This document shows positions 1-64,000 of a stretch of 64,000 nt of DNA, in pieces; the first letter of the stretch is position 1; the number at the start of each line of letters is the position of its first letter. The DNA is from Sphingomonadales bacterium (lineage in GTDB: Bacteria > Pseudomonadota > Alphaproteobacteria > Sphingomonadales > Sphingomonadaceae). A program made the translations under genes and the position numbers. The DNA lies in contig JAIXWO010000011.1 of NCBI GenBank assembly GCA_027491235.1, positions 62,001-126,000 of the forward strand, written 5' to 3'. Below the pieces are notes generated by a model. It saw only the letters and a program-made list of their open reading frames with translations. It ran no database searches and was not told the DNA's origin.

Positions 1-226
1 ACTGCTCCAGCTTGCGCTCGAGACGTTCGAAAAGCGTAAAGGCGTCAGCGGTCGCCCCTGCGAACCCGGCAATCACCTTGCCATCGCCCAAGGGGCGGAC
101 TTTCTTCGCATTGGGCTTCATGACGGTCTGGCCCATGGAGACCTGCCCGTCACCTGCGATAACGACCTTGCCGGATTTGCGGACGGAGACGATGGTCGTG
201 CCGTGCCATTTGATTGTGTCACTCAT
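1..226 (-). CDS. hslV: ATP-dependent protease subunit HslV (partial, N-terminal part)
   Basis: The start of HslV, the threonine peptidase chamber of the HslUV (ClpYQ) cytoplasmic protease; the rest lies outside the window. The 75 visible residues carry the family N-terminus: [20 protein letters not shown], then a [10 protein letters not shown] stretch. The nucleophile would be a Thr of the TTIVSV block after removal of a roughly nine-residue propeptide, longer than the single Met of E. coli. hslU would be expected downstream but is not visible. It is transcribed divergently from the M48 protease gene, with 57 bp between the two starts. Identification is firm. Confidence 0.93.
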
Positions 227-283
227 GGTCGGGATATGGGGCGGGCGGTTGCCGCTTTTCAAGGGCAGGCCTATCTGGGGGGC

Positions 284-1261
284 ATGCGTCGCCTGATCCT
301 CTTGCTTATCGGCCTTCTCGTTCTGCCCATGCCGGCGGTGGCGGGAGAGCTCATCAAATTGCGGGATATGGACGCGCGCATTGCCGCTATCTCGCACCGG
401 CTGGCGACAGCGAACCTCGCTCTTTGTCCGTTCCCCTCGCCCCTTCAGGGGATGTTAGTGCAGGATATCGGCCAATATGCGCCGGAATGGCGGGCCGAAG
501 CGCAGGCCGACCTTGGCTTGTCCGATGTCCCGACCGTCACTGTCGTTGTGCCGGGGAGTTCAGCCGCGCGGGCCGGGGTGCGTGTGGGAGACCATATCCT
601 CGCGGTGGATGGCACCCCGACACCGCGCAGCACCCTGAAGGCCCTTGCCAGCTATCAGGTGGTTGAGGCGACGCTCGCGCAGCTTGCCGCCGCCCTTCAG
701 GATAGATCGGTCCGCCTGTTGATTGATCGGGGCGGTGTGCAGCAGACACTGTCCATGGACGCCGACCTTGCCTGCCCCGCCAATGTCGAACTCGTCCCCG
801 GCAAGAAGCTGTCGGCCAGTGCCGATGGTAAGACCGTCCATGTCTCTTCGGCGCTGGCGACCTTTGCGGGCAGCGATGATGCGGTCGCCGTGCCGATTGC
901 GCATGAAATGGCGCACAACATTTTACGGCATCCCGAACGGCTCGACAGGCAAGGCGTGAAGCGCGGGTTGCTGGCGCCGCTCGGCAAGAACCGCACGGCC
1001 ATTCGCGCGACGGAGGAGGAGGCCGACTATTTCGCCGCTTATATGCTGGCACGCGCCGGTTACAGTTTAGATGCCGCGCTCGATTTCTGGCGGCGCTACG
1101 GGGCGAAGACCGATCTGGGGCCATTCAACGACGGCACTCATCCGGGTAAGAAGGCTAGGCTCGAACTCGCCCGTCGGACGGTTGCGGAAATCCGGGCCAA
1201 ACAGGCGGCAGGTCAGCCGCTCTTTCCCGCTTCCGGCCAGACGCTCGTCGAACAGAATTGA
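284..1261 (+). CDS. Secreted M48-type zinc metalloprotease with PDZ domain
   Basis: A 325-residue protein. The start at 284 is chosen because it is followed at once by a signal peptide ([20 protein letters not shown]); upstream in-frame codons give a non-signal extension. A PDZ-like domain occupies about residues 80-150 ([20 protein letters not shown]). The peptidase motif HEMAH is at about 207-211, with a downstream [10 protein letters not shown] segment supplying the third zinc ligand as in M48 proteins. Likely role: periplasmic or membrane-surface proteolysis. The substrate is unknown. It differs from the Ste24-like M48 protein at 17.7-19.0 kb, which is an integral membrane protein. Confidence 0.85.
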
Positions 1262-1435
1262 CCGGTCGTCGGTTGCGGACTGCTCCGGCGGCTCCGTCCC
1301 ACCATGGACGCGGCCAGATATGATGTCATCATCGCGCAACATTGTTCTTCACAGCCGCAATTTTTCCGTTAGCGTGCCGGTCTAACAGCTCGAAGAGAGC
1401 ACAACCCGTTTTAACCGATACATGGTGAGGTTCGC

Positions 1436-3004
1436 GTGACAGAGATGAAAGCAATGCAGCTGTGGACAGAAGGCGACTGGATCGCTGCGATTGCTGTCAT
1501 CGTCCTCGGCGTTTTTCTGGCAATTGGCGCCAAGATTGCCATCCAGAAAGAGCCCGAATTCGCAGGCCACCCCAAGGGCCTGTACATGCTGTTTTTCGCC
1601 GAGATGTGGGAACGTTTCTCCTATTACGGCATGCGCGCGCTGCTCATTTTCTATCTGACACAGCACTGGCTGTTCAACGATTCCAAATCGAGCCTGATCT
1701 ACGGCGCCTATACAAGCCTTGTGTATATCACACCCGTGCTTGGCGGCTATCTGGCGGACCGCTATCTCGGGCAGCGTAAGGCGGTTCTGTTCGGTGGCGC
1801 TCTGCTGGCGGCCGGACACAGCCTGATGGCCGTCGAAGGCGTGGGCGGGCAGAGCGACCCGACGATCAACGTCTTTTGGGCGGCCCTTGCCTTCATCATC
1901 GTCGGTTCCGGCTTTTTGAAGGCCAACATCTCGGTAATGGTCGGCCAGCTCTACAAAATGACCGATATTCGCCGCGACGGCGCTTACACAGTCTTTTACA
2001 TGGGCATCAACGTCGGGGCCGCCATCGGCACGATCCTTGTTGGCTATCTTGGTCAGACGATCGGCTGGGGCTGGGGCTTCGGCCTTGCGGGCATCGGCAT
2101 GCTTGCTGGTCTCGTCGTTTTTGTTCTGGGCAAGAGTGCGCTGAACGGCGCGGGCGAAGCGCCAGCACCACTGACTAAGTCGAAGGAATGGGGCCTATAT
2201 GGCATCGGCCTTGCCTCTGTGGCGGTCATCTGGGCGCTCGTTCAATATCAGGATGTCATCCAGTCACTGCTTGTCATTTCGGGCGTGGCTTTGCTCGGCT
2301 ATGTGCTTTTCGAAAGCTTCAAGCTGGAAAAGGAGCCGCGGGAACGCATGTTCGCGATCCTGTTCCTGATCGCGCTTAACCCGCTCTTCTGGGGCCTGTT
2401 CGAGCAGGCGGGCGGTTCGATGAGCCTGTTCACTGACCGTTACGTTGATCGCGGGGCCACGCCTGCCTCGCTGTTCCAGTCGATCAATCCCATCTACATC
2501 ATCCTCCTCGCCCCATTGTTCGCAGCCCTTTGGCAATGGCTCGGAAAACGCGGGAAGGAGCCTTCGGCACCGGCCAAATTCGGCCTCGCGTTGGCGCAGA
2601 TGGGCCTTGCCAATCTCGTGCTTGTCTGGGGTGCGCAATCCTTCGGCATTGCGGCCATGACGCCGGTCATCTTCGTTTTCCTTTACTATCTTTTTGCCAC
2701 CACGGGGGAGCTTTGCCTCTCGCCCGTTGGTCTTTCGGCCATGAACCGTCTCGCACCATCTCACATGGCCAGCCTCATCATGGGCGCGTGGTTCTACATG
2801 ACAGCCGTCGGCAATTTCGTCGCAGGCAAGATTGGGGAAGCGACCGGCGGTCATGGCGGTGAAATGAGCAAGGCCAAGCTGCTCGACATCTATGAGTTGT
2901 TTGGCTGGGTTTCGATTGGCGCAGCTGTCATTGTGCTGCTTTTGACGCCGATCGTGAAGCGCTGGATGCACCTCGACACATTAAAAGACACGCAGGAAGG
3001 ATAA
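1436..3004 (+). CDS. Peptide MFS transporter (POT/PTR family)
   Basis: A proton-coupled di/tripeptide importer of the inner membrane, 522 residues with about 14 hydrophobic segments. The POT signature ExxER is seen in EMWERFSYYG near residues 56-65, and a GFLKANIS segment matches the family. The GTG start at 1436 is favoured because GTGAGG lies five bases upstream; an ATG at 1445 is possible. The next gene, a secreted amidohydrolase, begins 7 bp after the stop, so the two are probably cotranscribed. This would link uptake of peptides or peptide-like substrates with their hydrolysis. The exact substrate cannot be read from the sequence. Confidence 0.9.
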   Translation: MTEMKAMQLWTEGDWIAAIAVIVLGVFLAIGAKIAIQKEPEFAGHPKGLYMLFFAEMWERFSYYGMRALLIFYLTQHWLFNDSKSSLIYGAYTSLVYITPVLGGYLADRYLGQRKAVLFGGALLAAGHSLMAVEGVGGQSDPTINVFWAALAFIIVGSGFLKANISVMVGQLYKMTDIRRDGAYTVFYMGINVGAAIGTILVGYLGQTIGWGWGFGLAGIGMLAGLVVFVLGKSALNGAGEAPAPLTKSKEWGLYGIGLASVAVIWALVQYQDVIQSLLVISGVALLGYVLFESFKLEKEPRERMFAILFLIALNPLFWGLFEQAGGSMSLFTDRYVDRGATPASLFQSINPIYIILLAPLFAALWQWLGKRGKEPSAPAKFGLALAQMGLANLVLVWGAQSFGIAAMTPVIFVFLYYLFATTGELCLSPVGLSAMNRLAPSHMASLIMGAWFYMTAVGNFVAGKIGEATGGHGGEMSKAKLLDIYELFGWVSIGAAVIVLLLTPIVKRWMHLDTLKDTQEG

Positions 3005-3011
3005 TCCTCTG

Positions 3012-4403
3012 ATGCAATTGACGAAGTTCCTCATCGGGACCGCAGTGGCGCTGGCGACGGTCACGTCGCCGGTCGCCGCCAAGAAGAAGGACAAGGAAGC
3101 GGCAAGCGCGCCGAAGTCCAGCTTCAATAAGGACCCATACCCCTCAACTTATCAACCCTATGCCAGCGTGCCGACGGCGGTGACCAACGTCATCGTCTAT
3201 GACGGTGAAGGCGCCAAGTTCCAGAACGCGACGGTCTATTTCCGCGACGGCAAAGTGGAAGGCATTGAAACCGGCGGCGCGGTCAAGGACGGCTACACCG
3301 TTATTGACGGTACCGGCAAATGGGTGACACCCGGCATCATCGACATCCACTCACACCTTGGCGACTACCCGTCGCCCGGCGTGGATGCGCATAGCGATGG
3401 CAATGAAGCGACTGGCGCTGTCCGCCCCGAAGTCTGGGCCGAACACAGCGTCTGGCCGCAGGACCCCGGCTTCTCCCGCGCGCTCGCAAATGGCGGCGTG
3501 ACCGCGCTTCAGATCTTGCCCGGTTCGGCCAATCTGTTCGGCGGCCGGTCGGTCACGATCAAGAATGTCTATGCGCGTAATGTGCAGGGGATGAAGTTTC
3601 CCGGCGCGCCCTATGGGCTGAAAATGGCGTGCGGGGAAAACCCCAAGCGCGTTTATGGCAGCAAGGGCCAGATGCCGCAGACCCGCATGGGCAACATGGC
3701 GGTCAACCGCCAAACCTGGGCGCGGGCCGCAGAATATAAGCGCAAGCTCGACAAGGGCGAGAACGTGACGCGCGATCTTGCCATGGAGACGCTGGCGGGC
3801 GTGCTGTCGGGCGAGATCCTCGTCCACAACCACTGCTACCGCGCGGACGAAATGAGCCTCGTCATCGATATGGCGAAAGAGTTTGGCTATAAGGTCTCGA
3901 CCTTCCACCATGCGGTCGAAAGCTACAAGATCGCCGACCTACTCGCCAAGGAAGGCATTTGTTCGGCCATGTGGGCAGACTGGTGGGGCTTCAAGATGGA
4001 GTCCTATGACGCCATCAATGAAAACATCCCTATGGTGTTTAAGGCCAATGCCTGCACCATCGTTCACTCCGATGATGCCAACGGTATTCAGCGCCTGAAT
4101 CAGGAAGCCGCGAAGGCCGCGGGCGATGGCCGCCGCATGGGCATTGAGGTGCCGGACGAAGTCGTCTGGACCTGGCTGAGCTATAACCCTGCCAAGGCCT
4201 TGGGCATTGGCGATAAAACAGGCAGTCTGAAGCCCGGCAAGATGGCTGATATCGTGCTGTGGAACGGCAATCCGCTGTCTGTCTACACACGGCCTGACAA
4301 GGTCTGGATCGATGGCGCGCTGATGTATGATGCCGCCAATCCCAAGATGCGGCCGGTGGCTGATTTTGAGCTGGGCCAGCCCGGTGAAGGAGACGTGAAA
4401 TGA
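3012..4403 (+). CDS. Secreted metal-dependent amidohydrolase
   Basis: A 463-residue exported protein of the amidohydrolase superfamily. A signal peptide covers about residues 1-23 (ending PVAA), then a lysine-rich linker. Beta-strand 1 has the metal motif GIIDIHSHLG with H113 and H115. Further likely ligands are visible in VHNHCYRADE, STFHHAVES and the late VHSDDAN aspartate region. The C-terminus has the usual GSLKPGKMADIVLWNGNPL closure. It sits between a POT transporter and a second amidohydrolase-like gene, overlapping the latter by 4 bp (ATGA). Likely role: periplasmic hydrolysis of a cyclic amide or peptide-like compound. Confidence 0.87.
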   Translation: MQLTKFLIGTAVALATVTSPVAAKKKDKEAASAPKSSFNKDPYPSTYQPYASVPTAVTNVIVYDGEGAKFQNATVYFRDGKVEGIETGGAVKDGYTVIDGTGKWVTPGIIDIHSHLGDYPSPGVDAHSDGNEATGAVRPEVWAEHSVWPQDPGFSRALANGGVTALQILPGSANLFGGRSVTIKNVYARNVQGMKFPGAPYGLKMACGENPKRVYGSKGQMPQTRMGNMAVNRQTWARAAEYKRKLDKGENVTRDLAMETLAGVLSGEILVHNHCYRADEMSLVIDMAKEFGYKVSTFHHAVESYKIADLLAKEGICSAMWADWWGFKMESYDAINENIPMVFKANACTIVHSDDANGIQRLNQEAAKAAGDGRRMGIEVPDEVVWTWLSYNPAKALGIGDKTGSLKPGKMADIVLWNGNPLSVYTRPDKVWIDGALMYDAANPKMRPVADFELGQPGEGDVK

Positions 4404-5683
4404 AGCGCTTCCTGCTTGGCTGTGCAGCCCTCATCGCACTCCCTGCCTCCGCCCAGACCATCGCGATCACCGGTGGTAAGGTCATCATTGGGGACGGTTC
4501 GGCACCTGTTGAAAACGGGACCGTCGTCATCTCCAATGGCCGCGTTGTGGCCGCAGGTGCTGGCGTTGCCATTCCCGCTGGGGCCGAACGCGTTGACGCC
4601 TCCGGTAAATGGGTAACACCCGGCATCGTCGCGGGCTTTACGCGCATGGGTCTTGTCGGCGTCGACGCTGTTGACCCCAGCAACGACACCGAAGCGCGCA
4701 ACTCGCCCTTTAACGCCTCGCTGGACATGGCGCCCGCCATCAATCCGGACGTCGCCGCAATGGCCGTCAACCGCGCGGCGGGTGTCACGCGCGCCATCGT
4801 TTCGCCTGATGCCGGCAATGCGATCTTTGCGGGTCAGGGTGCCGTGATTGATACAGGAAGCGACCTGAACCCCGTCACCAAAGCCAAAGCATTCCAGTTC
4901 GTCGAATTCGGCGAAACCGGCGCGCGTTTGGCGGGTGGTTCGCGTCCCGCGCTGATCGCCGCGTTCAAAACGGCATTGGGAGAAGCTTCTGAAGCGGCCA
5001 AGGGCATCTTCCGCGATGACGCTATGCTGAAACGCGCCGATGCGCTGGCGCTGGTGCCCGTCGTCAACGGCACGATGAAGCTGTTCGTCCATGCGGAAAG
5101 TGCGCCGGACATCCTGATGGTCCTTGCCCTTAAGAAGGATTATCCGGCGCTCAGCCTCGTCCTCGTGGGCGCGACTGAAGGCTGGCGCGTCGGTCCGCAG
5201 ATTGCCGCGGCCAAGGTTGGCGTGCTGGCCTCAGCGCTGAATGACTTGCCCGACAGCTTTGAACAGCTGGCGGCAACGCAATCGAACATCGGCCGCATGA
5301 AGAAGGCGGGCGTCGAGGTCGCGATCGGCATGATCAACGACAATGAAGCGCGTCAGGCGCAGCTGTCGATGCAATATGCGGGTAACCTCGTGGCGCTCAA
5401 CAAGGTGCCGGGTGCGACGGGCCTCAGCTGGGATCAGGCGTTCGCTACGATCAGCTCGGTCCCTGCCGACATTGCGGGATTGGGCGGAGAAATCGGTTCA
5501 CTTCGTGCCGGTCGCAAAGCAGATGTTGTCATTTGGGATGGCGATCCGCTGGAGCTGACCTCGGGTGTACAGGCGGTCTGGATTGACGGCGTGAAGCAGT
5601 CGCTCGTCAGCCGCCAGACGCGCCTGCGGGATCGTTATGCGAACCCAACGGAAGGGGCGCTGCCAAACGCTTACGACAGGTAG
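4400..5683 (+). CDS. Amidohydrolase-like protein lacking the metal-binding HxH
   Basis: A 427-residue secreted paralogue of the preceding gene (signal peptide about 1-18, ending ASA). It keeps the fold hallmarks: a GKWVTPGI strand-1 lead-in and a C-terminal GSLRAGRKADVVIWDGDPLEL. Where the neighbour has HSH (113-115), this protein has F80-T-R82. Matching segments for the other metal ligands also lack histidine pairs. It is therefore probably not a canonical metallohydrolase and may be a structural or regulatory partner of the upstream enzyme, to which it is translationally coupled by a 4-bp overlap. A strong stem-loop follows its stop codon. Confidence 0.82.
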   Translation: MKRFLLGCAALIALPASAQTIAITGGKVIIGDGSAPVENGTVVISNGRVVAAGAGVAIPAGAERVDASGKWVTPGIVAGFTRMGLVGVDAVDPSNDTEARNSPFNASLDMAPAINPDVAAMAVNRAAGVTRAIVSPDAGNAIFAGQGAVIDTGSDLNPVTKAKAFQFVEFGETGARLAGGSRPALIAAFKTALGEASEAAKGIFRDDAMLKRADALALVPVVNGTMKLFVHAESAPDILMVLALKKDYPALSLVLVGATEGWRVGPQIAAAKVGVLASALNDLPDSFEQLAATQSNIGRMKKAGVEVAIGMINDNEARQAQLSMQYAGNLVALNKVPGATGLSWDQAFATISSVPADIAGLGGEIGSLRAGRKADVVIWDGDPLELTSGVQAVWIDGVKQSLVSRQTRLRDRYANPTEGALPNAYDR

Positions 5684-5686
5684 GAA

Positions 5687-5723
5687 TGAACGGGTTCGCT
5701 GGCTGGCCCGGCGAACCCGTTCA
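5687..5723 (+). terminator. 13-bp perfect stem-loop after the amidohydrolase pair
   Basis: TGAACGGGTTCGC at 5687-5699 is exactly complementary to 5711-5723, with an 11-base loop, starting four bases after the upstream stop codon. There is no U-run, so it may be an intrinsic terminator of an atypical kind, or an mRNA 3' stabiliser between this operon and the TonB receptor gene 39 bp further on. Confidence 0.5.
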
Positions 5724-5761
5724 TCAGACTGTCAGGCAGGCGCGTTAAACAGCAGAACATA

Positions 5762-8071
5762 ATGAAGAATAGTAACCCCTTCCTCCGTGCCTCAACAGGC
5801 GCGCTTGCCCTCATTCTCACACTCCCTGACGCCCGGGCGCAGCAGGCGGTGCCGCCCGCCGATGATGTTGGCGCAGACATCGTCGTGACGGCGCCCAGGC
5901 TTGCCGGGTCCGTCGACGTGGATATTCCCGCCGACGTTGTCCTCGATGAAGCGGCGATCCAGAGCTATGGCGCCTCCAGCGTCACTGATCTCTTGTCCGC
6001 ATTGTCTGCGCAAACGCGCTCGGGCCGCGGTCGCGGAAATGGGCCGCCTGTGGTGCTCGTTAATGGCAAACGCGTCTCCGGCTTTGCCGAAATCCGGGAC
6101 TTGCCCTCTGAGGCGATCCAGCGGGTGGAAGTCCTGCCGGAAGATGTCGCGCTGCGCTATGGCTTCACCGCCGAACAGCGGGTGGTGAACTTCATCCTGA
6201 AAGAAAAATTCTCCGCGATCACGCTGGAAGGGGAAGTCGGCGCGCCAACATCCGGCGGGCGGACATCGATGGAGGCAGAGGCCGGGCTGGTCCGTATCGG
6301 TAAGCTGGGCCGACTGAATATCGACACAGAATATACACGCTCCGGCAAAATCCTTGAAAGCGAACGCGGCATCATTCCCGATGGTGCGGATGAGACGGCG
6401 TATCGCACGCTGTCTCCCTCCAACGAGGCCTTCAAGCTCAACTCAGTCCTTAATCGCACCATTGCCAACAATGTCAGTGCCACGCTGAGCCTTCAGCATG
6501 ATCGTGCAGATACTGTCTCTCTGTTCGGCATTTCACCGGCCTCCGTTGGCGCAATAGATCCGCTGACGCGCAACGTGCGAACGCGGGCATGGACCGGCGG
6601 GCTGACGGTGGATGGTCGTATCGACCGCTTCAATTGGACAGCGACGGCCAATGGTGAACGCACGACCTTGCGGACGCTCACCGATCAGGACGTGGCAGTG
6701 CCCTCAGGGCGCGATCTTGCCCAGTCCCGGCTTTCGGTTGGAAATGCGTCATGGTCGCTCACCGGGCCACTGGTGGAGCTGCCTGCAGGCCCCGTCACGA
6801 CCAATATCCGCGCCGGGTTTGAGGCGCGGGGTATCGACAGCGTCTCGGAGAGATCGGGCGTGCTGCGCTCAGCCTCCATCAACCGCGATGAAGCCAATGT
6901 GCGCGGCAATATCGACATTCCGCTCACCAGCCGGAGGCGCGCGGTGGGGGATGTCATTGGCGATCTCTCCATCAACCTCAATGGCGGCTATAAAAAGCTT
7001 TCCGATTTCGGCGCGATCACGGCTTACGGCTATGGCCTCAATTGGTCGCCTTTGTCGGGCGTGACGTTGCTTGCGAGCATGGCCGTCGATCAGGCCGCAC
7101 CAAGTTCGACCCAATTGGGAGAGCCCACGCTCGTGACGCCCAACGCGCTCGTTTATGATTATGTGCGCGGGCAAACGGGGATTGTCGCGCTAACCTCAGG
7201 CGGTAACCCGTTGCTGCGCGCCGAAGAACGTCGCGATATGAAGCTAGGCCTGACCTATGAGCCCAAATGGCTTGACGGGCTGACGATCACGGCCAATTAT
7301 TTCCGGAACCGCAGCACGGATCCGCTGGCGGCCTTCCCGGCGCTGACGGCGGCGGTGCAGGCGGCTTTCCCGAACCGGTTTACGCGGGATGGGACCGGGC
7401 AGCTGGTCGCGGTTGATCAGCGGTCGATCAACTTCCTTGCCTCCCGCAGTGATCAGCTCCGCTGGGGGTTGAGCTTCCAGAAGTCCTTTGGCCAGCCAAG
7501 CGCAGGCGCAGGCGCAGGCGCTGGTGCAGGCGCGGGCCGGGGGGGACCTCCCGGTGGCGGCGGTCGCGGCTTTGGCTTCGGTCGACCGGGCAGCAATGGC
7601 GGGCGCTGGTCGGTGTCCGCCTATCACACGATCAAGTTTGTCGACGAGGTGGATATTGCGCCGGGCCTGCCGCCGCTTGACCTTCTGGGCGGGGATGCGA
7701 CTGGCCAATCCGGCGGCACACCGCGCCATGCTTTTGAGCTGGAAGGGGGCTGGTTCAACAAGGGTATTGGCGTGCGCGTCAACGGTGCCCACCAGACGGC
7801 AACCTCCGTCAATGCAGGCGGATCGCCGTTGCGCTTTTCCGATCTGACGACTCTCAACCTGCGGCTGTTCGTCAATTTTGAGCAGCGCAAGGCGCTGATA
7901 GACGCCGTGCCCCTGCTGAAAGGCGCGCGACTGGCCATCCGGATCGACAACCTCTTCAACGATATTCAGGGCGTGCGGGATGCAGGCGGTCTCGTGCCGC
8001 TGCGTTATCAGTCGGGCTATGTTGATCCGGTTGGCCGGACGTTCGAAATCAGTTTGCGCAAAATCTTCTAG
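5762..8071 (+). CDS. TonB-dependent outer membrane receptor with glycine-rich insert
   Basis: A 769-residue outer-membrane receptor. A signal peptide (about 1-26) is followed by a plug domain with VVLVNGKRVSGFAEIRDLP and AIQRVEVLPEDVALRYGF (about residues 85-140), then a long beta-strand-rich barrel ending EISLRKIF, with the terminal aromatic residue typical of barrel proteins. An unusual low-complexity stretch at about residues 580-613 consists of Gly-Ala repeats and then a Gly/Arg/Phe-rich segment, encoded by a GCAGGC hexanucleotide repeat. It lies downstream of the POT/amidohydrolase genes and may import their substrate. The ligand is unknown. Confidence 0.88.
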   Translation: MKNSNPFLRASTGALALILTLPDARAQQAVPPADDVGADIVVTAPRLAGSVDVDIPADVVLDEAAIQSYGASSVTDLLSALSAQTRSGRGRGNGPPVVLVNGKRVSGFAEIRDLPSEAIQRVEVLPEDVALRYGFTAEQRVVNFILKEKFSAITLEGEVGAPTSGGRTSMEAEAGLVRIGKLGRLNIDTEYTRSGKILESERGIIPDGADETAYRTLSPSNEAFKLNSVLNRTIANNVSATLSLQHDRADTVSLFGISPASVGAIDPLTRNVRTRAWTGGLTVDGRIDRFNWTATANGERTTLRTLTDQDVAVPSGRDLAQSRLSVGNASWSLTGPLVELPAGPVTTNIRAGFEARGIDSVSERSGVLRSASINRDEANVRGNIDIPLTSRRRAVGDVIGDLSINLNGGYKKLSDFGAITAYGYGLNWSPLSGVTLLASMAVDQAAPSSTQLGEPTLVTPNALVYDYVRGQTGIVALTSGGNPLLRAEERRDMKLGLTYEPKWLDGLTITANYFRNRSTDPLAAFPALTAAVQAAFPNRFTRDGTGQLVAVDQRSINFLASRSDQLRWGLSFQKSFGQPSAGAGAGAGAGAGRGGPPGGGGRGFGFGRPGSNGGRWSVSAYHTIKFVDEVDIAPGLPPLDLLGGDATGQSGGTPRHAFELEGGWFNKGIGVRVNGAHQTATSVNAGGSPLRFSDLTTLNLRLFVNFEQRKALIDAVPLLKGARLAIRIDNLFNDIQGVRDAGGLVPLRYQSGYVDPVGRTFEISLRKIF

Positions 8072-8125
8072 CAAGCCGCCGCCAAATCGACGAAGCTCCC
8101 GCCCAATGGGGAAGAGGAGCAGAAA

Positions 8126-8818
8126 ATGAACCAGCTTGTTTTGGCAGTCGCCGCCTTTGTGGGAACGCATTTCCTATTGTCGCATCCGCTGCGCGCGCCG
8201 TTGGTGGCGAACTTAGGGGAAAAGGGGTTTTCGGGCCTCTATAGCGTCATAGCGTTGGCGACATTCTACTGGGTCTATGTCGCTTTTTCTGGCGCGCCGA
8301 CGGGCGATTATTTCTGGACACCCGGAGAGCCAATCTGGGGTGTGGCCTCTTTGCTGATGCTTGTCGCATCGATCCTGTTCGCAGGCTCGTTTGTTGGTAA
8401 TCCTGCCATGCCCACGCCTACTGCCAAAGCCGATGCCGCAAAGCCGGTGCACGGTGTCTTTCACCTGACCCGCCACCCGATGATGTGGGCCTTTGCGCTT
8501 TGGGCCATCGCCCATGCGCTCGTCGCGCCCTATGCGGTGAGCTTTGTGCTGACAGGCGGCATGTTCCTCCTCGCGCTTGGTGGGTCCGCCGGTCAGGATG
8601 CGAAAAAGGCCAAGCTGATGGGCGCTGCCTGGGGCGATTGGTCCTCACGGACCAGCTTTGTGCCCTTAGCCCGGCAACTGACGGGCAAGGCGAAGCTCTC
8701 TACATTATGGCCGGGGCTCACGCCGGTTCTGGGCGGCGTCGTGATTTGGCTTGTGGCGACCTATGTGCACCCCATGCTCGGCGCGCCGGTGGTCGGCCTT
8801 TGGCGGATGATGGGGTAG
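8126..8818 (+). CDS. NnrU family membrane protein
   Basis: A 230-residue polytopic inner-membrane protein. It matches the NnrU family through the N-terminal GTHFLLSHPLRAPLV block, the ExGFSGLYSVIAL segment and the central HLTRHPMMWAFALWAIAHAL block. NnrU proteins were named from denitrification gene sets and are related to isoprenylcysteine methyltransferase-like membrane enzymes. No other denitrification gene is visible here. GAGGAG lies about 8 bp before the ATG. It converges with the dicarboxylate symporter gene, with 2 bp between the stops. Confidence 0.88.
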   Translation: MNQLVLAVAAFVGTHFLLSHPLRAPLVANLGEKGFSGLYSVIALATFYWVYVAFSGAPTGDYFWTPGEPIWGVASLLMLVASILFAGSFVGNPAMPTPTAKADAAKPVHGVFHLTRHPMMWAFALWAIAHALVAPYAVSFVLTGGMFLLALGGSAGQDAKKAKLMGAAWGDWSSRTSFVPLARQLTGKAKLSTLWPGLTPVLGGVVIWLVATYVHPMLGAPVVGLWRMMG

Positions 8819-8820
8819 GC

Positions 8821-10059
8821 TTACAGCCCCACTTCCTCCCCATGCTTGTCGCCCGCCCGTTCTGAGATCGTGGCGGTGACCGCCATGTCCATGGTGACGT
8901 TGCCCAACGTGCGCATGATATCGGGGAAGGTCTCCACCGCGATCAACAGCGCGAGCGGCTCGACCGGCACGCCCATGGCGATGGAGATGGGGGCGATGGA
9001 GGTCACGAAACTGACAGTGCCCGGCAGACTGACTGCACCGATGGTGGTTGTTGCCGCCGCAGCAACGCCTGCAGCCAGCGCCCATGGGGTGAGTTCCATC
9101 CCCATCCAATGCGCGACATAGATCGCAACGGCGAGGTTCATCGCGGGCCCCGTCGCGCGGAAGATGGCGACGGCGACAGGCAGCACAAGGTCAGCCGTCG
9201 CCGGCGGCACGCCCAGCGCGGTGACACCCTTCAACATCGCTGGCAGCGAGACGAGCGACGACTGGGTTGAGATGGCGACCGCCTGCGCCGGAATGGCCGC
9301 GCGGAAGAATTGGAATGGCCCACGCCGGGCACCGATGGCCGCGACGAAGAAGCTGGCGATCCAGACAACGGTGCCGGTTGCCGTCACAATCGCCACATAA
9401 TGGGCAAGCGCACCGAGGGCGGCTGTCCCGGCCTTTGCCCCCACCACATAGGCGAGCGCAAACACGCCGATGGGGGCGATGGCCAATACCCAGTTGATGA
9501 CGATCAGCATCGCATCACCCACCGCTTCAAAAAAGCCGGTGATGAGCGTGCGCTTGCCCTCGGGCAGGCGCAGGATGGCGAAGGAAAACGCCATGGTGAA
9601 GACAATGAGTGGGAGGATCGCATCACTCGCCGCCGCCGCAAAGGGGTTGGTCGGCACGATAGCGCGGAGGAATTCAGAAAACGGCTTCACGTCGCCTGTG
9701 CTGGGGGCGGAGGACAAGGCCTGCTTGAGAGCCGCGCCTGCCTCCACCGGCATCGGGAAGGCGCTGAGCAGTGCGGGCGTCACGAAGGCGGCCATTGTTG
9801 CGGAACACCAGAGGATCACCATCATCGTCAGCACAGCGCGGAAGGCGAGCTTACCCGCGCGCGCGGCGGCTGCCGTCTGTGCAATGCCGGTAATCAGAAG
9901 GGCGACCACCAACGGCACCACCGTCATGCGCAGGCCATTGAGCCATAAGGTGCCGATGAGGTCCGCTGCTTCGGTTAGCCCGCCATGCCCGGTGTCGAAT
10001 ATGATCCCAAGTGCGATGCCCAGCAAAAGGGCGGCCAGAATAACTGTTGCTTTTGACAT
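8821..10059 (-). CDS. Dicarboxylate/amino acid:cation symporter (DAACS family)
   Basis: A 412-residue inner-membrane transporter of the GltP/DctA superfamily. It has multiple hydrophobic segments, a serine-rich re-entrant loop region seen as ISTQSSLVSLPAML, and the TM7-TM8 region GPAMNLAVAIYVAHW and PGTVSFVTSIAPI. Expected activity is Na+- or H+-coupled uptake of C4-dicarboxylates or glutamate/aspartate; the substrate is not resolved. It is divergent from the nitronate monooxygenase gene with 53 bp between the starts, so the two promoters must be close or overlapping. Confidence 0.87.
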   Translation of the reverse strand: MSKATVILAALLLGIALGIIFDTGHGGLTEAADLIGTLWLNGLRMTVVPLVVALLITGIAQTAAAARAGKLAFRAVLTMMVILWCSATMAAFVTPALLSAFPMPVEAGAALKQALSSAPSTGDVKPFSEFLRAIVPTNPFAAAASDAILPLIVFTMAFSFAILRLPEGKRTLITGFFEAVGDAMLIVINWVLAIAPIGVFALAYVVGAKAGTAALGALAHYVAIVTATGTVVWIASFFVAAIGARRGPFQFFRAAIPAQAVAISTQSSLVSLPAMLKGVTALGVPPATADLVLPVAVAIFRATGPAMNLAVAIYVAHWMGMELTPWALAAGVAAAATTTIGAVSLPGTVSFVTSIAPISIAMGVPVEPLALLIAVETFPDIMRTLGNVTMDMAVTATISERAGDKHGEEVGL

Positions 10060-10112
10060 GTTGAATTCCCCGTGTGGGGCGGTGATACACGGCAGATAAG
10101 GAGAGGCAAATC

Positions 10113-11252
10113 ATGACGAACAAATTGTGCGAGCGGCTTGGGATCGAGTTTCCGCTTTTCGCCTTCAGCCATTGCCGCGATGTCGTGGCCGCCGTGTCCA
10201 AGGCAGGTGGCTTTGGCGTGCTGGGGGCCACCGCATTCAACCCCGAGGAACTGGAAGTTGAGCTGCAGTGGATCGACGCGCATGTCGACGGCAAGCCCTA
10301 TGGCATTGACGTTCTCATCCCCGAAAATCTGAGCGTGAAGAATGAGACGGGCCTCACCTCCAAGACCCTTGCCGCGCGCATTCCGGCGCAGCACCGCACG
10401 TTTGTCGATGATCTTTTGAAGTCGCACGGTGTCGAAAGTGCGGGTGAACATGCCCGCGCGCGCAGCGAAGATGCGCCGCCGCCTTTCTGGCCGGAAGAGG
10501 CGATGGAGCTGCTTCGCGTTGCCTTCAACCACCCGATCAAGATGATCGTGAACGCGCTCGGCAAGCCGCCGCAGGAGATGATCGACATGGGCCGCGCCCA
10601 TAATGTTCCGGTCGGCGCGCTGGCGGGGGCGAAAGAACATGCGCTGCGTCTCGCCGAAGCGGGCTGCGACGTGATCGTGGCGCAGGGTGGCGAGGCGGGC
10701 GGCCATTGCGGCGAAGTCTCGACGCTCGTCCTCATCCCCGAAGTCGTCCGCGCGCTGAAGGCAGCGGGCCATGACGTGCCCGTGCTGGCGGCGGGCGGTA
10801 TCATGACCGGCGCACAGATGGCTGCCTGCATGGCGATGGGCGCGGCGGGCGCTTGGACCGGCTCGGTCTGGCTCGCCACGACCGAGAGCGAATGCTCGCA
10901 GATCTTTCGCGAAAAGATGGTCGCCGCCCGTTCACGCGACACCGTGCGCTCCAAGGGGCGCACCGGCAAATATTCGCGCCAGCTTGTCTCGGCATGGACC
11001 GAGGCGTGGGAAGGCCCGGACAGCCCCGGCGCGCTCCCCATGCCGATGCAGTCCCTCATCGCAGAACCCGCCATCCACAAGGCGACCAAGTCGGCGGAAG
11101 GCGGCAATGCGGCCGCCGTGCCGCTCGTCACCTATTTCGTCGGACAGGGCGTCGGGCTGGTGAGCGACATCACCTCGGCGCGGTCGGTGGTGCAGGACTT
11201 TATGGCGGATTATGCCGAGGCGGTGGACACGCTCAACGCGTCGGTGGGGTAG
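10113..11252 (+). CDS. Nitronate monooxygenase family flavoprotein
   Basis: A 379-residue cytoplasmic FMN enzyme of the 2-nitropropane dioxygenase/nitronate monooxygenase family. The TIM-barrel start FPLFAFSHCRDVVAAVSKAGGFGVLGA and the FMN-phosphate loop IVAQGGEAGGHCGEVSTL are visible, followed by PVLAAGGIMTGAQMAACMAMGA. It is longer than the usual 320-360 residues and carries a C-terminal extension. AAGGAGAGG lies about 7 bp before the ATG. Likely role: oxidative detoxification of alkyl nitronates, though related flavoproteins reduce other substrates. Confidence 0.87.
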   Translation: MTNKLCERLGIEFPLFAFSHCRDVVAAVSKAGGFGVLGATAFNPEELEVELQWIDAHVDGKPYGIDVLIPENLSVKNETGLTSKTLAARIPAQHRTFVDDLLKSHGVESAGEHARARSEDAPPPFWPEEAMELLRVAFNHPIKMIVNALGKPPQEMIDMGRAHNVPVGALAGAKEHALRLAEAGCDVIVAQGGEAGGHCGEVSTLVLIPEVVRALKAAGHDVPVLAAGGIMTGAQMAACMAMGAAGAWTGSVWLATTESECSQIFREKMVAARSRDTVRSKGRTGKYSRQLVSAWTEAWEGPDSPGALPMPMQSLIAEPAIHKATKSAEGGNAAAVPLVTYFVGQGVGLVSDITSARSVVQDFMADYAEAVDTLNASVG

Positions 11253-11277
11253 GGCGGGAGGGACATCTCCCTCCTTT

Positions 11278-11372
11278 CGTCATGCTGAACTTGTTTCAGC
11301 ATCCATGAACACTGTGTGAGGAAACAATGCATCCGCGATGCCAATGGATCCCGAAACAAGTTCAGGATGACG
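11278..11372. repeat. Paired inverted REP-like intergenic repeat, copy A
   Basis: Two near-identical units of about 28 bp in opposite orientation, at 11278-11305 and 11345-11372, separated by 39 bp. Each unit forms a small hairpin around ATGCTGAAC TT GTTTCAGCAT or its variant. The same unit pair recurs at 42262-42360. It lies in the gap between nitronate monooxygenase and aminopeptidase genes. The arrangement resembles bacterial REP/BIME elements. Confidence 0.75.
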
Positions 11373-11434
11373 ATTGCGGGGGAGTTCCTTATATCCCTCC
11401 CCAGACACCCATTTGAACACCGGAAGCCTACACC

Positions 11435-13237
11435 ATGTCCAGCTATGAAGACCGCCTTGCCGCCCTGCGTGCCCAGTTGAAGACCGACCGGCTCGACGGG
11501 TTCGTCGTCCCGATCTGCGATGAGCATATGTCGGAATATGTCGGCGCCTATGCGCAGCGGCTGGCTTGGCTGACGGGCTTTGGTGGCTCGGCGGGCTCGG
11601 CGGTTGTGCTGTCGGAAGAAGCGGCGATCTTTGTTGATGGCCGCTACACCATTCAGGTGCGCGAGCAGGTCGATGGCAAGCATTGGTCCTACCAGTCGGT
11701 GCCGGAAACGACGATATCGGCTTGGCTGGCGGACCACGCATCGGAGGGCGCGCGCATCGGCTTTGATCCATGGGTTCACACCAAAACATGGGTCGAGGCA
11801 GCAACCAAGGCGCTGGCGGGCAAGGGAGCAGAGCTGGTCGCGGTTGATCATAATCCGGTCGATGCTGTCTGGGCAGATCAGCCCGCGCCGTCGGTCGACC
11901 GGCTGATGGTGTTGGACGACCAATATACTGGCCGCAGTTCTGCCGAAAAGCGGCAGGAAGTGGCCGAGTGGCTGGCCAAGGAAAAGCTCGACGCCGCGAT
12001 CATTAGCGCGCTTGATTCAGTCGCTTGGCTGTTCAACGTGCGTGGCACTGATGTGGAGCGCACCCCGGTTGCGCTGTCCTTTGCTGTCCTCAACGCCGAT
12101 GGCACGGCGGACCTCTATGTCGATCCGGCCAAGATTGATGAGGCCGTGCGCCAGCATCTGGGCAATGCGGTCCGCATTCACGACCGTGCGGCGTTCACCC
12201 CCGCACTCGCCGCGATGGCGGGCAAGCGCGTGGCGGTGGACCCTGAACGGGCTGTGTCGGCGATCTTCTCCCGCCTGGCATCGGGCGGGGCGACGCTTGT
12301 CGAAACGCGCGACCCAACGGTCTTGCCGCGCGCCATTAAAAACACTGTCGAGCAGGGTGGGCACCGTGCCGCACAAAAGCGGGACGGGGCGGCGCTGACG
12401 CGCTTCCTCCACTGGTTGTCGGTTGAAGCGCCCAAGGGCGGGCAGACCGAATTGTCGGCCGCCGCCAAGCTCCAGGGCTTCCGCGCCGCGACCGGCCTGC
12501 TGCGAGATTTGTCGTTCGACACGATTTCTGCCGCCGGTCCGCACGCCGCGCTGCCGCACTACCGCGTCGATGAGGGCAGCAATCTGGAGATCGCACCGGG
12601 CAGCATCTACCTCGTCGATTCCGGCGGGCAGTATCTGGATGGCACCACAGATGTGACGCGCACTGTCTGGATCGGCCCGGGAGAACCGACGGCAGAGATG
12701 AAGGACCGCTACACGCGTGTCCTGAAGGGCCATATCGCGCTCGCCCGTGCGGTCTTCCCGGAAGGGACGCGGGGCAGCCAGCTCGACACGCTGGCGCGCA
12801 TGGCTTTGTGGGAAGCCGGCGTCGATTACGCGCATGGCACCGGTCATGGCGTCGGGGCCTTCCTGTCGGTCCATGAAGGGCCGCAGCGCATAGCCAAGGG
12901 CACGGGCGGGCAAGCCGGGACCGAGGAGCCGCTGGCGGCGGGCATGTTCCTCTCCAATGAGCCGGGCTATTACAAGGTCGGCCATTTCGGCATCCGCACG
13001 GAGAACCTCGTGCTGGTTGAAGAACGCGAAATTGCGGGTGCGGAGGGCCGTTATCTTGGCTTTGAAACGCTCACCTTCGCGCCGATTGACCGCACGCTGG
13101 TCGACACTGACCTCATGACCCGCGACGAACTGCGCTGGTGGGATGATTATCACGCCAAGGTGCTAGAAATCGTCGGCCCGCAGTTGGAAGGCGATGTGAA
13201 GGCATGGCTGGAGGATTGCTGTAAGTCGTTGGGGTAA
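11435..13237 (+). CDS. Aminopeptidase P family protein (Xaa-Pro aminopeptidase, M24B)
   Basis: A 600-residue cytoplasmic metallopeptidase of the long, three-domain aminopeptidase P type. Two creatinase-like N-terminal domains precede a C-terminal pita-bread domain. The dimetal site is visible: YLVDSGGQYLDGTTDVTRT (two Asp ligands), HGTGHGVGAFLSVHEG (His ligand), SNEPGYY (Glu) and TENLVLVEE (Glu). It removes N-terminal residues preceding proline. The length matches the approximately 600-residue eukaryote-like class rather than the 440-residue E. coli PepP. Confidence 0.9.
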   Translation: MSSYEDRLAALRAQLKTDRLDGFVVPICDEHMSEYVGAYAQRLAWLTGFGGSAGSAVVLSEEAAIFVDGRYTIQVREQVDGKHWSYQSVPETTISAWLADHASEGARIGFDPWVHTKTWVEAATKALAGKGAELVAVDHNPVDAVWADQPAPSVDRLMVLDDQYTGRSSAEKRQEVAEWLAKEKLDAAIISALDSVAWLFNVRGTDVERTPVALSFAVLNADGTADLYVDPAKIDEAVRQHLGNAVRIHDRAAFTPALAAMAGKRVAVDPERAVSAIFSRLASGGATLVETRDPTVLPRAIKNTVEQGGHRAAQKRDGAALTRFLHWLSVEAPKGGQTELSAAAKLQGFRAATGLLRDLSFDTISAAGPHAALPHYRVDEGSNLEIAPGSIYLVDSGGQYLDGTTDVTRTVWIGPGEPTAEMKDRYTRVLKGHIALARAVFPEGTRGSQLDTLARMALWEAGVDYAHGTGHGVGAFLSVHEGPQRIAKGTGGQAGTEEPLAAGMFLSNEPGYYKVGHFGIRTENLVLVEEREIAGAEGRYLGFETLTFAPIDRTLVDTDLMTRDELRWWDDYHAKVLEIVGPQLEGDVKAWLEDCCKSLG

Positions 13238-13285
13238 AGCCTTCCCCGCTGCAACGAAGCCGCGCCGCGCGCGTCAGATTTCGCT

Positions 13286-13307
13286 CCTCTCCCGCACGCG
13301 GGAGGGG
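13286..13307. terminator. Hairpin between convergent genes
   Basis: CCTCTCCCGC at 13286-13295 pairs with 13298-13307, with one G-T wobble and a 2-base loop. It lies between the convergent aminopeptidase P and hydrolase genes and could serve both, but it lacks a U-run on either strand. Confidence 0.4.
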
Positions 13308-13321
13308 CCGAGGAATGACAA

Positions 13322-14173
13322 TTAGGCGGCTGGTGCCAGTTCCTTCAAAAACCCCAGAATGACGTCACAGAAAACGTCATTCCGGTCGCCAACGACCATG
13401 TGTCCCGTCCCCGCAATGTCATCATAGCGGGCATGGGGCACGAGCTTTAGAAAGTCCTGCGCGGCCTCCGGGCTGACAAGATCGCTCGATTGCCCGCGTA
13501 CGAGATGGACGGGCAGTCGCAACGCGCGGGCTGCCGTTTCCAGTCGTGCTGTGGCGCCGCTTGTGTCGGCGTCGATGCCGGTGATGAACGCCGGGTCCCA
13601 ATGCCAGCGGTAGCGCCCGTCCACGCCGAGGCGCAGATAATGCTTCAAACTGTCGCTTGGCCCCCGCTTCTCCCGATGCGGCGTATAAGCGGCGATGGCG
13701 TCTGCAGCGTCTTCGGCGGAGGCGAAGCCGTCTTCCATATGCTGCGCCATGAACCCTGTGATGCGCGCGACGCCGTCGGGCGACATGTTTGGCGTGATGT
13801 CGACCAGCGTCAGGCTGGCAAAGCCACCGGGGTTCAAATCCCCTTCTGCAATCAGACCGGATAACCCGCCGAGCGACGCGCCGACATAATGCGGCGGGCC
13901 GCCGATTTGCGCGGTGACAGCAAGGATATCCTTGGCGAAATGAGAAAGCGCATAGTCGCCTTTGTCAGACCAGGCGCTTTCGCCATGTCCGCGCAAATCC
14001 AATGCGATGGCGTGATAGCCTTGGGCTGCAATCGCGTCCGCCGCCCGCCGCCAGGCCCGTCGCGTCTGTCCGCCACCATGCACGAGCAGGACCGGCACGC
14101 CATCAGATGGGCCGGATGAAGCTGCTTTCAGATCCAGTCCGTCATGACCGGTAAAGGAGACGATCTGGCTCAA
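13322..14173 (-). CDS. Alpha/beta-fold hydrolase
   Basis: A 283-residue cytoplasmic serine hydrolase. The oxyanion loop LVHGGG (about 30-35), the LDLRGHGES block and the nucleophile elbow GASLGG with Ser100 are present. A late aspartate and a final histidine (GTGHMV) complete the triad. The start is a TTG at 14173 that overlaps the stop of the upstream 41-residue gene in a TTGA arrangement, which suggests translational coupling. The substrate is unknown. Confidence 0.85.
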   Translation of the reverse strand: MSQIVSFTGHDGLDLKAASSGPSDGVPVLLVHGGGQTRRAWRRAADAIAAQGYHAIALDLRGHGESAWSDKGDYALSHFAKDILAVTAQIGGPPHYVGASLGGLSGLIAEGDLNPGGFASLTLVDITPNMSPDGVARITGFMAQHMEDGFASAEDAADAIAAYTPHREKRGPSDSLKHYLRLGVDGRYRWHWDPAFITGIDADTSGATARLETAARALRLPVHLVRGQSSDLVSPEAAQDFLKLVPHARYDDIAGTGHMVVGDRNDVFCDVILGFLKELAPAA

Positions 14174-14295
14174 CGATCCTTGCCTTCCCGCGACTCATCG
14201 TTGGGCGGAGTCTCAGATGGCATTTTGCGCTTCTTCAGATTGGCGCGCAGAGCCTCGGCCAGGCGGCGCTGCTTTTCGGTGTCGTTCTTGGTCAT
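14170..14295 (-). CDS. Small conserved-looking basic protein, 41 residues
   Basis: An ATG at 14295 opens a 41-codon frame beginning MTKNDTEKQRRLAEALRANL and ending with a charged tail to a TGA at 14170. The composition is helical and basic (LRANLKKRK), with no membrane segment. Its stop overlaps the TTG start of the hydrolase. Short proteins of this pattern are common next to housekeeping genes in alphaproteobacteria, but no function is established here. Confidence 0.6.
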   Translation of the reverse strand: MTKNDTEKQRRLAEALRANLKKRKMPSETPPNDESREGKDR

Positions 14296-14393
14296 GTCCC
14301 TGCCATTTGACGCGATGTGCTTGACCCGTCCATAGCTTTTGTCCATAGGCCCGCGTCATCGCGTCGAGGCTTGTCTCCGCGACAGATGGCCAT

Positions 14394-14468
<75 letters not shown>

Positions 14469-14519
14469 TTCCCCCCTTGTCCGGTTGACGAAGTGCGATA
14501 CGCCTTCCAAGACACTGGG

Positions 14520-15521
14520 ATGCGTTTCTTTTCCGATAATGCCGCCAGTGTTCATCCATCCGTGCTAGCCGCCATGGCCGCCTGCAATAGCGTGGACACC
14601 GCTTATGATGGCGATGCCCTGTCCAAATCGCTTGATGGGGTGATGTCGGACCTGTTTGAGACTGAGGTGACAGCGCTGTGGGTCGCGACGGGCACGGCGG
14701 CCAATTCGCTTGCCTTGGCCAGCCTGTGCCCGCCTTATGGCAGCATCTTGTGCCACCGCGATGCCCATATCCAGAATGACGAATGCGGCGCGCCGGAATT
14801 TTACACGCATGGCGCGAAGTTGGCGCTGATCGAAGGCGACGGCGCCAAGATCACCGCTGAAGCCCTGACAGATAAGCTGGCGGCCACGCCGGGCGGCGTC
14901 CATTGGGCACAACCGCATGCGCTGTCGATCACCAATGCGACAGAATATGGGCGTGTCTACACACCGGCAGAAGTCGCAGCACTGGGCGAGGTTGCCAAGG
15001 CGCATGGATTTGGCTTTCACATGGATGGCGCACGTTTCGCCAATGCACTTGTCACGCTGGGCTGCTCGCCTGCTGACGTAACTTGGCGGGCAGGCGTTGA
15101 TGTGCTGTCCTTCGGCTTTACCAAAAACGGCGGCCTGTCGACTGAATGCCTTGTCTATTTTGATCGGGAAAAGGCCAAGGGCGTTGCCGAACGGCGCAAG
15201 CGGGCCGGGCATCTTTTGTCCAAGGGGCGCTATCTGGCCGCGCAGGTCATCGCGCTGTTGCAGGATGATGTCTGGCTTACCAATGCGCGCGCCGCAAATG
15301 AAGGGGCATACAAGCTGGGTGCCGCCTGTGGGCATCGCCTATTCCAACCGGTGGAGGCGAACGAGGTTTTCGCCCGGATGACGCCTGATGACGCTGCCAA
15401 GCTGCGGGCACAGGGCTTTGACTTTTATGATTGGGCCGAAGGCGAAGTCCGCTTCGTCGTCAGCTGGGACCAGCCGGCCGCGGAGATCGACGCCTTTGCT
15501 GCCGCGATTGCCGCCCTGTGA
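14520..15521 (+). CDS. ltaE: Low-specificity threonine aldolase
   Basis: A 333-residue PLP-dependent fold-type I enzyme cleaving threonine/allo-threonine to glycine and acetaldehyde. The start at 14520 gives the family N-terminus MRFFSDNAASVHPSVLAAMA. The glycine-rich cofactor contact VATGTAANSLAL, the aspartate in HMDGARFANAL (D169) and the PLP lysine in SFGFTKNGG (K202) are all present. It lies 51 bp after tRNA-Thr and overlaps the next gene by 4 bp (GTGA). The exporter next door could handle amino acids, but this is only suggestive. Confidence 0.88.
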   Translation: MRFFSDNAASVHPSVLAAMAACNSVDTAYDGDALSKSLDGVMSDLFETEVTALWVATGTAANSLALASLCPPYGSILCHRDAHIQNDECGAPEFYTHGAKLALIEGDGAKITAEALTDKLAATPGGVHWAQPHALSITNATEYGRVYTPAEVAALGEVAKAHGFGFHMDGARFANALVTLGCSPADVTWRAGVDVLSFGFTKNGGLSTECLVYFDREKAKGVAERRKRAGHLLSKGRYLAAQVIALLQDDVWLTNARAANEGAYKLGAACGHRLFQPVEANEVFARMTPDDAAKLRAQGFDFYDWAEGEVRFVVSWDQPAAEIDAFAAAIAAL

Positions 15522-16441
15522 GCCAGCACAGCCCGACGTCGTTCCTCAATCCGAAGATCCTCATCCCCTTTGCGACGATCACACTGATCTGGGGATCGAC
15601 CTGGTTTGTCATCCGCGGCCAGATTGCAGAAGTTCCGGCAAGCTGGGGGGTCACTTACCGGTTCCTCGTCGCAGGTATCGCCATGCTTATGCTGGCGGCG
15701 TTCAACCGGCAGCGCATTCGGTTCACTAGGCGGGAATTTGGTTTCGCAGCGCTCGTTGGAGCCATGCAGTTCACGGCCAATTTCAACCTTGTTTATGAGG
15801 CGGAGCACCACATCACGTCGGGGCTCGTCGCCGTTGTCTTTGCGCTGCTTGTCGTGCCGAATGCGATCCTCGGCCGCATCTTCCTGGGTGACCGGGTGTC
15901 AGGCCGCTTCATCTTTGGCGCGGCCTTTGCGATGCTTGGGGTGGCCTTGCTCTTCGCCCATGAAGTGCGCGCAGATCCGGGTGGCGCAGATGAAACGTTG
16001 CTCGGCGTTGGTCTGACGATCCTTGCGGTGCTTACAGCGTCTGTCGCCAATGTGATGCAGGCCTCGCCTCCGGCGCGGCGGCTGCCGATGATGAGTCTGA
16101 TTGGGTGGTCGATGCTGTTTGGAACGGCGCTCAATGCGCTCTGGTCGCTGATCACCGTTGGCCCGCCGGTGGTGCCGACGACGCCCGGCTTTTATGTTGG
16201 TCTCGCTTACCTCTCACTCGCCGCGAGCGCGCTCACCTTCACATTCTATTTCGGGCTGATCCGGGTCATCGGGCCGGGCAAGGCCGGATTCTCCAATGTG
16301 CTGATCCCGGTTGTCGCGATGGGGATTTCGACGCTGTTTGAGGGATATCAATGGTCCGTCACGGCGGCGGCAGGCGGGATCATTGTCCTTGCTGGAATGG
16401 TTATAGCTCTCAGTTCGCCAAAGCGTACGGTGGACTCGTAA
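15518..16441 (+). CDS. EamA/DMT-family transporter
   Basis: A 307-residue inner-membrane protein of the drug/metabolite transporter superfamily with about ten membrane segments in two EamA repeats. Typical pieces are ITLIWGSTWFVIRGQ in TM1, AEHHITSGLVAVVFAL in the first repeat, and SALTFTFYFGLIRVIGPGKA in the second. The GTG start at 15518 overlaps the ltaE stop (GTGA), so translation is probably coupled. Likely an amino-acid or metabolite exporter; the substrate is unknown. Confidence 0.85.
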   Translation: MSQHSPTSFLNPKILIPFATITLIWGSTWFVIRGQIAEVPASWGVTYRFLVAGIAMLMLAAFNRQRIRFTRREFGFAALVGAMQFTANFNLVYEAEHHITSGLVAVVFALLVVPNAILGRIFLGDRVSGRFIFGAAFAMLGVALLFAHEVRADPGGADETLLGVGLTILAVLTASVANVMQASPPARRLPMMSLIGWSMLFGTALNALWSLITVGPPVVPTTPGFYVGLAYLSLAASALTFTFYFGLIRVIGPGKAGFSNVLIPVVAMGISTLFEGYQWSVTAAAGGIIVLAGMVIALSSPKRTVDS

Positions 16442-16502
16442 GTCAACACTATTTGCGGTAACTTCTCGTTCCGTTGCAAGTACCGCACGAGAGGACAATA
16501 GC

Positions 16503-16925
16503 ATGGCCAAGAAAACGACCAAGGTCGACATCAAGGACAAGGCAGAAAAGGCGACCAAATCTGCAGCTAAATCAGCATCTAAGGCGAAAAAGCGTGTCGA
16601 GGCAGCGGTGCATGATGCTGTTGAGGACGCTGGAAATGCTGTCGAAAAGGCCGGCAAGAAAATCCGTGAGACGGCAGAGCATGCGATGCACAACGTCTCC
16701 GCGCTCAACGCCCGCGTGATTGATCATGCGGAGGAAAATGCGAAGGAAGCCTTTGCGGCTCTGCGCAAGATCACAACGTCCAAGGATGTGAAGGACATTG
16801 TCCGCATTCAAGCCGACTTTGTGAAGGCACAGAGCGCCCGTTCTGTCGCGCAGGTCAAGGAAGTGGGTGAGATGATCGCCTCCTTTGGTCGGATGGCGGT
16901 CGAAAGCGTCCGGCCTAAAAAATAG
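16503..16925 (+). CDS. Phasin family protein
   Basis: A 140-residue helical protein with a lysine/alanine-rich N-terminus (KAEKATKSAAKSASKAKKRV) followed by an amphipathic phasin-like helix ending MIASFGRMAVESVRPKK. Phasins coat polyhydroxyalkanoate granules or act in stress responses. No PHA synthase is in the window. AGAGG lies about 9 bp before the ATG. The 3' end overlaps the convergent SDR gene by 11 bp. Confidence 0.8.
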   Translation: MAKKTTKVDIKDKAEKATKSAAKSASKAKKRVEAAVHDAVEDAGNAVEKAGKKIRETAEHAMHNVSALNARVIDHAEENAKEAFAALRKITTSKDVKDIVRIQADFVKAQSARSVAQVKEVGEMIASFGRMAVESVRPKK

Positions 16926-17724
16926 GCGACGATGTCTCTGCGGCGCGGCATGAGGCCAGACCGGCGCGGAAATCGGAATGGAGCGGTTGCCAGCCAAGCA
17001 ACCGCTTCGCTTTCCCGTTCGCAACCCGCCGGTTCTCCGCATAAAAGGCGCGCGCCATAGGGGATAGATTGGCGGCGTCCATTGTCTGCAACGGCGGATG
17101 CGGCAAACCCAGCAGATCGCAGGCATGCTCAATGACGCTGTTCTGGGAACAGGGCAGATCATCAGACAGGTTATAAGCACCGCTTGGCCCTTCAAACCCC
17201 GCGATCACACCCGACACGATGTCAGCCACATGGACGCGACTGAAAATCTGGTCGGGCAGGTCGATGCGATGGGCCTTTCCATCGCGCACCCGATCCAAGG
17301 CAGATCGCCCGGGACCATAAATGCCTGGAAGCCGGAAGACCCGCGCTCCGCGCGCCAGCCACTCGGCATCTGCGTCATTGCGGCTGCCCCGCCGGCCTTT
17401 GACCGGCGCGCTTTCATCCACCCATGCCCCGCCTGTATCGCCATAGACGCCGGTGGAGGAGAGATAGCCCAGCCATAGGTCGCGCCGTGCGGTGATCAGG
17501 TCGCCATATGTGTCGAGCACCGGGTCCCCATCTGCGACGGGCGGCACGGACGACAGGACATGGGTGGCAGATGACAGCCCGAGGCGCACCGATGCGGTGT
17601 CATCGAAGGCCATTGTACCGGCCGAGCCGGTCGACAGCACGTCCCACCCCTGCAGGCGCAGGGTGTTGGCGATATGACTTGCGGCATAGCCGAGGCCGAA
17701 GATGAACAAGGTGGGCATCGCCAA
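16915..17724 (-). CDS. NAD(P)-dependent SDR/epimerase-like protein (YeeZ-like)
   Basis: A 269-residue Rossmann-fold protein. The N-terminus MPTLFIFGLGYAASHIANTL carries a GxGxxxxxI dinucleotide-binding turn; a YLSSTGVYGDTGGAWVDE block with Ser/Tyr and FRLPGIYGPGRSALDR follows. It matches extended SDR proteins of the YeeZ type, generally of unknown substrate. An alternative Met at residue 3 is equally likely as the start. It is 11 bp downstream of the membrane M48 protease gene and probably cotranscribed. Confidence 0.78.
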   Translation of the reverse strand: MAMPTLFIFGLGYAASHIANTLRLQGWDVLSTGSAGTMAFDDTASVRLGLSSATHVLSSVPPVADGDPVLDTYGDLITARRDLWLGYLSSTGVYGDTGGAWVDESAPVKGRRGSRNDADAEWLARGARVFRLPGIYGPGRSALDRVRDGKAHRIDLPDQIFSRVHVADIVSGVIAGFEGPSGAYNLSDDLPCSQNSVIEHACDLLGLPHPPLQTMDAANLSPMARAFYAENRRVANGKAKRLLGWQPLHSDFRAGLASCRAAETSSPIF

Positions 17725-17735
17725 ACCCGATGCCC

Positions 17736-19004
17736 TTACTTTGCCTTGGCTTCAACCTCTGCGAGATGTTTTGCCTTCCATTGCATCGACATCGCTACGC
17801 GTGTCTTGCCGGAGGGGTGGTCGTAGAAGAGGATTTCCTCGAGCGGCGTCGGCTCAATCTTGCGATATTCAGACAGCTTCATGGCGGCGGAGGCAAAGCC
17901 ATCAGGGGCCTTGGCGACGTCCAACCCGAAGGCATCCGCTGCGCTTTCGTTCATACGGATGATCGACTTGGTGACAGGCGTTGTCACCAGCATGAACACC
18001 GTCAGAACCATCGAGTAGATCGGGAAGGCCGCCACATCGGCCACGCCGCGCAACTTCCACCGTGCTCCATAGCGCTCGACGATCAGCGGCACAATGCGGG
18101 AGGCAAGCCAGAAGGCGAAGGTGAAGACGAGCGTGAAGCTCAGGACAAGCTTCCAGACATGGCCGAGGACATAGTGGCCCAGTTCATGCCCCATCACAGC
18201 GGCCACCTCGTCGGGGGTCGAGCGGTTGAGTAGATTGTCATTCAATGAAATGCGGATCGTCGGGCCAAGGCCGGAGACGTTTGCCGAAATGCGTTTGTGC
18301 TGCTTGGACTGGTCGAAGACGTAGATATGTTCGGCAGGCACGTTCTGGGACGCGGCCATCGCCACGATCCGGTCACGCAAGGGGCCTTTTGGCATTTCTG
18401 TGTAGGTGTTGAACAATGGACTGATGAAGACCGGTGCGACGAGGATCATGAGCCCGAGGAAAGCGGCCATCACACCGGAGCCCCACATCCACCAGCGCTT
18501 TGGGCTTTTGGAAAGGCCCCAAATGAAAATGCCGATCGCCAGAGCGCCGATGACGGTCGAAATCAGGAACGAAATTCCCTGCTCGCCCAGCCATGCGCCG
18601 AAGCTTTGGTTCATCAGGTCATATTGCCGTTCCCGCCAGAAGCCTGTGTAGATCGTCCACGGGAGCAACACGATCGTGCCAAACGCGCCATAGGGTAGTG
18701 AATAGAGCATCGACTGGAGGAATTTGCGTTGTGTTACGCGCTCCGCCCAATCGCGGAAGCGCGCAGAAAGGCCGGTTGAGAGAACGAGAATTTCGGAAAA
18801 GACGACGGCTAGCGTGCCCCAGAGCAGCAGCCAATAACCACCTTCGAAATAGGCGTCGGACTTGGCGCGGGCGGCGCCTTTCAGCGTATCCAGATAGGCC
18901 TGCGTTGCAGCGTCTGGGTCAAAGCCCGTGGCAGCGGCATAAGCTGAAAGTGGGGCTATAACCGCCGCGGCTGCCAATAGCCGGACGAAATTTCGGATCT
19001 GCAT
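17736..19004 (-). CDS. Membrane-bound M48 metallopeptidase (Ste24/CAAX-protease-like)
   Basis: A 422-residue integral membrane zinc protease. The start at 19004 follows GGGAGGACACACC and opens with a signal-like segment ending YAAA. Several membrane spans surround the catalytic GHELGHYVLGH motif, with the third ligand in NESAADAFGLD. The long hydrophobic N-terminal half and IYVFDQSKQHKRISANVSGLG match the Ste24-like subgroup. Likely role: membrane protein quality control. It lies 69 bp after fliS on the same strand but is probably a separate unit. Confidence 0.88.
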   Translation of the reverse strand: MQIRNFVRLLAAAAVIAPLSAYAAATGFDPDAATQAYLDTLKGAARAKSDAYFEGGYWLLLWGTLAVVFSEILVLSTGLSARFRDWAERVTQRKFLQSMLYSLPYGAFGTIVLLPWTIYTGFWRERQYDLMNQSFGAWLGEQGISFLISTVIGALAIGIFIWGLSKSPKRWWMWGSGVMAAFLGLMILVAPVFISPLFNTYTEMPKGPLRDRIVAMAASQNVPAEHIYVFDQSKQHKRISANVSGLGPTIRISLNDNLLNRSTPDEVAAVMGHELGHYVLGHVWKLVLSFTLVFTFAFWLASRIVPLIVERYGARWKLRGVADVAAFPIYSMVLTVFMLVTTPVTKSIIRMNESAADAFGLDVAKAPDGFASAAMKLSEYRKIEPTPLEEILFYDHPSGKTRVAMSMQWKAKHLAEVEAKAK

Positions 19005-19072
19005 GGTGTGTCCTCCCTTCAGGGAAGGAGACCCCATTTGGCGGTCTATGGCAATCCTTTGATCGACGAACG

Positions 19073-19468
19073 TCAGGCTGCGATCTTTTTCCAGCTGTCG
19101 TTCATGTCCGTGAAGGCCTGGGCGAGGCGCTCTACGCGGTCAGGATTGTTGGTTTCGCGCGCAACCATCAGCTCGGTTCGCGCGCTGCGGTAGATGGCGG
19201 ACAGGCTTTCGGCGAGTGTCCCGCCAAGATCATGATCCAGCCCGGCTTCCAAGGCATGGATGATGCCGGAGGCGCGCCCGAACTGCGCGTTCGTCTTCAT
19301 CGAATCCTGCGCCCGCATCGAAAAGGCGAGCAGGGTCAGCGCAAGCACCAGTTCCTCATAGAGAATGGTGACAAGCTCATGCGGCGAGGCGCCTTCAATC
19401 CGGCTGGAATAGGACATGGCTTCATAGTGCATGCGCGCCTGTCCGGGGTGGTGATGGGCGACGGTCAT
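19073..19468 (-). CDS. fliS: Flagellar export chaperone FliS
   Basis: A 131-residue cytoplasmic helical chaperone that binds the flagellin C-terminal helix before export. The family core is visible: YSSRIEGASPHELVTILYEELVLAL and a late RTELMVARETNNPDRVE. The start at 19468 is chosen because it overlaps the fliD stop (TGATG), giving coupled translation; a Met 15 bases upstream is less likely. It is the last flagellar gene of the cluster. Confidence 0.88.
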   Translation of the reverse strand: MTVAHHHPGQARMHYEAMSYSSRIEGASPHELVTILYEELVLALTLLAFSMRAQDSMKTNAQFGRASGIIHALEAGLDHDLGGTLAESLSAIYRSARTELMVARETNNPDRVERLAQAFTDMNDSWKKIAA

Positions 19469-20817
19469 CAGTTGTTGTTCCACTGATCAATTTGCTGCTG
19501 GAGATAGGATTGCGTCGCCCGCAAATTGGCAACGCGGCTGTCCATGCCGGACATGTTCCTGAGCAGACGGGCCTTATAGGCGGCCTCGCGCTCGTCCACG
19601 CGGGTCCGGTCTGTGTCGATATCCTTTTGTTCGCGTTCCAGGCGGAGCTTTAGTGCGGCCAGGCCGCCATTTGCAGCTGTCTCGGTCGCCCTCAGGGCCG
19701 CCATCGCGCCGCCGATGCCGGGATCCGTATCGGCGGTGCGGGTTGCGTCTCTGACGGGCGCGAAAATGGCTTCAACTGCGTCGGGGAAGTTCTTGAGCGC
19801 GGCATCCAGCTTCTTGCTGTCCAGCGTTACTGATCCATCCCTGTTGGTCGTCACGCCCAGATCAGCCATGCTGCGTGGGCCAGCGGCGGAGGTCGTGAGG
19901 GACCTAGAGAGAATGGCGCTCAGCTTGCGTTCCAGTTCGAACAAGGTGCGCGAATTGGTGGAGCTGCGGGCCGCCTTGATGTTCGACTTCATGTCGTTGA
20001 AGACACTTACGAAGTCCGCCATCGTGGACTTGATCGCGTCTGTCGGGCGTGACGATGTTAGGGACACGGTTTCGCCGGGGACCGCCTTCTTGAGGGTCAG
20101 CGTCATGCCGGTGATGATGTCGCTCACAGAATTGCTCGCCCGCTGATAGGGCACGCCGTCCACTTTCAGCATCGCATTCTGCGCACCTTGGGCCAGTGTC
20201 ATGCCGGACGAGGCAGATGGATAGTCAAACGCGTCGACCCCATTAAGCGTAAAGGCATTGCTTGCCCCGGACTGGCCTTTCAGGATCAGGCGATAGGCGC
20301 CGTTCTCGGACCGGACCGAAGCTGTCACACCAGTGCCTGCCGCATTGATGGCAGAGGCCACGCCGTTCAGGCTGTCGTCTGCCGCACCGATGGTGATGAC
20401 ATGATCGACGCCGCCAACGGTCAACGTCAGGTCGCCCTGACCGACAGCCGCCGTCGCAGAGGCAAAGTTGCCGGAGACCAAAGTCTGCGCGCGGGCAAGC
20501 TGGGTGACTTCTATGTCCGCCATGATGGCGCCCGCCTGCGCATCGGCATTGCTCGAAGCGGCAAGGACGGCATCATTGCTGACGGTTGGCTTGGACTTGA
20601 GCGAGCCTTCGCTCACCACCTTACCCAGCGTGTCTGTGAACGATTCAAGGTCTGACCGCGCTTGTGCCAAGGCGCTGATCTGCGCTTTGATAACGCTCTG
20701 CCGCTTGTTCAGACGGTCGATCTTCGGCTCACGGGAAGCCTCGGCCAGATCGTTCACCAGCTTGGCGACATCAATGCCGGAGCCGACCCCCAAGGTGCTT
20801 GCAATCGAACTGACCAT
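19468..20817 (-). CDS. fliD: Flagellar filament cap protein FliD
   Basis: A 449-residue secreted flagellar cap (HAP2). The N-terminus has the FliD motif VGSGIDVAKLVNDLAEASREPKIDRL and a coiled-coil-prone region. The C-terminus ends in a helical ...SYLQQQIDQWNNN tail as expected for export and cap assembly. It is served by a sigma28-like promoter inside the end of flhB (20843-20869) and overlaps fliS, consistent with late-class expression. Confidence 0.92.
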   Translation of the reverse strand: MVSSIASTLGVGSGIDVAKLVNDLAEASREPKIDRLNKRQSVIKAQISALAQARSDLESFTDTLGKVVSEGSLKSKPTVSNDAVLAASSNADAQAGAIMADIEVTQLARAQTLVSGNFASATAAVGQGDLTLTVGGVDHVITIGAADDSLNGVASAINAAGTGVTASVRSENGAYRLILKGQSGASNAFTLNGVDAFDYPSASSGMTLAQGAQNAMLKVDGVPYQRASNSVSDIITGMTLTLKKAVPGETVSLTSSRPTDAIKSTMADFVSVFNDMKSNIKAARSSTNSRTLFELERKLSAILSRSLTTSAAGPRSMADLGVTTNRDGSVTLDSKKLDAALKNFPDAVEAIFAPVRDATRTADTDPGIGGAMAALRATETAANGGLAALKLRLEREQKDIDTDRTRVDEREAAYKARLLRNMSGMDSRVANLRATQSYLQQQIDQWNNN

Positions 20818-20842
20818 AGTGCCGCGTCCTTCCTTGAAAGAC

Positions 20843-20869
20843 TGAACGGCTTATCCCTGTCCAGCTTTA
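20843..20869 (-). promoter_or_regulatory. Sigma28 (FliA)-type promoter for fliD-fliS
   Basis: On the - strand TAAA, then 15 bases, then GCCGTTCA, against the sigma28 pattern TAAA-N15-GCCGATAA: 4/4 and 6/8 matches with exact spacing. It overlaps the flhB stop codon and lies about 30 bp before the fliD start. The same TAAA-N15 layout precedes fliC. Confidence 0.62.
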
Positions 20870-22003
20870 GGCTTCGGGCCTGCCTGAGGCATCAAATCGC
20901 AGATTGTCCGGGACATCGATGTCGGGTTTGTCGGCATTGCTGGCGAGTGCGGCATCAAGGTTGAAGACAAAGGCGAGCACAGTTGCGACGGCGACGTAAA
21001 GATCATGCGACACGGGCTGCCCGGCCCGCGTGGTGAAATAGATGGCGCGCGTGAGCTGTGGATATTCCAGCATCGGGACGCCCGCTTCCTTGGCGAGGTC
21101 CCGGATGGCGAGCGCTGTCTCTCCGCGACCGCGCGCGACCACAAAGGGCGCCGCGTCCATGCCGGGGCGATAGCGCAGCGCGACCGAGAAGTGCGTCGGG
21201 TTGGTCAGGACAACGGCGGCCTCGGTGACCGCGCGGCGCGCTGATCCGCTCAGCAGCGCATACTGGCGCTGGCGGATTGCCGCTTTGACTTCCGGTTTGC
21301 CGTCCGTTTCCTTGTGCTCGTCACGCACTTCCTGCTTCGACATGCGCAGGCGGACATTGCGCTGGCGGACCTGGATGGGAACATCGATGGCGGCAATGGC
21401 GACAAGCGCGATGGTCAGCGCCATCAACAGGTTGACCAGCATCGACCCCAAAGTGCCTGCGGCGGCGTGCGCATCATTGGCGGCGAGCCCGTTCAGCTTA
21501 TCGATATCGCCCGAGACGGACCACCAGCTGACCGCGCCCAGAAAGACGACTTTGACAATTGATTTGCCCAATTCGGCCGCACCTTGCGTGCCAAACATGC
21601 GCTTCAGGCCTGCACCCGGATTCAGTTTGGAGGCCTTGGGCGCCATGGCCGCCGTGCGAAAGCCGAGCGAGCCGAGCAGCGCGGTGCCTGCAATTGCCGC
21701 CAGCAACGTCGCGCCGAACAGCGCCAGCAGCGGCACAGTGGCCATGCCGAAAAGCTCAATCACTTTATTGCCCACGTCAAAGTCGCGGGTAGAGGCCGGC
21801 TCCAGCGAAAGGCCGGACTTCAGCATCTCTCCCCAGGACGCGACAGCCCATGCGCCCGCAATGGCGATCCATCCGGTTCCAAAGGCCAGCGCAAGGGCCG
21901 TCGCCAGTTCACGCGAGACGAGGACATCGCCTTTCTCCGAAGACTCGCGCCTGCGTTTGGGGGTGGCTTCTTCGGTCTTCTGGTCGCGCTCGACTTCAGC
22001 CAT
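20867..22003 (-). CDS. flhB: Flagellar type III export protein FlhB
   Basis: A 378-residue inner-membrane component and substrate-specificity switch of the flagellar export gate. The N-terminus DQKTEEATPKRRRESSEKG is diagnostic. Four membrane spans follow, then a cytoplasmic domain with the self-cleavage site NPTH at residues 268-271 (VVLTNPTHFSVALRY). Length and layout are those of the family. It sits after fliR with 3 bp between genes, in the fliOPQR-flhB export block. Confidence 0.95.
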   Translation of the reverse strand: MAEVERDQKTEEATPKRRRESSEKGDVLVSRELATALALAFGTGWIAIAGAWAVASWGEMLKSGLSLEPASTRDFDVGNKVIELFGMATVPLLALFGATLLAAIAGTALLGSLGFRTAAMAPKASKLNPGAGLKRMFGTQGAAELGKSIVKVVFLGAVSWWSVSGDIDKLNGLAANDAHAAAGTLGSMLVNLLMALTIALVAIAAIDVPIQVRQRNVRLRMSKQEVRDEHKETDGKPEVKAAIRQRQYALLSGSARRAVTEAAVVLTNPTHFSVALRYRPGMDAAPFVVARGRGETALAIRDLAKEAGVPMLEYPQLTRAIYFTTRAGQPVSHDLYVAVATVLAFVFNLDAALASNADKPDIDVPDNLRFDASGRPEA

Positions 22004-22006
22004 TGG

Positions 22007-22786
22007 TCAACCTCCGGCGAGGCGACGGGCCATGTCGAGGCCATCGGTCACGGCAAGCTCGATGGACCCGGCCATCGCGGGCAACGCCATTGCGAGGAGG
22101 ATGATCCCGGCGAGCGACGCCGCAGGCATCCCAACGGCAAACAGGTTGAGTGCAGGCGCTGATCGGGTGAGGACCCCCATGCCGATCTGAACGAGTACAA
22201 GCGCAAAGGCGACGGGCATGGCGATGACAATGCCTGCAGCCAAGATGACCCCGCCAAAATCAACAAGGCTGCCCACCGCATCATGCCCAAGCCAGGCCTT
22301 GCCGGCGGGCAAGGCGGCGTAGCTGTCTGCAATGATGGCAGCGAGCGCGAGATGGCCGCCGGCGCCGAGGAAAATGAACAAAGCGACCATGGACAGGAAC
22401 TGGCCGATGGCGGGGTTAGGCGCGCCACTCATCGGGTCGGCCATGGCGGCAAAGCCAAGGCCCATGGCGTTGCTGATCGTCTCCCCCGCAGCAATGGCGG
22501 CGGCAAATCCGATTTGCGTTGCAAGGCCGATGGCGAGCCCGGCGGTGGCCTCTGCGGCAATGGCCAGAACGCCGGTGAGGGACATCAGACCATCGGGCGG
22601 CAATGCAACATTGCCAGCAGCAAGGGCGGGCATGCCGATCGCCAAGGCGACGACGAGGCGCAACTGCAAGGGCACGCTGGGTGCCCCGAACAATGGAGCC
22701 ACAAGGAAGGCCGCGCCAGGCCGGATCGCCGCGAATATCCAAAGCCAGAGCGACGCCTCAAATTGGATGAGGCCGGCGGGGATCAT
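22007..22786 (-). CDS. fliR: Flagellar export gate protein FliR
   Basis: A 259-residue membrane protein of the export gate. The start at 22786 overlaps the fliQ stop (ATGA). The sequence has six hydrophobic segments and the family hallmark block AGETISNAMGLGFAAMADPMSG followed by a conserved FLSMVALFIFLGAGGH. It partners FliP, FliQ and FlhB. Confidence 0.92.
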   Translation of the reverse strand: MIPAGLIQFEASLWLWIFAAIRPGAAFLVAPLFGAPSVPLQLRLVVALAIGMPALAAGNVALPPDGLMSLTGVLAIAAEATAGLAIGLATQIGFAAAIAAGETISNAMGLGFAAMADPMSGAPNPAIGQFLSMVALFIFLGAGGHLALAAIIADSYAALPAGKAWLGHDAVGSLVDFGGVILAAGIVIAMPVAFALVLVQIGMGVLTRSAPALNLFAVGMPAASLAGIILLAMALPAMAGSIELAVTDGLDMARRLAGG

Positions 22787-23052
22787 CTGACCATGTCCGG
22801 GACCATCGCGAACAAATCCTTCGCAAAATCCATCAGGAGCACGATGATGCTGCCGCCAAACAGCGCAAGGCAGGCGGCTGTCACCAGCAGCTTGGGCACG
22901 AAGGTCAACGTCTGTTCGTTGATCGACGTCGCTGCCTGCACCATGCCGAGCAGTACGCCGGTCAACAGCGCCGGGATGAGGATTGGTGCTGAGGCCAGCG
23001 CCAAAATCCACAACGCCTGCTGCGCGACCGCAAGGAATTCGAACGGTTCCAT
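22783..23052 (-). CDS. fliQ: Flagellar export gate protein FliQ
   Basis: An 89-residue protein with two membrane helices. The start MEPFEFLAVAQQALW at 23052 gives the standard length. The conserved SINEQTLTFVPKLL loop between the helices identifies it. It ends inside the fliR start codon region and follows fliP by 4 bp. Confidence 0.93.
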   Translation of the reverse strand: MEPFEFLAVAQQALWILALASAPILIPALLTGVLLGMVQAATSINEQTLTFVPKLLVTAACLALFGGSIIVLLMDFAKDLFAMVPDMVR

Positions 23053-23056
23053 GCGG

Positions 23057-23803
23057 CTACCCTGTGAACGAGGCCGCAAGCGAGCCCATGGTCAGCGCCC
23101 AGCCATCGATGAGGACGAACAGCAGCAGCTTGAACGGCATCGAGACCACCGCGGGAGAGAGCATCATCATGCCCAGCGACATCAGGGCGGAGGACACGAT
23201 GAGATCAATGATGAGGAAGGGTAGGAAGATCAGAAAGCCGATCTGGAACGCCGTCTTCAACTCGCTGGTGACAAAGGCCGGTAGCAGAATGGTGAAGGGT
23301 ACGTCCTTGGGCGATTTGAACTTGGGCGCATTGGCCAAGTCGGCAAAGAGCAGCAGATCGGTCTTGCGGGTCTGCTTGATCATGAAGCTGTGGAGGACCT
23401 CCCCCGATTGTTTGATGCCCTGATCAATGGGCATGGTGCCCGCCATGTAAGGCTGAAATGCCGTCTTGTTGATCTCGCTCAGCTGCGGCTGCATCACGAA
23501 CATGGACAGGAACAGAGCCAGCCCCACCAACACCTGATTGGGCGGGGTGTTCTGGAGGCCCAGCGCCTGCCGCAAGATCGAGAGCACGATGATGATCCGC
23601 GTAAAGCTCGTCATCATCAGGACAAGCGACGGCAGGATCGTCAGCAGGCTCATCAACAAGAGCACCTGCAAAGACAGAGACAGCGGCTTGCCGTCACCGG
23701 CAAGGCTGGAGAGTGCACCCTGCATCTGGGCTTCCTGCGCGACGGCAGGAGCAGCGTATAAAAGCGCAGTGACCGCTGCGAGGCGGAGGACGATCTTAAT
23801 CAT
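23057..23803 (-). CDS. fliP: Flagellar export gate protein FliP
   Basis: A 248-residue membrane protein with a cleavable signal peptide (about 1-22, ending AVA), as is usual for FliP. Diagnostic segments are [38 protein letters not shown] and, near the C-terminus, a conserved [20 protein letters not shown]. It overlaps the fliO 3' end by 8 bp. Confidence 0.95.
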
Positions 23804-24056
23804 GGCTGTCGGCGATCAGACGGACGTCGGTTTTGGACACAGAGACCAGCAGCTCGCGGCCCTGAAACTCAACCACGGCCAGCTTGCTGCCAAGGCCGAG
23901 TGGCAGGACTTCGACAATGCGGAGCGAACGGCTGTTATTGTTGCCGCCTTGTGTAGGCATGCCCAGCTGGAGCTTCTTCCACATCCATAGCGAGCCCCAG
24001 GCGAGGCCACCCACCACGGGGATAAGCGCGATCAGGCGCAGGATATACTCGCTCAT
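23796..24056 (-). CDS. fliO: Flagellar assembly protein FliO
   Basis: An 86-residue protein with one N-terminal membrane helix ([20 protein letters not shown]) followed by a small cytoplasmic domain with [22 protein letters not shown] and [13 protein letters not shown], matching the FliO/FliZ family, in which it assists FliP assembly. The start at 24056 lies 1 bp after the fliN stop; an in-frame upstream Met inside fliN would give an implausible cytoplasmic leader. Confidence 0.85.
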
Positions 24057-24057
24057 G

Positions 24058-24384
24058 TCAACGCCGTTCAACGCCGGCGGCGCGCTGGTTGGCGGTCGCG
24101 ACTTCGACGACGCGGATGCCATAGCGGCCATCAATAGTTACGATTTCGCCCTTGGCCACAATCGTGCCGTTGACCATCACGTCGAGCAATTCGCCTGCCT
24201 GACGGTTCAGTTCGACAACGCTGCCTTCGCTGAGGGCCAGCAGTTCGGCCAGCGGCATAGACGTTGATCCGGCCTCGACTGACAGGCGCAGCGAGACGCC
24301 GGAGAGAAGATCAAAATTGGGACCGGAAAACTCTTGAGCCCGGGCGCGCGCTGCGGCGTCGGGGGCTTCGGTCATGTCGCTCAT
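24058..24384 (-). CDS. fliN: Flagellar motor switch protein FliN
   Basis: A 108-residue C-ring protein. After a short leader, the SpoA domain covers about residues 25-100: LLSGVSLRLSVEAGSTSMPLAELLALSEGSVVEL, then VNGTIVAKGEIVTIDGRYGIRVVEV. It stands 3 bp after fliM in the usual M-N-O order. Confidence 0.92.
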   Translation of the reverse strand: MSDMTEAPDAAARARAQEFSGPNFDLLSGVSLRLSVEAGSTSMPLAELLALSEGSVVELNRQAGELLDVMVNGTIVAKGEIVTIDGRYGIRVVEVATANQRAAGVERR

Positions 24385-24387
24385 TAC

Positions 24388-25266
24388 TCATTTCCGTTCT
24401 TCAAGCTGTTCGATTCTGATGGCGGCACGGCCATTGGCCTCGCCGATCGAACCTCTTGCAAGAACCCTGCCATTTGCGATGACAGGCACCGTCTGTGGGA
24501 GAATGATGGGAATGATATCCCCCGGAGACAGGCGGAAAAGCGTCTCTAAACTGATTTCGGGGCGGGCAATGACGGATCGAACGGGCAGGTGCACATTGAG
24601 CATCGCGGCCTCCATCTGCTGACGCCATGCCGGGCTTGCCGGTTCATTGACACCCCCGTCTTCGGTGCCGAACATGCCGCGCAGCTGCGGCGCTGCATGG
24701 ACGAAATCGATGCGGCCCAACTGGGTCTTGCCGCGCTGGATGGTCAGGGATTGCATGATGGCGGGGTCTCCATCGCGCGCCATACGCAGATTGTTGCGGA
24801 CCGTTTCAATGGCGGCGATCTCCGGTGTCGCTGGCCCCGGCCATGCACGCGAATGGGCGTCGGCCAAGAGATCAGCCAAACGCAGGAAAATGCGCTGTTC
24901 GGTGGCGGTGAAGGCGGATCGGTCAGCCACCGTGTCGCCATCGCCGCCAAAGAAGATGTCGGTTAGGCGTCCGACAAGGGCCGGTGGCACGGAGATGAGG
25001 ATCTGGCCCTTTAGGGGCGGCATCTTGCAGACAGCGATCGCGCAAAGAGGCGACAGGCTGGAGCGCCAGTCGCCGAAGCGGATCGTTTCCGAGCGTTCCG
25101 GTGTCACGGCGACCGTCAGGCCCATGGCGGCAAGGGCCGCCGTCACGTCATCGACCATGCGATCGGTGACGACGTTCAAGGCCCCGACGATTTCCTGCGC
25201 TTTGTCGCCACTCACTTCAAGAGAAGCGGGTTGAACATCGGCGTCGCGAAGCTGGGTTGGGGTCAC
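24388..25266 (-). CDS. fliM: Flagellar motor switch protein FliM, lacking the usual CheY-binding N-terminus
   Basis: A 292-residue C-ring protein with a GTG start that overlaps the fliL stop (GTGA), so the start is well fixed. The middle domain (FFGGDGDTVADRSAFTATEQRIF) and the C-terminal SpoA domain (SPGDIIPIILPQTVPVIANGRVLARGSIGEANGRAAIRI) are clear. The E. coli-type N-terminal helix that binds phospho-CheY (LSQAEIDALL) and the following 30 or so residues are missing. Here the protein begins directly near the middle domain. Confidence 0.88.
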   Translation of the reverse strand: MTPTQLRDADVQPASLEVSGDKAQEIVGALNVVTDRMVDDVTAALAAMGLTVAVTPERSETIRFGDWRSSLSPLCAIAVCKMPPLKGQILISVPPALVGRLTDIFFGGDGDTVADRSAFTATEQRIFLRLADLLADAHSRAWPGPATPEIAAIETVRNNLRMARDGDPAIMQSLTIQRGKTQLGRIDFVHAAPQLRGMFGTEDGGVNEPASPAWRQQMEAAMLNVHLPVRSVIARPEISLETLFRLSPGDIIPIILPQTVPVIANGRVLARGSIGEANGRAAIRIEQLEERK

Positions 25267-25877
25267 TGGATCACCAGATTGGAGAAATAGACATTGTCGA
25301 TGCCGCCAAAGCCTTCTTTGTCCCGCAGCACCTTGTTGATGGCGTCGGTCAGTTCCTTTTGCAGGCGGGTCTTGCCTTCCGGCGTGGACAGCAGAACGCC
25401 GTCCTGCACCGCCAGCACCATCAGAATGGCAGAACGGATCGGCACCATGTGGCGCTTCACATTGGCGAAGACCTTGTCATCATAATAGGTCGAGACGCTG
25501 AGGCCGGCCTGCACAAAGCCATCGCCATTGGCGAGATTCGATGTGAAGTTTTCCGGCAGTTGCAGATAGCCCGCCTCGAACTTGCGGGGATCGACCTTGG
25601 TCTTGTCGTTTTCAACATAGACGGTGCCAACGCGCGGCGCGGGCTTGGCGTCAGCGCCCTCCGCCGCTGGTTCTGCGGGCTCTTCGCTTTTCTCGACAAG
25701 CTTTGGGCGGTGCGGGTCTTCCTTCTTTTCGGCACTTTTTGGTTCAAAGGCGCCGCCAAAATACATGCCCGCACCCGCGCCACCCCCGAGCAGCACGATG
25801 CCGCCGAGGCTGATCATGATGATCTTCTTTAAGGGGGAGCCCTTCTTGCCTTGCGTCGGCGTGGGGTCTTTGGCCAT
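25263..25877 (-). CDS. fliL: Flagellar basal body-associated protein FliL
   Basis: A 204-residue single-span inner-membrane protein: a short basic cytoplasmic N-terminus, a membrane helix at about 19-41 (IIMISLGGIVLLGGGAGAGM), a charged Pro/Glu/Ala-rich linker, and a periplasmic FliL domain ending with the typical KEGFGGIDNVYFSNLVIQ. It supports stator function and torque. It overlaps fliM and follows fliK by 20 bp. Confidence 0.9.
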   Translation of the reverse strand: MAKDPTPTQGKKGSPLKKIIMISLGGIVLLGGGAGAGMYFGGAFEPKSAEKKEDPHRPKLVEKSEEPAEPAAEGADAKPAPRVGTVYVENDKTKVDPRKFEAGYLQLPENFTSNLANGDGFVQAGLSVSTYYDDKVFANVKRHMVPIRSAILMVLAVQDGVLLSTPEGKTRLQKELTDAINKVLRDKEGFGGIDNVYFSNLVIQ

Positions 25878-25897
25878 GCGTCTTGTCCTTCAGATGG

Positions 25898-26881
25898 TCA
25901 TGCAAATCGGCCCGCGTCGCGACCAGTGGTCGGCGCGTCGGCTTCACGTTCGGTTTCGGTAACGGCTTCAATCAGCGCTTCTTGCGGCCCGGACTGCGGT
26001 CGCGGCAGATCACCGCCACCATTTGAGGTCACGCTGGTTTCAGTCACCCGCAGGCCCTGGGTGCTTAGAGCTTCCTCCAGCCGGTGTTGGGCATTGGCGA
26101 TAAGAAGATGCGCCTCGCGCGTCTCTGTCTTGACGTGGACGGCCATGCCCGCGTCACGGGTCTCAATCGCGATGTCGAGACGGCCCAATTGCGGCGGCAC
26201 GATGCGGAAGGACAGCTTGCCATCGGAGGATGCGGACGCGGTAATGTCGCGCGCCAGCTGATCCAGCCAAGCGTCGCCTGTCATGTCGAGTTGGGGACGG
26301 GGGTCAATGATCGCAGGTCCATCAACTTTGGCCAACGCTTTGGTGTCTGCGACCAAGGGTGATGCGGTGGCGGAGGTCAAGGCAGCGATCAGGTCTTCTG
26401 CAAAATCAGCTGCGTCTGAGGGAAGGCTGGGGCCGTCCATAAGGAAGAGGCGCGTGCTTGCTTCTGCCGCAAGGGTGGATCGGATGGCAGCCGCACCCGC
26501 AGGGGCTGGCGAAGCTGCGACAGTTTGAAGCGGCGGCATTGTCGCGAGCAGCGCAGACACGGCAGGATCGGGCAGAGAGGGGGAGGCGGATGCGGACACA
26601 TCTGTGGTTTCCAAATCACCCTCTGCGGCGGACGAACGGCTCGGTTCTGGCAAGATCGCCGTGAGAATCTGGCTGGCCAAATCAAGGGTTGGCGGCTTCT
26701 CCGTCGCGCGATCAGGGGTTGGCGATGGGGTGGGCGTCTTGGATGCTGGTCCGGACTTGGCGATCGTCTGGCGCACGGCATCGAAGCTTGGCGGCGCTCC
26801 AGCCGTGTCTTCAGACTTTACGGCTTGCTGACGTGCAATAGGCGCCGCGGTCAGGGCAGGGGGAAGGGCAAGAAGTGTCAA
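25898..26881 (-). CDS. fliK: Flagellar hook-length control protein FliK
   Basis: A 327-residue protein, low-complexity and Ala/Pro/Ser-rich over its first two thirds, with a C-terminal Flg_hook domain: LSFRIVPPQLGRLDIAIETR, then a segment ending in ANAQHRLEEALSTQGLRVTE. Exported during hook growth, it triggers the FlhB specificity switch. It overlaps the fliJ end by 4 bp. The N-terminal part is poorly conserved in this family, so assignment rests on the C-terminus and position. Confidence 0.82.
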   Translation of the reverse strand: MTLLALPPALTAAPIARQQAVKSEDTAGAPPSFDAVRQTIAKSGPASKTPTPSPTPDRATEKPPTLDLASQILTAILPEPSRSSAAEGDLETTDVSASASPSLPDPAVSALLATMPPLQTVAASPAPAGAAAIRSTLAAEASTRLFLMDGPSLPSDAADFAEDLIAALTSATASPLVADTKALAKVDGPAIIDPRPQLDMTGDAWLDQLARDITASASSDGKLSFRIVPPQLGRLDIAIETRDAGMAVHVKTETREAHLLIANAQHRLEEALSTQGLRVTETSVTSNGGGDLPRPQSGPQEALIEAVTETEREADAPTTGRDAGRFA

Positions 26882-27306
26882 ATTTCCGACTCCAGAACGG
26901 AACCACGCGGGCGGAACGGTCGGTTGGCGTCGGCGCGAAGATCGCGCTGATGCTCCACCTGACGCGCGGCGCGATCGGCCATTTTCTCAGCGGTGCTTTC
27001 CTGACGCTCGGCCCGGATATTGTCGGCAAGCTTCAGGTCGCGCGCATCGACGGCGTCAGCAATCGGAGCGCGCATCTGGTGGGACGCAGTGCCGAGACGT
27101 TCGCCTAATTCGCCCAGCGCGCGCAGCGACAGTCCGTCGGTCTGGCCTTGGTTCGGGGTCAGCGTCGCGGCCATGCGGGCGAGCTGGCTGGCTGTGCCTT
27201 CCAGCCGCTCCAGCCTGCGCTGCGCTTCAGCAAGACGGAGGCGCGCGATCCGCGTTTGGCGGGCGCGGACGGACAATATACGCTGGCGGCGTTCGATGAG
27301 GTTCAT
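26878..27306 (-). CDS. fliJ: FliJ-like flagellar export coiled-coil protein
   Basis: A 142-residue, strongly charged, almost wholly helical protein (RQTRIARLRLAEAQRRLERLE) between fliI and fliK. FliJ is the central stalk of the FliI ATPase ring and is poorly conserved in sequence. Assignment therefore rests on coiled-coil character, size and gene order. It overlaps both neighbours by 4 bp. Confidence 0.75.
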   Translation of the reverse strand: MNLIERRQRILSVRARQTRIARLRLAEAQRRLERLEGTASQLARMAATLTPNQGQTDGLSLRALGELGERLGTASHQMRAPIADAVDARDLKLADNIRAERQESTAEKMADRAARQVEHQRDLRADANRPFRPRGSVLESEI

Positions 27307-28625
27307 AGGAACGGCTCCACCAGACCGGCGCGCGCACGCGCCATCGGCACATTCTGGTGCGGTGACTGGCGCAGATAATCGAGCATTTCACCGCGGCGCG
27401 CGATGGCTTCATCCAGCACAGGATCATTGCCGGACACATAAGCACCCATCAGCACGAGATCGCGATTGTCTTCATAAGTGGACCAAAGCTGGCGGAAGCG
27501 AGCGGCGGCGCGCAGATGATCGGCATCGGCGATATCCGCCATCACGCGCGACAGCGATTTGCCCACATCAATCGCGGGAAACACATTCTGTTCGGACAAG
27601 GCGCGGGACAGGACGATATGCCCGTCGGCAATGGCGCGCGCGGTGTCGACAATGGGATCGTCATTGTCGCCGCCATCGGCAAGGACGGTGTACAGCGCCG
27701 TGATCGACCCGCCTGAACGGACATCGCGTCCGGCCCGTTCGACGAGACCGGGGATGAGGCCAAGGGCCGAGGGTGGATAGCCTTTCATCGTCGGCGGTTC
27801 GCCAAGCGCAAGGCCGATTTCGCGCTGCGCATGCGCCACGCGGGTCAGGCTGTCGATGAGGAGGAGGACGCGCTTGCCCTCATGGCGGAAATGTTCGGCA
27901 ATTGCCGTCGCCCGCATCGCGGCACGCAGGCGGAGCAGCGGGGGATGGTCAGCGGGCACAGCGACAACAACCGCGCGCGGCATCATGCTGGCAGACAAGC
28001 GGGTTTCGATAAAGTCGGTGACTTCGCGGGCGCGTTCTCCGACGAGGCCGATGACGACAACATCGCATTCGCTGCCGGCGAGCATCTGGCCCATCAGCAC
28101 TGATTTGCCGACGCCCGACCCCGCGATGATGGCGATGCGCTGGCCTTCGCCGGCGGTCAGCAGGCCGTTGACCGCGCGGACGCCGAGATCGAGCGGGCGG
28201 ACCACGCGGCCACGGTTGAGGGGATTGCTCACCGGGCCATGGAGCGGCCAGCTGTCCCGCGCGAGGATGGGTCCACGCCCGTCCAGCGGCTCCCCATGCG
28301 CGCCGATGATGCGACCGAGCAGCGCCTTGCCACAGGCGACGCGACCGGCCTCCGCATCGGGTTCGATCCGGCTGCCCGCGCGATAGGGAGCCGCACCGTC
28401 GAGCGGCACGAGCAGCGTGCGGCTGCCGCGAAAGCCGACGACTTCGCCACGCATCTTGCGGCCATCGACGGCCTGTATCCGCGCACTGGCGCCGAGCGGC
28501 AGGTCCAGCCCTTCGGCCTCCAGCATGACACCGTCATGCCCGACCAGACGGCCGGTGCGAATGGCGCCAAAGGCAGGCTTGAAGTCATCAAGGCGGTCGC
28601 GCGCGGCGGGCATGAGGCGGCTCAT
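27303..28625 (-). CDS. fliI: Flagellum-specific ATPase FliI
   Basis: A 440-residue export ATPase related to F1-beta. The Walker A motif AGSGVGKS is at 168-175, Walker B lies in VLLLIDSLTRVAHAQREIGL, and GSITALYTVLADGGDNDDPI is the family signature. It energises substrate loading at the export gate with FliH and FliJ. It overlaps fliH by 4 bp. Confidence 0.95.
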   Translation of the reverse strand: MSRLMPAARDRLDDFKPAFGAIRTGRLVGHDGVMLEAEGLDLPLGASARIQAVDGRKMRGEVVGFRGSRTLLVPLDGAAPYRAGSRIEPDAEAGRVACGKALLGRIIGAHGEPLDGRGPILARDSWPLHGPVSNPLNRGRVVRPLDLGVRAVNGLLTAGEGQRIAIIAGSGVGKSVLMGQMLAGSECDVVVIGLVGERAREVTDFIETRLSASMMPRAVVVAVPADHPPLLRLRAAMRATAIAEHFRHEGKRVLLLIDSLTRVAHAQREIGLALGEPPTMKGYPPSALGLIPGLVERAGRDVRSGGSITALYTVLADGGDNDDPIVDTARAIADGHIVLSRALSEQNVFPAIDVGKSLSRVMADIADADHLRAAARFRQLWSTYEDNRDLVLMGAYVSGNDPVLDEAIARRGEMLDYLRQSPHQNVPMARARAGLVEPFL

Positions 28626-29191
28626 TCATGCGCTCCAAAACCGAGCGCGGCATCCAGTGCGGCCAGACGCAGGGCGTTGCCGTCTTCAATGGTGCCTGCT
28701 GCACATTCGACCAATATGTCGCCGCGCAGGAGGGCGGGTTCGGGAATGACGGAGACCGCGCCGACCGTCGCGCCCACAAGCGCGGCATCGGCCGGGTGCA
28801 GACGAATGGCGGTTGCGGCATCATTTTCAGCAATTAGATCCGCTGCGGCCTGCGCGCGCCGGGTGATCTCTTCGGGCGTGGTCTGCGTCTCGCCGACAAT
28901 TTGGCGGACAAGATGGGAGACGGCTTCCGCAATATAGAGCCCGAGTTCTTCCGAAGGCTCGGCGCGAAGCTGCGCAATCGCCTGACGGATGCTGTCCGCT
29001 GCTGCCGCATCGTCGCCAAAGCGCGCCGCGGCTTCGGCTTGCCCGTCGGCAAAGCCCCGCGCATAGTCGTCCTGCAGCGCCATCGAGGGCGTCGCCCTTG
29101 TCGCAAAGCCGCTATCGCTGTCGAAGCCTGCACGAAACGGGCTGCTGACCGGGCGGATCGCACCTAAGGGAATGGCGATAACCTCAGACAT
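28622..29191 (-). CDS. fliH: Flagellar assembly protein FliH
   Basis: A protein of about 189 residues, the negative regulator and stator-like partner of FliI. An acidic/Ala-rich helical middle (YARGFADGQAEAAARFGDDA) is followed by the FliH/HrpE-like C-terminal domain with LRGDILVECAAGTIEDGN and a final small helix. The start at 29191 is chosen because AGG lies eight bases upstream; a Met two codons earlier (29197) is possible. It overlaps the end of fliG by 8 bp. Confidence 0.85.
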   Translation of the reverse strand: MSEVIAIPLGAIRPVSSPFRAGFDSDSGFATRATPSMALQDDYARGFADGQAEAAARFGDDAAAADSIRQAIAQLRAEPSEELGLYIAEAVSHLVRQIVGETQTTPEEITRRAQAAADLIAENDAATAIRLHPADAALVGATVGAVSVIPEPALLRGDILVECAAGTIEDGNALRLAALDAALGFGAHE

Positions 29192-30209
29192 AGTCATTGC
29201 CTGCTGAACCCAGCACAATCTCACCGGCGTCGGCGAGTTGACGGGCGATGGCGATGACGGCCTTTTGCGCCTCGTCGACTTCGGCGCGCTTCACCATTGT
29301 CTTTTCAGCCATTTCGTCCTGGATGGACTGCGCTGCACGCTGCGACATGGAGGCGAAGATGCGGTCGACAAGTTCCTTTGGCGCACCTTTGAGTGCGTAG
29401 ACGAGCGAACTTGAATCGACCGAGCGCATGACGGTGCCGAGTGCCTTGGCGTCGAGGTCCATCAGATCTTCAAAGACGAACATGCCTTCTTCAATGGCGT
29501 CGGCAATCGGCTTGTCGGCCTTGCGGATGGCCTTGATCAATCGCTCGCCCTTGGGTTTGCCAAGGCTGTTCATGATCTTGGCGACGCCGGAGGAGCCACC
29601 CAGTTCCACCTTGGGCGGCGGGGCGGCATCGCCGACATAGCGCGATACGATGTCCTCCAGCTCGGTAATGGCTTCAACGCTCACGCGCCCAAGCCGCGCG
29701 GCGCGCAACAGCAGGTCGGTTTGACGGCCTTCCTCCAGCTTGCCGAGCGCCTGTGCGGCGAGATCGGCACTCAGGCTGGAGACGATGAGCGCACCGACCT
29801 GAGGGTGCTCGTTGTCGAGCAAAGCGGCGAGGACATCGACCTCCATCCAGTCAAGCATCTCCGCCAGCTTGGGAGAGGAGACGGGCGCGATATCGGCAAG
29901 CAATGTGCCCGCGCGCGAAGGGCCTAGCGCCTGTTCAATGACAGAGCGGACGCGCGGCGTCGGGTCTGCTGCCAGCGGATTGACGCCGCGGCATTTGTTG
30001 GCGAACATCTCCAGCGCGGCATCGACATTGTCTTCACTGATCCCGGCCACACCGAGCATCGCACTGCCCAGCGCCTTGACCTCATTGGCGTCGAGATGCC
30101 CCACAATGGCAGCGGCTTCCTCTTCGGCGAGCAGCATCATCAGCACAGCGGCTGCCGATTTGCCGTCAATGGTGGGCGTTGTGTCTTGCGCGTCGTCAGC
30201 CTCAGCCAT
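29184..30209 (-). CDS. fliG: Flagellar motor switch protein FliG
   Basis: A 341-residue C-ring rotor protein. The N-terminal domain binds FliF. The middle domain has the conserved NEHPQVGALIVSSL motif, and the C-terminal charged helix region (SSLVYALKGAPKELVDRIFASMSQRAA) supplies the stator-contacting residues. It overlaps fliF by 8 bp. Confidence 0.94.
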   Translation of the reverse strand: MAEADDAQDTTPTIDGKSAAAVLMMLLAEEEAAAIVGHLDANEVKALGSAMLGVAGISEDNVDAALEMFANKCRGVNPLAADPTPRVRSVIEQALGPSRAGTLLADIAPVSSPKLAEMLDWMEVDVLAALLDNEHPQVGALIVSSLSADLAAQALGKLEEGRQTDLLLRAARLGRVSVEAITELEDIVSRYVGDAAPPPKVELGGSSGVAKIMNSLGKPKGERLIKAIRKADKPIADAIEEGMFVFEDLMDLDAKALGTVMRSVDSSSLVYALKGAPKELVDRIFASMSQRAAQSIQDEMAEKTMVKRAEVDEAQKAVIAIARQLADAGEIVLGSAGNDYV

Positions 30210-31821
30210 TTTTCTGGCCTTCCTGCATCAGCTGGCGGACGACGAGTGCGGCGCGGGCAGGGTCTTGCTTCACAAAGTTACGGACCAGGGCGGCGCGCGC
30301 TTCATAGCTTGGGGCAGACTCAATCATTGCGAGCGTGACCGGACGGCCCGGGGCAGGCATTGCGGTGGCCTCCATCAGCTGGCCCGCCAACGCCTCGTCG
30401 ATCGGGGCCTCCTCAACGACAGGGCGCTTCAACGCCTTCATGATCGGGCGGCCGATGAACAGGAAGGTCAGAAGCGCGCCCAGCAAGGCGCCGCCCTGCT
30501 GGATCAACGGCATCAACCAGGTGCTGTCCAGCAACGCTTCTTCAGGCTGCTCCACCTTGGCAAAGGGGCGCATCGTCACAGCAACACTGTCCCCCCGCTG
30601 CGGGTCAAAGCCGACGGCGCCTTTCACCAGAGCCTCGATCTGTTGGAGTTCGGCAGGCTTTAAGGGCTTGGCTGTGTTGAGCGCGACGGCGGCGGAGACC
30701 CGCTTCAGGCGGCCCACCGGCTGGTGTGTGACAGAGATTTCACGGCCCACATCAAAGCTGCGGGAATATTGTTCTTCGGTTTGGGTGGGGGCAGCGGCCG
30801 TTGCAGCAGGCTGCGCCGCAGGCGGCGTTGTTGAAACCTGCGCGGTGGTCGGCGGCGTGTTGGACGTCGCGCCTGGGATGCCCATTGCGGGCGCTGCAGA
30901 CGTGCCGGAAGATTTGTTGCCTTCTTCGCTGCGCAGGGCAACGTCATCCTTGGGGTAGGTTTCCCGCGTCGACTGGCTTTCGCTCACGTCCAACTCCGCA
31001 TGCACCTCGGTTGAGAAGTTGCCGACGCCCATGACGGGAGTGAGGAGCGTGATGATCGCCTGCCGATACCGCTCTTCCATCTGCGTCTGCAGTTGGAAAT
31101 TGCGGTCATCGCCATTGGTCCCCTGTTGGGAAAGGAGCGACCCGGATTGATCGACAATCGACACCTGTTCTGCACCAAGGCCCGGCACGGACGAGGCGAC
31201 AAGATGGCGGATGGCGCGGACCTGCGCGTCAGACAATGTGCGTCCGGTTTGCAGCCGGAGCATAACCGAGGCGGCGGGTTCGGCCGCATCGCGGACGAAC
31301 AGGCTGGGTTCCGGTGTCGCCAGATGCACACGCGCACTGGCCACTGCGTCAATCGCTTCAATGGTGCGGGCAAGGTCTGCTTCGCGCGCGGCCTTCAATG
31401 TCTGGCCCTCGACCGCGCGGCTCGCCCCCATCGGTATGGCACTGACAAGCGCGTCGCCACTGGGGGCCGCCTTTGGCAGCCCCTCACCGGCTAGCAACAT
31501 GCGTGCTTTGTGAAAATCCTGATCGGCAACGCTGACTGCGCCGGATGCGCCGTCCAGCGTATAGTTGATGCCTGCCGATTGCAGCGAACTTGCCACCGCC
31601 GCCTTGTCGGTTTCCGCCAGCCCTTCAAACAGGGGGCGCTGCGGCGGGACGCTGAAGGTCATCCAGGCGGCCGCCGTGATGGCAAGTGCTGCGAGCAGAC
31701 CAATGATGGGCAGGCTGCGCGCCACAGCGGGCTGCGCCATGAAGCTGCGGACGCCGCCCATCGGGCCGCCCATCTGGAGCCGCGCGGTGGAACCGGCGGG
31801 AATAATGTCTTGTTCGGCCAT
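30202..31821 (-). CDS. fliF: Flagellar MS-ring protein FliF
   Basis: A 539-residue inner-membrane ring protein. The first membrane helix is near residues 38-56 (LPIIGLLAALAITAAAWMTF), then the YscJ-like ring-building motifs (DFHKARMLLAGEGLPKA; RVHLATPEPSLFVRD). A Pro/Thr/Ala-rich variable loop is followed by a second membrane helix near 450 and a C-terminal FliG-binding tail. It follows fliE by 3 bp. Confidence 0.94.
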   Translation of the reverse strand: MAEQDIIPAGSTARLQMGGPMGGVRSFMAQPAVARSLPIIGLLAALAITAAAWMTFSVPPQRPLFEGLAETDKAAVASSLQSAGINYTLDGASGAVSVADQDFHKARMLLAGEGLPKAAPSGDALVSAIPMGASRAVEGQTLKAAREADLARTIEAIDAVASARVHLATPEPSLFVRDAAEPAASVMLRLQTGRTLSDAQVRAIRHLVASSVPGLGAEQVSIVDQSGSLLSQQGTNGDDRNFQLQTQMEERYRQAIITLLTPVMGVGNFSTEVHAELDVSESQSTRETYPKDDVALRSEEGNKSSGTSAAPAMGIPGATSNTPPTTAQVSTTPPAAQPAATAAAPTQTEEQYSRSFDVGREISVTHQPVGRLKRVSAAVALNTAKPLKPAELQQIEALVKGAVGFDPQRGDSVAVTMRPFAKVEQPEEALLDSTWLMPLIQQGGALLGALLTFLFIGRPIMKALKRPVVEEAPIDEALAGQLMEATAMPAPGRPVTLAMIESAPSYEARAALVRNFVKQDPARAALVVRQLMQEGQKNG

Positions 31822-31824
31822 TTG

Positions 31825-32172
31825 TTACACCGGCATGTTCATGATGTCGCGATATGCGGACAGGAGCTTGTTGCGGACCTGAAGGGTCGCTTCAAAGCCG
31901 ACGGAGGCTTTCTGGCGTTCCACCATGACCTGCACGAGGTCACTGGTTTCGCCGCGTTCGAAGGATTCGGTCAGGCCGCTGGATTTGGCCTGCTGTTCGT
32001 TGACGGCCTTGAGCGCGCTGACCATCGTATCCCCAAAGCCACCGCCTTGCGCAGGCGCAGCACCGCCCACAGCGGCAGGCCCTTCCTGCCCTGCCGCCCG
32101 CTGCAATGCGGTGTTCTGGTTCAGGATCGCTGATCGCATCTGCATCAGCCCCCCTGCGTCAATTGCCTTCAT
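31825..32172 (-). CDS. fliE: Flagellar hook-basal body protein FliE
   Basis: A 115-residue protein that joins the MS ring to the rod and is an early export substrate. The C-terminal block SDLVQVMVERQKASVGFEATLQVRNKLLSAYRDIMNMPV is the family signature (shown here as positions 77-115). It is the first gene of the long fli operon, downstream of a sigma54-type promoter. Confidence 0.92.
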   Translation of the reverse strand: MKAIDAGGLMQMRSAILNQNTALQRAAGQEGPAAVGGAAPAQGGGFGDTMVSALKAVNEQQAKSSGLTESFERGETSDLVQVMVERQKASVGFEATLQVRNKLLSAYRDIMNMPV

Positions 32173-32223
32173 GCCTTTTGGTTCGCCCTGAAAATGTCGC
32201 CCGTTCGGGCCCGCGAACCATAA

Positions 32224-32239
32224 AGCAAGCGATGTGCCA
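32224..32239 (-). promoter_or_regulatory. Sigma54 (RpoN)-type promoter for the fliE operon
   Basis: On the - strand TGGCAC-N5-TTGCT, a full match to the -24/-12 consensus with exact spacing. Initiation near 32213 would leave a leader of about 40 bases before fliE. It implies control by an enhancer-binding activator of the FlbD/FleQ kind, not visible in this window. Confidence 0.72.
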
Positions 32240-32306
32240 GATTGTCTAAATCTCTGAATTTACTGTGATAACTGATGCCCCCGTCAGAAAAGCGACAGGG
32301 TGGATT

Positions 32307-32333
32307 TAAAACCGGTCGAAGTGGAGACGTTAA
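32307..32333 (+). promoter_or_regulatory. Sigma28 (FliA)-type promoter for fliC
   Basis: TAAA at 32307-32310, 15 bases, then GACGTTAA at 32326-32333, against TAAA-N15-GCCGATAA: 4/4 and 6/8 matches with exact spacing. The leader would be about 45 bases, with GGAAGGA about 8 bp before the fliC start. Confidence 0.65.
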
Positions 32334-32384
32334 CTGGCTTGTGACTGATCGATGCCCCGACGGTCGCTAATGGAAGGAAAAATC

Positions 32385-33197
32385 ATGGCTGTCATTAACA
32401 CCAACGTCAGCGCGCTTCGCGCTCACAATGTCGGTCGTCTTGCGACCAATAACCTCGACACTGCAATGCAGCGTCTGTCGTCCGGTAAGCGCATCAATAG
32501 CGCGAAGGACGACGCCGCCGGCCTCGCTATCGCCACCCGCATGGACGCTAAGGTCCGCGGTTTGAACCAGGCAATCCGCAACTCGAACGACGGCATCTCC
32601 CTCGCCCAGACGGCTGAAGGCGCGATGGGCGAAGTTTCGAACATCCTCGTCCGTATGCGTGAACTGTCGGTTCAGGCTTCTTCGGGCACTGGCGCCGCCA
32701 CAGACCGCAGCGCGCTGCAGTCGGAATTCACAGCACTGACGTCACAGATTGACGACATCGCAACCCGCACGGACTTCAACGGCACGACGCTGCTCGATGG
32801 TTCGGCTGACCTCGACATTCAGACCGGCGTTGACGCCGGCCAGTCGGTCAACATCACGATCGCTGATCTTCAGTCGGCTGGTCTGGGTGTCGACACGCTC
32901 GACATCTCGACGGCTGCTGGTGCTTCGACGGCACTGGCCGCGATCGACGATGCGATCAACACGGTTGCTACGGAACGTGCCTCGCTCGGTGCCGTGCAGA
33001 ACCGTCTGGACTCGACCGTCAACAACCTGACGTCGACCGTGACAAACCTGTCGGAATCCAAGTCGCGCATCGAAGATGCTGACTTCTCGGTTGAAACCAC
33101 GAAGCTCGCTTCGGCGCAGATCCTTGCGCAGGCTTCCACCGCAATGCTCGCCCAGGCCAACCAGAGCCAGCAGGGCGTGCTCAACCTGCTCCGCTAA
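32385..33197 (+). CDS. fliC: Flagellin
   Basis: A short 270-residue flagellin consisting essentially of the conserved D0/D1 parts: [15 protein letters not shown] at the N-terminus with [20 protein letters not shown], and a C-terminus with [20 protein letters not shown] ending [10 protein letters not shown]. The variable outer domain is almost absent, as in several alphaproteobacteria. The start at 32385 follows a GGAAGGA ribosome site. Divergent from the fliE operon; a single flagellin gene is seen here. Confidence 0.95.
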
Positions 33198-33236
33198 TCT
33201 CTCTCTTGAGGGATTGACGGGACGGCCCCTCAACCA

Positions 33237-33251
33237 CCCCACCGGCTGGGG
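33237..33251 (+). terminator. Possible terminator hairpin after fliC
   Basis: CCCCA at 33237-33241 pairs with TGGGG at 33247-33251, inside a larger imperfect GACGG...TCGTC pairing, about 40 bp after the flagellin stop. There is no U-run, so support is modest. Confidence 0.35.
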
Positions 33252-33426
33252 GGTCGTCACCAATAGACAAGATAAAATGCGACCCAGAACTGGCCCTGCG
33301 GACATCCGTCCGTGGGGTCTTTTCTATTTGGAGTCAGACATAGAATTCCGATGCTGCAGTTGCGTTTGGGGCCGATCCGCCCTAGGCGCGCACGCGGTGT
33401 TTCGGCGAACAGGAAGAGCCCTCCAT

Positions 33427-34650
33427 ATGACTGACAAGCAAGAGATCAACCGCGTTGTCCTCGCCTATTCGGGCGGGCTGGATACCAGCGTCATCATGAA
33501 GTGGCTCCAGCAGACCTATGGCTGCGAAGTCGTGACCTTCACCGCTGATCTGGGGCAGGGCGAAGAGATTGAGCCTGCCCGCCAGAAGGCCCGCATGTCC
33601 GGCATCAAGGAAGAGCATATCTTCATCGAAGACGTGCGCGAGGAATTCTGCCGCGACTACATCTTCCCGATGATGCGCGCCAACGCGCTGTATGAAGGCC
33701 TGTACCTGCTCGGCACATCCATTGCCCGCCCGCTGATCGCCAAGAAGCAGATCGAGATTGCCGCTAAGGTTGGCGCCGACGCCGTGGCCCATGGCGCCAC
33801 CGGCAAGGGCAATGATCAGGTTCGCTTCGAACTCGGCTATTATGCGCTGAACCCCGACATCAAAGTTATCGCACCCTGGCGCGAATGGGATTTGAACAGC
33901 CGCACCGCGCTCATCGACTTTGCCGAAAAGCATCAGATTCAGGTCCCCAAGGACAAGCGCGGCGAAAGCCCGTTTTCGACCGACGCCAATCTTCTCCACA
34001 CGTCCTCTGAAGGCAAAGTGCTGGAAGATCCGTGGGAAGAAGTGCCGGACTACGTCTATTCGCGCACCGACAATCCGGAAAACGCGCCTGACGTGCCGGA
34101 ATTCATCACGGTTGATTTTGAACGTGGCGATGCAGTTGCCGTCAATGGTGAAGGCCTGTCGCCTGCCACCTTGCTCGCCAAGCTCAACGAGCTCGGCAAG
34201 CGCCACGGCATTGGGCGTCTTGATCTCGTCGAAAACCGCTTTGTCGGCATGAAGTCGCGCGGGATGTATGAAACGCCGGGCGGCACGATCCTGCATCTGG
34301 CGCACCGTGGCATTGAATCGATCACGCTGGATCGGGGCGCTGCGCACCTTAAGGACAAGCTGATGCCGGAATATGCCGAGCTGCTCTACAACGGCTTCTG
34401 GTTTTCACCGGAGCGTGAAATGCTGCAGGCCGCCATCGACCATAGCCAGCACCATGTGTCCGGGACTGTCCGCCTTAAGCTCTATAAGGGCGGCGTCCAT
34501 GTCGTCGGCAGGCGCTCGCCCAACTCGCTTTATTCGGAACGCATGGTGACGTTCGAGGACGACGCCGGCGCCTATGACCAGCGCGACGCGCAGGGCTTTA
34601 TTAAGCTTAATGCCCTAAGACTGCGCCTGCTGGGACGGCGCGGCCTCTGA
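33427..34650 (+). CDS. argG: Argininosuccinate synthase
   Basis: A 407-residue cytoplasmic enzyme condensing citrulline and aspartate with ATP in arginine biosynthesis. The start at 33427 gives [21 protein letters not shown] with the ATP-pyrophosphatase P-loop at 13-21. Citrulline/aspartate contacts are visible in [13 protein letters not shown] and [19 protein letters not shown]. The length is standard. It is a housekeeping gene unrelated to its flagellar neighbour. Confidence 0.96.
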
Positions 34651-34703
34651 TTGCTGCAGCCCGTCGTTCCGGTGCTTGATTTCAAGTCGGGACGACGGGG
34701 CAG

Positions 34704-35795
34704 ATGGGGTTATCAGCGCGGGAATATCGGGCAGCGGGCCTCGGCTTTGGCACGCTCGTCATCTATGGGCTCTTCGTTCTTTCGACAGGCGATGTGGATG
34801 CAGCCGCACTCGGACGGCTGTTCATGGTCTATCTGGCGTCCGCTTTTTCGCTGACGGCGTTTTTGGGTCTGCTGTGCGCCTTCGGCCTCCATTTGCGGGA
34901 GAGGCGGGCGCGACGACCGGGCGACACCGGGGCCACGCCAATCCAATCGCTAAAGCAGGTTCTGCATGCCCGTTGGGCGCGGGACCGCTTTGCCAGCCTC
35001 ATCTGGCCGCCGCTGATGTTTGCCGGGTTGATGAGCAGTTTCAATGCCTTCAAGCAACAAGTGCTCATCGGCGCCGGCTTCCACATCGACGCCGAACTGA
35101 CGGCTATCGACAAGGCGCTGTTCTTCGGCACCGATCCCTGGCGTGTGACGCACGCTTTGTTTTCAGAACCTTGGATGACCTTGCTGTTCGACCGCGCCTA
35201 TCATCTGTGGTTCGTGCCCATGTCCTTCGGTGTGTTCCTTTGCGCCCTTGCAAGCCAGAAGAGCTACCGCCTGCGCACGCAATACATCCTCAGCTATATG
35301 ACGATCTGGATCGGCCTCGGTTCGGTCCTGGCCTGGTTTATGCCCTCGGCAGGCCCTTGCTTCTACAATGACTATGTCGGCCCTCAGGCGAGCTTCTCTG
35401 AACTGGGCCGACAGTTGGAGTCCGTGCGCGCGCTCTACGGGCCTGATGCGCTTGGCTCGCTTATGTCGCAGGCGCATTTGCGCTTCGCCTTTGGCAATCC
35501 AGAACTGATCGTGGGCGGCGGCATCTCGGCGATGCCTTCTGTGCACAATGGTCTGTCTGCGCTGTTTGCCGTTGCCGGGTTCTCTATCAACCGCAAGCTG
35601 GGCTGGGCGCTGTCGGCTTATGCGCTGGTCATCTGGATCGCGTCGATCCATCTGGGCTGGCACTATGCGGTGGACGGGCTTGTCTCCATCGCGCTGACTG
35701 TCGTGATCTGGAAAGCGATGGGCGCGCTGGCCGACCGGCTGGAACGTCCAATCTTTGCGGCCCGAAACAGAGGCTTCTCGCCCGCCGCTGCCTGA
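34704..35795 (+). CDS. PAP2-family membrane phosphatase/phosphotransferase
   Basis: A 363-residue multi-span membrane protein. The PAP2 active-site blocks near the C-terminus read SAMPSVHNGLSALF and HLGWHYAVDG, with an upstream SAGPCFYNDYVG region as in inositol-phosphorylceramide-synthase-like members. Sphingomonads make sphingolipids, so a role in head-group transfer or lipid phosphate removal is attractive but is inference. It opens a block of envelope genes running to 41.4 kb. Confidence 0.82.
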   Translation: MGLSAREYRAAGLGFGTLVIYGLFVLSTGDVDAAALGRLFMVYLASAFSLTAFLGLLCAFGLHLRERRARRPGDTGATPIQSLKQVLHARWARDRFASLIWPPLMFAGLMSSFNAFKQQVLIGAGFHIDAELTAIDKALFFGTDPWRVTHALFSEPWMTLLFDRAYHLWFVPMSFGVFLCALASQKSYRLRTQYILSYMTIWIGLGSVLAWFMPSAGPCFYNDYVGPQASFSELGRQLESVRALYGPDALGSLMSQAHLRFAFGNPELIVGGGISAMPSVHNGLSALFAVAGFSINRKLGWALSAYALVIWIASIHLGWHYAVDGLVSIALTVVIWKAMGALADRLERPIFAARNRGFSPAAA

Positions 35796-35846
35796 TCACC
35801 ACGCGCACCAGATTGCGCGCGCATCCTAAGCCGCTATGACCGCGGC

Positions 35847-37376
35847 ATGACGGGACACAGGCCTTGGTGGGAGCATCGCGCAGTTCTGGCGCTGCTCATC
35901 CTCTTGTCCGGCGCGCCGTTATGGTGGCCCGCCTTTCCTCCGCTCACCGATCTGCCTGGCCATATGGGGCGCTATGCCGTCCAGTTGGATGCGGGTAACT
36001 CCTCGGCTCTGTCGCAATTTTATGCGTTCGACTGGCATTGGATCGGTAATCTCGGCGTGGATGTGCTTATCCAATTGCTCGGCCCGTGGTTGGGCGTGGA
36101 GGCGGCGACCAAGGCCATCGTCATCGCCATCCCTATGCTGACTGCGGCGGGCTTTCTCACTGTCGCCCGCGAAGTGCATGGCCGCATTCCGCCCACGGCC
36201 ATCTTCGCGCTGCCTTTGGCCTATAACTATGCCTTCAACTGGGGCTTTGTGAATTTCGCGCTGTCGATGGCGCTGGCGTTTCTGGCCTTTGCCTTGTGGT
36301 TGCGCATGGCACGGGCAGGGTCGCTGCGGCTGCGGGCCGGCCTCTTTGCCGCGCTGTCGCTGGCGTTGTGGACCGCGCATATTTTTGGCTGGGCGATGTT
36401 GTGCGTGCTCGCCTTCAGCGCGGAACTGGTCCGGCAATGGGATGGGGGACGGCGCTGGTTCGCTGTGCCCATCATGACGGGTGTGACCTGCCTGCCGCTT
36501 GCCCTTCCGCTGCTGCCCATGGTGATGACCTTCGGGGAGGGCGGCGCCGGTGGCCAGCCCTTTGGCCACACATGGTTCAACTGGCCGCTGAAAGAGCGCT
36601 GGGCGGTGAGCATCCTGCGCGATCGTTGGGAATGGCTGGACATCGCCAGCATAACCTTGCTCGGGCTGGTTGTCTTGGGCGGGCTGATCGCTTGGGGCGT
36701 TCGCAGGCGCAGGCCCGTCGGGCTGCCGCTGATCCTTGCCGCGACGATCATGGCGGCGCTGTTCATCCTGATGCCCTTCGCGCTGCTCGGGTCCGCCTAT
36801 GCCGATATGCGGCTTGCCCCCTTTGCGTTGGCGACGGCATTGCTGGCGATAGGGACGCCGCAGCGCGGTGCGCGTTGGTTTGGTGTGATCGCCCTCCTAT
36901 TCTTCGGCGTTCGCACTGTGGCGACCTTCTGGAGCGTTCACAGCTATGATCAGAGCTACCGGCAGGAACTGAGCGCCCTCCGCTACATCCCCAACGGCGC
37001 GCGCGTGCTGGCGTTGGTTGGAAAGCCGTGTGGCATTCCTTGGGCCGTCCAAAGGCTCGATCATCTGCCGAGCATGGCCATCGTCCGCAGACAGGCTTTC
37101 ACCAATGATCAATGGCAGGCGTCCGGCGCGCAGTTGCTGACGGTGCGCTCCAAGGCGGCAGCGCCCTTCTTGGCCGACCCCTCGCAGTTCGTGACGGTCA
37201 CGGCCTGCGCCCGGCGGGAGCGTATGGCCTATCCGCAGGCCATCGCCACCTTCCCGCGCAAGGCGTTCGACTATGTCTGGGTGATCCAGCAGCCGGATGA
37301 AGCCGCCGATTACCGAGGCCTCCAGCCCGTCTGGCGATCAGGCCGAAGCGCGCTCTATCGCGTTACGAGAGAATAG
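35847..37376 (+). CDS. Large polytopic membrane protein, GT-C-like
   Basis: A 509-residue protein with about ten hydrophobic segments and a C-terminal soluble part. The first loop has an aspartate after TM1 (FPPLTDLPGHMGRY), as in lipid-linked-sugar glycosyltransferases of the GT-C fold, but no family signature is certain. A second region, RYIPNGARVLALVGKPCG, begins the soluble domain. It overlaps the 3' end of the convergent methyltransferase gene by 14 bp. Function inferred only from topology and neighbours (GT2, GtrA). Confidence 0.65.
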   Translation: MTGHRPWWEHRAVLALLILLSGAPLWWPAFPPLTDLPGHMGRYAVQLDAGNSSALSQFYAFDWHWIGNLGVDVLIQLLGPWLGVEAATKAIVIAIPMLTAAGFLTVAREVHGRIPPTAIFALPLAYNYAFNWGFVNFALSMALAFLAFALWLRMARAGSLRLRAGLFAALSLALWTAHIFGWAMLCVLAFSAELVRQWDGGRRWFAVPIMTGVTCLPLALPLLPMVMTFGEGGAGGQPFGHTWFNWPLKERWAVSILRDRWEWLDIASITLLGLVVLGGLIAWGVRRRRPVGLPLILAATIMAALFILMPFALLGSAYADMRLAPFALATALLAIGTPQRGARWFGVIALLFFGVRTVATFWSVHSYDQSYRQELSALRYIPNGARVLALVGKPCGIPWAVQRLDHLPSMAIVRRQAFTNDQWQASGAQLLTVRSKAAAPFLADPSQFVTVTACARRERMAYPQAIATFPRKAFDYVWVIQQPDEAADYRGLQPVWRSGRSALYRVTRE

Positions 37377-38085
37377 CGACGATCGAGACGCCCACGGGCA
37401 AAGGCACCCGCCCGACAAGGTGCGTTTCCAGCCCGAAGATGCGCGTCAGGATGGCGTTGACCGGGGCTGAGGGCATCTGATCATCGCTCGTCTGCTTTCC
37501 CATCGCCTTGCCGATGAGGCGCGCAACGGCGGCGACCGGGAAGAGCAGGCTGTTGAAATGGCTGATCAGGTGGACCTTGAGCCCCGCCTTGGTTGCGACG
37601 GCCTTCAGGCTGTCCAGCGTGTAGCGGCGATGGTGATGGTGTGCGGTGTCGTGCGCGCTCCACATCCACGGATTGGCCGGGACCGTCAGCAGGATACGCC
37701 CGCCGGGCTTCAGCTTGGTGCGGATGCTGCCGAGCGAGGCTTCGTCCTCGACAATATGCTCAAGCACATCGAGCAAAGCGACGATATCGTAAGCGCCGTC
37801 CTCAATGCCGTCGAGGCCGGGCAAGGGGGCTGTGAGGATCGGCTTGCCGAGACGGCCTTGCGCCACGTCACGCGCGCCTTCGTCGATCTCGATGGCGTCA
37901 ATCGTCCCGAACGCGCCGAGCATACCGAAATTATGACCGGTGCCGCAGCCGATTTCTAAAATGCGCGCGCTTTTGGGTGGCTTGATCTCGGTGGCGATCA
38001 GGCGGGAGAGGATTTTGCGGCGGGCGACATACCACCAGTGGGTGGCGTCATGCTCGGCCATGCGGTCATATACTTCGCGGTCCAT
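37363..38085 (-). CDS. Class I SAM-dependent methyltransferase
   Basis: A 240-residue enzyme with the SAM-binding motif ILEIGCGTGHNFG at about 43-55, an acidic motif (IDAIEIDEGA), and a motif IV-like VALLDVLEHI. C-terminal hydrophobic stretches (NSLLFPVAAVARLIGKAMG; the last 20 residues) suggest membrane association, consistent with a lipid-linked substrate. It follows the GT2 gene by 3 bp. Confidence 0.82.
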   Translation of the reverse strand: MDREVYDRMAEHDATHWWYVARRKILSRLIATEIKPPKSARILEIGCGTGHNFGMLGAFGTIDAIEIDEGARDVAQGRLGKPILTAPLPGLDGIEDGAYDIVALLDVLEHIVEDEASLGSIRTKLKPGGRILLTVPANPWMWSAHDTAHHHHRRYTLDSLKAVATKAGLKVHLISHFNSLLFPVAAVARLIGKAMGKQTSDDQMPSAPVNAILTRIFGLETHLVGRVPLPVGVSIVAILS

Positions 38086-38088
38086 GGC

Positions 38089-39087
38089 TCAGGCGACCTT
38101 TCCGGTGACACGCGCGGACTCGGCTTCGGTCAGGCCGATGGTGTCGCGGATGATGTAGAGCGGGCGCTGCTTGGTTTCGATCATGATGCGGCCCACATAC
38201 TCACCAAGGATGCCGAGCGACAGCAATTGCAGCCCGCCGAAGAACAAAACCGCCACCATCAGCGAGGCATAGCCCGGCACGGCAATGCCGAAGACGAGCA
38301 CCTTGGCGATGATGATGAAGGCATAGATGAACGACATGAGCGCGATGGTCGCGCCAACATAGGTCCAGATGCGCAAGGGGACAGTGGAGGATGACGTGAT
38401 GCCGTCAATCGCCAGCGTCCACAGCTTCCATGGTTTGAACTTGGTTTCGCCCAGCGTGCGTTCGGCGCGGTCATATTCAACGGATGTCTGCTTAAAGCCG
38501 CTCCAGGCGAATAGGCCTTTCATGAAGCGGTTGCGCTCCGGAAGCGCGCGCAGCACATCGACGACGCGCCGGTCGAGCAGGCGGAAGTCGCCCGCATGGT
38601 CGGGGATCTTGTCCGCGCTCAGCAGATTGTGCGCCTTATAGTAGAGGTCGGCCGAGAGCCGCTTGGGCAGGCTGTCCGACGCGCGGTTGCGGCGGACGCC
38701 GTAGATCGTGTCATACCCCGCCCGCCATTTGGCGACCATTTCGCCCAGCACTTCGGGTGGGTCCTGCAGGTCCACATCCATCGGCACAACGGCCTGCCCG
38801 CGCGCATGGTCGAGCCCTGCGGAAAGCGCCGCTTCCTTCCCGAAATTGCGGGAGAGCGAAATGCACCGCACGTGTGGGTTGCGCTGGTTGGCAGCAGCAA
38901 TCGCGGCCATCGTCGTGTCGGTGCTGCCATCATCCACGAACAGGATTTCGTACGACTGCGCGGCAGGATCATTCAGCCGCTCAATCACGGCGGACACGCG
39001 CGTGACGAAGGTCTGGATGGCCACTTCTTCGTTCTTGACGGGGACGACCACCGACAGGATCGGCGCGGATGGGAAACTCGTGTTCAT
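38089..39087 (-). CDS. Glycosyltransferase family 2 (GtrB/DPM1-like)
   Basis: A 332-residue membrane enzyme. The catalytic GT-A domain has VVVPVKNEE, LFVDDGSTDTT and the metal motif PMDVDLQDPPE. Two C-terminal membrane helices (YVGATIALMSFIYAFIIIAK; SLMVAVLFFGGLQLLSLGIL) make it a polyprenyl-phosphate glycosyl synthase of the GtrB type, using a nucleotide sugar. It lies between GtrA and methyltransferase genes on the same strand. Confidence 0.88.
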   Translation of the reverse strand: MNTSFPSAPILSVVVPVKNEEVAIQTFVTRVSAVIERLNDPAAQSYEILFVDDGSTDTTMAAIAAANQRNPHVRCISLSRNFGKEAALSAGLDHARGQAVVPMDVDLQDPPEVLGEMVAKWRAGYDTIYGVRRNRASDSLPKRLSADLYYKAHNLLSADKIPDHAGDFRLLDRRVVDVLRALPERNRFMKGLFAWSGFKQTSVEYDRAERTLGETKFKPWKLWTLAIDGITSSSTVPLRIWTYVGATIALMSFIYAFIIIAKVLVFGIAVPGYASLMVAVLFFGGLQLLSLGILGEYVGRIMIETKQRPLYIIRDTIGLTEAESARVTGKVA

Positions 39088-39129
39088 GGAACTCTTTCTA
39101 TCCCGCAGAAGGGGTGAGCGAAAGGCGGC

Positions 39130-39540
39130 TCACCCAAATACCCAGCGGCGGTTCAAGGTAAAGGTCAGCAGCGGCGTCACAAAAATGATGGGGATCACCG
39201 GCCACCAGGTCGGCCCGCCCAGAACCTTGACCAGCAGCCAGACGAAGAACTGGTTGGACACGAAGCCCGCCGTATTGGTGATGAAGAAGCGGACGGTGCG
39301 GATGTGCATCTGATCGCGCGTGCCATGGTCTTTAAAGCTCACCCGGCTGTGCAGGATGTAGCCCAGGCCAGTGAAGACCAGATAGACGAGCGTCATCGAT
39401 ACCATCGCGTCAATCGCGAGGAATTCCGCCACGGCCCAATAGGCAGCCGCCACCAGCACAGTCAGCAAGCCGCCGACCACCCCGAAGCGGATGACCTGCC
39501 CGATCAGCTTCACGCGTTCCTGTCTTTCTTGGTCGGTCAC
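39130..39540 (-). CDS. GtrA family membrane protein (putative polyprenyl-P-sugar flippase)
   Basis: A 136-residue protein with four membrane helices. Family features: GQVIRFGVVGGLLTVLVAAAYW at the start, FTGLGYILHSRVSFKDHG in the middle and TFTLNRRWVFG at the very end. GtrA proteins are thought to flip polyprenyl-phosphate-linked sugars. Placement 42 bp upstream of the GtrB-like gene supports a paired function. Confidence 0.85.
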   Translation of the reverse strand: MTDQERQERVKLIGQVIRFGVVGGLLTVLVAAAYWAVAEFLAIDAMVSMTLVYLVFTGLGYILHSRVSFKDHGTRDQMHIRTVRFFITNTAGFVSNQFFVWLLVKVLGGPTWWPVIPIIFVTPLLTFTLNRRWVFG

Positions 39541-39592
39541 TCTGGCCCCGCTTGCCCTTTCGCGCCGAGCCTTTAAGGGCGGTTTCTAGCGC

Positions 39593-41359
39593 ATGCAAAC
39601 AGGCAATCCTCACGACGACGCGCACTGGAAGCGTTGGATGCTGTCGATCTGGCTGCTGATGTGCTGTGCCCTTGTCGCTTTTCGCTGGGCAAACATCGAC
39701 TTCCTCATCCTTGCCGATACCGATGATAACCTGCGGCTGGCGCAGGTGGAAAGCTGGCTGGGCGGGCAGGGCTGGTATGATTTGCGCCAATACAGGCTCA
39801 ATCCGCCGGTGGGAATCGACGTACACTGGTCGCGGCTGGTGGACCTGCCGATTGCGGCCATCATCCTTATCGTGAAACCCTTTTTCGGCGCGCTGGCCGC
39901 TGAAAAGGCCGCCGTCGCAATCGCCCCCATGCTGCCCTTTGGCGTCGCGATGACGGGCGTCTGCCTCACGGCACGGCGGTTGGTCGATAAGCGCGCCTGG
40001 GCCTTTGCCGCGGCCCTGCTGATCTGTGCGCCATCGACGATGAACATGTTCATGCCGACGCGGATCGACCATCATGGCTGGCAACTGGCCTTCCTTGCGC
40101 TGACGCTGGCGGGGTTGGTGGATGACCGGCGCGTGCGCGGCGGGCTCACGGTGGGGCTGGCCTCTGCGGCCTCGCTCTCCATCGGGCTAGAGATGCTCCC
40201 CTATTTGGCGCTGACCGGCGGGTTCTGCGCGCTGCGCTGGATACTCGATCAGCGTGAAGCGCCGCTCATCCGCTCTTATGGCATCGCACTTGCTGCGGGC
40301 ACGGCGCTGGGTTTCCTCATTTTCGCGTCAGAAGCGAACCGCGCGCCGCGCTGCGATGCGCTGTCGCCGGTCTGGCTCTCGGTCATGGTGCTCGCAGGGG
40401 GCGTCATCGTCTTGCTGTCCTATCTCCGCGCGGCGCAGCCATGGGTGCGATTGGCGGCGGCGTCTTTGGGCGGGGCGGTCATCGTTGCGGCCTTTGTGCT
40501 CGCTTGGCCGCAATGCCTTGGACGACCGGAAGGCATCTCGGATGAACTTTACCAGATGTGGTTCGTCAACATCCGCGAAGTGAAGCCGCTCTACGAACAG
40601 ACATTGAAAACCGCGATGTCGACGGCGGCGCTGCCGGTTATGGGCTTGATCGGAAGTGTCTGGATGCTTCGGCGGGACCGCGACCATGTTCTGCTCTGGG
40701 GGCCGTTTGCGCTGCTCAATTTGGCGTCTGTCTGCCTGCTCATGTGGCAGACGCGCGCGGGCGCCGGGGCGCAGCTGCTCGCTGTGCCGGGCGCAACCGC
40801 ACTGGCCTGGCATTTTGTGCCGCGCTTTGCCCGTTCCTCGCGCTTTGTCGTTCGCGTGTTCGGTGTCATCCTCTCGTTCCTTGTGATTTCAGGCCTGATC
40901 GTGAACTTTGTTTTCACTTTCGCCCCTCTCCAGCAGACCTCAGCCAAGCTGGCGGCTGTGACCAGCGCCGATGCCCGCTGCCCGACGCTCTCGGCGCTGC
41001 GCCCGATTGCGAAGCTGCCGCCGGGCGTCGTCTTTACCTTTGTGGATCTCGGGCCGCGCCTCATCGCCGTGACGCCGCACAAGGCGATTACCGGGCCTTA
41101 CCACCGCAATGGCGATGCCATTCTCGATGTCTATCGTGTGTTTCGGGGGTCACCTGAGGTCGCACGCCCTATCATCCGGGCGCATCATTCCGATTATGTG
41201 CTGATTTGCTTGAACAGTCCGGAGGCGACCAACCACCGTAAGGCGGCGCGCAATGGCCTCTACGCTCGGCTGGAAAAGGGTCTCGCGCCGGATTGGCTGA
41301 CGCCCGTCCCGCTGCCAGCCGACTCGCCCTACCGCATGTGGCGCGTTGCCAAAGACTGA
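39593..41359 (+). CDS. Large polytopic membrane protein, GT-C/oligosaccharyltransferase-like
   Basis: A 588-residue protein with about a dozen hydrophobic segments and a C-terminal soluble tail. After TM1 it carries LADTDDNLRLAQVESWLGGQGWYD, and later DVHWSRL and PTRIDHHGWQL, a layout reminiscent of STT3/AglB-like GT-C enzymes with an early acidic motif. It is divergent from gtrA (52 bp between starts). Likely transfers a lipid-linked sugar on the periplasmic side; the acceptor is unknown. Confidence 0.68.
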   Translation: MQTGNPHDDAHWKRWMLSIWLLMCCALVAFRWANIDFLILADTDDNLRLAQVESWLGGQGWYDLRQYRLNPPVGIDVHWSRLVDLPIAAIILIVKPFFGALAAEKAAVAIAPMLPFGVAMTGVCLTARRLVDKRAWAFAAALLICAPSTMNMFMPTRIDHHGWQLAFLALTLAGLVDDRRVRGGLTVGLASAASLSIGLEMLPYLALTGGFCALRWILDQREAPLIRSYGIALAAGTALGFLIFASEANRAPRCDALSPVWLSVMVLAGGVIVLLSYLRAAQPWVRLAAASLGGAVIVAAFVLAWPQCLGRPEGISDELYQMWFVNIREVKPLYEQTLKTAMSTAALPVMGLIGSVWMLRRDRDHVLLWGPFALLNLASVCLLMWQTRAGAGAQLLAVPGATALAWHFVPRFARSSRFVVRVFGVILSFLVISGLIVNFVFTFAPLQQTSAKLAAVTSADARCPTLSALRPIAKLPPGVVFTFVDLGPRLIAVTPHKAITGPYHRNGDAILDVYRVFRGSPEVARPIIRAHHSDYVLICLNSPEATNHRKAARNGLYARLEKGLAPDWLTPVPLPADSPYRMWRVAKD

Positions 41360-41384
41360 GCCTGGTTCAGATAAATGAAGGGAA

Positions 41385-41730
41385 GGTGGGGGTTTCTGTT
41401 GCTCGGCACCCCCAGGCCGCCGGTTTCTGCTTCTGTTACCCGGCGCAGTCCCCACCGTGTTCTATTTGGATAACTTCAGGCCACGAAGGCCCTTAGTTAT
41501 GCAGCCAGAGCAAGTGCTTCGTTATCGTTGGCACTTATAGGTTTTGAACGGTTTTACGGCTCATTCAGGCCGGGTAAAAACACCGTCTTTCAACACACGT
41601 CGATGCTGTTTCGGCCCCATCATGTACCCTGCGAAAAGCGGGGCAAATGGTGGAGCCGCCGGGTACCGCCCCCGGGTCCGCTGCATCTATTACACGGCAC
41701 AATTTATCACCATAGCCGGGCGAACCCAGC
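41385..41730 (-). ncRNA. ssrA: tmRNA, circularly permuted two-piece form
   Basis: Read on the - strand. An acceptor piece comes first (about 41730-41648), with a T-stem-like CCGGG/CCCGG pair and the 3' end CGGCTCCACCA. A 29-base spacer follows, then the coding piece starting at 41618 with GGGGCCGAAACAGCATCGAC, whose GGGGCCG pairs with CGGCTCC. The tag reads from GCC at 41532 to TAA at 41497 and encodes ANDNEALALAA. Hairpin and pseudoknot-like pairings follow. The outer ends are estimates. tmRNA rescues stalled ribosomes. Confidence 0.9.
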
Positions 41731-41736
41731 AAAACG

Positions 41737-41765
41737 GATATAGGGGCGCACATCTTAAAAGTTAA
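41737..41765 (-). promoter_or_regulatory. Likely sigma70 promoter of ssrA
   Basis: TTAACT, 17 bases, TATATC on the - strand, placing initiation near 41730, just where the acceptor piece should begin. Its -35 box overlaps the -35 box of the divergent Rrf2-gene promoter. Confidence 0.45.
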
Positions 41766-41804
41766 GTCCCCATCGGGGTTGCTCTAATGTCTACTAGACA
41801 TTAG
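41762..41804 (+). promoter_or_regulatory. Promoter and 21-bp palindromic operator of the Rrf2 gene
   Basis: TTAAGT (41762-41767), 17 bases, TAATGT (41785-41790). The -10 box lies inside a perfect inverted repeat: CTAATGTCTA at 41784-41793, a central C, and TAGACATTAG at 41795-41804. The palindrome ends 10 bp before the regulator's ATG, an arrangement expected for autorepression by the Rrf2 protein. Confidence 0.68.
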
Positions 41805-41814
41805 GTTATTTCAC

Positions 41815-42243
41815 ATGCTCACCCAACGTTCCCGCTACGGACTGCGCGCCATGATCCTTCTAGCGCGCGAAACTGCGGGCGGCCCGCCTGTGCCGATGAG
41901 CCACATTGCCGCAGAGGCGGTCGTCCCGCGCAAATTTCTCGAAATCATCCTGACCGAATTGAAGAACGCCAACCTTGTCGTCAGCACGCGCGGCAAGCAG
42001 GGCGGTTTCCATCTTGCCCGGCCGGCGGAACTGATTTCCTTTGGTGACGTGATCCGCGTGATCGAAGGCCCGCTCGCGCTTGTGCCCTGCGTGAGCCGCA
42101 CCGCGTACAAACGCTGCAAGGACTGCAAGGACGAAGCCACCTGCGAAATCCGCCGCGCCATGACCATCGTGCGCGATGACACGGCGCGGATATTGGACGG
42201 CACGAGCTTGGCCGCTGCTGTCGCCGGGGATTTTTCGGCTTAG
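41815..42243 (+). CDS. Rrf2 family transcriptional regulator, probable Fe-S sensor
   Basis: A 142-residue DNA-binding protein. The winged helix-turn-helix starts MLTQRSRYGLRAMILLA and includes SHIAAEAVVPRKFLEIILTEL and the wing STRGKQGGFHLARP. Four cysteines at 92, 101, 104 and 110 (PC-x8-C-x2-C-x5-C) suggest cluster binding, although the spacing differs from IscR. No suf/isc genes are nearby. A palindrome over its own promoter suggests autoregulation. Confidence 0.88.
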   Translation: MLTQRSRYGLRAMILLARETAGGPPVPMSHIAAEAVVPRKFLEIILTELKNANLVVSTRGKQGGFHLARPAELISFGDVIRVIEGPLALVPCVSRTAYKRCKDCKDEATCEIRRAMTIVRDDTARILDGTSLAAAVAGDFSA

Positions 42244-42261
42244 ATTTCCACTTAGAAATCT

Positions 42262-42360
42262 CGTCATCCTGAACTTGTTTCAGGATAACAGCGTCGGCCC
42301 CTCTTATCGGACCAAAAGTGCGATCCCAGCCGGTTATGCTGAAACGAGTTCAGCATGACG
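42262..42360. repeat. Paired inverted REP-like intergenic repeat, copy B
   Basis: A unit at about 42262-42289 (CGTCATCCTGAACTTGTTTC...) and its inverted counterpart at about 42332-42360, the same two-unit arrangement as at 11278-11372. It lies between the ends of the convergent Rrf2 and Crp-family genes. Confidence 0.75.
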
Positions 42361-42386
42361 ATTTGGGGGAGGCACGGGACTAAGGT

Positions 42387-43061
42387 CTAAATAATCAATT
42401 CCTGTACCCGGTGCGGGGCGACGATCATCAACGCGTCCTTGTCGCGGGTGATGAAGCCGCGGCGTTCCAGATCATTGATGGTGCGCGATACCGTTTCACG
42501 TGTGGACTGCACGATCAGCGCGAGTTCGGTCATCGTCGGGACGGGGCGGATGGTGCGGCCGTCGCCTTCACCGGCCTGACGCAGCAGCTCGGCATAGATG
42601 CGGCCGGTGGCAGACAGGGTCGTCCGCTCGATCATCCGGCGTGAGGTGCGGCTGAGGCGCGCTGTGACCTGCCGCAGCACAGCCATGGCAAGCGAGGGGT
42701 GCGTTTCCAGCAGCATGACGAAATCCTGCTGGCGCAACCGTGCGGATTCGACTGGGGTGACGGCGATCACCTGGTCCCATGAGGCGCGGGTGCCGACAAC
42801 GTCGACTTCGCCAAAGATGTCGCCAGCGGCATAGGTGTCGAGCAGGACGAGCTGTCCCTGTGCTGAGTAGACCACGGCCTGCGCACGGCCTTCGACAAGG
42901 AGGAAGACGAACGGGGCAGCTTCCCCCGCCCAGATGATCGTACCTTCAGGCTCGGTTTGGACAAGCTGGGTTAGCCCATCAACGACGCGCGCAATGTCCC
43001 GCGTGCAGCCGAACGCCGCACAAATGGCCGACAGACGCTTTTCCTGCGCTGCGTCGTTCAC
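42387..43061 (-). CDS. Crp/Fnr family transcriptional regulator
   Basis: A 224-residue regulator. A cyclic-nucleotide-binding-like beta-barrel domain (GTIIWAGEAAPFVFLLVEGRAQAVVYS and AGDIFGEVDVVG) is followed by a long helix and a C-terminal HTH (TMTELALIVQSTRETVSRTINDLERRGFI). There is no N-terminal Fe-S cysteine set as in FNR. The effector and targets cannot be seen. Confidence 0.88.
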   Translation of the reverse strand: MNDAAQEKRLSAICAAFGCTRDIARVVDGLTQLVQTEPEGTIIWAGEAAPFVFLLVEGRAQAVVYSAQGQLVLLDTYAAGDIFGEVDVVGTRASWDQVIAVTPVESARLRQQDFVMLLETHPSLAMAVLRQVTARLSRTSRRMIERTTLSATGRIYAELLRQAGEGDGRTIRPVPTMTELALIVQSTRETVSRTINDLERRGFITRDKDALMIVAPHRVQELII

Positions 43062-43137
43062 GCCTTTACCTCACCCTGCGACCAATGCCCCCAAGTCGGA
43101 GGAAATCTGTCGTGCGTCAAGGGTGTCGGCAGACAAT

Positions 43138-43704
43138 CTAGGCTGCGAGAAGGGCGCGCCCGTCCATATTATCATCCGGGCAATTGCCTTGTTCGGCAAA
43201 GGCCAGCTCATAATCCAAGCACGGCACGTCGGTGCCTCGCGCGAGGCATGGTATGGCAATCATCCGGTTGCTGCGCTGAAAGCCGAGTTTGCGAAGCACA
43301 TTGCCCGACGCCGGGTTGTCAACGAAATGCCGGGCCACAATCTTGCGGCAAGGGAGCGAAGCCCGTGCCATGTCCACGACGGCACGGGCTGCCTCGGTCG
43401 CAAAGCCCAGGCCCCAATAGCGCGGTGAGATCCAGTAACCGAGTTCGGCAGTGCAGCCGGATGTATCGAGACCGATCCCGCCGATAAGCTTTGGCTTTCC
43501 GGCGGTGCGCGCGAAAATCAGCATATGTGGCGCTTCCCGCTGCCTTTGGGCTGCAAGAAAGTCTTGGGCGTCTTCAAGAGTATAAGGCCAGGGAAGGCGC
43601 GACAGCTTCATGGCCACGGCCTCATGGGCAATGGCGTCATGCAGGGCCGCCGCATCGTCTTCCCAACCGGGCCTGAGCAATAAGCGCTCTGTTCTTGCGA
43701 ACAT
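43138..43704 (-). CDS. GNAT family N-acetyltransferase (RimJ/RimL-like)
   Basis: A protein of 188 residues starting MFARTERLLLRPGWEDDAAAL at 43704, with AAGGAGA about 8 bp upstream. The acetyl-CoA site is ELGYWISPRYWGLGFATEAARAVVD, followed by RKIVARHFVDNPASGNVLRKLGFQ, the standard RimJ/RimL-type pattern. It acetylates a protein N-terminus or small amine; the substrate is unknown. Confidence 0.85.
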   Translation of the reverse strand: MFARTERLLLRPGWEDDAAALHDAIAHEAVAMKLSRLPWPYTLEDAQDFLAAQRQREAPHMLIFARTAGKPKLIGGIGLDTSGCTAELGYWISPRYWGLGFATEAARAVVDMARASLPCRKIVARHFVDNPASGNVLRKLGFQRSNRMIAIPCLARGTDVPCLDYELAFAEQGNCPDDNMDGRALLAA

Positions 43705-43819
43705 GTCGAAAGTCTCCTTCGTTCCGGGCCCCGCTACCGCCAAGATGTGACGACTGCGGGACAGTTAAACGCCCCGAACGAGCACATGTGCCGTGATCGG
43801 GACAGACGGTTGAAGAGAG

Positions 43820-43867
43820 AAAAGAAAAAGGGAGCCGGACCGCCCTATGGGGGTGGTCCCGTCTCCC
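43820..43867 (-). terminator. Rho-independent terminator of rplU-rpmA
   Basis: On the - strand a GC-rich stem (GGGAG...CTCCC arms at 43867-43863 and 43834-43830, with inner GGACC/GGTCC pairing) is followed directly by TTTTTCTTTT. Classic form, 62 bp after the rpmA stop. Confidence 0.85.
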
Positions 43868-43929
43868 TTCGCGCCTGATCAAGTCAGGCTATCGGGCCAC
43901 CCAAGGGCGACCCGGATATGGATCGCCGT

Positions 43930-44199
43930 TTACTCGGCTGCCATCGCAACCGCGTCAACCGACACGTATTTGCGACCTTGGCGGCCTTCGTGAAAACGCA
44001 CGCGACCACCCGAGGTGGCAAACAGCGTGTGATCACGGCCACAGCCGACGTTCACGCCCGGATAGACGCGTGTGCCGCGCTGACGCACGATGATGTTGCC
44101 GGCGAGGACAGTTTCGCCACCGAACTTTTTGACGCCCAAACGACGGCCCGCTGAGTCGCGGCCGTTGCGTGAGGAACCACCTGCCTTTTTATGTGCCAT
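43930..44199 (-). CDS. rpmA: 50S ribosomal protein L27
   Basis: An 89-residue ribosomal protein near the peptidyl-transferase centre. The N-terminus [20 protein letters not shown] and [15 protein letters not shown] are unmistakable. It is 13 bp downstream of rplU in the universal order and followed by a strong terminator. Confidence 0.97.
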
Positions 44200-44212
44200 G
44201 GTCCGTTACTCC

Positions 44213-44617
44213 TTATTCTGCCGCAGCGGCTTTTTTGGCCGCAGGCTTCTTGGCGGGCTTGGCTTCAGCGGCAGCCTCAACGGGCGCAGCTGCTGCCTTT
44301 TTCGGAGCGGCCTTTGCAGGCGCGCCGACAGCGAGAATCTTCAAAACCGTCAGGCTCTGGCGGTGGCCATTGCGACGACGATAATTGTGACGACGACGCT
44401 TCTTGAAGACGATGACCTTGTCACCGCGACCCTGTGTCAGGATTTCGGCAGAGACCGAAAGGCCTGTGGTCGGCTTCACTTCGCCAGCATCGCTTGCGAA
44501 AAGGACGTCATCCAGCGTCACCGTGTCACCCGCTTCACCAGCGAGCTTCTCAACGACGATCTTGTCTCCGGCGGCGACGCGGTACTGCTTGCCGCCAGTG
44601 CGCACGATTGCGAACAT
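44213..44617 (-). CDS. rplU: 50S ribosomal protein L21
   Basis: A 134-residue protein: a standard L21 core ([18 protein letters not shown]... [21 protein letters not shown]) with an Ala/Lys-rich C-terminal extension of about 30 residues, common in sphingomonads. The start at 44617 gives the usual MFAIV; an upstream in-frame start adds three residues. Confidence 0.96.
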
Positions 44618-44699
44618 GGCTATCAATCACTTCTTCTATAAGCTTCGATGCCGCGCAAAGGTCATCACCGGTAGGCAGTGCCTCGGCGCGGAAGCGGGT

Positions 44700-44728
44700 T
44701 CGCTAGAGAGGCCTCACGATTCTGTCAA
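44700..44728 (-). promoter_or_regulatory. Sigma70-type promoter for rplU-rpmA
   Basis: On the - strand a perfect -35 TTGACA, 17 bases, and a weaker -10 TAGCGA, giving a leader of about 75 bases before rplU. Confidence 0.45.
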
Positions 44729-44808
44729 CCGCAAAGCACCATCTTTCAATGGAGCGGCCCAGCCGACGTAACGTTTCGTTTACTGTAAATACGCCATAAT
44801 GGAGTTTA

Positions 44809-46842
44809 ATGTCACCATCTTTGATGCGGCGTCGCGCGTCGCAGGTGGAAGTGTGGTTTTGGAGTTTGGTTGTGGTTCGTCATCTGGGGCAGCTTCTTCG
44901 AATATGGCTGGTACTGGCGTTGATTATAGCGCCGGTGTCGCCTGCCCGTGCCGATCTGCGCGCCACGCCGGCTTGGTGGGACCAAAACAGTGTCGGGGCC
45001 ACGCCCGACTGGCATTACCGTGTTGCGATCAACGTCCCAGCCGGGGCGACCATCAATTCGACCGTCAAGGTTGATGTCGATTTTCAGGCCCTGCTCACCA
45101 CAATGGGGGTGACGGGTACGTTTGATGTGAACAGCCCCCGCGTCGTTCGATCCACCGGCGCCATTGCGACGACGCAGGAGTTTACCGATTCGGTTTTTGC
45201 GGACGCCACAGACGCGACGGGCAATGCGCGCGGCGAAGTGCGCTTCATCCTGCAAGATGCGGGAGCCACGACATATTTCCTCTATTTCGACATCACGCAG
45301 AACGGCGCCAAACCTGCCAACCCGCAAACGCCGATCAACGGCAACTTCGAAAGAGGCGGGGCGGGGACCGCGCTTCCACCGGGCTGGTCGCTCGCCAACA
45401 AGGTTGAAGCGACGCTCGATTCTGAAATCCGCCCCAGCGAGAATCCGTCCATCACGTCTGACGGCACGAACCTGATCAGCAGCCCCCGCACAACCGACGG
45501 GACACCGCGCACGGGCCAATTCTCCTATCTCCTCGGCGCGCGCACCAACAATGAAGTGGGCACTGGCCAAAACCGGGTCACTTTGGAAAAGACCATCACC
45601 GTGCCGGCGACGACGCCCGGCAATTTCTCCCTGCGCTGGCGCCCTGAAGGGTGGGACAGCAACGTCAATGGCAGCAATAGCTGGGATTACATCCGCATCC
45701 AGATTGTGGGCACGACCACGACCGAGATCGTCGGCCCGACGCTGGGCAGCTATGCAACGGTCCCTTTCAGCCCGAACTACGGCACAAACCAAGCGTCGGC
45801 GACGGAGTTTGGCTACCGCCATTATAACGGCTTCGACATGACGACCAATCAGGTCCACCAACTGGGCATGACGGTGCCCTATGCGGCCGAACCCTGGTGG
45901 ACCCGCACCGTCTCGCTTGCGGCCTTTGCCGGACAGACGGTAACGTTGCGGATCACGACAAGTCATACCGTCCTTTACAAAAGCTGGTTCCACATCGACG
46001 ATGTGGAATGGTCCGTCGTCACTGCTACCTTGGGCACCCCTCAGGCATTTGGCGTGAACATAACTGGCCCGGCCACAGGCGGCGTTTATGCACCCGGGCA
46101 GATATTGGCGACCACAGTGCAGGTGGATGCGACGCCGACGCACCCAACCGCGCCGATGATCGCGCGTATTTTTGACAATGCCAACACGTCCGTCGGCACG
46201 GACTTCCTGCTCTATAATGACGGCACGCATGGCGACGCTGTGGCTGGGGATGCGTTTTGGACCAACAATGGACTTGTCCCTGCAGAGCCTGCCCCGACCA
46301 TCCCCTTAAGTGCGCCGACCAGCGGTGGATGGACCCTGCGCGTCTATGGCCGCGATGGGTCCACAAGCACGATCGGCGCGCTTGCAGGCCTTATCCGCGG
46401 TCCCGGTTCCGGCGCGGCGGCGGAAACGCAGGCCAACTTCTACAATGTTGATGAAATTGCCTTCAGCGTGGAGCGGGCCGCCATCGCGGTGGCCAAAACC
46501 AGTTCGATACTTAGCGATCCGGTGAATGGCACCACCAACCCCAAGATGATCCCCGGCGCCACGATCAGCTATTGCATCCTCGTCAGCAATGGGGGGCCAG
46601 CCACCGCAACAACTGTGATCGCAACGGACAGTCTGCCCGCGCAATTGGGCTATGTGGCCGGCTCGATGCGGTCCGGCACAAGCTGCGCGGCTGCCGCCAC
46701 TGTTGAGGACGACAACAATACAGGCGCCGATGACAGCGATGCTGTCGGCGCGAGCTTCTCGGCTGGCACCATCATCATGCTGACCTCCTCACTCACAAGC
46801 GGGGCGGCCATGGCGCTGTTGTTCAACGCCCTCATCCAATAA
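44809..46842 (+). CDS. Secreted beta-rich surface protein with DUF11-like repeat
   Basis: A 677-residue exported protein. A long N-terminal signal (about 1-49, ending SPARA) precedes WWDQNSVGATPDWHYRVAINV, the sort of opening seen in DUF2341-like surface proteins. A jelly-roll-like middle follows, then a DGTHGDAVAGDAFWTNNG segment. The last about 130 residues resemble a DUF11 repeat (ATISYCILVSNGGPATATTV, TDSLPAQLGYV) and end at a hydrophobic ALLFNALIQ without an anchor motif. The start at 44809 is preceded by GGAG; Met at 44824 is also possible. Adhesion or a structural surface role is a guess. Confidence 0.7.
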   Translation: MSPSLMRRRASQVEVWFWSLVVVRHLGQLLRIWLVLALIIAPVSPARADLRATPAWWDQNSVGATPDWHYRVAINVPAGATINSTVKVDVDFQALLTTMGVTGTFDVNSPRVVRSTGAIATTQEFTDSVFADATDATGNARGEVRFILQDAGATTYFLYFDITQNGAKPANPQTPINGNFERGGAGTALPPGWSLANKVEATLDSEIRPSENPSITSDGTNLISSPRTTDGTPRTGQFSYLLGARTNNEVGTGQNRVTLEKTITVPATTPGNFSLRWRPEGWDSNVNGSNSWDYIRIQIVGTTTTEIVGPTLGSYATVPFSPNYGTNQASATEFGYRHYNGFDMTTNQVHQLGMTVPYAAEPWWTRTVSLAAFAGQTVTLRITTSHTVLYKSWFHIDDVEWSVVTATLGTPQAFGVNITGPATGGVYAPGQILATTVQVDATPTHPTAPMIARIFDNANTSVGTDFLLYNDGTHGDAVAGDAFWTNNGLVPAEPAPTIPLSAPTSGGWTLRVYGRDGSTSTIGALAGLIRGPGSGAAAETQANFYNVDEIAFSVERAAIAVAKTSSILSDPVNGTTNPKMIPGATISYCILVSNGGPATATTVIATDSLPAQLGYVAGSMRSGTSCAAAATVEDDNNTGADDSDAVGASFSAGTIIMLTSSLTSGAAMALLFNALIQ

Positions 46843-46845
46843 GGA

Positions 46846-47214
46846 TTAGTGCCGCAATTCCCGCTTCAGTGGATAGCGACCATCTTTGAACTCCCCAAAA
46901 AGCTGCCGCAATTCGGGGTGATCCACCGGGCCTTCTTCCTCGTCCGCCACCAGATTCTGCTGGCTGACATAGGCGACATAGCTCGACTCTCCGTTCTCAG
47001 CGAGCAGATGGTAGAAGGGCTGGTCCTTTGAGGGGCGGATGTCTTCCGGGATGGAATCGTACCATTCCTCGCTGTTCGCAAAAACGGGGTCGACATCGAA
47101 GATGACCCCGCGAAACGGAAAGACGCGGTGGCGGACGATGTCCCCAATGCCGAAGCGTGCGTGGGACACCGGAGGGGCATCCGTACCGAAGCTGTTGTGA
47201 TGTGAAGTGCTCAT
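46846..47214 (-). CDS. hspQ: Heat shock protein HspQ
   Basis: A 122-residue protein of the hemimethylated-DNA-binding/YccV-like family. The core HARFGIGDIVRHRVFPFRGVIFDVDPVFANSEEWY and PFYHLLAENGESSYVAYVSQQNL identifies it. HspQ modulates Lon protease and heat-shock proteolysis. The start at 47214 is chosen because upstream codons run into the tRNA-Ser region. It converges with the DUF11-like gene (3 bp apart). Confidence 0.88.
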   Translation of the reverse strand: MSTSHHNSFGTDAPPVSHARFGIGDIVRHRVFPFRGVIFDVDPVFANSEEWYDSIPEDIRPSKDQPFYHLLAENGESSYVAYVSQQNLVADEEEGPVDHPELRQLFGEFKDGRYPLKRELRH

Positions 47215-47334
47215 AAACCTGAATCTAGTGCGTGCCGGAAGAATCGCAAGCACCCGCTTGCACAGCGCACCTTGCTTCGCTAAACGCCGCCCTCGACTGG
47301 CTCCGGGTCCTTTGGGTTTCGGTTTCGCCTCTGC

Positions 47335-47424
<90 letters not shown>

Positions 47425-47487
47425 CATAACCCTATGAAAGTATTCTCTTTCTGGGGAAGCCCTCAAAAATCCTGTTGTATTCAAGGG

Positions 47488-48045
47488 TTATGGCGGTGGG
47501 CTATTCACCTCGCCTCTTTGGCGATGGCTCAAAAGTGTTCTCCTAAGTCGCATTTTCTCCAAAGCTGTTACCTGAACCGGGTTCGGTGAAGAGCAGATAA
47601 TTGCCTGCATTCTAGCCATTTTTTGGAGCAGGCGGCTTCGGGTTGGAACACGGTCCGATTTTGATCTGGAGAATCTGTCATCCAATCTTTGCTCGTCCCA
47701 GTCGATCGGAAACGGGTCCATCAACGTGGCCAGCGTGGTATCCGGACCTAGCTGCCCATCTAGGATCGCATCGATAATGTCGGGCGCCAGCAAGGTGAGC
47801 CGCAGGACGCGCGTGAGATAGGACGGCGAGATCTTCTCTTGAGCAGCTAGGTCGCCAAGGGTCGGACATGCGCCGGTATCCAGCATCCGCTTCCACCGGA
47901 AAGCCCGCGCAAGCCCCTTGATCAGGGTATTGTCGACATGCCGATGCTTTGCGAGCGCCGCATCGGGCAGTATCATCTCCTTACGCCCACCACGCTTGCG
48001 AATGCGGAATGGCACATGGACGGTTACGATTTCGGTGTTGGTCAT
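47488..48045 (-). CDS. Hypothetical HTH protein coupled to the recombinase
   Basis: A 185-residue protein not assigned to a named family. It contains a helix-turn-helix-like segment (TLGDLAAQEKISPSYLTRVLRL), resembling the DNA-binding part of ParB/Spo0J-type proteins, followed by ALDH-unrelated charged tail sequence. It overlaps the recombinase stop by 4 bp (ATGA), so it is probably cotranscribed with it as a regulator or recombination directionality partner. This role is inference. Confidence 0.68.
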   Translation of the reverse strand: MTNTEIVTVHVPFRIRKRGGRKEMILPDAALAKHRHVDNTLIKGLARAFRWKRMLDTGACPTLGDLAAQEKISPSYLTRVLRLTLLAPDIIDAILDGQLGPDTTLATLMDPFPIDWDEQRLDDRFSRSKSDRVPTRSRLLQKMARMQAIICSSPNPVQVTALEKMRLRRTLLSHRQRGEVNSPPP

Positions 48046-49337
48046 GCTGCCTGCCTCATCTCTTGTGCAAATGTGGCCATGCCGTCGAGCCGCAGCTGCA
48101 CGTCAAAACCATCGGTGCCGAGATCAACCCGCTCGACCAGCATTTGTACGATACGGGTCTGCTCGGCTGGAAACAGTTCCTCCCACATCGGATCGAGCGT
48201 GGTCAGCGCCATCCGCGCTTCCTCCTCGGTAATGACTGGCAGATGGCCTTGGGCTGACTTTGTTGATCCGGCCAAGATTTCTGGCTGGCGGAATATGGCC
48301 CGCAGCTGCTCGATGACGGCGCTCTCGATCTCGGCGGCAGGAACACGGCCAACGGGGCAGACACCGGCACCATGGCGCAGCACGGACTGGCTGACATAGT
48401 AGCGGTAGAGCTTCCCGCCCTTCCGGGTGTGGGTAGGCGAGAACGCCGCGCCATCAGGCCCCCACAGCAGGCCTTTGAGCAATGCAGGGGTATTGCAGCG
48501 TGTATGCGCCGCCCGCTTACGAGGGCTCTCGGTGAGGATCGCGTGGACCTTGTTCCAAGCATCCTGCGTGATGATCGCCTTGTGCTCACCAGGATAGCTG
48601 GTGCCCTTGTGAACGGCTTCGCCCAGATAAACCCGGTTGTTCATGAGCCGGTGCAGGAACCCCTTGGTAATGATCCCACCCTGCTTGGTGGTGATCCGGC
48701 GGTCCCTGAGATCGCGCAACATGACCGTTGCCGATCCGCACTGGGCAAACTGGTCGAAGATGTAGCGGACATGGCCGGCCTCGACGGCGTTGATGACCAG
48801 CTTGCGGGCGACAACGTCATATCCCAGCGGCGGGCAGCCGCCCATCCACATGCCCTTGGCCCGGGAGGCCGCAATCTTGTCGCGGATGCGCTCGCCGGTT
48901 ACCTCGCGCTCGAACTGCGCAAATGACAGCAGAACGTTGAGGGTCAGCCGGCCCATGCTGGTCGTCGTGTTGAACGATTGGGTCACCGACACGAACGTCA
49001 CCTCATTGCGGTCGAACACCTCGACCAGCTTGGCGAAGTCCATCAGCGAGCGCGACAAGCGGTCGATCTTGTAGACCACCACCACATCGACCAGCCCGTC
49101 CTCGATATCGGACAGCAGTCGCTGCAGCCCTGGCCGCTCCAATGTGCCGCCAGACACCCCGCCATCGTCATACTGATCGCGGACCAGCACCCAGCCTTCG
49201 TTGCGCTGGCTGGCGATAAAAGCCTCGCAGGCTTCCCGCTGGGCGTGCAGGCTGTTGAACTCCTGCTCGAGCCCTTCCTCCGATGATTTGCGCGTATAGA
49301 CCGCGCAGCGCAGCTTGCGTGTGATCGGCGTGTTCAT
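48042..49337 (-). CDS. Large serine recombinase/integrase
   Basis: A 431-residue site-specific recombinase. The resolvase domain has the nucleophile Ser18 in YTRKSSEEGLEQEFNSL, VVVYKIDRLSRSLMDF and the FAQFEREVTGERIRDK hinge. A Recombinase domain (KGMWMGGCPPLGYDV) and a zinc-ribbon-like/coiled-coil C-terminal region follow. The start at 49337 follows a GGAGGGCGG stretch. Likely integrates and excises the surrounding island. It overlaps the DUF2924 gene by 4 bp. Confidence 0.9.
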   Translation of the reverse strand: MNTPITRKLRCAVYTRKSSEEGLEQEFNSLHAQREACEAFIASQRNEGWVLVRDQYDDGGVSGGTLERPGLQRLLSDIEDGLVDVVVVYKIDRLSRSLMDFAKLVEVFDRNEVTFVSVTQSFNTTTSMGRLTLNVLLSFAQFEREVTGERIRDKIAASRAKGMWMGGCPPLGYDVVARKLVINAVEAGHVRYIFDQFAQCGSATVMLRDLRDRRITTKQGGIITKGFLHRLMNNRVYLGEAVHKGTSYPGEHKAIITQDAWNKVHAILTESPRKRAAHTRCNTPALLKGLLWGPDGAAFSPTHTRKGGKLYRYYVSQSVLRHGAGVCPVGRVPAAEIESAVIEQLRAIFRQPEILAGSTKSAQGHLPVITEEEARMALTTLDPMWEELFPAEQTRIVQMLVERVDLGTDGFDVQLRLDGMATFAQEMRQAA

Positions 49338-49786
49338 GCCGCCCTCCTGTGATGCTTGAGACCGAAGAAGACCCAGCCGTTCCAGCGCGTGCCGGTGATG
49401 GTCCGGGCAATGGCCGATAGAGATTTGTAGGGTCGGCCCTGCCATTCGAACCCGTCACGGGTGACGGTGACGCAATGCTCGGTGCCCTGCCACTCGCGGA
49501 TCAGGCGCGTGCCGATGATGGGTTTCAGATCTGTGCGGATGCGGCGGGTGGCAATGTTCCCACCGTCGAGCTGCTCGCCCAGGTCCTGCAAGCGCCGTAC
49601 TGTCTCCGGCTTCAGTCCGCCGTGGGTCAATTCCTGAATGCGGTAGCCCAGTCTGGTCTCGATGTAGCGCCGGTTGAACAACGGCGGCTCGGTGTCGAAC
49701 AGGGCGCGCCATTGTTTCTTCAGTTCAGCGCCAGACATGGTCTTCAGCGCAGCGAGGCGTGCAGGGATGGGATTGGTGGTGGTCAT
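49334..49786 (-). CDS. DUF2924 domain protein
   Basis: A 150-residue protein of the DUF2924 family (LKTMSGAELKKQWRALFDTEPP, LGYRIQELTHGGL, GTRLIREWQGTEHCVTVT, GFEWQGRPYKSLSAIARTITG). DUF2924 genes commonly sit beside large serine recombinases in alphaproteobacterial prophages and islands. The terminal SLSAIARTITGTRWNGWVFF resembles a small nucleic-acid-binding fold. Function unknown. Confidence 0.88.
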   Translation of the reverse strand: MTTTNPIPARLAALKTMSGAELKKQWRALFDTEPPLFNRRYIETRLGYRIQELTHGGLKPETVRRLQDLGEQLDGGNIATRRIRTDLKPIIGTRLIREWQGTEHCVTVTRDGFEWQGRPYKSLSAIARTITGTRWNGWVFFGLKHHRRAA

Positions 49787-50049
49787 GCAGCTCTCCTTCG
49801 AGTTGGAGCCGCACTACCGCTCTGTTCGGGCGTGAAGTGTAGCGGAAAGTCTCCACTTTCAGGGGACAGTTGTCCTTGATTGCGCAGGTGCAGGCGGACA
49901 ATACCCAGACCCAGAATTGCGCAGAGTTCAGAGCGGCGCTCGGCAGGCGTCATCAGGCTGGGATGGAGCGCATTGGGACGCTTCATGGCCCCATATCTGG
50001 GCATGTCTTCGTTGGCGCTGACGATGGGAGATAAGTCGGCTTTGATCAT
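49783..50049 (-). CDS. Small hypothetical protein of the recombinase module
   Basis: An 88-residue protein with MTPAERRSELCAILGLGIVRLHLRNQ, a helical motif recurring in short proteins encoded next to DUF2924/recombinase genes. It overlaps the DUF2924 start by 4 bp and is the first gene of the four-gene - strand unit. A later Met (residue 16) is an alternative start. Function unknown. Confidence 0.7.
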   Translation of the reverse strand: MIKADLSPIVSANEDMPRYGAMKRPNALHPSLMTPAERRSELCAILGLGIVRLHLRNQGQLSPESGDFPLHFTPEQSGSAAPTRRRAA

Positions 50050-50129
50050 GCCCGCAGGATCGCCGAATCAGGCCATTCCCCGCTACGTTCGAGGGGGTTC
50101 TCCTGTAGTTCACAGCTTTACCCCCAGAA

Positions 50130-50148
50130 GGGTTGAACCCTTCAACCC
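50130..50148. promoter_or_regulatory. Palindrome, copy 1, upstream of the 229-residue gene
   Basis: GGGTTGAA at 50130-50137, CCC, TTCAACCC at 50141-50148: a perfect 8-bp inverted repeat in the gap between divergent transcription units. An identical copy lies at 50916-50934. A likely operator for an island-encoded regulator, or an exchange site. Confidence 0.55.
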
Positions 50149-50226
50149 ATTGCGTGGTGGTGGTCTTGTCGGGCACTTATGTTCATTTTATGTTCCAGTC
50201 TCTCCCGCTCGTGATTCGGAACACAA

Positions 50227-50916
50227 ATGCCCATCGACACACTCGACCGCACCCTCTGGTCCCTTGATCAAACCTACCGGTATATCTGCCGGATTTGCCG
50301 AGCGCGGCATGAGGCGGTGACCGGTGAAAAGGTCGTGCTCGATGTTGGCAAGATATTGTCACCGACTGCGACCGGCCCATCACGCTGGCAGAACATCAGC
50401 CTCGATGCCTCACGCCAGCTTTGGCAGGCCTTGCGCCAGGGCAGCGTGCATGCGCAGGGGCGCCACTCCAACAGCCGCAATCCGGTCTTCCCGGACCGCG
50501 ATGCTCGGGAATGGATCTTTCACTCCAGCCAGCTGGTCTGGATCCCGCCTGAGCACTGGATCAGCGGGGTGCTGCATGTGGACGATGGCAGCCTGCCCGA
50601 ACGGCTGGAACTGCAGGACGGCGAATATATCGATATCCAGATCCCCCGGTTCATGGTCGAGGCAATTTGGACAATGCCACCGCCCAAGCCAATTGAGCCC
50701 ACCGATTACTCCACGCCCTACCTCGAGCTTATCCAGCGCGCTATTGCCGAGAACCGGATTGATGAGATCGAGCAGTCGAAGAAGGAAGTCCTAGTCGACT
50801 GGTTCATGGATCAGGAGATCGAAGGCGAACCGCTGTCTGGGAACCTTGCCAAGGCGATGGCGACGATCATTCGTCTGCCGTCATCCCAGCGCGGAGGTAG
50901 CAAGCGCAGCTGGTAG
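50227..50916 (+). CDS. Hypothetical protein, 229 residues
   Basis: No family recognised. A soluble mixed alpha/beta protein without signal or membrane segments: a CRICRARHEAVTG start region, a central HSSQLVWIPPEHWISGVLHVDDGSLPERLEL, and a charged C-terminal helix (KKEVLVDWFMDQEIEGEPL). It is flanked by two identical palindromes, the second overlapping its stop codon, and lies between the recombinase module and the Toprim gene. Confidence 0.65.
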   Translation: MPIDTLDRTLWSLDQTYRYICRICRARHEAVTGEKVVLDVGKILSPTATGPSRWQNISLDASRQLWQALRQGSVHAQGRHSNSRNPVFPDRDAREWIFHSSQLVWIPPEHWISGVLHVDDGSLPERLELQDGEYIDIQIPRFMVEAIWTMPPPKPIEPTDYSTPYLELIQRAIAENRIDEIEQSKKEVLVDWFMDQEIEGEPLSGNLAKAMATIIRLPSSQRGGSKRSW

Positions 50917-50934
50917 GGTTGAACCCTTCAACCC
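50916..50934. promoter_or_regulatory. Palindrome, copy 2, at the end of the 229-residue gene
   Basis: An exact copy of the 50130-50148 palindrome, starting on the last base of the TAG stop codon. It precedes the Toprim/helicase gene by about 170 bp, so it could serve as operator for that gene. Confidence 0.55.
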
Positions 50935-51106
50935 AGTGAGACTCCGAAACCGGTTCTGACCGGCGACCGCTTGGAACGTTTCGAGCAGTCAAAAATGATG
51001 ACTTTTGTCGTGCCCTCTGAAATTTCGAGGGCTCGGCACGCGTGGTTTGCGCACAATCTCCTGATCCAATTTTCACGGCACAGCAGCGCGGGAAGCGGGT
51101 GCTCGC

Positions 51107-54100
51107 GTGACCGGTGCGTCCCATTTCCATGCCGCAATGGTCGACCGTCTGCCGCAGCTCCTCTTCGAGCTGCTGGGCAAGCCATCCGCCAAGACAAGCA
51201 CAGATTGGCGCTACAGGCGCAAAGGCAGCCTGTCGGTCCGTGTGAACAGCGCCAAGGCCGGCCAGTGGTTCGACCACGAAGCAGGGTGCGGCGGCGGCTT
51301 TGTCGCCCTCGTAGCGCATGAACTTGGCTGCGATACAGACAATGCCCGCGACTGGGTAGCCGATCGCACGGGCATTAGGCCAAACGGCACAGGGACGACC
51401 AAGGCGGTTGTCCGGGCGCAGCCCAAAACACCGGAACCGTCTCGCGAAGAGTTGGCGGCAAAAGCCCGATACGAGGCGCAGCGGATCCTTGCAAATGCCA
51501 AGCCAGCGCCCGCCAATCATCCCTACCTCATCGACAAAGGGATCCAGCCCCATGGCATCCTGATCGATGCTGCCGGGCGACTGGTCATTGGCCTTCGCGA
51601 CATCGGCGGGATCATCCACACGGTCCAGCGCATCGATGGGCATGGCAATAAGCGGTTCCTGACCGGCGGTGCCAAGGCCGATCATTTTACGGTCATTGGC
51701 GAATGGACCGAGGGCACATCCCATCTGCTGGTCTGCGAAGGCTGGGCGACCGGAGCCAGCATCCACGAAGCGACAGGCGAGCCGGTTGTGGTAGCCTTCG
51801 ATGCCGGAAACCTGATCCGCGTCACCCGGGTGCTGCGCCGGCGCTATCCTAACCTTGAACTGACCATTGTCGCAGACAATGACGCCAAGCCCGAACGGAA
51901 CGATAATCCCGGCGTTGCGGCGGCAACCGAAGCGGCGCGCGACAATGATGCGCGGCTCGCCCTTTCCGACTTCGCAGGCGATGCGAATGATCTGGTACGA
52001 GCCGAAGGGCTTGAGGCCTTGCGTGCAGTCATTGCAGCAGCCCGTTGGGTGGGTGGGAAGGATCCGACCTATCCGGCGCCAGAGCACGATGTTGCCGGTG
52101 CGCGTGCCGAACTTGCCAGCCGCATTGCTACTTTCATGGACGAGGTTGCTGCCTTCTACGAAACGGCAGCGCAGAACCTCGGCGAGGGCGACACAGCCAA
52201 TGCCCCTAAGCCGCCACTGCTCGGTTTACCCGTCGACGTTGGGCTCGGCAAAACCAGTCAGGTCCGCGACCAGATCATCGCGGCATTGGCAGCTAAACGG
52301 CTTGGCGGGGGTAAGGTGGTATTCGCAGTGCCGCGCCACGACCTCGGTGAAGAACAGGTAGATGCTTTTTCCAGGGCCGGTGTAGCAGCAGTTCTCTGGA
52401 AAGGCCGGACCGCGCCGGATCCTGTGCCGGACAACCCAGATCAGCGCATGTGCCTTGATCCCGACGCGCAGGCCGATGCGCTGGCAGCCGAACTCTCGGT
52501 TGAACAGGCCATATGCAAGGTCAAACGTGACAGCAAGACCTTCTACTGCCCGCATTACGAGGTCTGCGGATACCAGCGACAGAAGCTCATCGCCAAGTCT
52601 GCGCAGGTCATCATCTGTGCGCATGACAGCCTGTTCCATGCGATGCCCCAGGTCATCGGCCGGCCGGCACTTTTGGTGATCGACGAGGGGTTCTGGCAGT
52701 CGGGTCTGCGCGGCACGGATAGTCCGGCCCAGATCACCGTCGATAGCCTCGATCCCTATGACGCGGACCTGCGCTGCTACGACCACAAGAATGGCTATGA
52801 CTACCCCGAGACCCAGTTCCTGATCGAGCATCGGTTGAAGCTCTGGAAGGTGCTTGAGCGGCACCGGGAAGGCCCCCTTCGCCTCGCTGACCTGCGGACC
52901 GCTAGACTGACACCGACCATCTGCCGGGACGCAGCAAAACTCGAGCGTGGCAGGCTGCGGGATCCGGGTATTTTGCCGGGCATGTCGGCTGCCGAACGCG
53001 CGAAACGGCTGGGTGCAGTGATGCCGCGGCGCAGGAACGCCTGGGCTCCGCCGGGTCGTGCTGCGGCCATGTGGTCGATCCTCGCCGAGGCGCTAGACGC
53101 AGGGCACGATGCCTGGGGCGTGCAGGTTGGCCGAATGCATACGCCCAACGGCACGGTCAGGTCGCTGGACCTCCTGTGGCGGTCATCGATCCGGACTGGG
53201 TGGATCGAGAATATACCGGTCCTGCATATTGACGCGACAATGCGACAGGAACTGGTCACGCCCTTTCTGCCCGGTATTTCTGTGGCCCCGGCCGTTAGCG
53301 CCAGGACACCACATGTGCGGATCCGGCAGGTCCTCGGGGCGCCGGTAAGCAGCAAGGCGCTGGTGCCCGGGCCGCACGCGAAGGACCGGGATCACACGAC
53401 TGCAGCCAATAACCAGCGTGCCCTGCGGACCTACCTCTCCGCCCGGACGCTGCAGATGGGGGCCAGAACAGCGCCGGTGCTCGCCATCGGGCAGATGCGG
53501 GCGATCTCGGCTCTCACCGAAGGCGATCTGCCGGCAAATCTGGAAACCGCCCACTTCAATGCGTTGAGTGGTCTGGATCGCTGGGGGCAAGTTGCCGGCA
53601 TGGTCATCATGGGGCGCACGCTGCCGGCGCCTTCTGTAATCGCAAAGCTGCAGATCGCGCTGACAGGGCGTCCGCCTCAAGAGGACAATGACAATGAGAG
53701 CTGGTGGTATCCGCTGACCGAGCGGGTGATCCGTCGACCCAATGGTCGATCCCGCATGGTCATGGGCGAACATCATCCCGATCCAATCGCGGAAGCCATT
53801 CGTTGGAATATCTGCGAAGGCGAACTGATCCAGGCAATGGGACGCGGGCGCGGTGTCAACCGCACGGCCGAGAGCCCGCTCCAGATCGATCTGCTCACGG
53901 ATATCGTGCTACCTATCACCGCCGACAAGTTAATCGATTGGGCGGCGCTCGTTCCCAGCCGTATCGACATGATGGCCTCGCGCGGTGTCGTGCTCGACAA
54001 CGCTGCCGACCGGGCGAAGTGCTTTCCGGATCTGTGGCCGACCCGCGAGATTGCCAAGAAGGACGCCAAGAGGAGGGGGACAAATGGCTATTATAGGATA

Positions 54101-54286
54101 TTCTATAATAGCGAAATGTCCCCCTCCTCGGCTGCGGTGACATACCGGCCCGAAGGATCAGGTCAGAAGGTCAGGTCGGCCATGTTTAACCTGGAGCTGA
54201 TCCCAGACCCTGCCGCGTGGCTCACTGAGCGACTGGGGCCATTGGCCGACTGCGAAGTTGTCACGGGCGCGGATCTGGCCGCCTGA
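51107..54286 (+). CDS. Toprim-domain protein fused to an Fe-S (XPD/DinG-like) helicase-like region
   Basis: A 1059-residue multidomain protein with a GTG start (Met at residue 11 is an alternative). N-terminal region (about 35-75) like plasmid primases (GQWFDHEAGCGGGFVALVAH). Toprim domain about 205-300 with catalytic Glu211 (VCEGWATG) and the ADND pair near 256-259. Then an ATPase: Walker A DVGLGKTS (377-384), four cysteines C449, C470, C481, C487 before a QVIICAHDSLFH block, and Walker-B-like LLVIDEGFW (about 523-530). The cysteine set between motifs I and II recalls the 4Fe-4S helicases XPD/DinG. Likely replication or maintenance of the island. Confidence 0.75.
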   Translation: MTGASHFHAAMVDRLPQLLFELLGKPSAKTSTDWRYRRKGSLSVRVNSAKAGQWFDHEAGCGGGFVALVAHELGCDTDNARDWVADRTGIRPNGTGTTKAVVRAQPKTPEPSREELAAKARYEAQRILANAKPAPANHPYLIDKGIQPHGILIDAAGRLVIGLRDIGGIIHTVQRIDGHGNKRFLTGGAKADHFTVIGEWTEGTSHLLVCEGWATGASIHEATGEPVVVAFDAGNLIRVTRVLRRRYPNLELTIVADNDAKPERNDNPGVAAATEAARDNDARLALSDFAGDANDLVRAEGLEALRAVIAAARWVGGKDPTYPAPEHDVAGARAELASRIATFMDEVAAFYETAAQNLGEGDTANAPKPPLLGLPVDVGLGKTSQVRDQIIAALAAKRLGGGKVVFAVPRHDLGEEQVDAFSRAGVAAVLWKGRTAPDPVPDNPDQRMCLDPDAQADALAAELSVEQAICKVKRDSKTFYCPHYEVCGYQRQKLIAKSAQVIICAHDSLFHAMPQVIGRPALLVIDEGFWQSGLRGTDSPAQITVDSLDPYDADLRCYDHKNGYDYPETQFLIEHRLKLWKVLERHREGPLRLADLRTARLTPTICRDAAKLERGRLRDPGILPGMSAAERAKRLGAVMPRRRNAWAPPGRAAAMWSILAEALDAGHDAWGVQVGRMHTPNGTVRSLDLLWRSSIRTGWIENIPVLHIDATMRQELVTPFLPGISVAPAVSARTPHVRIRQVLGAPVSSKALVPGPHAKDRDHTTAANNQRALRTYLSARTLQMGARTAPVLAIGQMRAISALTEGDLPANLETAHFNALSGLDRWGQVAGMVIMGRTLPAPSVIAKLQIALTGRPPQEDNDNESWWYPLTERVIRRPNGRSRMVMGEHHPDPIAEAIRWNICEGELIQAMGRGRGVNRTAESPLQIDLLTDIVLPITADKLIDWAALVPSRIDMMASRGVVLDNAADRAKCFPDLWPTREIAKKDAKRRGTNGYYRIFYNSEMSPSSAAVTYRPEGSGQKVRSAMFNLELIPDPAAWLTERLGPLADCEVVTGADLAA
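54070..54129. repeat. 60-bp near-perfect inverted repeat inside the coding sequence
   Basis: Two 27-bp arms, 54070-54096 and 54103-54129, around a 6-base loop; only a short central stretch of each arm (CATTT against GAAAT) fails to pair. The AT-rich inner part (GCTATTATAG/CTATAATAGC) contrasts with the GC-rich surroundings. It encodes about residues 989-1008 of the Toprim protein. Confidence 0.7.
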
Positions 54287-55033
54287 CCGGCGCGGGAATT
54301 AATCCCCCCCCGGGGGGGGGAGGGTAAAACTATAAAGGGTTCGAGTGGGAAACCGCTCTCGATCCAAAATTCACGCAACCGCGAATTAACGACCGGGGGT
54401 CAGATTTATATAATGACCTAATATCAGATACTTGTGCGATCTGCGCTGTGTGATTTTGCGCCAATTGCGCGCAGCGTGTGTCGGGGGATCCCTTTACCGA
54501 CCGCCTTATGAAAACCCGTCCATCTCCTAGTATGAGATGAAGGCGCCGCCGGCAGCCTTACTCGGTTATTATGGAGCTTCCGGCTATCGCACCTACATGA
54601 ACTGTTACGGGCTCAAGTTCGATCTCGTAAGCCAGGACATCATGCTGAAGGTCGTGCTGGGCGCCGACTGCTTCATTGACCAGCCACTTCCGCCGCTACC
54701 TCGCGGGCCAAATTTTATGCCCGGATCCATCGATCTGACGGCTCGGTTGCCCCGGAGGTCGACTGTTATGTGCTAAGTGACCGGGAGGTCATGAAGGCCT
54801 ACTGTCAAGCGGTCGGACATCCTTGGCCATATGCCGATGAAACGGCCGACAGCGTCTGGCTCTACGGGGTCACGTTCAACATCGAGACTGGGCAAATCGA
54901 AGTGGTGAAGGCTTATGAGCGAACTCAAGCTGCCACCTGAGGACATGGCGGAGATTGACCGCCGGTTCTGGACTACAGTCGATGAGGAGCGACGACTATA
55001 CCAGGCAGTAAATAGAAAAATTAAATCAAAATA
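54287..55033. other. Gene-poor island edge with C8G9 palindrome and coding remnants
   Basis: Just after the Toprim gene there is a run of eight C then nine G (54304-54320), followed by AT-rich DNA to about 54535 with nothing recognised. From 54537 two overlapping frames are open in turn: one from 54537 reading MKAPPAALLGYYGASGYRTY and failing by 54776, another open from 54680 to a TGA at 54938. They look like pieces of frameshifted or truncated genes. No intact gene, RNA or insertion sequence is seen. Confidence 0.5.
54680..54940 (+). pseudogene. C-terminal fragment of an unknown protein
   Basis: An 86-codon open frame without a convincing start, reading protein-like sequence (EVDCYVLSDREVMKAYCQAV, then TADSVWLYGVTFNIETGQIE) to the TGA at 54938-54940. 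A frame switch near 54700 from the ORF beginning at 54537 is possible. No family recognised. Probably a decayed island gene. Confidence 0.4.
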
Positions 55034-55067
55034 TCAGCGCGTCGGAACCGGCAAATCTCCCGAATAA
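54915..55067 (+). CDS. Short reading frame, possible truncated gene start
   Basis: An ATG at 54915 overlaps the previous fragment's end and opens 50 codons (MSELKLPPEDMAEIDRRFWT...) with plausible coding character. It runs into AT-rich sequence and ends inside the convergent dehydrogenase gene. It reads like the N-terminus of a larger gene cut off at the island edge. Expression is doubtful. Confidence 0.35.
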   Translation: MSELKLPPEDMAEIDRRFWTTVDEERRLYQAVNRKIKSKYQRVGTGKSPE

Positions 55068-55903
55068 TCATAGAAACCTCGACCGGATTTTCGTCCAACC
55101 CACCCAGCTTCGACGTACTTTACCAGCAAAGGCGCCGGACGGTACTTCGAATCCCCCGTGGTGTTGTAAAGCACGCGGACGATGTCGAGGCAGGTGTCGA
55201 GCCCGACGAAATCGGCCAGTTCCAGTGGCCCCATCGGGTGGTTGAGGCCCAGGCGGCAGCCCTTGTCGATGTCGACAATGCTGGCCGTGCCCTGACCCAG
55301 CACGAAGACCGCCTCGTTGATCATCGGCAGCAGGATGCGGTTGACGACGAACCCGGGTTCATCCTCCGCCTGCACCACCTGCTTGCCAAGGCTTTCGGCG
55401 AAGGCGCGGGTGCGAGCGACGGTTTCGGCGCTGGTGGCAAGGCCGGGAATCACTTCGATCAGGCCCATGACCGGAACCGGGTTGAAGAAGTGCAGGCCGA
55501 TGAAGCGCGCCGGATCGGGCGAGCTGGTCGCCATGCGGGTGATTGGGATCGAGCTGGTGTTCGAAGCCATGATCGCATCGCCGCGCAGGACCTTGCCCGC
55601 CGCTTCAAAGATCTTGCGCTTGATCTCTTCCTTTTCGGTCGCCGCTTCGATGATCAGGTCGGCCTCAGCCATGGCGGCATAGTCGCCGATCGGGGTAATC
55701 CGGGTGAGGGCGGCTTCGGCATCAGCAGGGGTGATCTTGTCGCGCCCGACCAGGCGGGTCAGCGCCTTGTCGATCCCGGCCTTGGCCTTTTCCGCCAGTG
55801 CGATATCGACATCGGAGAGGAGGACCTTGATCCCTTTTTGAGCACTGGCTTGGGCAATCCCGGAACCCATCTGACCTGCACCAATGATGCCGACAATCTT
55901 CAT
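55034..55903 (-). CDS. 3-hydroxyacyl-CoA (3-hydroxybutyryl-CoA) dehydrogenase
   Basis: A 289-residue NAD-dependent beta-oxidation/PHB-type enzyme. The start at 55903 has AAGGTG about 7 bp upstream. The dinucleotide motif GAGQMG is at 8-13, SNTSSIPI follows, and the catalytic His138/Glu150 pair lies in GLHFFNPVPVMGLIEVI; EDEPGFVVNRILLPMINEA precedes the C-terminal domain. The short single-domain length fits 3-hydroxybutyryl-CoA dehydrogenases. Codon composition is typical of the chromosome, unlike the genes to its right. Confidence 0.9.
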   Translation of the reverse strand: MKIVGIIGAGQMGSGIAQASAQKGIKVLLSDVDIALAEKAKAGIDKALTRLVGRDKITPADAEAALTRITPIGDYAAMAEADLIIEAATEKEEIKRKIFEAAGKVLRGDAIMASNTSSIPITRMATSSPDPARFIGLHFFNPVPVMGLIEVIPGLATSAETVARTRAFAESLGKQVVQAEDEPGFVVNRILLPMINEAVFVLGQGTASIVDIDKGCRLGLNHPMGPLELADFVGLDTCLDIVRVLYNTTGDSKYRPAPLLVKYVEAGWVGRKSGRGFYDYSGDLPVPTR

Positions 55904-56042
55904 ATTTTCACCTTTCGTAGTCTTTCCGGGCACTGAAGCAGCTTCACTTGAACGAGATTCGGGTAGTTTCTCACGTCTCTAGGTCTAATTGTGGAACGAG
56001 AATCATGTTGCGTTTCGCATTATGGAACGCTATCTCATTTTT

Positions 56043-57239
56043 ATGGACGAAACAAACACTCTGACGCCATCTTGGCCAAGCTTCGACTGGGAAGATCCAC
56101 TCTCGTGTGAAACCCTCTTTGACGAAGAAGAGAGAATGATCCGAGACACGGCTCGATCGTTCGCGAGCGAAACTCTCGCGCCGATCGTTCGGGACGCTAA
56201 CCGTAATGAGAAATATGATCGCAATTTGATGCGGTCTTTCGGATCTGCAGGTTTATTGGGTCCAACAATTAAAGGGTATGGCTGCGCAGGTACTTCCTAC
56301 ACAGCCTACGGTTTAATTGCTCGGGAAGTTGAGCGCGTCGACTCCGCCTACCGCTCTGCTTTCTCTGTGCAATCCTCACTCGTCATGTACCCAATTTACG
56401 CCTACGGGTCTGAGAAACAGCGCGAAGCTTACCTGCCCAAGCTCGCCAGTGGTGAATGGATTGGCGCGTTTGGCTTAACCGAACCAAATGCTGGCTCCGA
56501 CCCAAACAGCATGCAGACTCGGGCCCGGGAAACAGCAGCTGGATACGTAATCAGCGGGTCAAAGATGTGGATTACATCGGCCCCCCTGGCCGACGTTTTT
56601 GTGGTTTGGGCAAAATGTGACGACGGCCGTATCCGGGGGTTTATTCTGGAACGGGGCGACCCGGGCCTTTCTACTCCAACAATTGAAGGGAAATTCTCCC
56701 TCCGTGCTTGGAGTACCGGTGAAATCGTTATGTCTGACGTCGAGATTCCAGCGGATCGTGTACTCCCAAATGTGGAAGGTCTTAAAGGTCCCTTTGGCTG
56801 CTTGAATAACGCGAGGTTCGGTATCGCTTGGGGCGTGATAGGCGCAGCGGAATATTGTTGGATGTCTGCGCGCCAGTATGGCTTGGACCGTTCACAGTTC
56901 GGTCGTCCGCTTGCCGGGACACAATTATTTCAGCGCAAGTTGGCCGATATGCAAACTGAGATAGCGTTGAGTTTAGCGGCTTGCGCGCAGGCTGGTCGAT
57001 TGATGGATCAGCATAAGCTAGCCCCGGAATCAATCAGCCTACTTAAGAGAAATAACTGCGGTAAAGCCCTGGCGATCGCTCGTGAAGCTCGGGACATGCA
57101 TGGTGGGAATGGCATTAGCGATGAATTTCAAATCATTCGCCACGTCATGAACTTAGAAGCTGTAAATACCTACGAAGGAACTCACGACATCCACGCCTTG
57201 ATATTGGGGCGCGCTCAGACGGGTATTCCAGCTTTTTGA
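56043..57239 (+). CDS. Acyl-CoA dehydrogenase, glutaryl-CoA dehydrogenase type
   Basis: A 398-residue FAD enzyme. [17 protein letters not shown] and [18 protein letters not shown] are acyl-CoA dehydrogenase motifs. The C-terminal [20 protein letters not shown] contains the catalytic glutamate in the glutaryl-CoA dehydrogenase context. The start at 56043 matches the family length (about 395); earlier TTG or ATG codons add a poorly conserved leader and no ribosome site is clear. AT-rich codon use. Likely oxidative decarboxylation of glutaryl-CoA or an analogue. Confidence 0.85.
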
Positions 57240-57338
57240 ATTGGCGTGGGATCTCACTTCGATCCGGACAATTCGTCCACGCTGGGAAGGCTGGCACTGA
57301 AACATCGGCGGCATAAATTGAAAAACGGGAGATTAACA

Positions 57339-58739
57339 TTGCGCGATTTCGGACTACTCATAAATGGCAGGATCGAAGCAGGAGCCAACCGATCTCCAGT
57401 TATTAATCCCGCGTCAGGGGCAGCTCTGGCTGAATGTCCTCGCGCATCAGTGGAACAAGCTGCGGCTGCGATTGACGCTGCAAAAGTCGCGTTCGCGTCC
57501 TGGAGCAACGAGCCAATCGAGGTTCGTCGAAGCGCTCTGATCTCGATTGCTGATGGAATTAAGTCAAACGCTGACGAAATGGCTCAACTATTGGTTTCCG
57601 AGCAGGGAAAACCATTAGCGGAGGCAGCGGCAGAGGTACTTTATACAGAATTGTTTTTCCGGGCGTTTGCGGAATTCACCCTTGAAGATCGCGTCATAGA
57701 AGAGTCAGATAGCAGGAGGGTTATATTGAGGCGCCAGCCCCTTGGGCCTGTCGTCGCTATTGTCCCTTGGAACTTCCCGCTCCTACTAGCCGCCTCAAAG
57801 ATCGCTCCAGCACTTCTTGCCGGCAACACAGTTGTTTTAAAGCCCGCCCCCACCACACCACTAACATCCCTATTGCTGGGCGAAATCTCCTCAAACCTCC
57901 TGCCCGCTGGCGTTTTCAACGTGATCACGGACCAAAACGATTTGGGAGATTTCCTAACCAGCCATCCAGACGTTCGAAAAGTTGCCTTCACAGGTTCGAC
58001 TGAGACAGGCAGAAAGGTCATGGCAAGCGCCGCCGCAACGATCAAACGGGTCACGCTTGAACTTGGCGGTAACGATCCAGCAATTGTGTTACCGGGAGCT
58101 GACATTCAAGCAACTGCTGCGGGAATTTTCGCTACGGCTTTCGCCAACTGCGGACAGGTGTGTATGGCCATTAAGAGGGTTTATGCTCACGAAAGTCTTT
58201 ATGACGAGCTGTGTCGAGAACTGGCACAACTCGCGGACGCTGCCGTTGTTGGAGATGGATTGAGTGAGGGAACGCAGATCGGACCTCTTCAAAACGAAGC
58301 GCAATTTTCAAAGTTGAAAAGCTATCTAAATAGCGTTGGTCATGCGGGGGAGATCATAGCAGGCGGCCACGTTATTGATCGTCCTGGATATTTTATGCGT
58401 CCGACAATTGTGCGAAATATTCAAGACGGACATCCGTTGGTCGATGAAGAGCAATTCGGCCCTATCCTTCCTATCATCCGCTATGCCGACCCAAAGGATG
58501 CTGTCCAGCGAGCGAATAACTCAAATCTTGGCCTAGGTGCATCAGTCTGGGGGCCAGTGGAACAGGCAGTCGAACTGGGCTCAAAGCTTGAGGCCGGTAA
58601 TGTTTGGATTAACAAGCATATGGATTTTGGCCCAACCATTCCTTTTGCGGGCGCTAAACAATCTGGGATCGGGGTCGAGCTTGCTGCTGAGGGGCTTGAC
58701 GAATACACTCAGATTCAGGTGCTTAATCAGGCAGTCTAG
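57339..58739 (+). CDS. NAD(P)-dependent aldehyde dehydrogenase
   Basis: A 466-residue aldehyde dehydrogenase when started at the TTG at 57339, preceded by GGGAGA; a GTG at 57246 would add 31 unconserved residues. IVPWNFPL, the cofactor loop FTGSTETGRKV, Glu241 in LELGGND and the catalytic Cys275 in NCGQVCMAIKR are present. Resembles succinate-semialdehyde-type enzymes, but the substrate is undetermined. It follows the glutaryl-CoA-dehydrogenase-like gene on the same strand, probably as an operon. Confidence 0.85.
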   Translation: MRDFGLLINGRIEAGANRSPVINPASGAALAECPRASVEQAAAAIDAAKVAFASWSNEPIEVRRSALISIADGIKSNADEMAQLLVSEQGKPLAEAAAEVLYTELFFRAFAEFTLEDRVIEESDSRRVILRRQPLGPVVAIVPWNFPLLLAASKIAPALLAGNTVVLKPAPTTPLTSLLLGEISSNLLPAGVFNVITDQNDLGDFLTSHPDVRKVAFTGSTETGRKVMASAAATIKRVTLELGGNDPAIVLPGADIQATAAGIFATAFANCGQVCMAIKRVYAHESLYDELCRELAQLADAAVVGDGLSEGTQIGPLQNEAQFSKLKSYLNSVGHAGEIIAGGHVIDRPGYFMRPTIVRNIQDGHPLVDEEQFGPILPIIRYADPKDAVQRANNSNLGLGASVWGPVEQAVELGSKLEAGNVWINKHMDFGPTIPFAGAKQSGIGVELAAEGLDEYTQIQVLNQAV

Positions 58740-58750
58740 TCGGATTGGGA

Positions 58751-58799
58751 GCTTGGATAGTCTGCTTGTTTCCATAGACAACGGGCCGGCTATCCAAGC
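58751..58799 (+). terminator. Stem-loop after the aldehyde dehydrogenase
   Basis: GCTTGGATAG at 58751-58760 is perfectly complementary to CTATCCAAGC at 58790-58799, with a 29-base loop, 12 bp after the stop codon. No U-run. It may be a terminator or a regulatory fold between this operon and the DUF3422 gene. Confidence 0.4.
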
Positions 58800-58825
58800 C
58801 CGTCAAAACTAGGCCACGCCTGTCA

Positions 58826-60111
58826 ATGACAATTTCTTTTTCAGAGCACCCAGACCGGCGCAATGTGGTCAGCGAGATGCATCTCAGACGCTGGCCTGAG
58901 ATAGACGCCCCAACATTAATTTTTCAGTTTCTTCGGCTGATGAACCCAGACGAAAGGGAGCTGGAAAATAAAGTTCTGAAAAGTCTTCCCATTGAATGGG
59001 ATTTAGATCGCTCGGAAGTTCGGCGACATTATGAAGGGCGGTTCAGAAACAAACTAAAATTTGTCTGGGAGCGGCATAGCGAAGCGACGGCAATCACCCT
59101 ATTTTTTGAGCCGCCGGCGCAGGCGGACCTATTAGCCTCCAAGCGCAATGCTGACTTACTGCATGCCTGCGACTTCTTGGCTCAGATCCCCGGCCAGGTT
59201 GTGCGCGCTACGGTCATCCTCGTCGTAAAAAGTGACGCAGATGCCGAAGATCTGCTACCTAGCCTGAAATTTTCGGCCTCTGAACTGATCAGTAGCTCAA
59301 TCGGCAGAAACGAATCCCAGCCGCCAAAGGTCTGGTCAGACTTCAGGATTGGAGCTGACGGTTTTGGGCAGCTTCTGGTTGCGGTTAACGGTTGCTCGCC
59401 ACAAGAACTTTCGCGTCTCATTCAGCGACTTCAGGAGCTGGGGAATTATCGGAACCTTGCGCTGTTGGGATTGCCCGTGGCTAGGTCAGCTTGGCATGAA
59501 CTGAACGAGATCGAGCGGCAGCTCTGCCAAATTGCAGAGGACGTTGCCCACCCGGATACGGTTGACGATTTACTGTTGGAGCGAGTGTCGGCCTTGTCTC
59601 TTGCATTGATTGCACATTCTACGCGGACGGGGTTCCGCATGGGAGCAACTGCCGCCTACGCGCAGCTTGTTGAAGACCGTCTCGAAGAATTGCAACCGCG
59701 TAGCGATCCCAAAGTCCAATCCTTGAACGACTTCACGCAAAGGCGTCTGCTTCCTGCTGTACGTACGTGCTCGGCGCTCGTGAGGCGGGAGGCAGAGCTA
59801 TCACAACGCGCCCGCGGATTCGGAAATCTCCTTAGGGCTAGGATAGAGGCGCGTATCCAAAAACAGAATGCGGATATGCTTACATCGATGGAGCGCAACG
59901 CAGCACTTCAAATAAGGATGCAGAAGATTGTAGAGGGCTTTCAGTCATTGCCCTAAGCTATTATGTTATGGGTCTATCTAGCTATTTGTTAAAGGGCTTA
60001 AAAATTCACATTTTTTCATTATCATACAATGAATTGATGGCTGCATTTGTTCCGTTCACATTGTTTTTTGTAACACTATCCATACACTCCATCAGGAGAA
60101 AAATTTTCTAA
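58826..60111 (+). pseudogene. DUF3422 family membrane protein, frameshifted near its end
   Basis: The first 376 codons (58826-59956) form an uninterrupted DUF3422 protein (RNVVSEMHLRRWPEIDAPTL; coiled-coil ending LRARIEARIQKQNADML). It stops at LP before the family's two C-terminal membrane helices. These are intact one frame over: from 59935 the sequence reads GLSVIALSYYVMGLSSYLLK, a second hydrophobic helix, and a final HSIRRKIF to a TAA at 60109. Loss of one G from the GAGGG run at 59933-59937 explains the break. Either a real mutation or a sequence error; if an error, the gene is intact at about 427 residues. Confidence 0.72.
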
Positions 60112-60128
60112 ATTCGGTAATTATTGAT

Positions 60129-61019
60129 TTATTTATTTCTAAATCTTATAACAGTCCTGAACCCAACATGGTCAGTTCCCATCGTGTAGTCTGCACTTTG
60201 ACGCGCAGCCGGGCGATATCTCAGACAGTAATTATCTGCGCAAAGCCACGACCCGCCTTTAATAACCGGGTTCTTACTTCCCGCCCATTTTGAAATGGTT
60301 AGCTCCCATACGTTACCCGCCATATCATATAGGCCATAGCCATTAGGTGGAAAACAGCCGACCGGAGCCACCCCTTTGAACCCATCTGCACCGGCGTCAA
60401 AAGTTGGGAACACGCCTTGCCAGTAATTGGCCTTCTTCTGGTCAGGCTTGTCGCCCCACGTATATTCCGCATCTCGAAGGCCGCCGCGGGCAGCTCTCTC
60501 CCATTCTTCCTCAGTAGGGAGATCGCGCCCCCGCCAATGAGCATACGCCAATGCGTCTTCTAAGGTAACTTGAACCACTGGGTCATTAGGACGAGCACGT
60601 CCCCCGCTTTGCCCATGCGGAAATCGCCAATTCGCGCTCTTGTCGAAGACCCACCACTGTCGAATATCATCCATTCCAGCGACCGAGGTAGGCTGGCGAA
60701 ACACGCCTCCACCTTCGCGCTCTCCAACGGTGCGATAACCGGTTGCATCTATAAACCGCTGGAACTCAGCATTAGTTATCTCATGAGAATCGATCAAAAA
60801 AGCAGGAACATAAACCTTGCGCTTCGGACGCTCTTCCGGCTGAAACCGCTCAGAACCAATTTGCGTCACGCCTGCAGGTATTCGGACCATTCCTTGCTTG
60901 GAGCTGGCTTCAACATGCTTGACGTCTAGACAGGCATTCCGAGGTTGATCATTTCCGCAGGCCGATACCGCAAGACATAACACAATTGCCTGGAAAACAT
61001 TAGCCTGCATATGATTCAT
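60129..61019 (-). CDS. Formylglycine-generating enzyme (SUMF1 family), lipoprotein
   Basis: A 296-residue SUMF1/FGE protein. The N-terminus is a lipoprotein signal (AIVLCLAVSACGN, lipobox Cys21). The catalytic domain includes GYRTVGEREGGG, LPTEEEWERAARGGLRDAEYTWG, GNVWELT, and near the end GGSWLCADNYCLRYRP with Cys260 and Cys265, the Cx4C pair needed to oxidise sulfatase cysteine to formylglycine. Export as a lipoprotein would place it outside the cytoplasm. It overlaps the IclR gene by 4 bp (ATGA) and is near a cysteine-type sulfatase. Confidence 0.85.
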   Translation of the reverse strand: MNHMQANVFQAIVLCLAVSACGNDQPRNACLDVKHVEASSKQGMVRIPAGVTQIGSERFQPEERPKRKVYVPAFLIDSHEITNAEFQRFIDATGYRTVGEREGGGVFRQPTSVAGMDDIRQWWVFDKSANWRFPHGQSGGRARPNDPVVQVTLEDALAYAHWRGRDLPTEEEWERAARGGLRDAEYTWGDKPDQKKANYWQGVFPTFDAGADGFKGVAPVGCFPPNGYGLYDMAGNVWELTISKWAGSKNPVIKGGSWLCADNYCLRYRPAARQSADYTMGTDHVGFRTVIRFRNK

Positions 61020-61876
61020 CGGTCGATTAATTTCGCCAAAGCACCGGCGACATGCACAAGATGAGGCCCGATTTTGTCTTGGAAGGCCTCACGAGAGATG
61101 GAAAAGATTGGCGCGCCGCAACCAAGCACCATAACGTGGTTCCCATTGACGAGGGGCGCGGCGACACTCCGGGTATCGCGATGCCATTCGCTTTCAACAA
61201 TACAATAGCCTTTCTGGGACACTTGCAGCCTAGCATCTTCAATGCGGCCCTCGAGATCTGGCCAAGCGTCACCATATTTGGCCGCTAGCGCTTCCAAGAT
61301 CGGCGCACGCTCCTGAGCACTAAGCCCGGCCAAATAGGCTCGCCCAATTGCAGACTTAGCAATCTCAATGGAAGCGCCGATGTCTAGTCGCATTGTGGCG
61401 GAAGATAGACCAGCACGTTCGTCGACGATCACCATCGATAACCCCTCACGCTCGGCTAGCATGACCGTACAATCGTGTTCGCTGGCCAGCCTCGTCATGA
61501 AGTCGTGAGCAACGTGCCTGACCCGAGATTGGCTCAGCAGAGGGTATCCTAATGACAGTGTCGCGAGACTGAGCTCGTATCGACCGTCAGTCTCGCGAAG
61601 ACGTAAATACCCCAGTTCGCGTAAAGTATGTGATAACCGAGAGACAGAAGGCTTAGGGATGCCAGTTATTTCAGTCAGTTCTTTATTGCTGAGGGGGCCG
61701 GCTCGCATTTGAAAGGCCTGCAACAACGTTAGGCCCCTAGCCAGCGAACTGCAAAACTTCCTGTCGGTCTGTTCCAGCTCTTCAAGCGACCGCCCGCTGA
61801 GGGGGGCCGGTTCAAGCGGAGGCAACGCCCCCAGCGGTTGTCGCTTTTCGCTAACCTCCGAATTTTCCATGCTCAT
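61016..61876 (-). CDS. IclR family transcriptional regulator
   Basis: A 286-residue regulator. After a Pro-rich leader, the winged HTH is at about 45-105 (LTLLQAFQMRAGPLSNKELTE, ITGIPKPSVSRLSHTLRELG). An effector-binding domain follows (DCTVMLAEREGLSMVIVDER, SAIGRAYLAGLSAQER, HRDTRSVAAPLVNG, VLGCGAPIFS). It probably controls the sulfatase/FGE genes; an inverted repeat lies 11 bp before its start. Translation is coupled to the FGE gene. Confidence 0.88.
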   Translation of the reverse strand: MSMENSEVSEKRQPLGALPPLEPAPLSGRSLEELEQTDRKFCSSLARGLTLLQAFQMRAGPLSNKELTEITGIPKPSVSRLSHTLRELGYLRLRETDGRYELSLATLSLGYPLLSQSRVRHVAHDFMTRLASEHDCTVMLAEREGLSMVIVDERAGLSSATMRLDIGASIEIAKSAIGRAYLAGLSAQERAPILEALAAKYGDAWPDLEGRIEDARLQVSQKGYCIVESEWHRDTRSVAAPLVNGNHVMVLGCGAPIFSISREAFQDKIGPHLVHVAGALAKLIDR

Positions 61877-61886
61877 TTAGAACTCC

Positions 61887-61919
61887 AAAAAGGAAGTCTT
61901 ACCATATTTCTTCCTTTTT
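61887..61919. promoter_or_regulatory. 10-bp inverted repeat between sulfatase and IclR genes
   Basis: AAAAAGGAAG at 61887-61896 pairs with CTTCCTTTTT at 61910-61919 around a 13-base loop. On the - strand this ends in a T-run and could terminate the sulfatase transcript. Its position just before the iclR-family ATG also suits an operator. Confidence 0.5.
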
Positions 61920-61937
61920 GCACGAGATTGATGCCGG

Positions 61938-63647
61938 CTACCAGGTTGCAAGCGAACCACCTTCTGGTAGAACAACTCCGTACCTTTGCACGTATTTATC
62001 CCAAATTTTGATCATCATCTTTAGCTGACGCGGATTGCTGTGAGCCAGATCATGGGTCTCGCCTGGGTCATTTTGCAGATCGTACAGCTCCCACGTTCCT
62101 GAACCGCGGGGCGGGGGGACAAAAACGATCTTCCAGTTTCTGAAAATAACTGATCTTAGGCCGTCGAGCTCAAGAGCGAATATAGCATTCCGTCCGTGCG
62201 GATCTTTGCTCTTCCCTTCGAGCAAAGGAGCGAGCGATACGCCATCAATCGGCCAAACAGATCTGCCACGGAACTGTCCGTTGGGCTCTTTCACGCCTGC
62301 AAGCGAAAGCACGGTGGGCGCAATGTCAACGACCGTTACCCTCGCATCTGTGGTGATCTCTGGTGTAATTCCCGGTCCAGCGAAGATTGCAGGAACCCTT
62401 ACACCGCCCTCCCACGACAGATACTTCCACTTGCGGAACGGCGCCGAACCGACTTGTGCCCAGAATGGGCCAGGGGCCAGCTCCGAGTTTGCCTTACCAA
62501 CGTTCTCCAGGCGGTTGTCAAAATTTTCCTCAACCCAGCGACCATACCAGGTCGCGGGTGTTGTCTCGCTATTCGCAGCTCCGTTATCGGACAGGAAAAC
62601 GAAGACAGTATTATCCCAAATTCCGCGCTCTTTAAGACTCTTAATCAGTCTACCGATCGCCAAGTCCATATACTCAACTTGAGCGGCGTAAACCTCTTGG
62701 AGGCGAGTGGTTTTCGCTCGATATTCGTCGGGTTTTTGCAACCATTCAGAGATACCAGGTTGCATTTTTCCAGCTGGAAGAGGTTTGTCAAACAGTTTTA
62801 ACGCATTTTGCTTGGCTAGACGTGCGGCGCGGATGACTTCTGGGCCCGCGTCATATACCCCTCGATATCGCTCTAGCCAGCTATCAGGCACTTGGATGGG
62901 CACGTGCGGCGCAGTAAAGGCCAAATAGGCAAAAAATGGCTGTTTTTTTCTTACGTCGCCATCGATAAAATCCAGGAGCCGGTCCACATAAACATCAGTT
63001 GCATAAGCACCGGGCGGTATCCCGTTAATGTCGCGACCATCCAAGGTGTATTCCACATCGCCCCGAGCAAATTCCATCGGACCAATTTTTGTGGGCACTT
63101 TTGTCGGAACGCGGCTTTTCTCGCCGTGAAAATTACCGGCGCTCCAATTGAGCATCGCAAAGCTGCGATCAAATCCATAGTTGATTGGATCATGTTCTGG
63201 CAGGAACCCCAAGTTCCACTTTCCAGACATATAAGTCCTGTAACCCGCATTTTGCAGGATTTCTGGCAAGGTCGCTACTCGCTTATTGAGATACCCCTCG
63301 TATCCTGGCTTTCCGATCTGATTTTGCGCGATGGCCTCGTACATATTACCTTGGCCCGTCCTATGATTATCGACGCCAGTAAGTAACATGCCGCGCGTCG
63401 GCGCGCACAGCGGAGAGACCCTCATGCCTGTAAAACGGACCCCCTTCCTTGCTAAAGCATCGAGATTGGGCGTTCGAATTTCACTGCCGTAACTGCCCAG
63501 GTCCGAGAAGCCTAAGTCATCGGCAAGAACAACAACGAAATTAGGCCGTGTCTCGGTGGTGCGGCTTTTTGCAACCGAAGGGCCTGTTACTGAAAGTCCT
63601 ACGACCAGCGCTATAACAGAAACAATGGCTCTAAGACGATTTGGCAT
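61938..63647 (-). CDS. Secreted cysteine-type sulfatase
   Basis: A 569-residue arylsulfatase-like hydrolase with a signal peptide (about 1-26, ending SVA). Metal-binding DD at 43-44 (VLADDLGFSDLGSYG) and the sulfatase signature SPLCAPTRGMLLTG with Cys81, the residue converted to formylglycine, are present. Further FGE-family-typical blocks: SGKWNLGF and VFLSDNGAAN. It hydrolyses a sulfate ester outside the cytoplasm; the substrate is unknown. It lies 13 bp downstream of the thiolase gene, so is probably in one operon with it. Confidence 0.9.
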   Translation of the reverse strand: MPNRLRAIVSVIALVVGLSVTGPSVAKSRTTETRPNFVVVLADDLGFSDLGSYGSEIRTPNLDALARKGVRFTGMRVSPLCAPTRGMLLTGVDNHRTGQGNMYEAIAQNQIGKPGYEGYLNKRVATLPEILQNAGYRTYMSGKWNLGFLPEHDPINYGFDRSFAMLNWSAGNFHGEKSRVPTKVPTKIGPMEFARGDVEYTLDGRDINGIPPGAYATDVYVDRLLDFIDGDVRKKQPFFAYLAFTAPHVPIQVPDSWLERYRGVYDAGPEVIRAARLAKQNALKLFDKPLPAGKMQPGISEWLQKPDEYRAKTTRLQEVYAAQVEYMDLAIGRLIKSLKERGIWDNTVFVFLSDNGAANSETTPATWYGRWVEENFDNRLENVGKANSELAPGPFWAQVGSAPFRKWKYLSWEGGVRVPAIFAGPGITPEITTDARVTVVDIAPTVLSLAGVKEPNGQFRGRSVWPIDGVSLAPLLEGKSKDPHGRNAIFALELDGLRSVIFRNWKIVFVPPPRGSGTWELYDLQNDPGETHDLAHSNPRQLKMMIKIWDKYVQRYGVVLPEGGSLATW

Positions 63648-63660
63648 GTCAAATAATTCC

Positions 63661-64000
63661 TCACCGCTTTAGGATCGTTACGCAATAGGCTGCCGCCTCC
63701 TCAGTATCGACCCGACCACCCTGATTAAGAGCAAGGCCAACCTTAGCTTCTGGCACCTGCCGCTCGCCTGCCTCGCCCCTCAGCTGCCAAACTAATTCCG
63801 CAACCTGCGCCAAGCCTGTCGCGCCAACAGGGTGGCCACGAGCCGCCAAGCCGCCGCTGGGACTGACGGGCACCTTCCCACCTAAAGATGTCACTCCCTC
63901 ACGAAGCCAAATGGCCGCCTCACCCGGCTGGCATACTTCCAGCTCCTCAATTTCGATCAATTCTGCAGGTGCCATTGCATCGTGAAGCTCGACGAAATTG
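63661..64000 (-). CDS. Thiolase-family protein, C-terminal part (partial)
   Basis: The visible 112 codons run off the window edge (start lies beyond 64000). They read NFVELHDAMAPAELIEIEEL, then PVSPSGGLAARGHPVGATGLAQ, the thiolase GHP motif of the SCP-x/acetyl-CoA acetyltransferase-like group, and end CVTILKR. The Cys in the GGRVDTEEAAAYCV tail region sits where these enzymes have their last active-site segment. It precedes the sulfatase gene and may be cotranscribed, in a CoA-ester degradation pathway. Confidence 0.85.
   Translation of the reverse strand, partial: NFVELHDAMAPAELIEIEELEVCQPGEAAIWLREGVTSLGGKVPVSPSGGLAARGHPVGATGLAQVAELVWQLRGEAGERQVPEAKVGLALNQGGRVDTEEAAAYCVTILKR

Follow-up and report, generated by a model that had tools for sequence, protein, structure and literature searches.

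The window, a 64,000-nucleotide stretch of DNA from a bacterium of the Sphingomonadales, contains a long gene (51107..54286, + strand) for a 1059-aa protein in which a Toprim primase half precedes a DinG/XPD-like helicase half. The frame is intact, without internal stop; translation may start at the GTG at 51107 or else at Met11 (51137), where similarity to several relatives begins. Values of dN/dS between 0.09 and 0.29 across all domains, obtained from six near relatives with the window included, show at sequence level that the gene is under purifying selection.

The left junction of the surrounding element lies at a tRNA-Ser (CGA) gene detected by ARAGORN (47335..47424, +), and homology to all six fetched same-genus relatives, drawn from 12 other same-genus matches, stops at 47424/47425. 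Next to it, on the - strand, are a 185-aa gene of the recombinase cassette with no assigned family (47488..48045; no Pfam match; cluster 3, 13 of 45 loci), a large serine recombinase of 467 aa (48042..49445; PF00239 at E 8e-39, PF07508 and PF13408; cluster 1, 23/45) and a DUF2924 gene (49334..49786; PF11149, E 6.7e-51; cluster 2, 14/45). In the literature listed, DUF2924 together with a recombinase came up in papers on Wolbachia. A 229-aa gene with no assigned family (50227..50916, +; cluster 6, 10/45), whose only Pfam match is sub-cut-off (E 0.086), lies upstream of the primase-helicase gene. The palindromic repeat AGGGTTGAACCCTTCAACCCATTG occurs at 50129..50152 and again at 50915..50938, where it ends 168 bases before the primase-helicase start and where DNA homology to loci L003, L005 and L006 breaks. 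The leader of the gene holds a hairpin (51007..51039, +), recognized by eye in alignment A4, which pairs imperfectly in the window and completely in L007, as does its counterpart of different letters in L003; an Rfam scan of 47000-55100 returned the tRNA alone. About 7 kb of DNA is common to the element and its relatives. Within the stretches fetched, the right flank seen in the window was found in none of the six same-genus relatives, so the right end at 54402-54464 is placed where similarity to relatives stops. No second copy of the tRNA-end attachment site turned up in the window when as many as 3 mismatches were allowed, and the five neighbouring genes scanned against Pfam included no phage structural gene, so the element could be a remnant or else a satellite.

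A first-pass annotation, made from the letters of the window, had read a Toprim Glu211 and an ADND motif in the N-terminal half, and both are confirmed in the translation, with E211 inside CEGWATG and the DND of ADND at residues 257-259. The Pfam scan places a Toprim_3 domain (PF13362) at residues 207-301 (51725..52009, +) scoring 43.1 bits where 27.2 is the cut-off (E 5.9e-11), and its catalytic columns are kept among relatives (E211 in 25/25 rows, D257 in 24/26, D259 in 25/26). The preceding residues 11-90 (51137..51376, +) form a DnaG-like region that matches the phrog_2249 DNA primase, the match as a whole covering residues 40-351 at E 1.7e-61; phage P4 alpha is also among the matches. A zinc-ribbon-like pattern can be seen by eye in residues 11-90, but the zinc cysteines are absent: D56 (25/25 rows) and H57 (24/25) are conserved, whereas Cys61 is a cysteine in just 3/25 rows, unlike a zinc-binding CHC2 domain. 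The zinc site is commonly missing from mobile-element DnaG-type primases. A DUF7146 region precedes Toprim_3 in L045 and L049; the scan of the window protein, at E up to 1, gave none. Judged by these motifs and matches, the Toprim, which carries both the catalytic Glu and the DxD of such enzymes, belongs with the DnaG primases. Of the two possibilities raised earlier, a primase-like or a topoisomerase-like Toprim, the second had no match to a topoisomerase family in the Pfam scan or the PHROG search.

The helicase half reads as it had been annotated. Motif I (Walker A) is DVGLGKTS at residues 377-384 (52235..52258, +), with G381 and K382 in 50/51 rows and a gap in the remaining one. It is followed by a predicted Fe-S domain (52451..52567, +) with Cys449, Cys470, Cys481 and Cys487 at a spacing of 21-11-6, then by QVIICAHDSLFH and by motif II, LLVIDEGFW (D526, E527; 52670..52696, +), present in 51/51 rows. 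Residues 531-708 (52697..53230, +), between motifs II and III, lie at the place that the Arch domain has in DinG/XPD and are in the DinG/YoaA length range: D526 and D709 are 183 residues apart, and the DE-to-SATL distance is 211 in DinG and 171 in YoaA. A putative motor domain 2 is delimited by conserved motifs at residues 709-930 (53231..53896, +), namely DAT (III), GLD...GRxxP (V-like) and QxxGRxRxxxR (VI, 909-919), all conserved in place in the 51-row set.

The annotation had made its proposal depend on the four cysteines being constant among homologues, and all four are kept in 50/51 rows, window included, the next-best cysteine columns reaching 37/51 and 35/51. They are also present in 32/32 rows covering the region in the 39-row alignment A2, which includes six Toprim-only partner rows, five of them with a misaligned, uncounted cysteine at column 470. 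In a 14-row alignment, whose 13 other proteins share 22-90% identity with that of the window, the invariant columns include the four cysteines, G381 and K382, D526 and E527, and Q909, R913, R915 and R919. Left out of the 51-row set were L052, L074 and L080 (truncated, cysteine region missing), L072 (two frames), L059 (a near copy of L058), L147 (the same place as L121) and the incomplete L004 and L066; the four-cysteine pattern recurs in five of these eight (L004, L059, L066, L072 and L147). The set retains both L122 and L148, which are one and the same place, and contigs are shared by L007/L013/L146, L003/L012, L005/L015 and L014/L145.

Kinship of this half with DinG/XPD helicases, also proposed at first pass, is borne out for motor domain 1 and the cysteine region by several searches, whose sequence matches show it to be related to DinG there. 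With hhalign, residues 368-529 matched a 30-sequence DinG/YoaA profile at Prob 97.6 and E 4e-12; this profile excludes L102 and L105, which have no match to YoaA, and a 32-sequence version including them was weaker (Prob 96.7, E 3.6e-10). Single-sequence comparisons gave Prob 90.9 for YoaA and 77.9 for DinG, with the controls UvrB, RhlE, RecQ, RecG, Mfd, UvrD and DnaB at or below 15.2 and three unrelated proteins at 0.1; the wider 51-row profile separated single sequences more poorly (YoaA 89.0, Mfd 75.7, DinG 44.3, RhlE 43.2). The CRISPR DinG model of PADLOC (typeIV_DinG) matches residues 445-528 at E 2.3e-7. In a PDB profile search with A3, six of the 11 matches at E up to 1 were DinG, three Ta0057 XPD chains, 9p55 XPD and CHL1, and the other five were different SF2 proteins (SLH1, ASCC3, two Mfd and DeaD); with the 14-row profile A1 the top rank went to Mfd (E 0.015), DinG coming third (0.13), and the window protein as a single sequence had four matches in the PDB, at E 0.098 or worse, with no helicase among them. 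E. coli DinG ranked first in the hmmsearch with the helicase profile, and five of the eight weak matches in the class-level whole-genome searches were chromosomal DinG/YoaA proteins.

The protein shares with the DinG/YoaA/XPD (Rad3) group, CasDinG included, a homologous motor domain 1 that has Walker A and the DE box, a CCCC motif lying between these two, a long insert before motif III and a QxxGR motif VI, and its best profile matches lie there. It differs in that its DE box is DEGFW rather than DEAH/DEGH, in being fused or adjacent to a primase on mobile elements, and in a motor domain 2 unrecognizable by profile: residues 691-1000 reached Prob 0.4 at most against DinG/YoaA with the 41-row and 51-row profiles. 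In the proposed model this second domain would be active, and by analogy with DinG the helicase would move 5'->3'. Characterized DinG/XPD helicases work in repair, in transcription-linked processes and in CRISPR interference.

From their position and conservation we infer that the four cysteines bind an Fe-S cluster. They might instead hold zinc or be only structural, in which case the protein would be an SF2 translocase lacking a redox-active cluster; indeed, pseudo-FeS domains that contain no cluster occur in some DinG-like proteins (PMC11981726). That alternative is unlikely: the example given in that review, CasDinG, lacks the cysteines (PMC11981726), whereas here they are near-constant and sit at the DinG position, C470, C481 and C487 being aligned by hhalign with E. 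coli DinG C194, C199 and C205.

Relatives of the helicase are paired with different primases. In the 51 rows it is fused to a Toprim in 21, preceded by a separate Toprim gene in eight, fused to Prim-Pol (a primase-polymerase family) in nine and to a third primase-like domain in two, alone in five (two of these rows identical) and unassigned in six, and the tree requires at least seven changes of pairing. In the close relatives L003, L005 and L006 a Prim-Pol domain (PF09250, E 8.8e-37 to 1.7e-35 in the three loci), a Toprim and the helicase share one frame; as read from their domain matches, these triple proteins, of which L006 is from Novosphingobium aerophilum, are two unrelated primases and one helicase in a single chain. 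The comparison shows, at the level of domains, that pairing of the helicase with primases of unrelated kinds has happened repeatedly, apparently in the service of copying phage and plasmid DNA. The literature searched yielded no protein that joins a primase to a DinG-type helicase; for the 2025 review of DinG proteins, none of the subgroups that its abstract names is a primase form, and neither "toprim" nor "primase" occurs in the main text (PMC11981726). Matches of the helicase profile at E <1e-15 occurred in 7/398 genomes in a phylum-level search and in 14/385 in a class-level search. The full phylum tally of 42/398 is not the frequency of the primase-helicase family, because its weak matches fall mostly at model positions 110-220, the part common to DinG.

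These relatives reside in IMG/VR viral contigs, on plasmids and in tRNA-Ser islands, often with a serine recombinase adjoining; besides the recombinase and DUF2924 clusters, the 45 neighbourhoods include ParB/methyltransferase genes in 12, a large terminase in six and a small terminase in four. Six of eight plasmid records examined name no replicon type. One of the plasmids with a relative is the 18.5 kb Roseomonas plasmid p546-7. We consider the protein to be, with good probability, the replicative primase-helicase of a small tRNA-Ser integrative element, a DnaG-like Toprim fused to a DinG/XPD-type four-cysteine Fe-S helicase. The domain make-up, the intact catalytic residues and the placement on viral, plasmid and recombinase-island DNA are evident from the letters; priming, excision and replication of the element's own DNA are proposed activities. 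The serine recombinase would excise the element; the helicase would travel 5'->3' along the displaced strand, the lagging-strand template, opening the duplex; and the tethered Toprim would lay primers on the helicase's own strand for a host polymerase. Such a joint role of Toprim and Fe-S helicase in replication or mobilization of the element had been suggested at first pass, and the evidence supports it.

A post-transfer primase comparable to TraC/SogL, priming the complementary strand after conjugation, with the helicase to clear or unwind the strand that enters, would involve no autonomous replication. Primases of the Toprim_3 type are characteristic of conjugative elements (PMC5512222), one relative is on a plasmid typed conjugative, and two helicase-only forms are on plasmids with a mobF gene. 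It is nevertheless quite unlikely here, as the five island genes scanned include no transfer gene, of the 26 plasmid records that carry the helicase 22 are classed as non-mobilizable, and large terminases adjoin some of the loci.

Very unlikely, too, is a defence or counter-defence protein in which an OLD-like nuclease Toprim and a DinG-type effector helicase, as in CasDinG, target invading DNA. DinG-like proteins do act in type IV CRISPR interference (PMC11981726), and PADLOC gave partial matches to typeIV_DinG, RTasDnaG-like and PprDinG, but these are confined to common domains (88/575, 106/550 and 39/930 positions) and the Toprim part matches DNA-primase families. Replication fits better than defence because the helicase is also fused to Prim-Pol and to the third primase-like domain. 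Reverse gyrase likewise joins an SF2 helicase and a Toprim in one chain, but a topoisomerase-helicase of that type can practically be dismissed, since its domain order is the opposite one, the Pfam scan found Toprim_3 and no topoisomerase IA domain, and the Toprim's neighbours are DNA primases.

Read as a replicative primase-helicase, the protein resembles in layout T7 gp4, in which a Toprim primase lies N-terminal to the replicative helicase in one chain. The coupling would be equal to that in gp4, where it works through an SF4 hexameric ring, whereas the motor here is of the SF2 DinG type: DnaB reached only Prob 0.9 with hhalign, and the Pfam scan found no SF4 family in the window protein. 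The DnaG-like Toprim_3 primases P4 alpha, TraC and phrog_2249 of phages and plasmids have the same N-terminal region and a Toprim with E and DxD, but as far as seen their partner is not the present helicase, the helicase part matching 0/50,697 phage records at E up to 0.01. SCCmec is also a mobile element with a primase-helicase module, proposed to serve its own replication, but its module combines an A-family polymerase primase with the 3'-to-5' helicase Cch2 (Bebel et al. 2020, PMC7581432). The all3500-family Prim-Pol proteins of mobile elements are described as combining an AEP primase with a remote SF2-like C-terminal domain, for which a relation to herpes UL9 and also pVOGs 1685/9714 of SPbeta and T4-like phages is given (Kazlauskas et al. 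2018, PMC5862659). Kinship with that domain was looked for through PF02399 and SPbeta, with a negative outcome: PF02399 matched 0/21 rows at E up to 1, and the best E of the helicase profile against SPbeta frames was 0.43.

We see about an even chance that the whole of a broader reading holds, namely that the DinG/XPD-type Fe-S motor represents an unrecognized class of replicative helicase in many plasmids and phage-like elements, chiefly those of Alphaproteobacteria, to which unrelated primases have repeatedly been added, the window's nearest kin carrying both primase superfamilies. Within it, the two-primase kin would be either a replisome whose two primases divide the labour or a stage caught while one primase takes the place of the other. 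A constant Fe-S motor with a changing primase would, if real, mean that an Fe-S helicase works at the fork, and replication of the element could be linked to iron and the redox state. How one primase superfamily is exchanged for another, usually argued from distant comparisons alone, could be tested directly on the triple fusions. Exchangeable primases and triple fusions are a wider pattern, beyond what the first-pass annotation of the single protein had covered.

The primase-helicase gene of the island occupies positions 51107-54286 on the forward strand as an intact open reading frame of 1059 aa by translation, in which the Toprim domain, Walker A motif, four cysteines and DE box named in the first-pass annotation all lie at the residues assigned to them. 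Residues 40-351 match the DNA primase family phrog_2249 (E 1.7e-61) and residues 207-301 match Toprim_3 (E 5.9e-11), with the catalytic residues kept across relatives (E211 in 25/25 rows, D257 in 24/26, D259 in 25/26). Toprim_3 domains are described as DnaG-like primases of mobile elements in the relevant passage of a study of polyvalent proteins published in 2017 (PMC5512222). By its sequence, the N-terminal third of the protein is a DnaG-like primase module. The classic CHC2 zinc ligands are missing: Cys61 is a cysteine in 3/25 rows.

Relatives of the helicase part were drawn from GTDB genomes, IMG/VR contigs and plasmids. The cysteines on which the earlier Fe-S helicase reading drew (449, 470, 481 and 487) are conserved together in 50 of the 51 aligned rows, window included; the lone exception is a very divergent relative (L082) in which the last two alone align. 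In the 51-row alignment the first and second cysteines are separated by 19-21 residues and the second and third by 3-16, while the gap from third to fourth is 6 in 49 of the 50 four-cysteine rows and 10 in one. D526, E527, D709, A710, G822, Q909, R913 and R915 are invariant (51/51). No Pfam match at E up to 1 was obtained for the window protein from residue 362 onward; among 21 relatives, DEAD was touched by 13 and DEAD_2, the XPD/DinG family, by two.

Against a 30-sequence DinG/YoaA profile, the family profile matched over residues 368-529 (Prob 97.6, E 4e-12), a region running from motif I across the cysteines to motif II that sets C470, C481 and C487 against C194, C199 and C205 of E. coli DinG; a DinG/YoaA profile version including two stray sequences gave Prob 96.7 and E 3.6e-10. 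Single E. coli proteins used as controls scored 90.9 (YoaA), 77.9 (DinG), 15.2 (Mfd), 7.8 (RhlE), 7.4 (RecG), 5.0 (UvrD), 1.5 (UvrB), 1.1 (RecQ), 0.9 (DnaB) and 0.1 (three unrelated proteins). With the wider 51-row profile, single sequences were less well separated (YoaA 89.0, Mfd 75.7, DinG 44.3, RhlE 43.2) and the DinG and YoaA family profiles still reached 96-97. PADLOC returned typeIV_DinG (E 2.3e-7). DinG, XPD or CHL1 made up 6 of the 11 PDB matches of family profile A3 at E up to 1, with DinG best (E 0.0025), the remainder being SLH1, ASCC3, Mfd twice and DeaD; the smaller profile A1 placed Mfd first (E 0.015) and DinG third (0.13). In a whole-genome search with the family profile, five of eight weak class-level matches were chromosomal DinG/YoaA by BLAST, and weak phylum-level matches (genomes G415, G426, G444 and G445) coincided in contig, strand and frame length with an independent Helicase_C_2 match. 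Among nine control stretches (six from E. coli, three from SPbeta), DinG (6.8e-6) and YoaA (8.5e-4) were best, followed by Mfd (0.015). Residues 691-1000, by contrast, have no profile-level similarity to DinG/YoaA (Prob 0.4 or less), and the argument in that stretch comes from where motifs III, V-like and VI lie and how well they are conserved. Motifs II and III are separated by an insert whose length, 183 residues against 211 in DinG and 171 in YoaA, would fit an Arch domain.

Compared by sequence, the primase varies between relatives while the helicase stays constant. Toprim lies in one chain with the helicase in 21 of 51 tree rows and in a separate gene in 8; Prim-Pol accompanies the helicase in 9 and a third primase-like domain in 2, the helicase is alone in 5 (two of them identical, as labelled at the locus), and 6 carry no primase-type label. 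Prim-Pol was called by Pfam above cut-off in L047, L076, L077 and L079 and below it in L075, and in the other rows with a local profile built from the first four. For L046 the third domain hits the DNA primase family phrog_16950 (E 5.7e-28); L121 carries a relative of it (E 2e-51). Toprim and helicase frames overlap in L008, split at window protein residue 366/367, and by 8 bases on a Bradyrhizobium plasmid. The primase labels need at least seven changes on the tree, and Toprim against the other two types at least four; the tree was built quickly and several of its branches are long, which leaves individual joins uncertain. Neither the Toprim nor the Prim-Pol profile matched members of the other group at E up to 10. 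This swapping of primase superfamily beside an unchanged helicase is the best argument for coupled priming and unwinding.

Individual loci show further arrangements. In L072 (5920-9647) two overlapping frames share the gene and divide it within the helicase, through either a sequencing error or a real break; the 585-aa protein of plasmid pCMU02 (L052) is the helicase C-terminal half alone, without Walker A and cysteines; and a viral contig (L059:1384-4725) encodes a 1114-aa SNF2-type protein (SWIM below cut-off) upstream of the primase-helicase.

Triple fusions occur in a Caenibius MAG (L003), a Sphingomonadaceae MAG (L005) and Novosphingobium aerophilum 4Y4 (L006), as open frames of 1267-1274 codons without a stop. 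Each starts with a Prim-Pol (PF09250; E 1.4e-35, 1.7e-35 and 8.8e-37, respectively) bearing DLD and GxH motifs, followed by Toprim and then helicase, both with catalytic residues. In the PDB, the L003 Prim-Pol part matches best the prim-pol structure of ORF904, a protein of plasmid pRN1 (E 0.0045). Three sequences give a dN/dS of 0.15-0.24 for Prim-Pol; six give 0.15-0.29 for Toprim and 0.09-0.17 for the helicase. The window, L007 and L145 are without Prim-Pol, and L003 is the sister of the window in the tree. The break in DNA homology between the window and the triple-fusion loci falls at 50913-50915, where the second copy of a palindromic 24-mer lies. There, all three loci hold a member of a single gene family, identified as DUF4143/AAA_14 ATPase by Pfam for L003 alone, and next to it the Prim-Pol part. 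We infer a cassette exchange by recombination. Genes of this family (L003:2618-3868, L005:7898-9148, L006:7940-9097) adjoin the Prim-Pol part in these three loci and occur in no others among 45 contexts.

At the sequence level, the analysis establishes the domains and their conserved catalytic residues, the selection acting on them, the pairing of the helicase with primases, and the context; a working scheme may be set beside these. The serine recombinase would excise the element and replication would follow; the helicase, with its predicted Fe-S cluster, would travel 5'->3' by analogy with DinG, the tethered primase would prime the same strand that the helicase tracks, and host polymerase would extend the primers.

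Among the papers listed, none describes a primase linked to a DinG-type helicase in its title or the opening of its abstract, although a description elsewhere could be missed, and "toprim" and "primase" are absent from the main text of a 2025 review of DinG-like proteins (PMC11981726). The relevant part of Kazlauskas et al. 2018 (PMC5862659) describes Prim-Pol with remote SF2-like domains, related by those authors to UL9. Its all3500 group resembles the present family in pairing Prim-Pol with an SF2-like helicase. Comparison through PF02399 and SPbeta gave no link between that group and the present family.

Among the 45 contexts, many of them short contigs, with one to three tested members providing each cluster's name, a recombinase cluster was present in 23, DUF2924 in 14, ParB/methyltransferase in 12, large terminase in 6 and small terminase in 4. 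Six of eight plasmid records examined are without a named replicon type, including p546-7 (18.5 kb), and an annotated small terminase adjoins the module on a Roseomonas mucosa plasmid. Recombinase, terminase and plasmid contexts together indicate that phage-like elements and plasmids are both natural homes of the module. The helicase part had no match in 50,697 phage records at E up to 0.01, nor had two relatives at E up to 0.1; it was matched in 26 of 72,556 plasmids, 24 of them alphaproteobacterial by their listed names. On one plasmid labelled Bacillus safensis (NZ_CP015609.1; H42, H82) there is a helicase relative whose similarity to the window protein is on a level with that of the R. mucosa ones (34.4% and 33.9%), and mislabelling or contamination is possible.

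The window island starts at the 3' end of a tRNA-Ser, where similarity to six of six same-genus relatives ends (47424/47425). A tRNA-Ser also marks the start of the homologous element in L145, which comes from a genome of a single contig, and in L146. The DNA that the island shares with relatives extends to 54402-54464. It encodes a 185-aa protein, a serine recombinase, DUF2924, a small gene, a 229-aa gene and the primase-helicase. The two palindromic 24-mer copies (50129-50152 and 50915-50938) flank the 229-aa gene, and two copies are also present in L004, L007 and L145; the palindrome centre is identical between copies in the window, L004 and L007 and differs in L145. The repeat is possibly an operator or recombination site. 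A leader hairpin of the primase-helicase gene (51007-51039), judged by eye, is imperfect in the window; pairing is complete in L007 and, from a different sequence, in L003. It may act as an attenuator or belong to an origin. From the shared end to the next host gene (54464-55034) there are short frames, one of which (54537-54773) has no Pfam match; they may be what is left of a host gene or of an earlier element. About 15 kb downstream in L007 (20090-20187, corresponding to L146:164-261), a second stretch resembling the tRNA-Ser 3' end with the element start (73% identity) suggests tandem elements at this tRNA-Ser.
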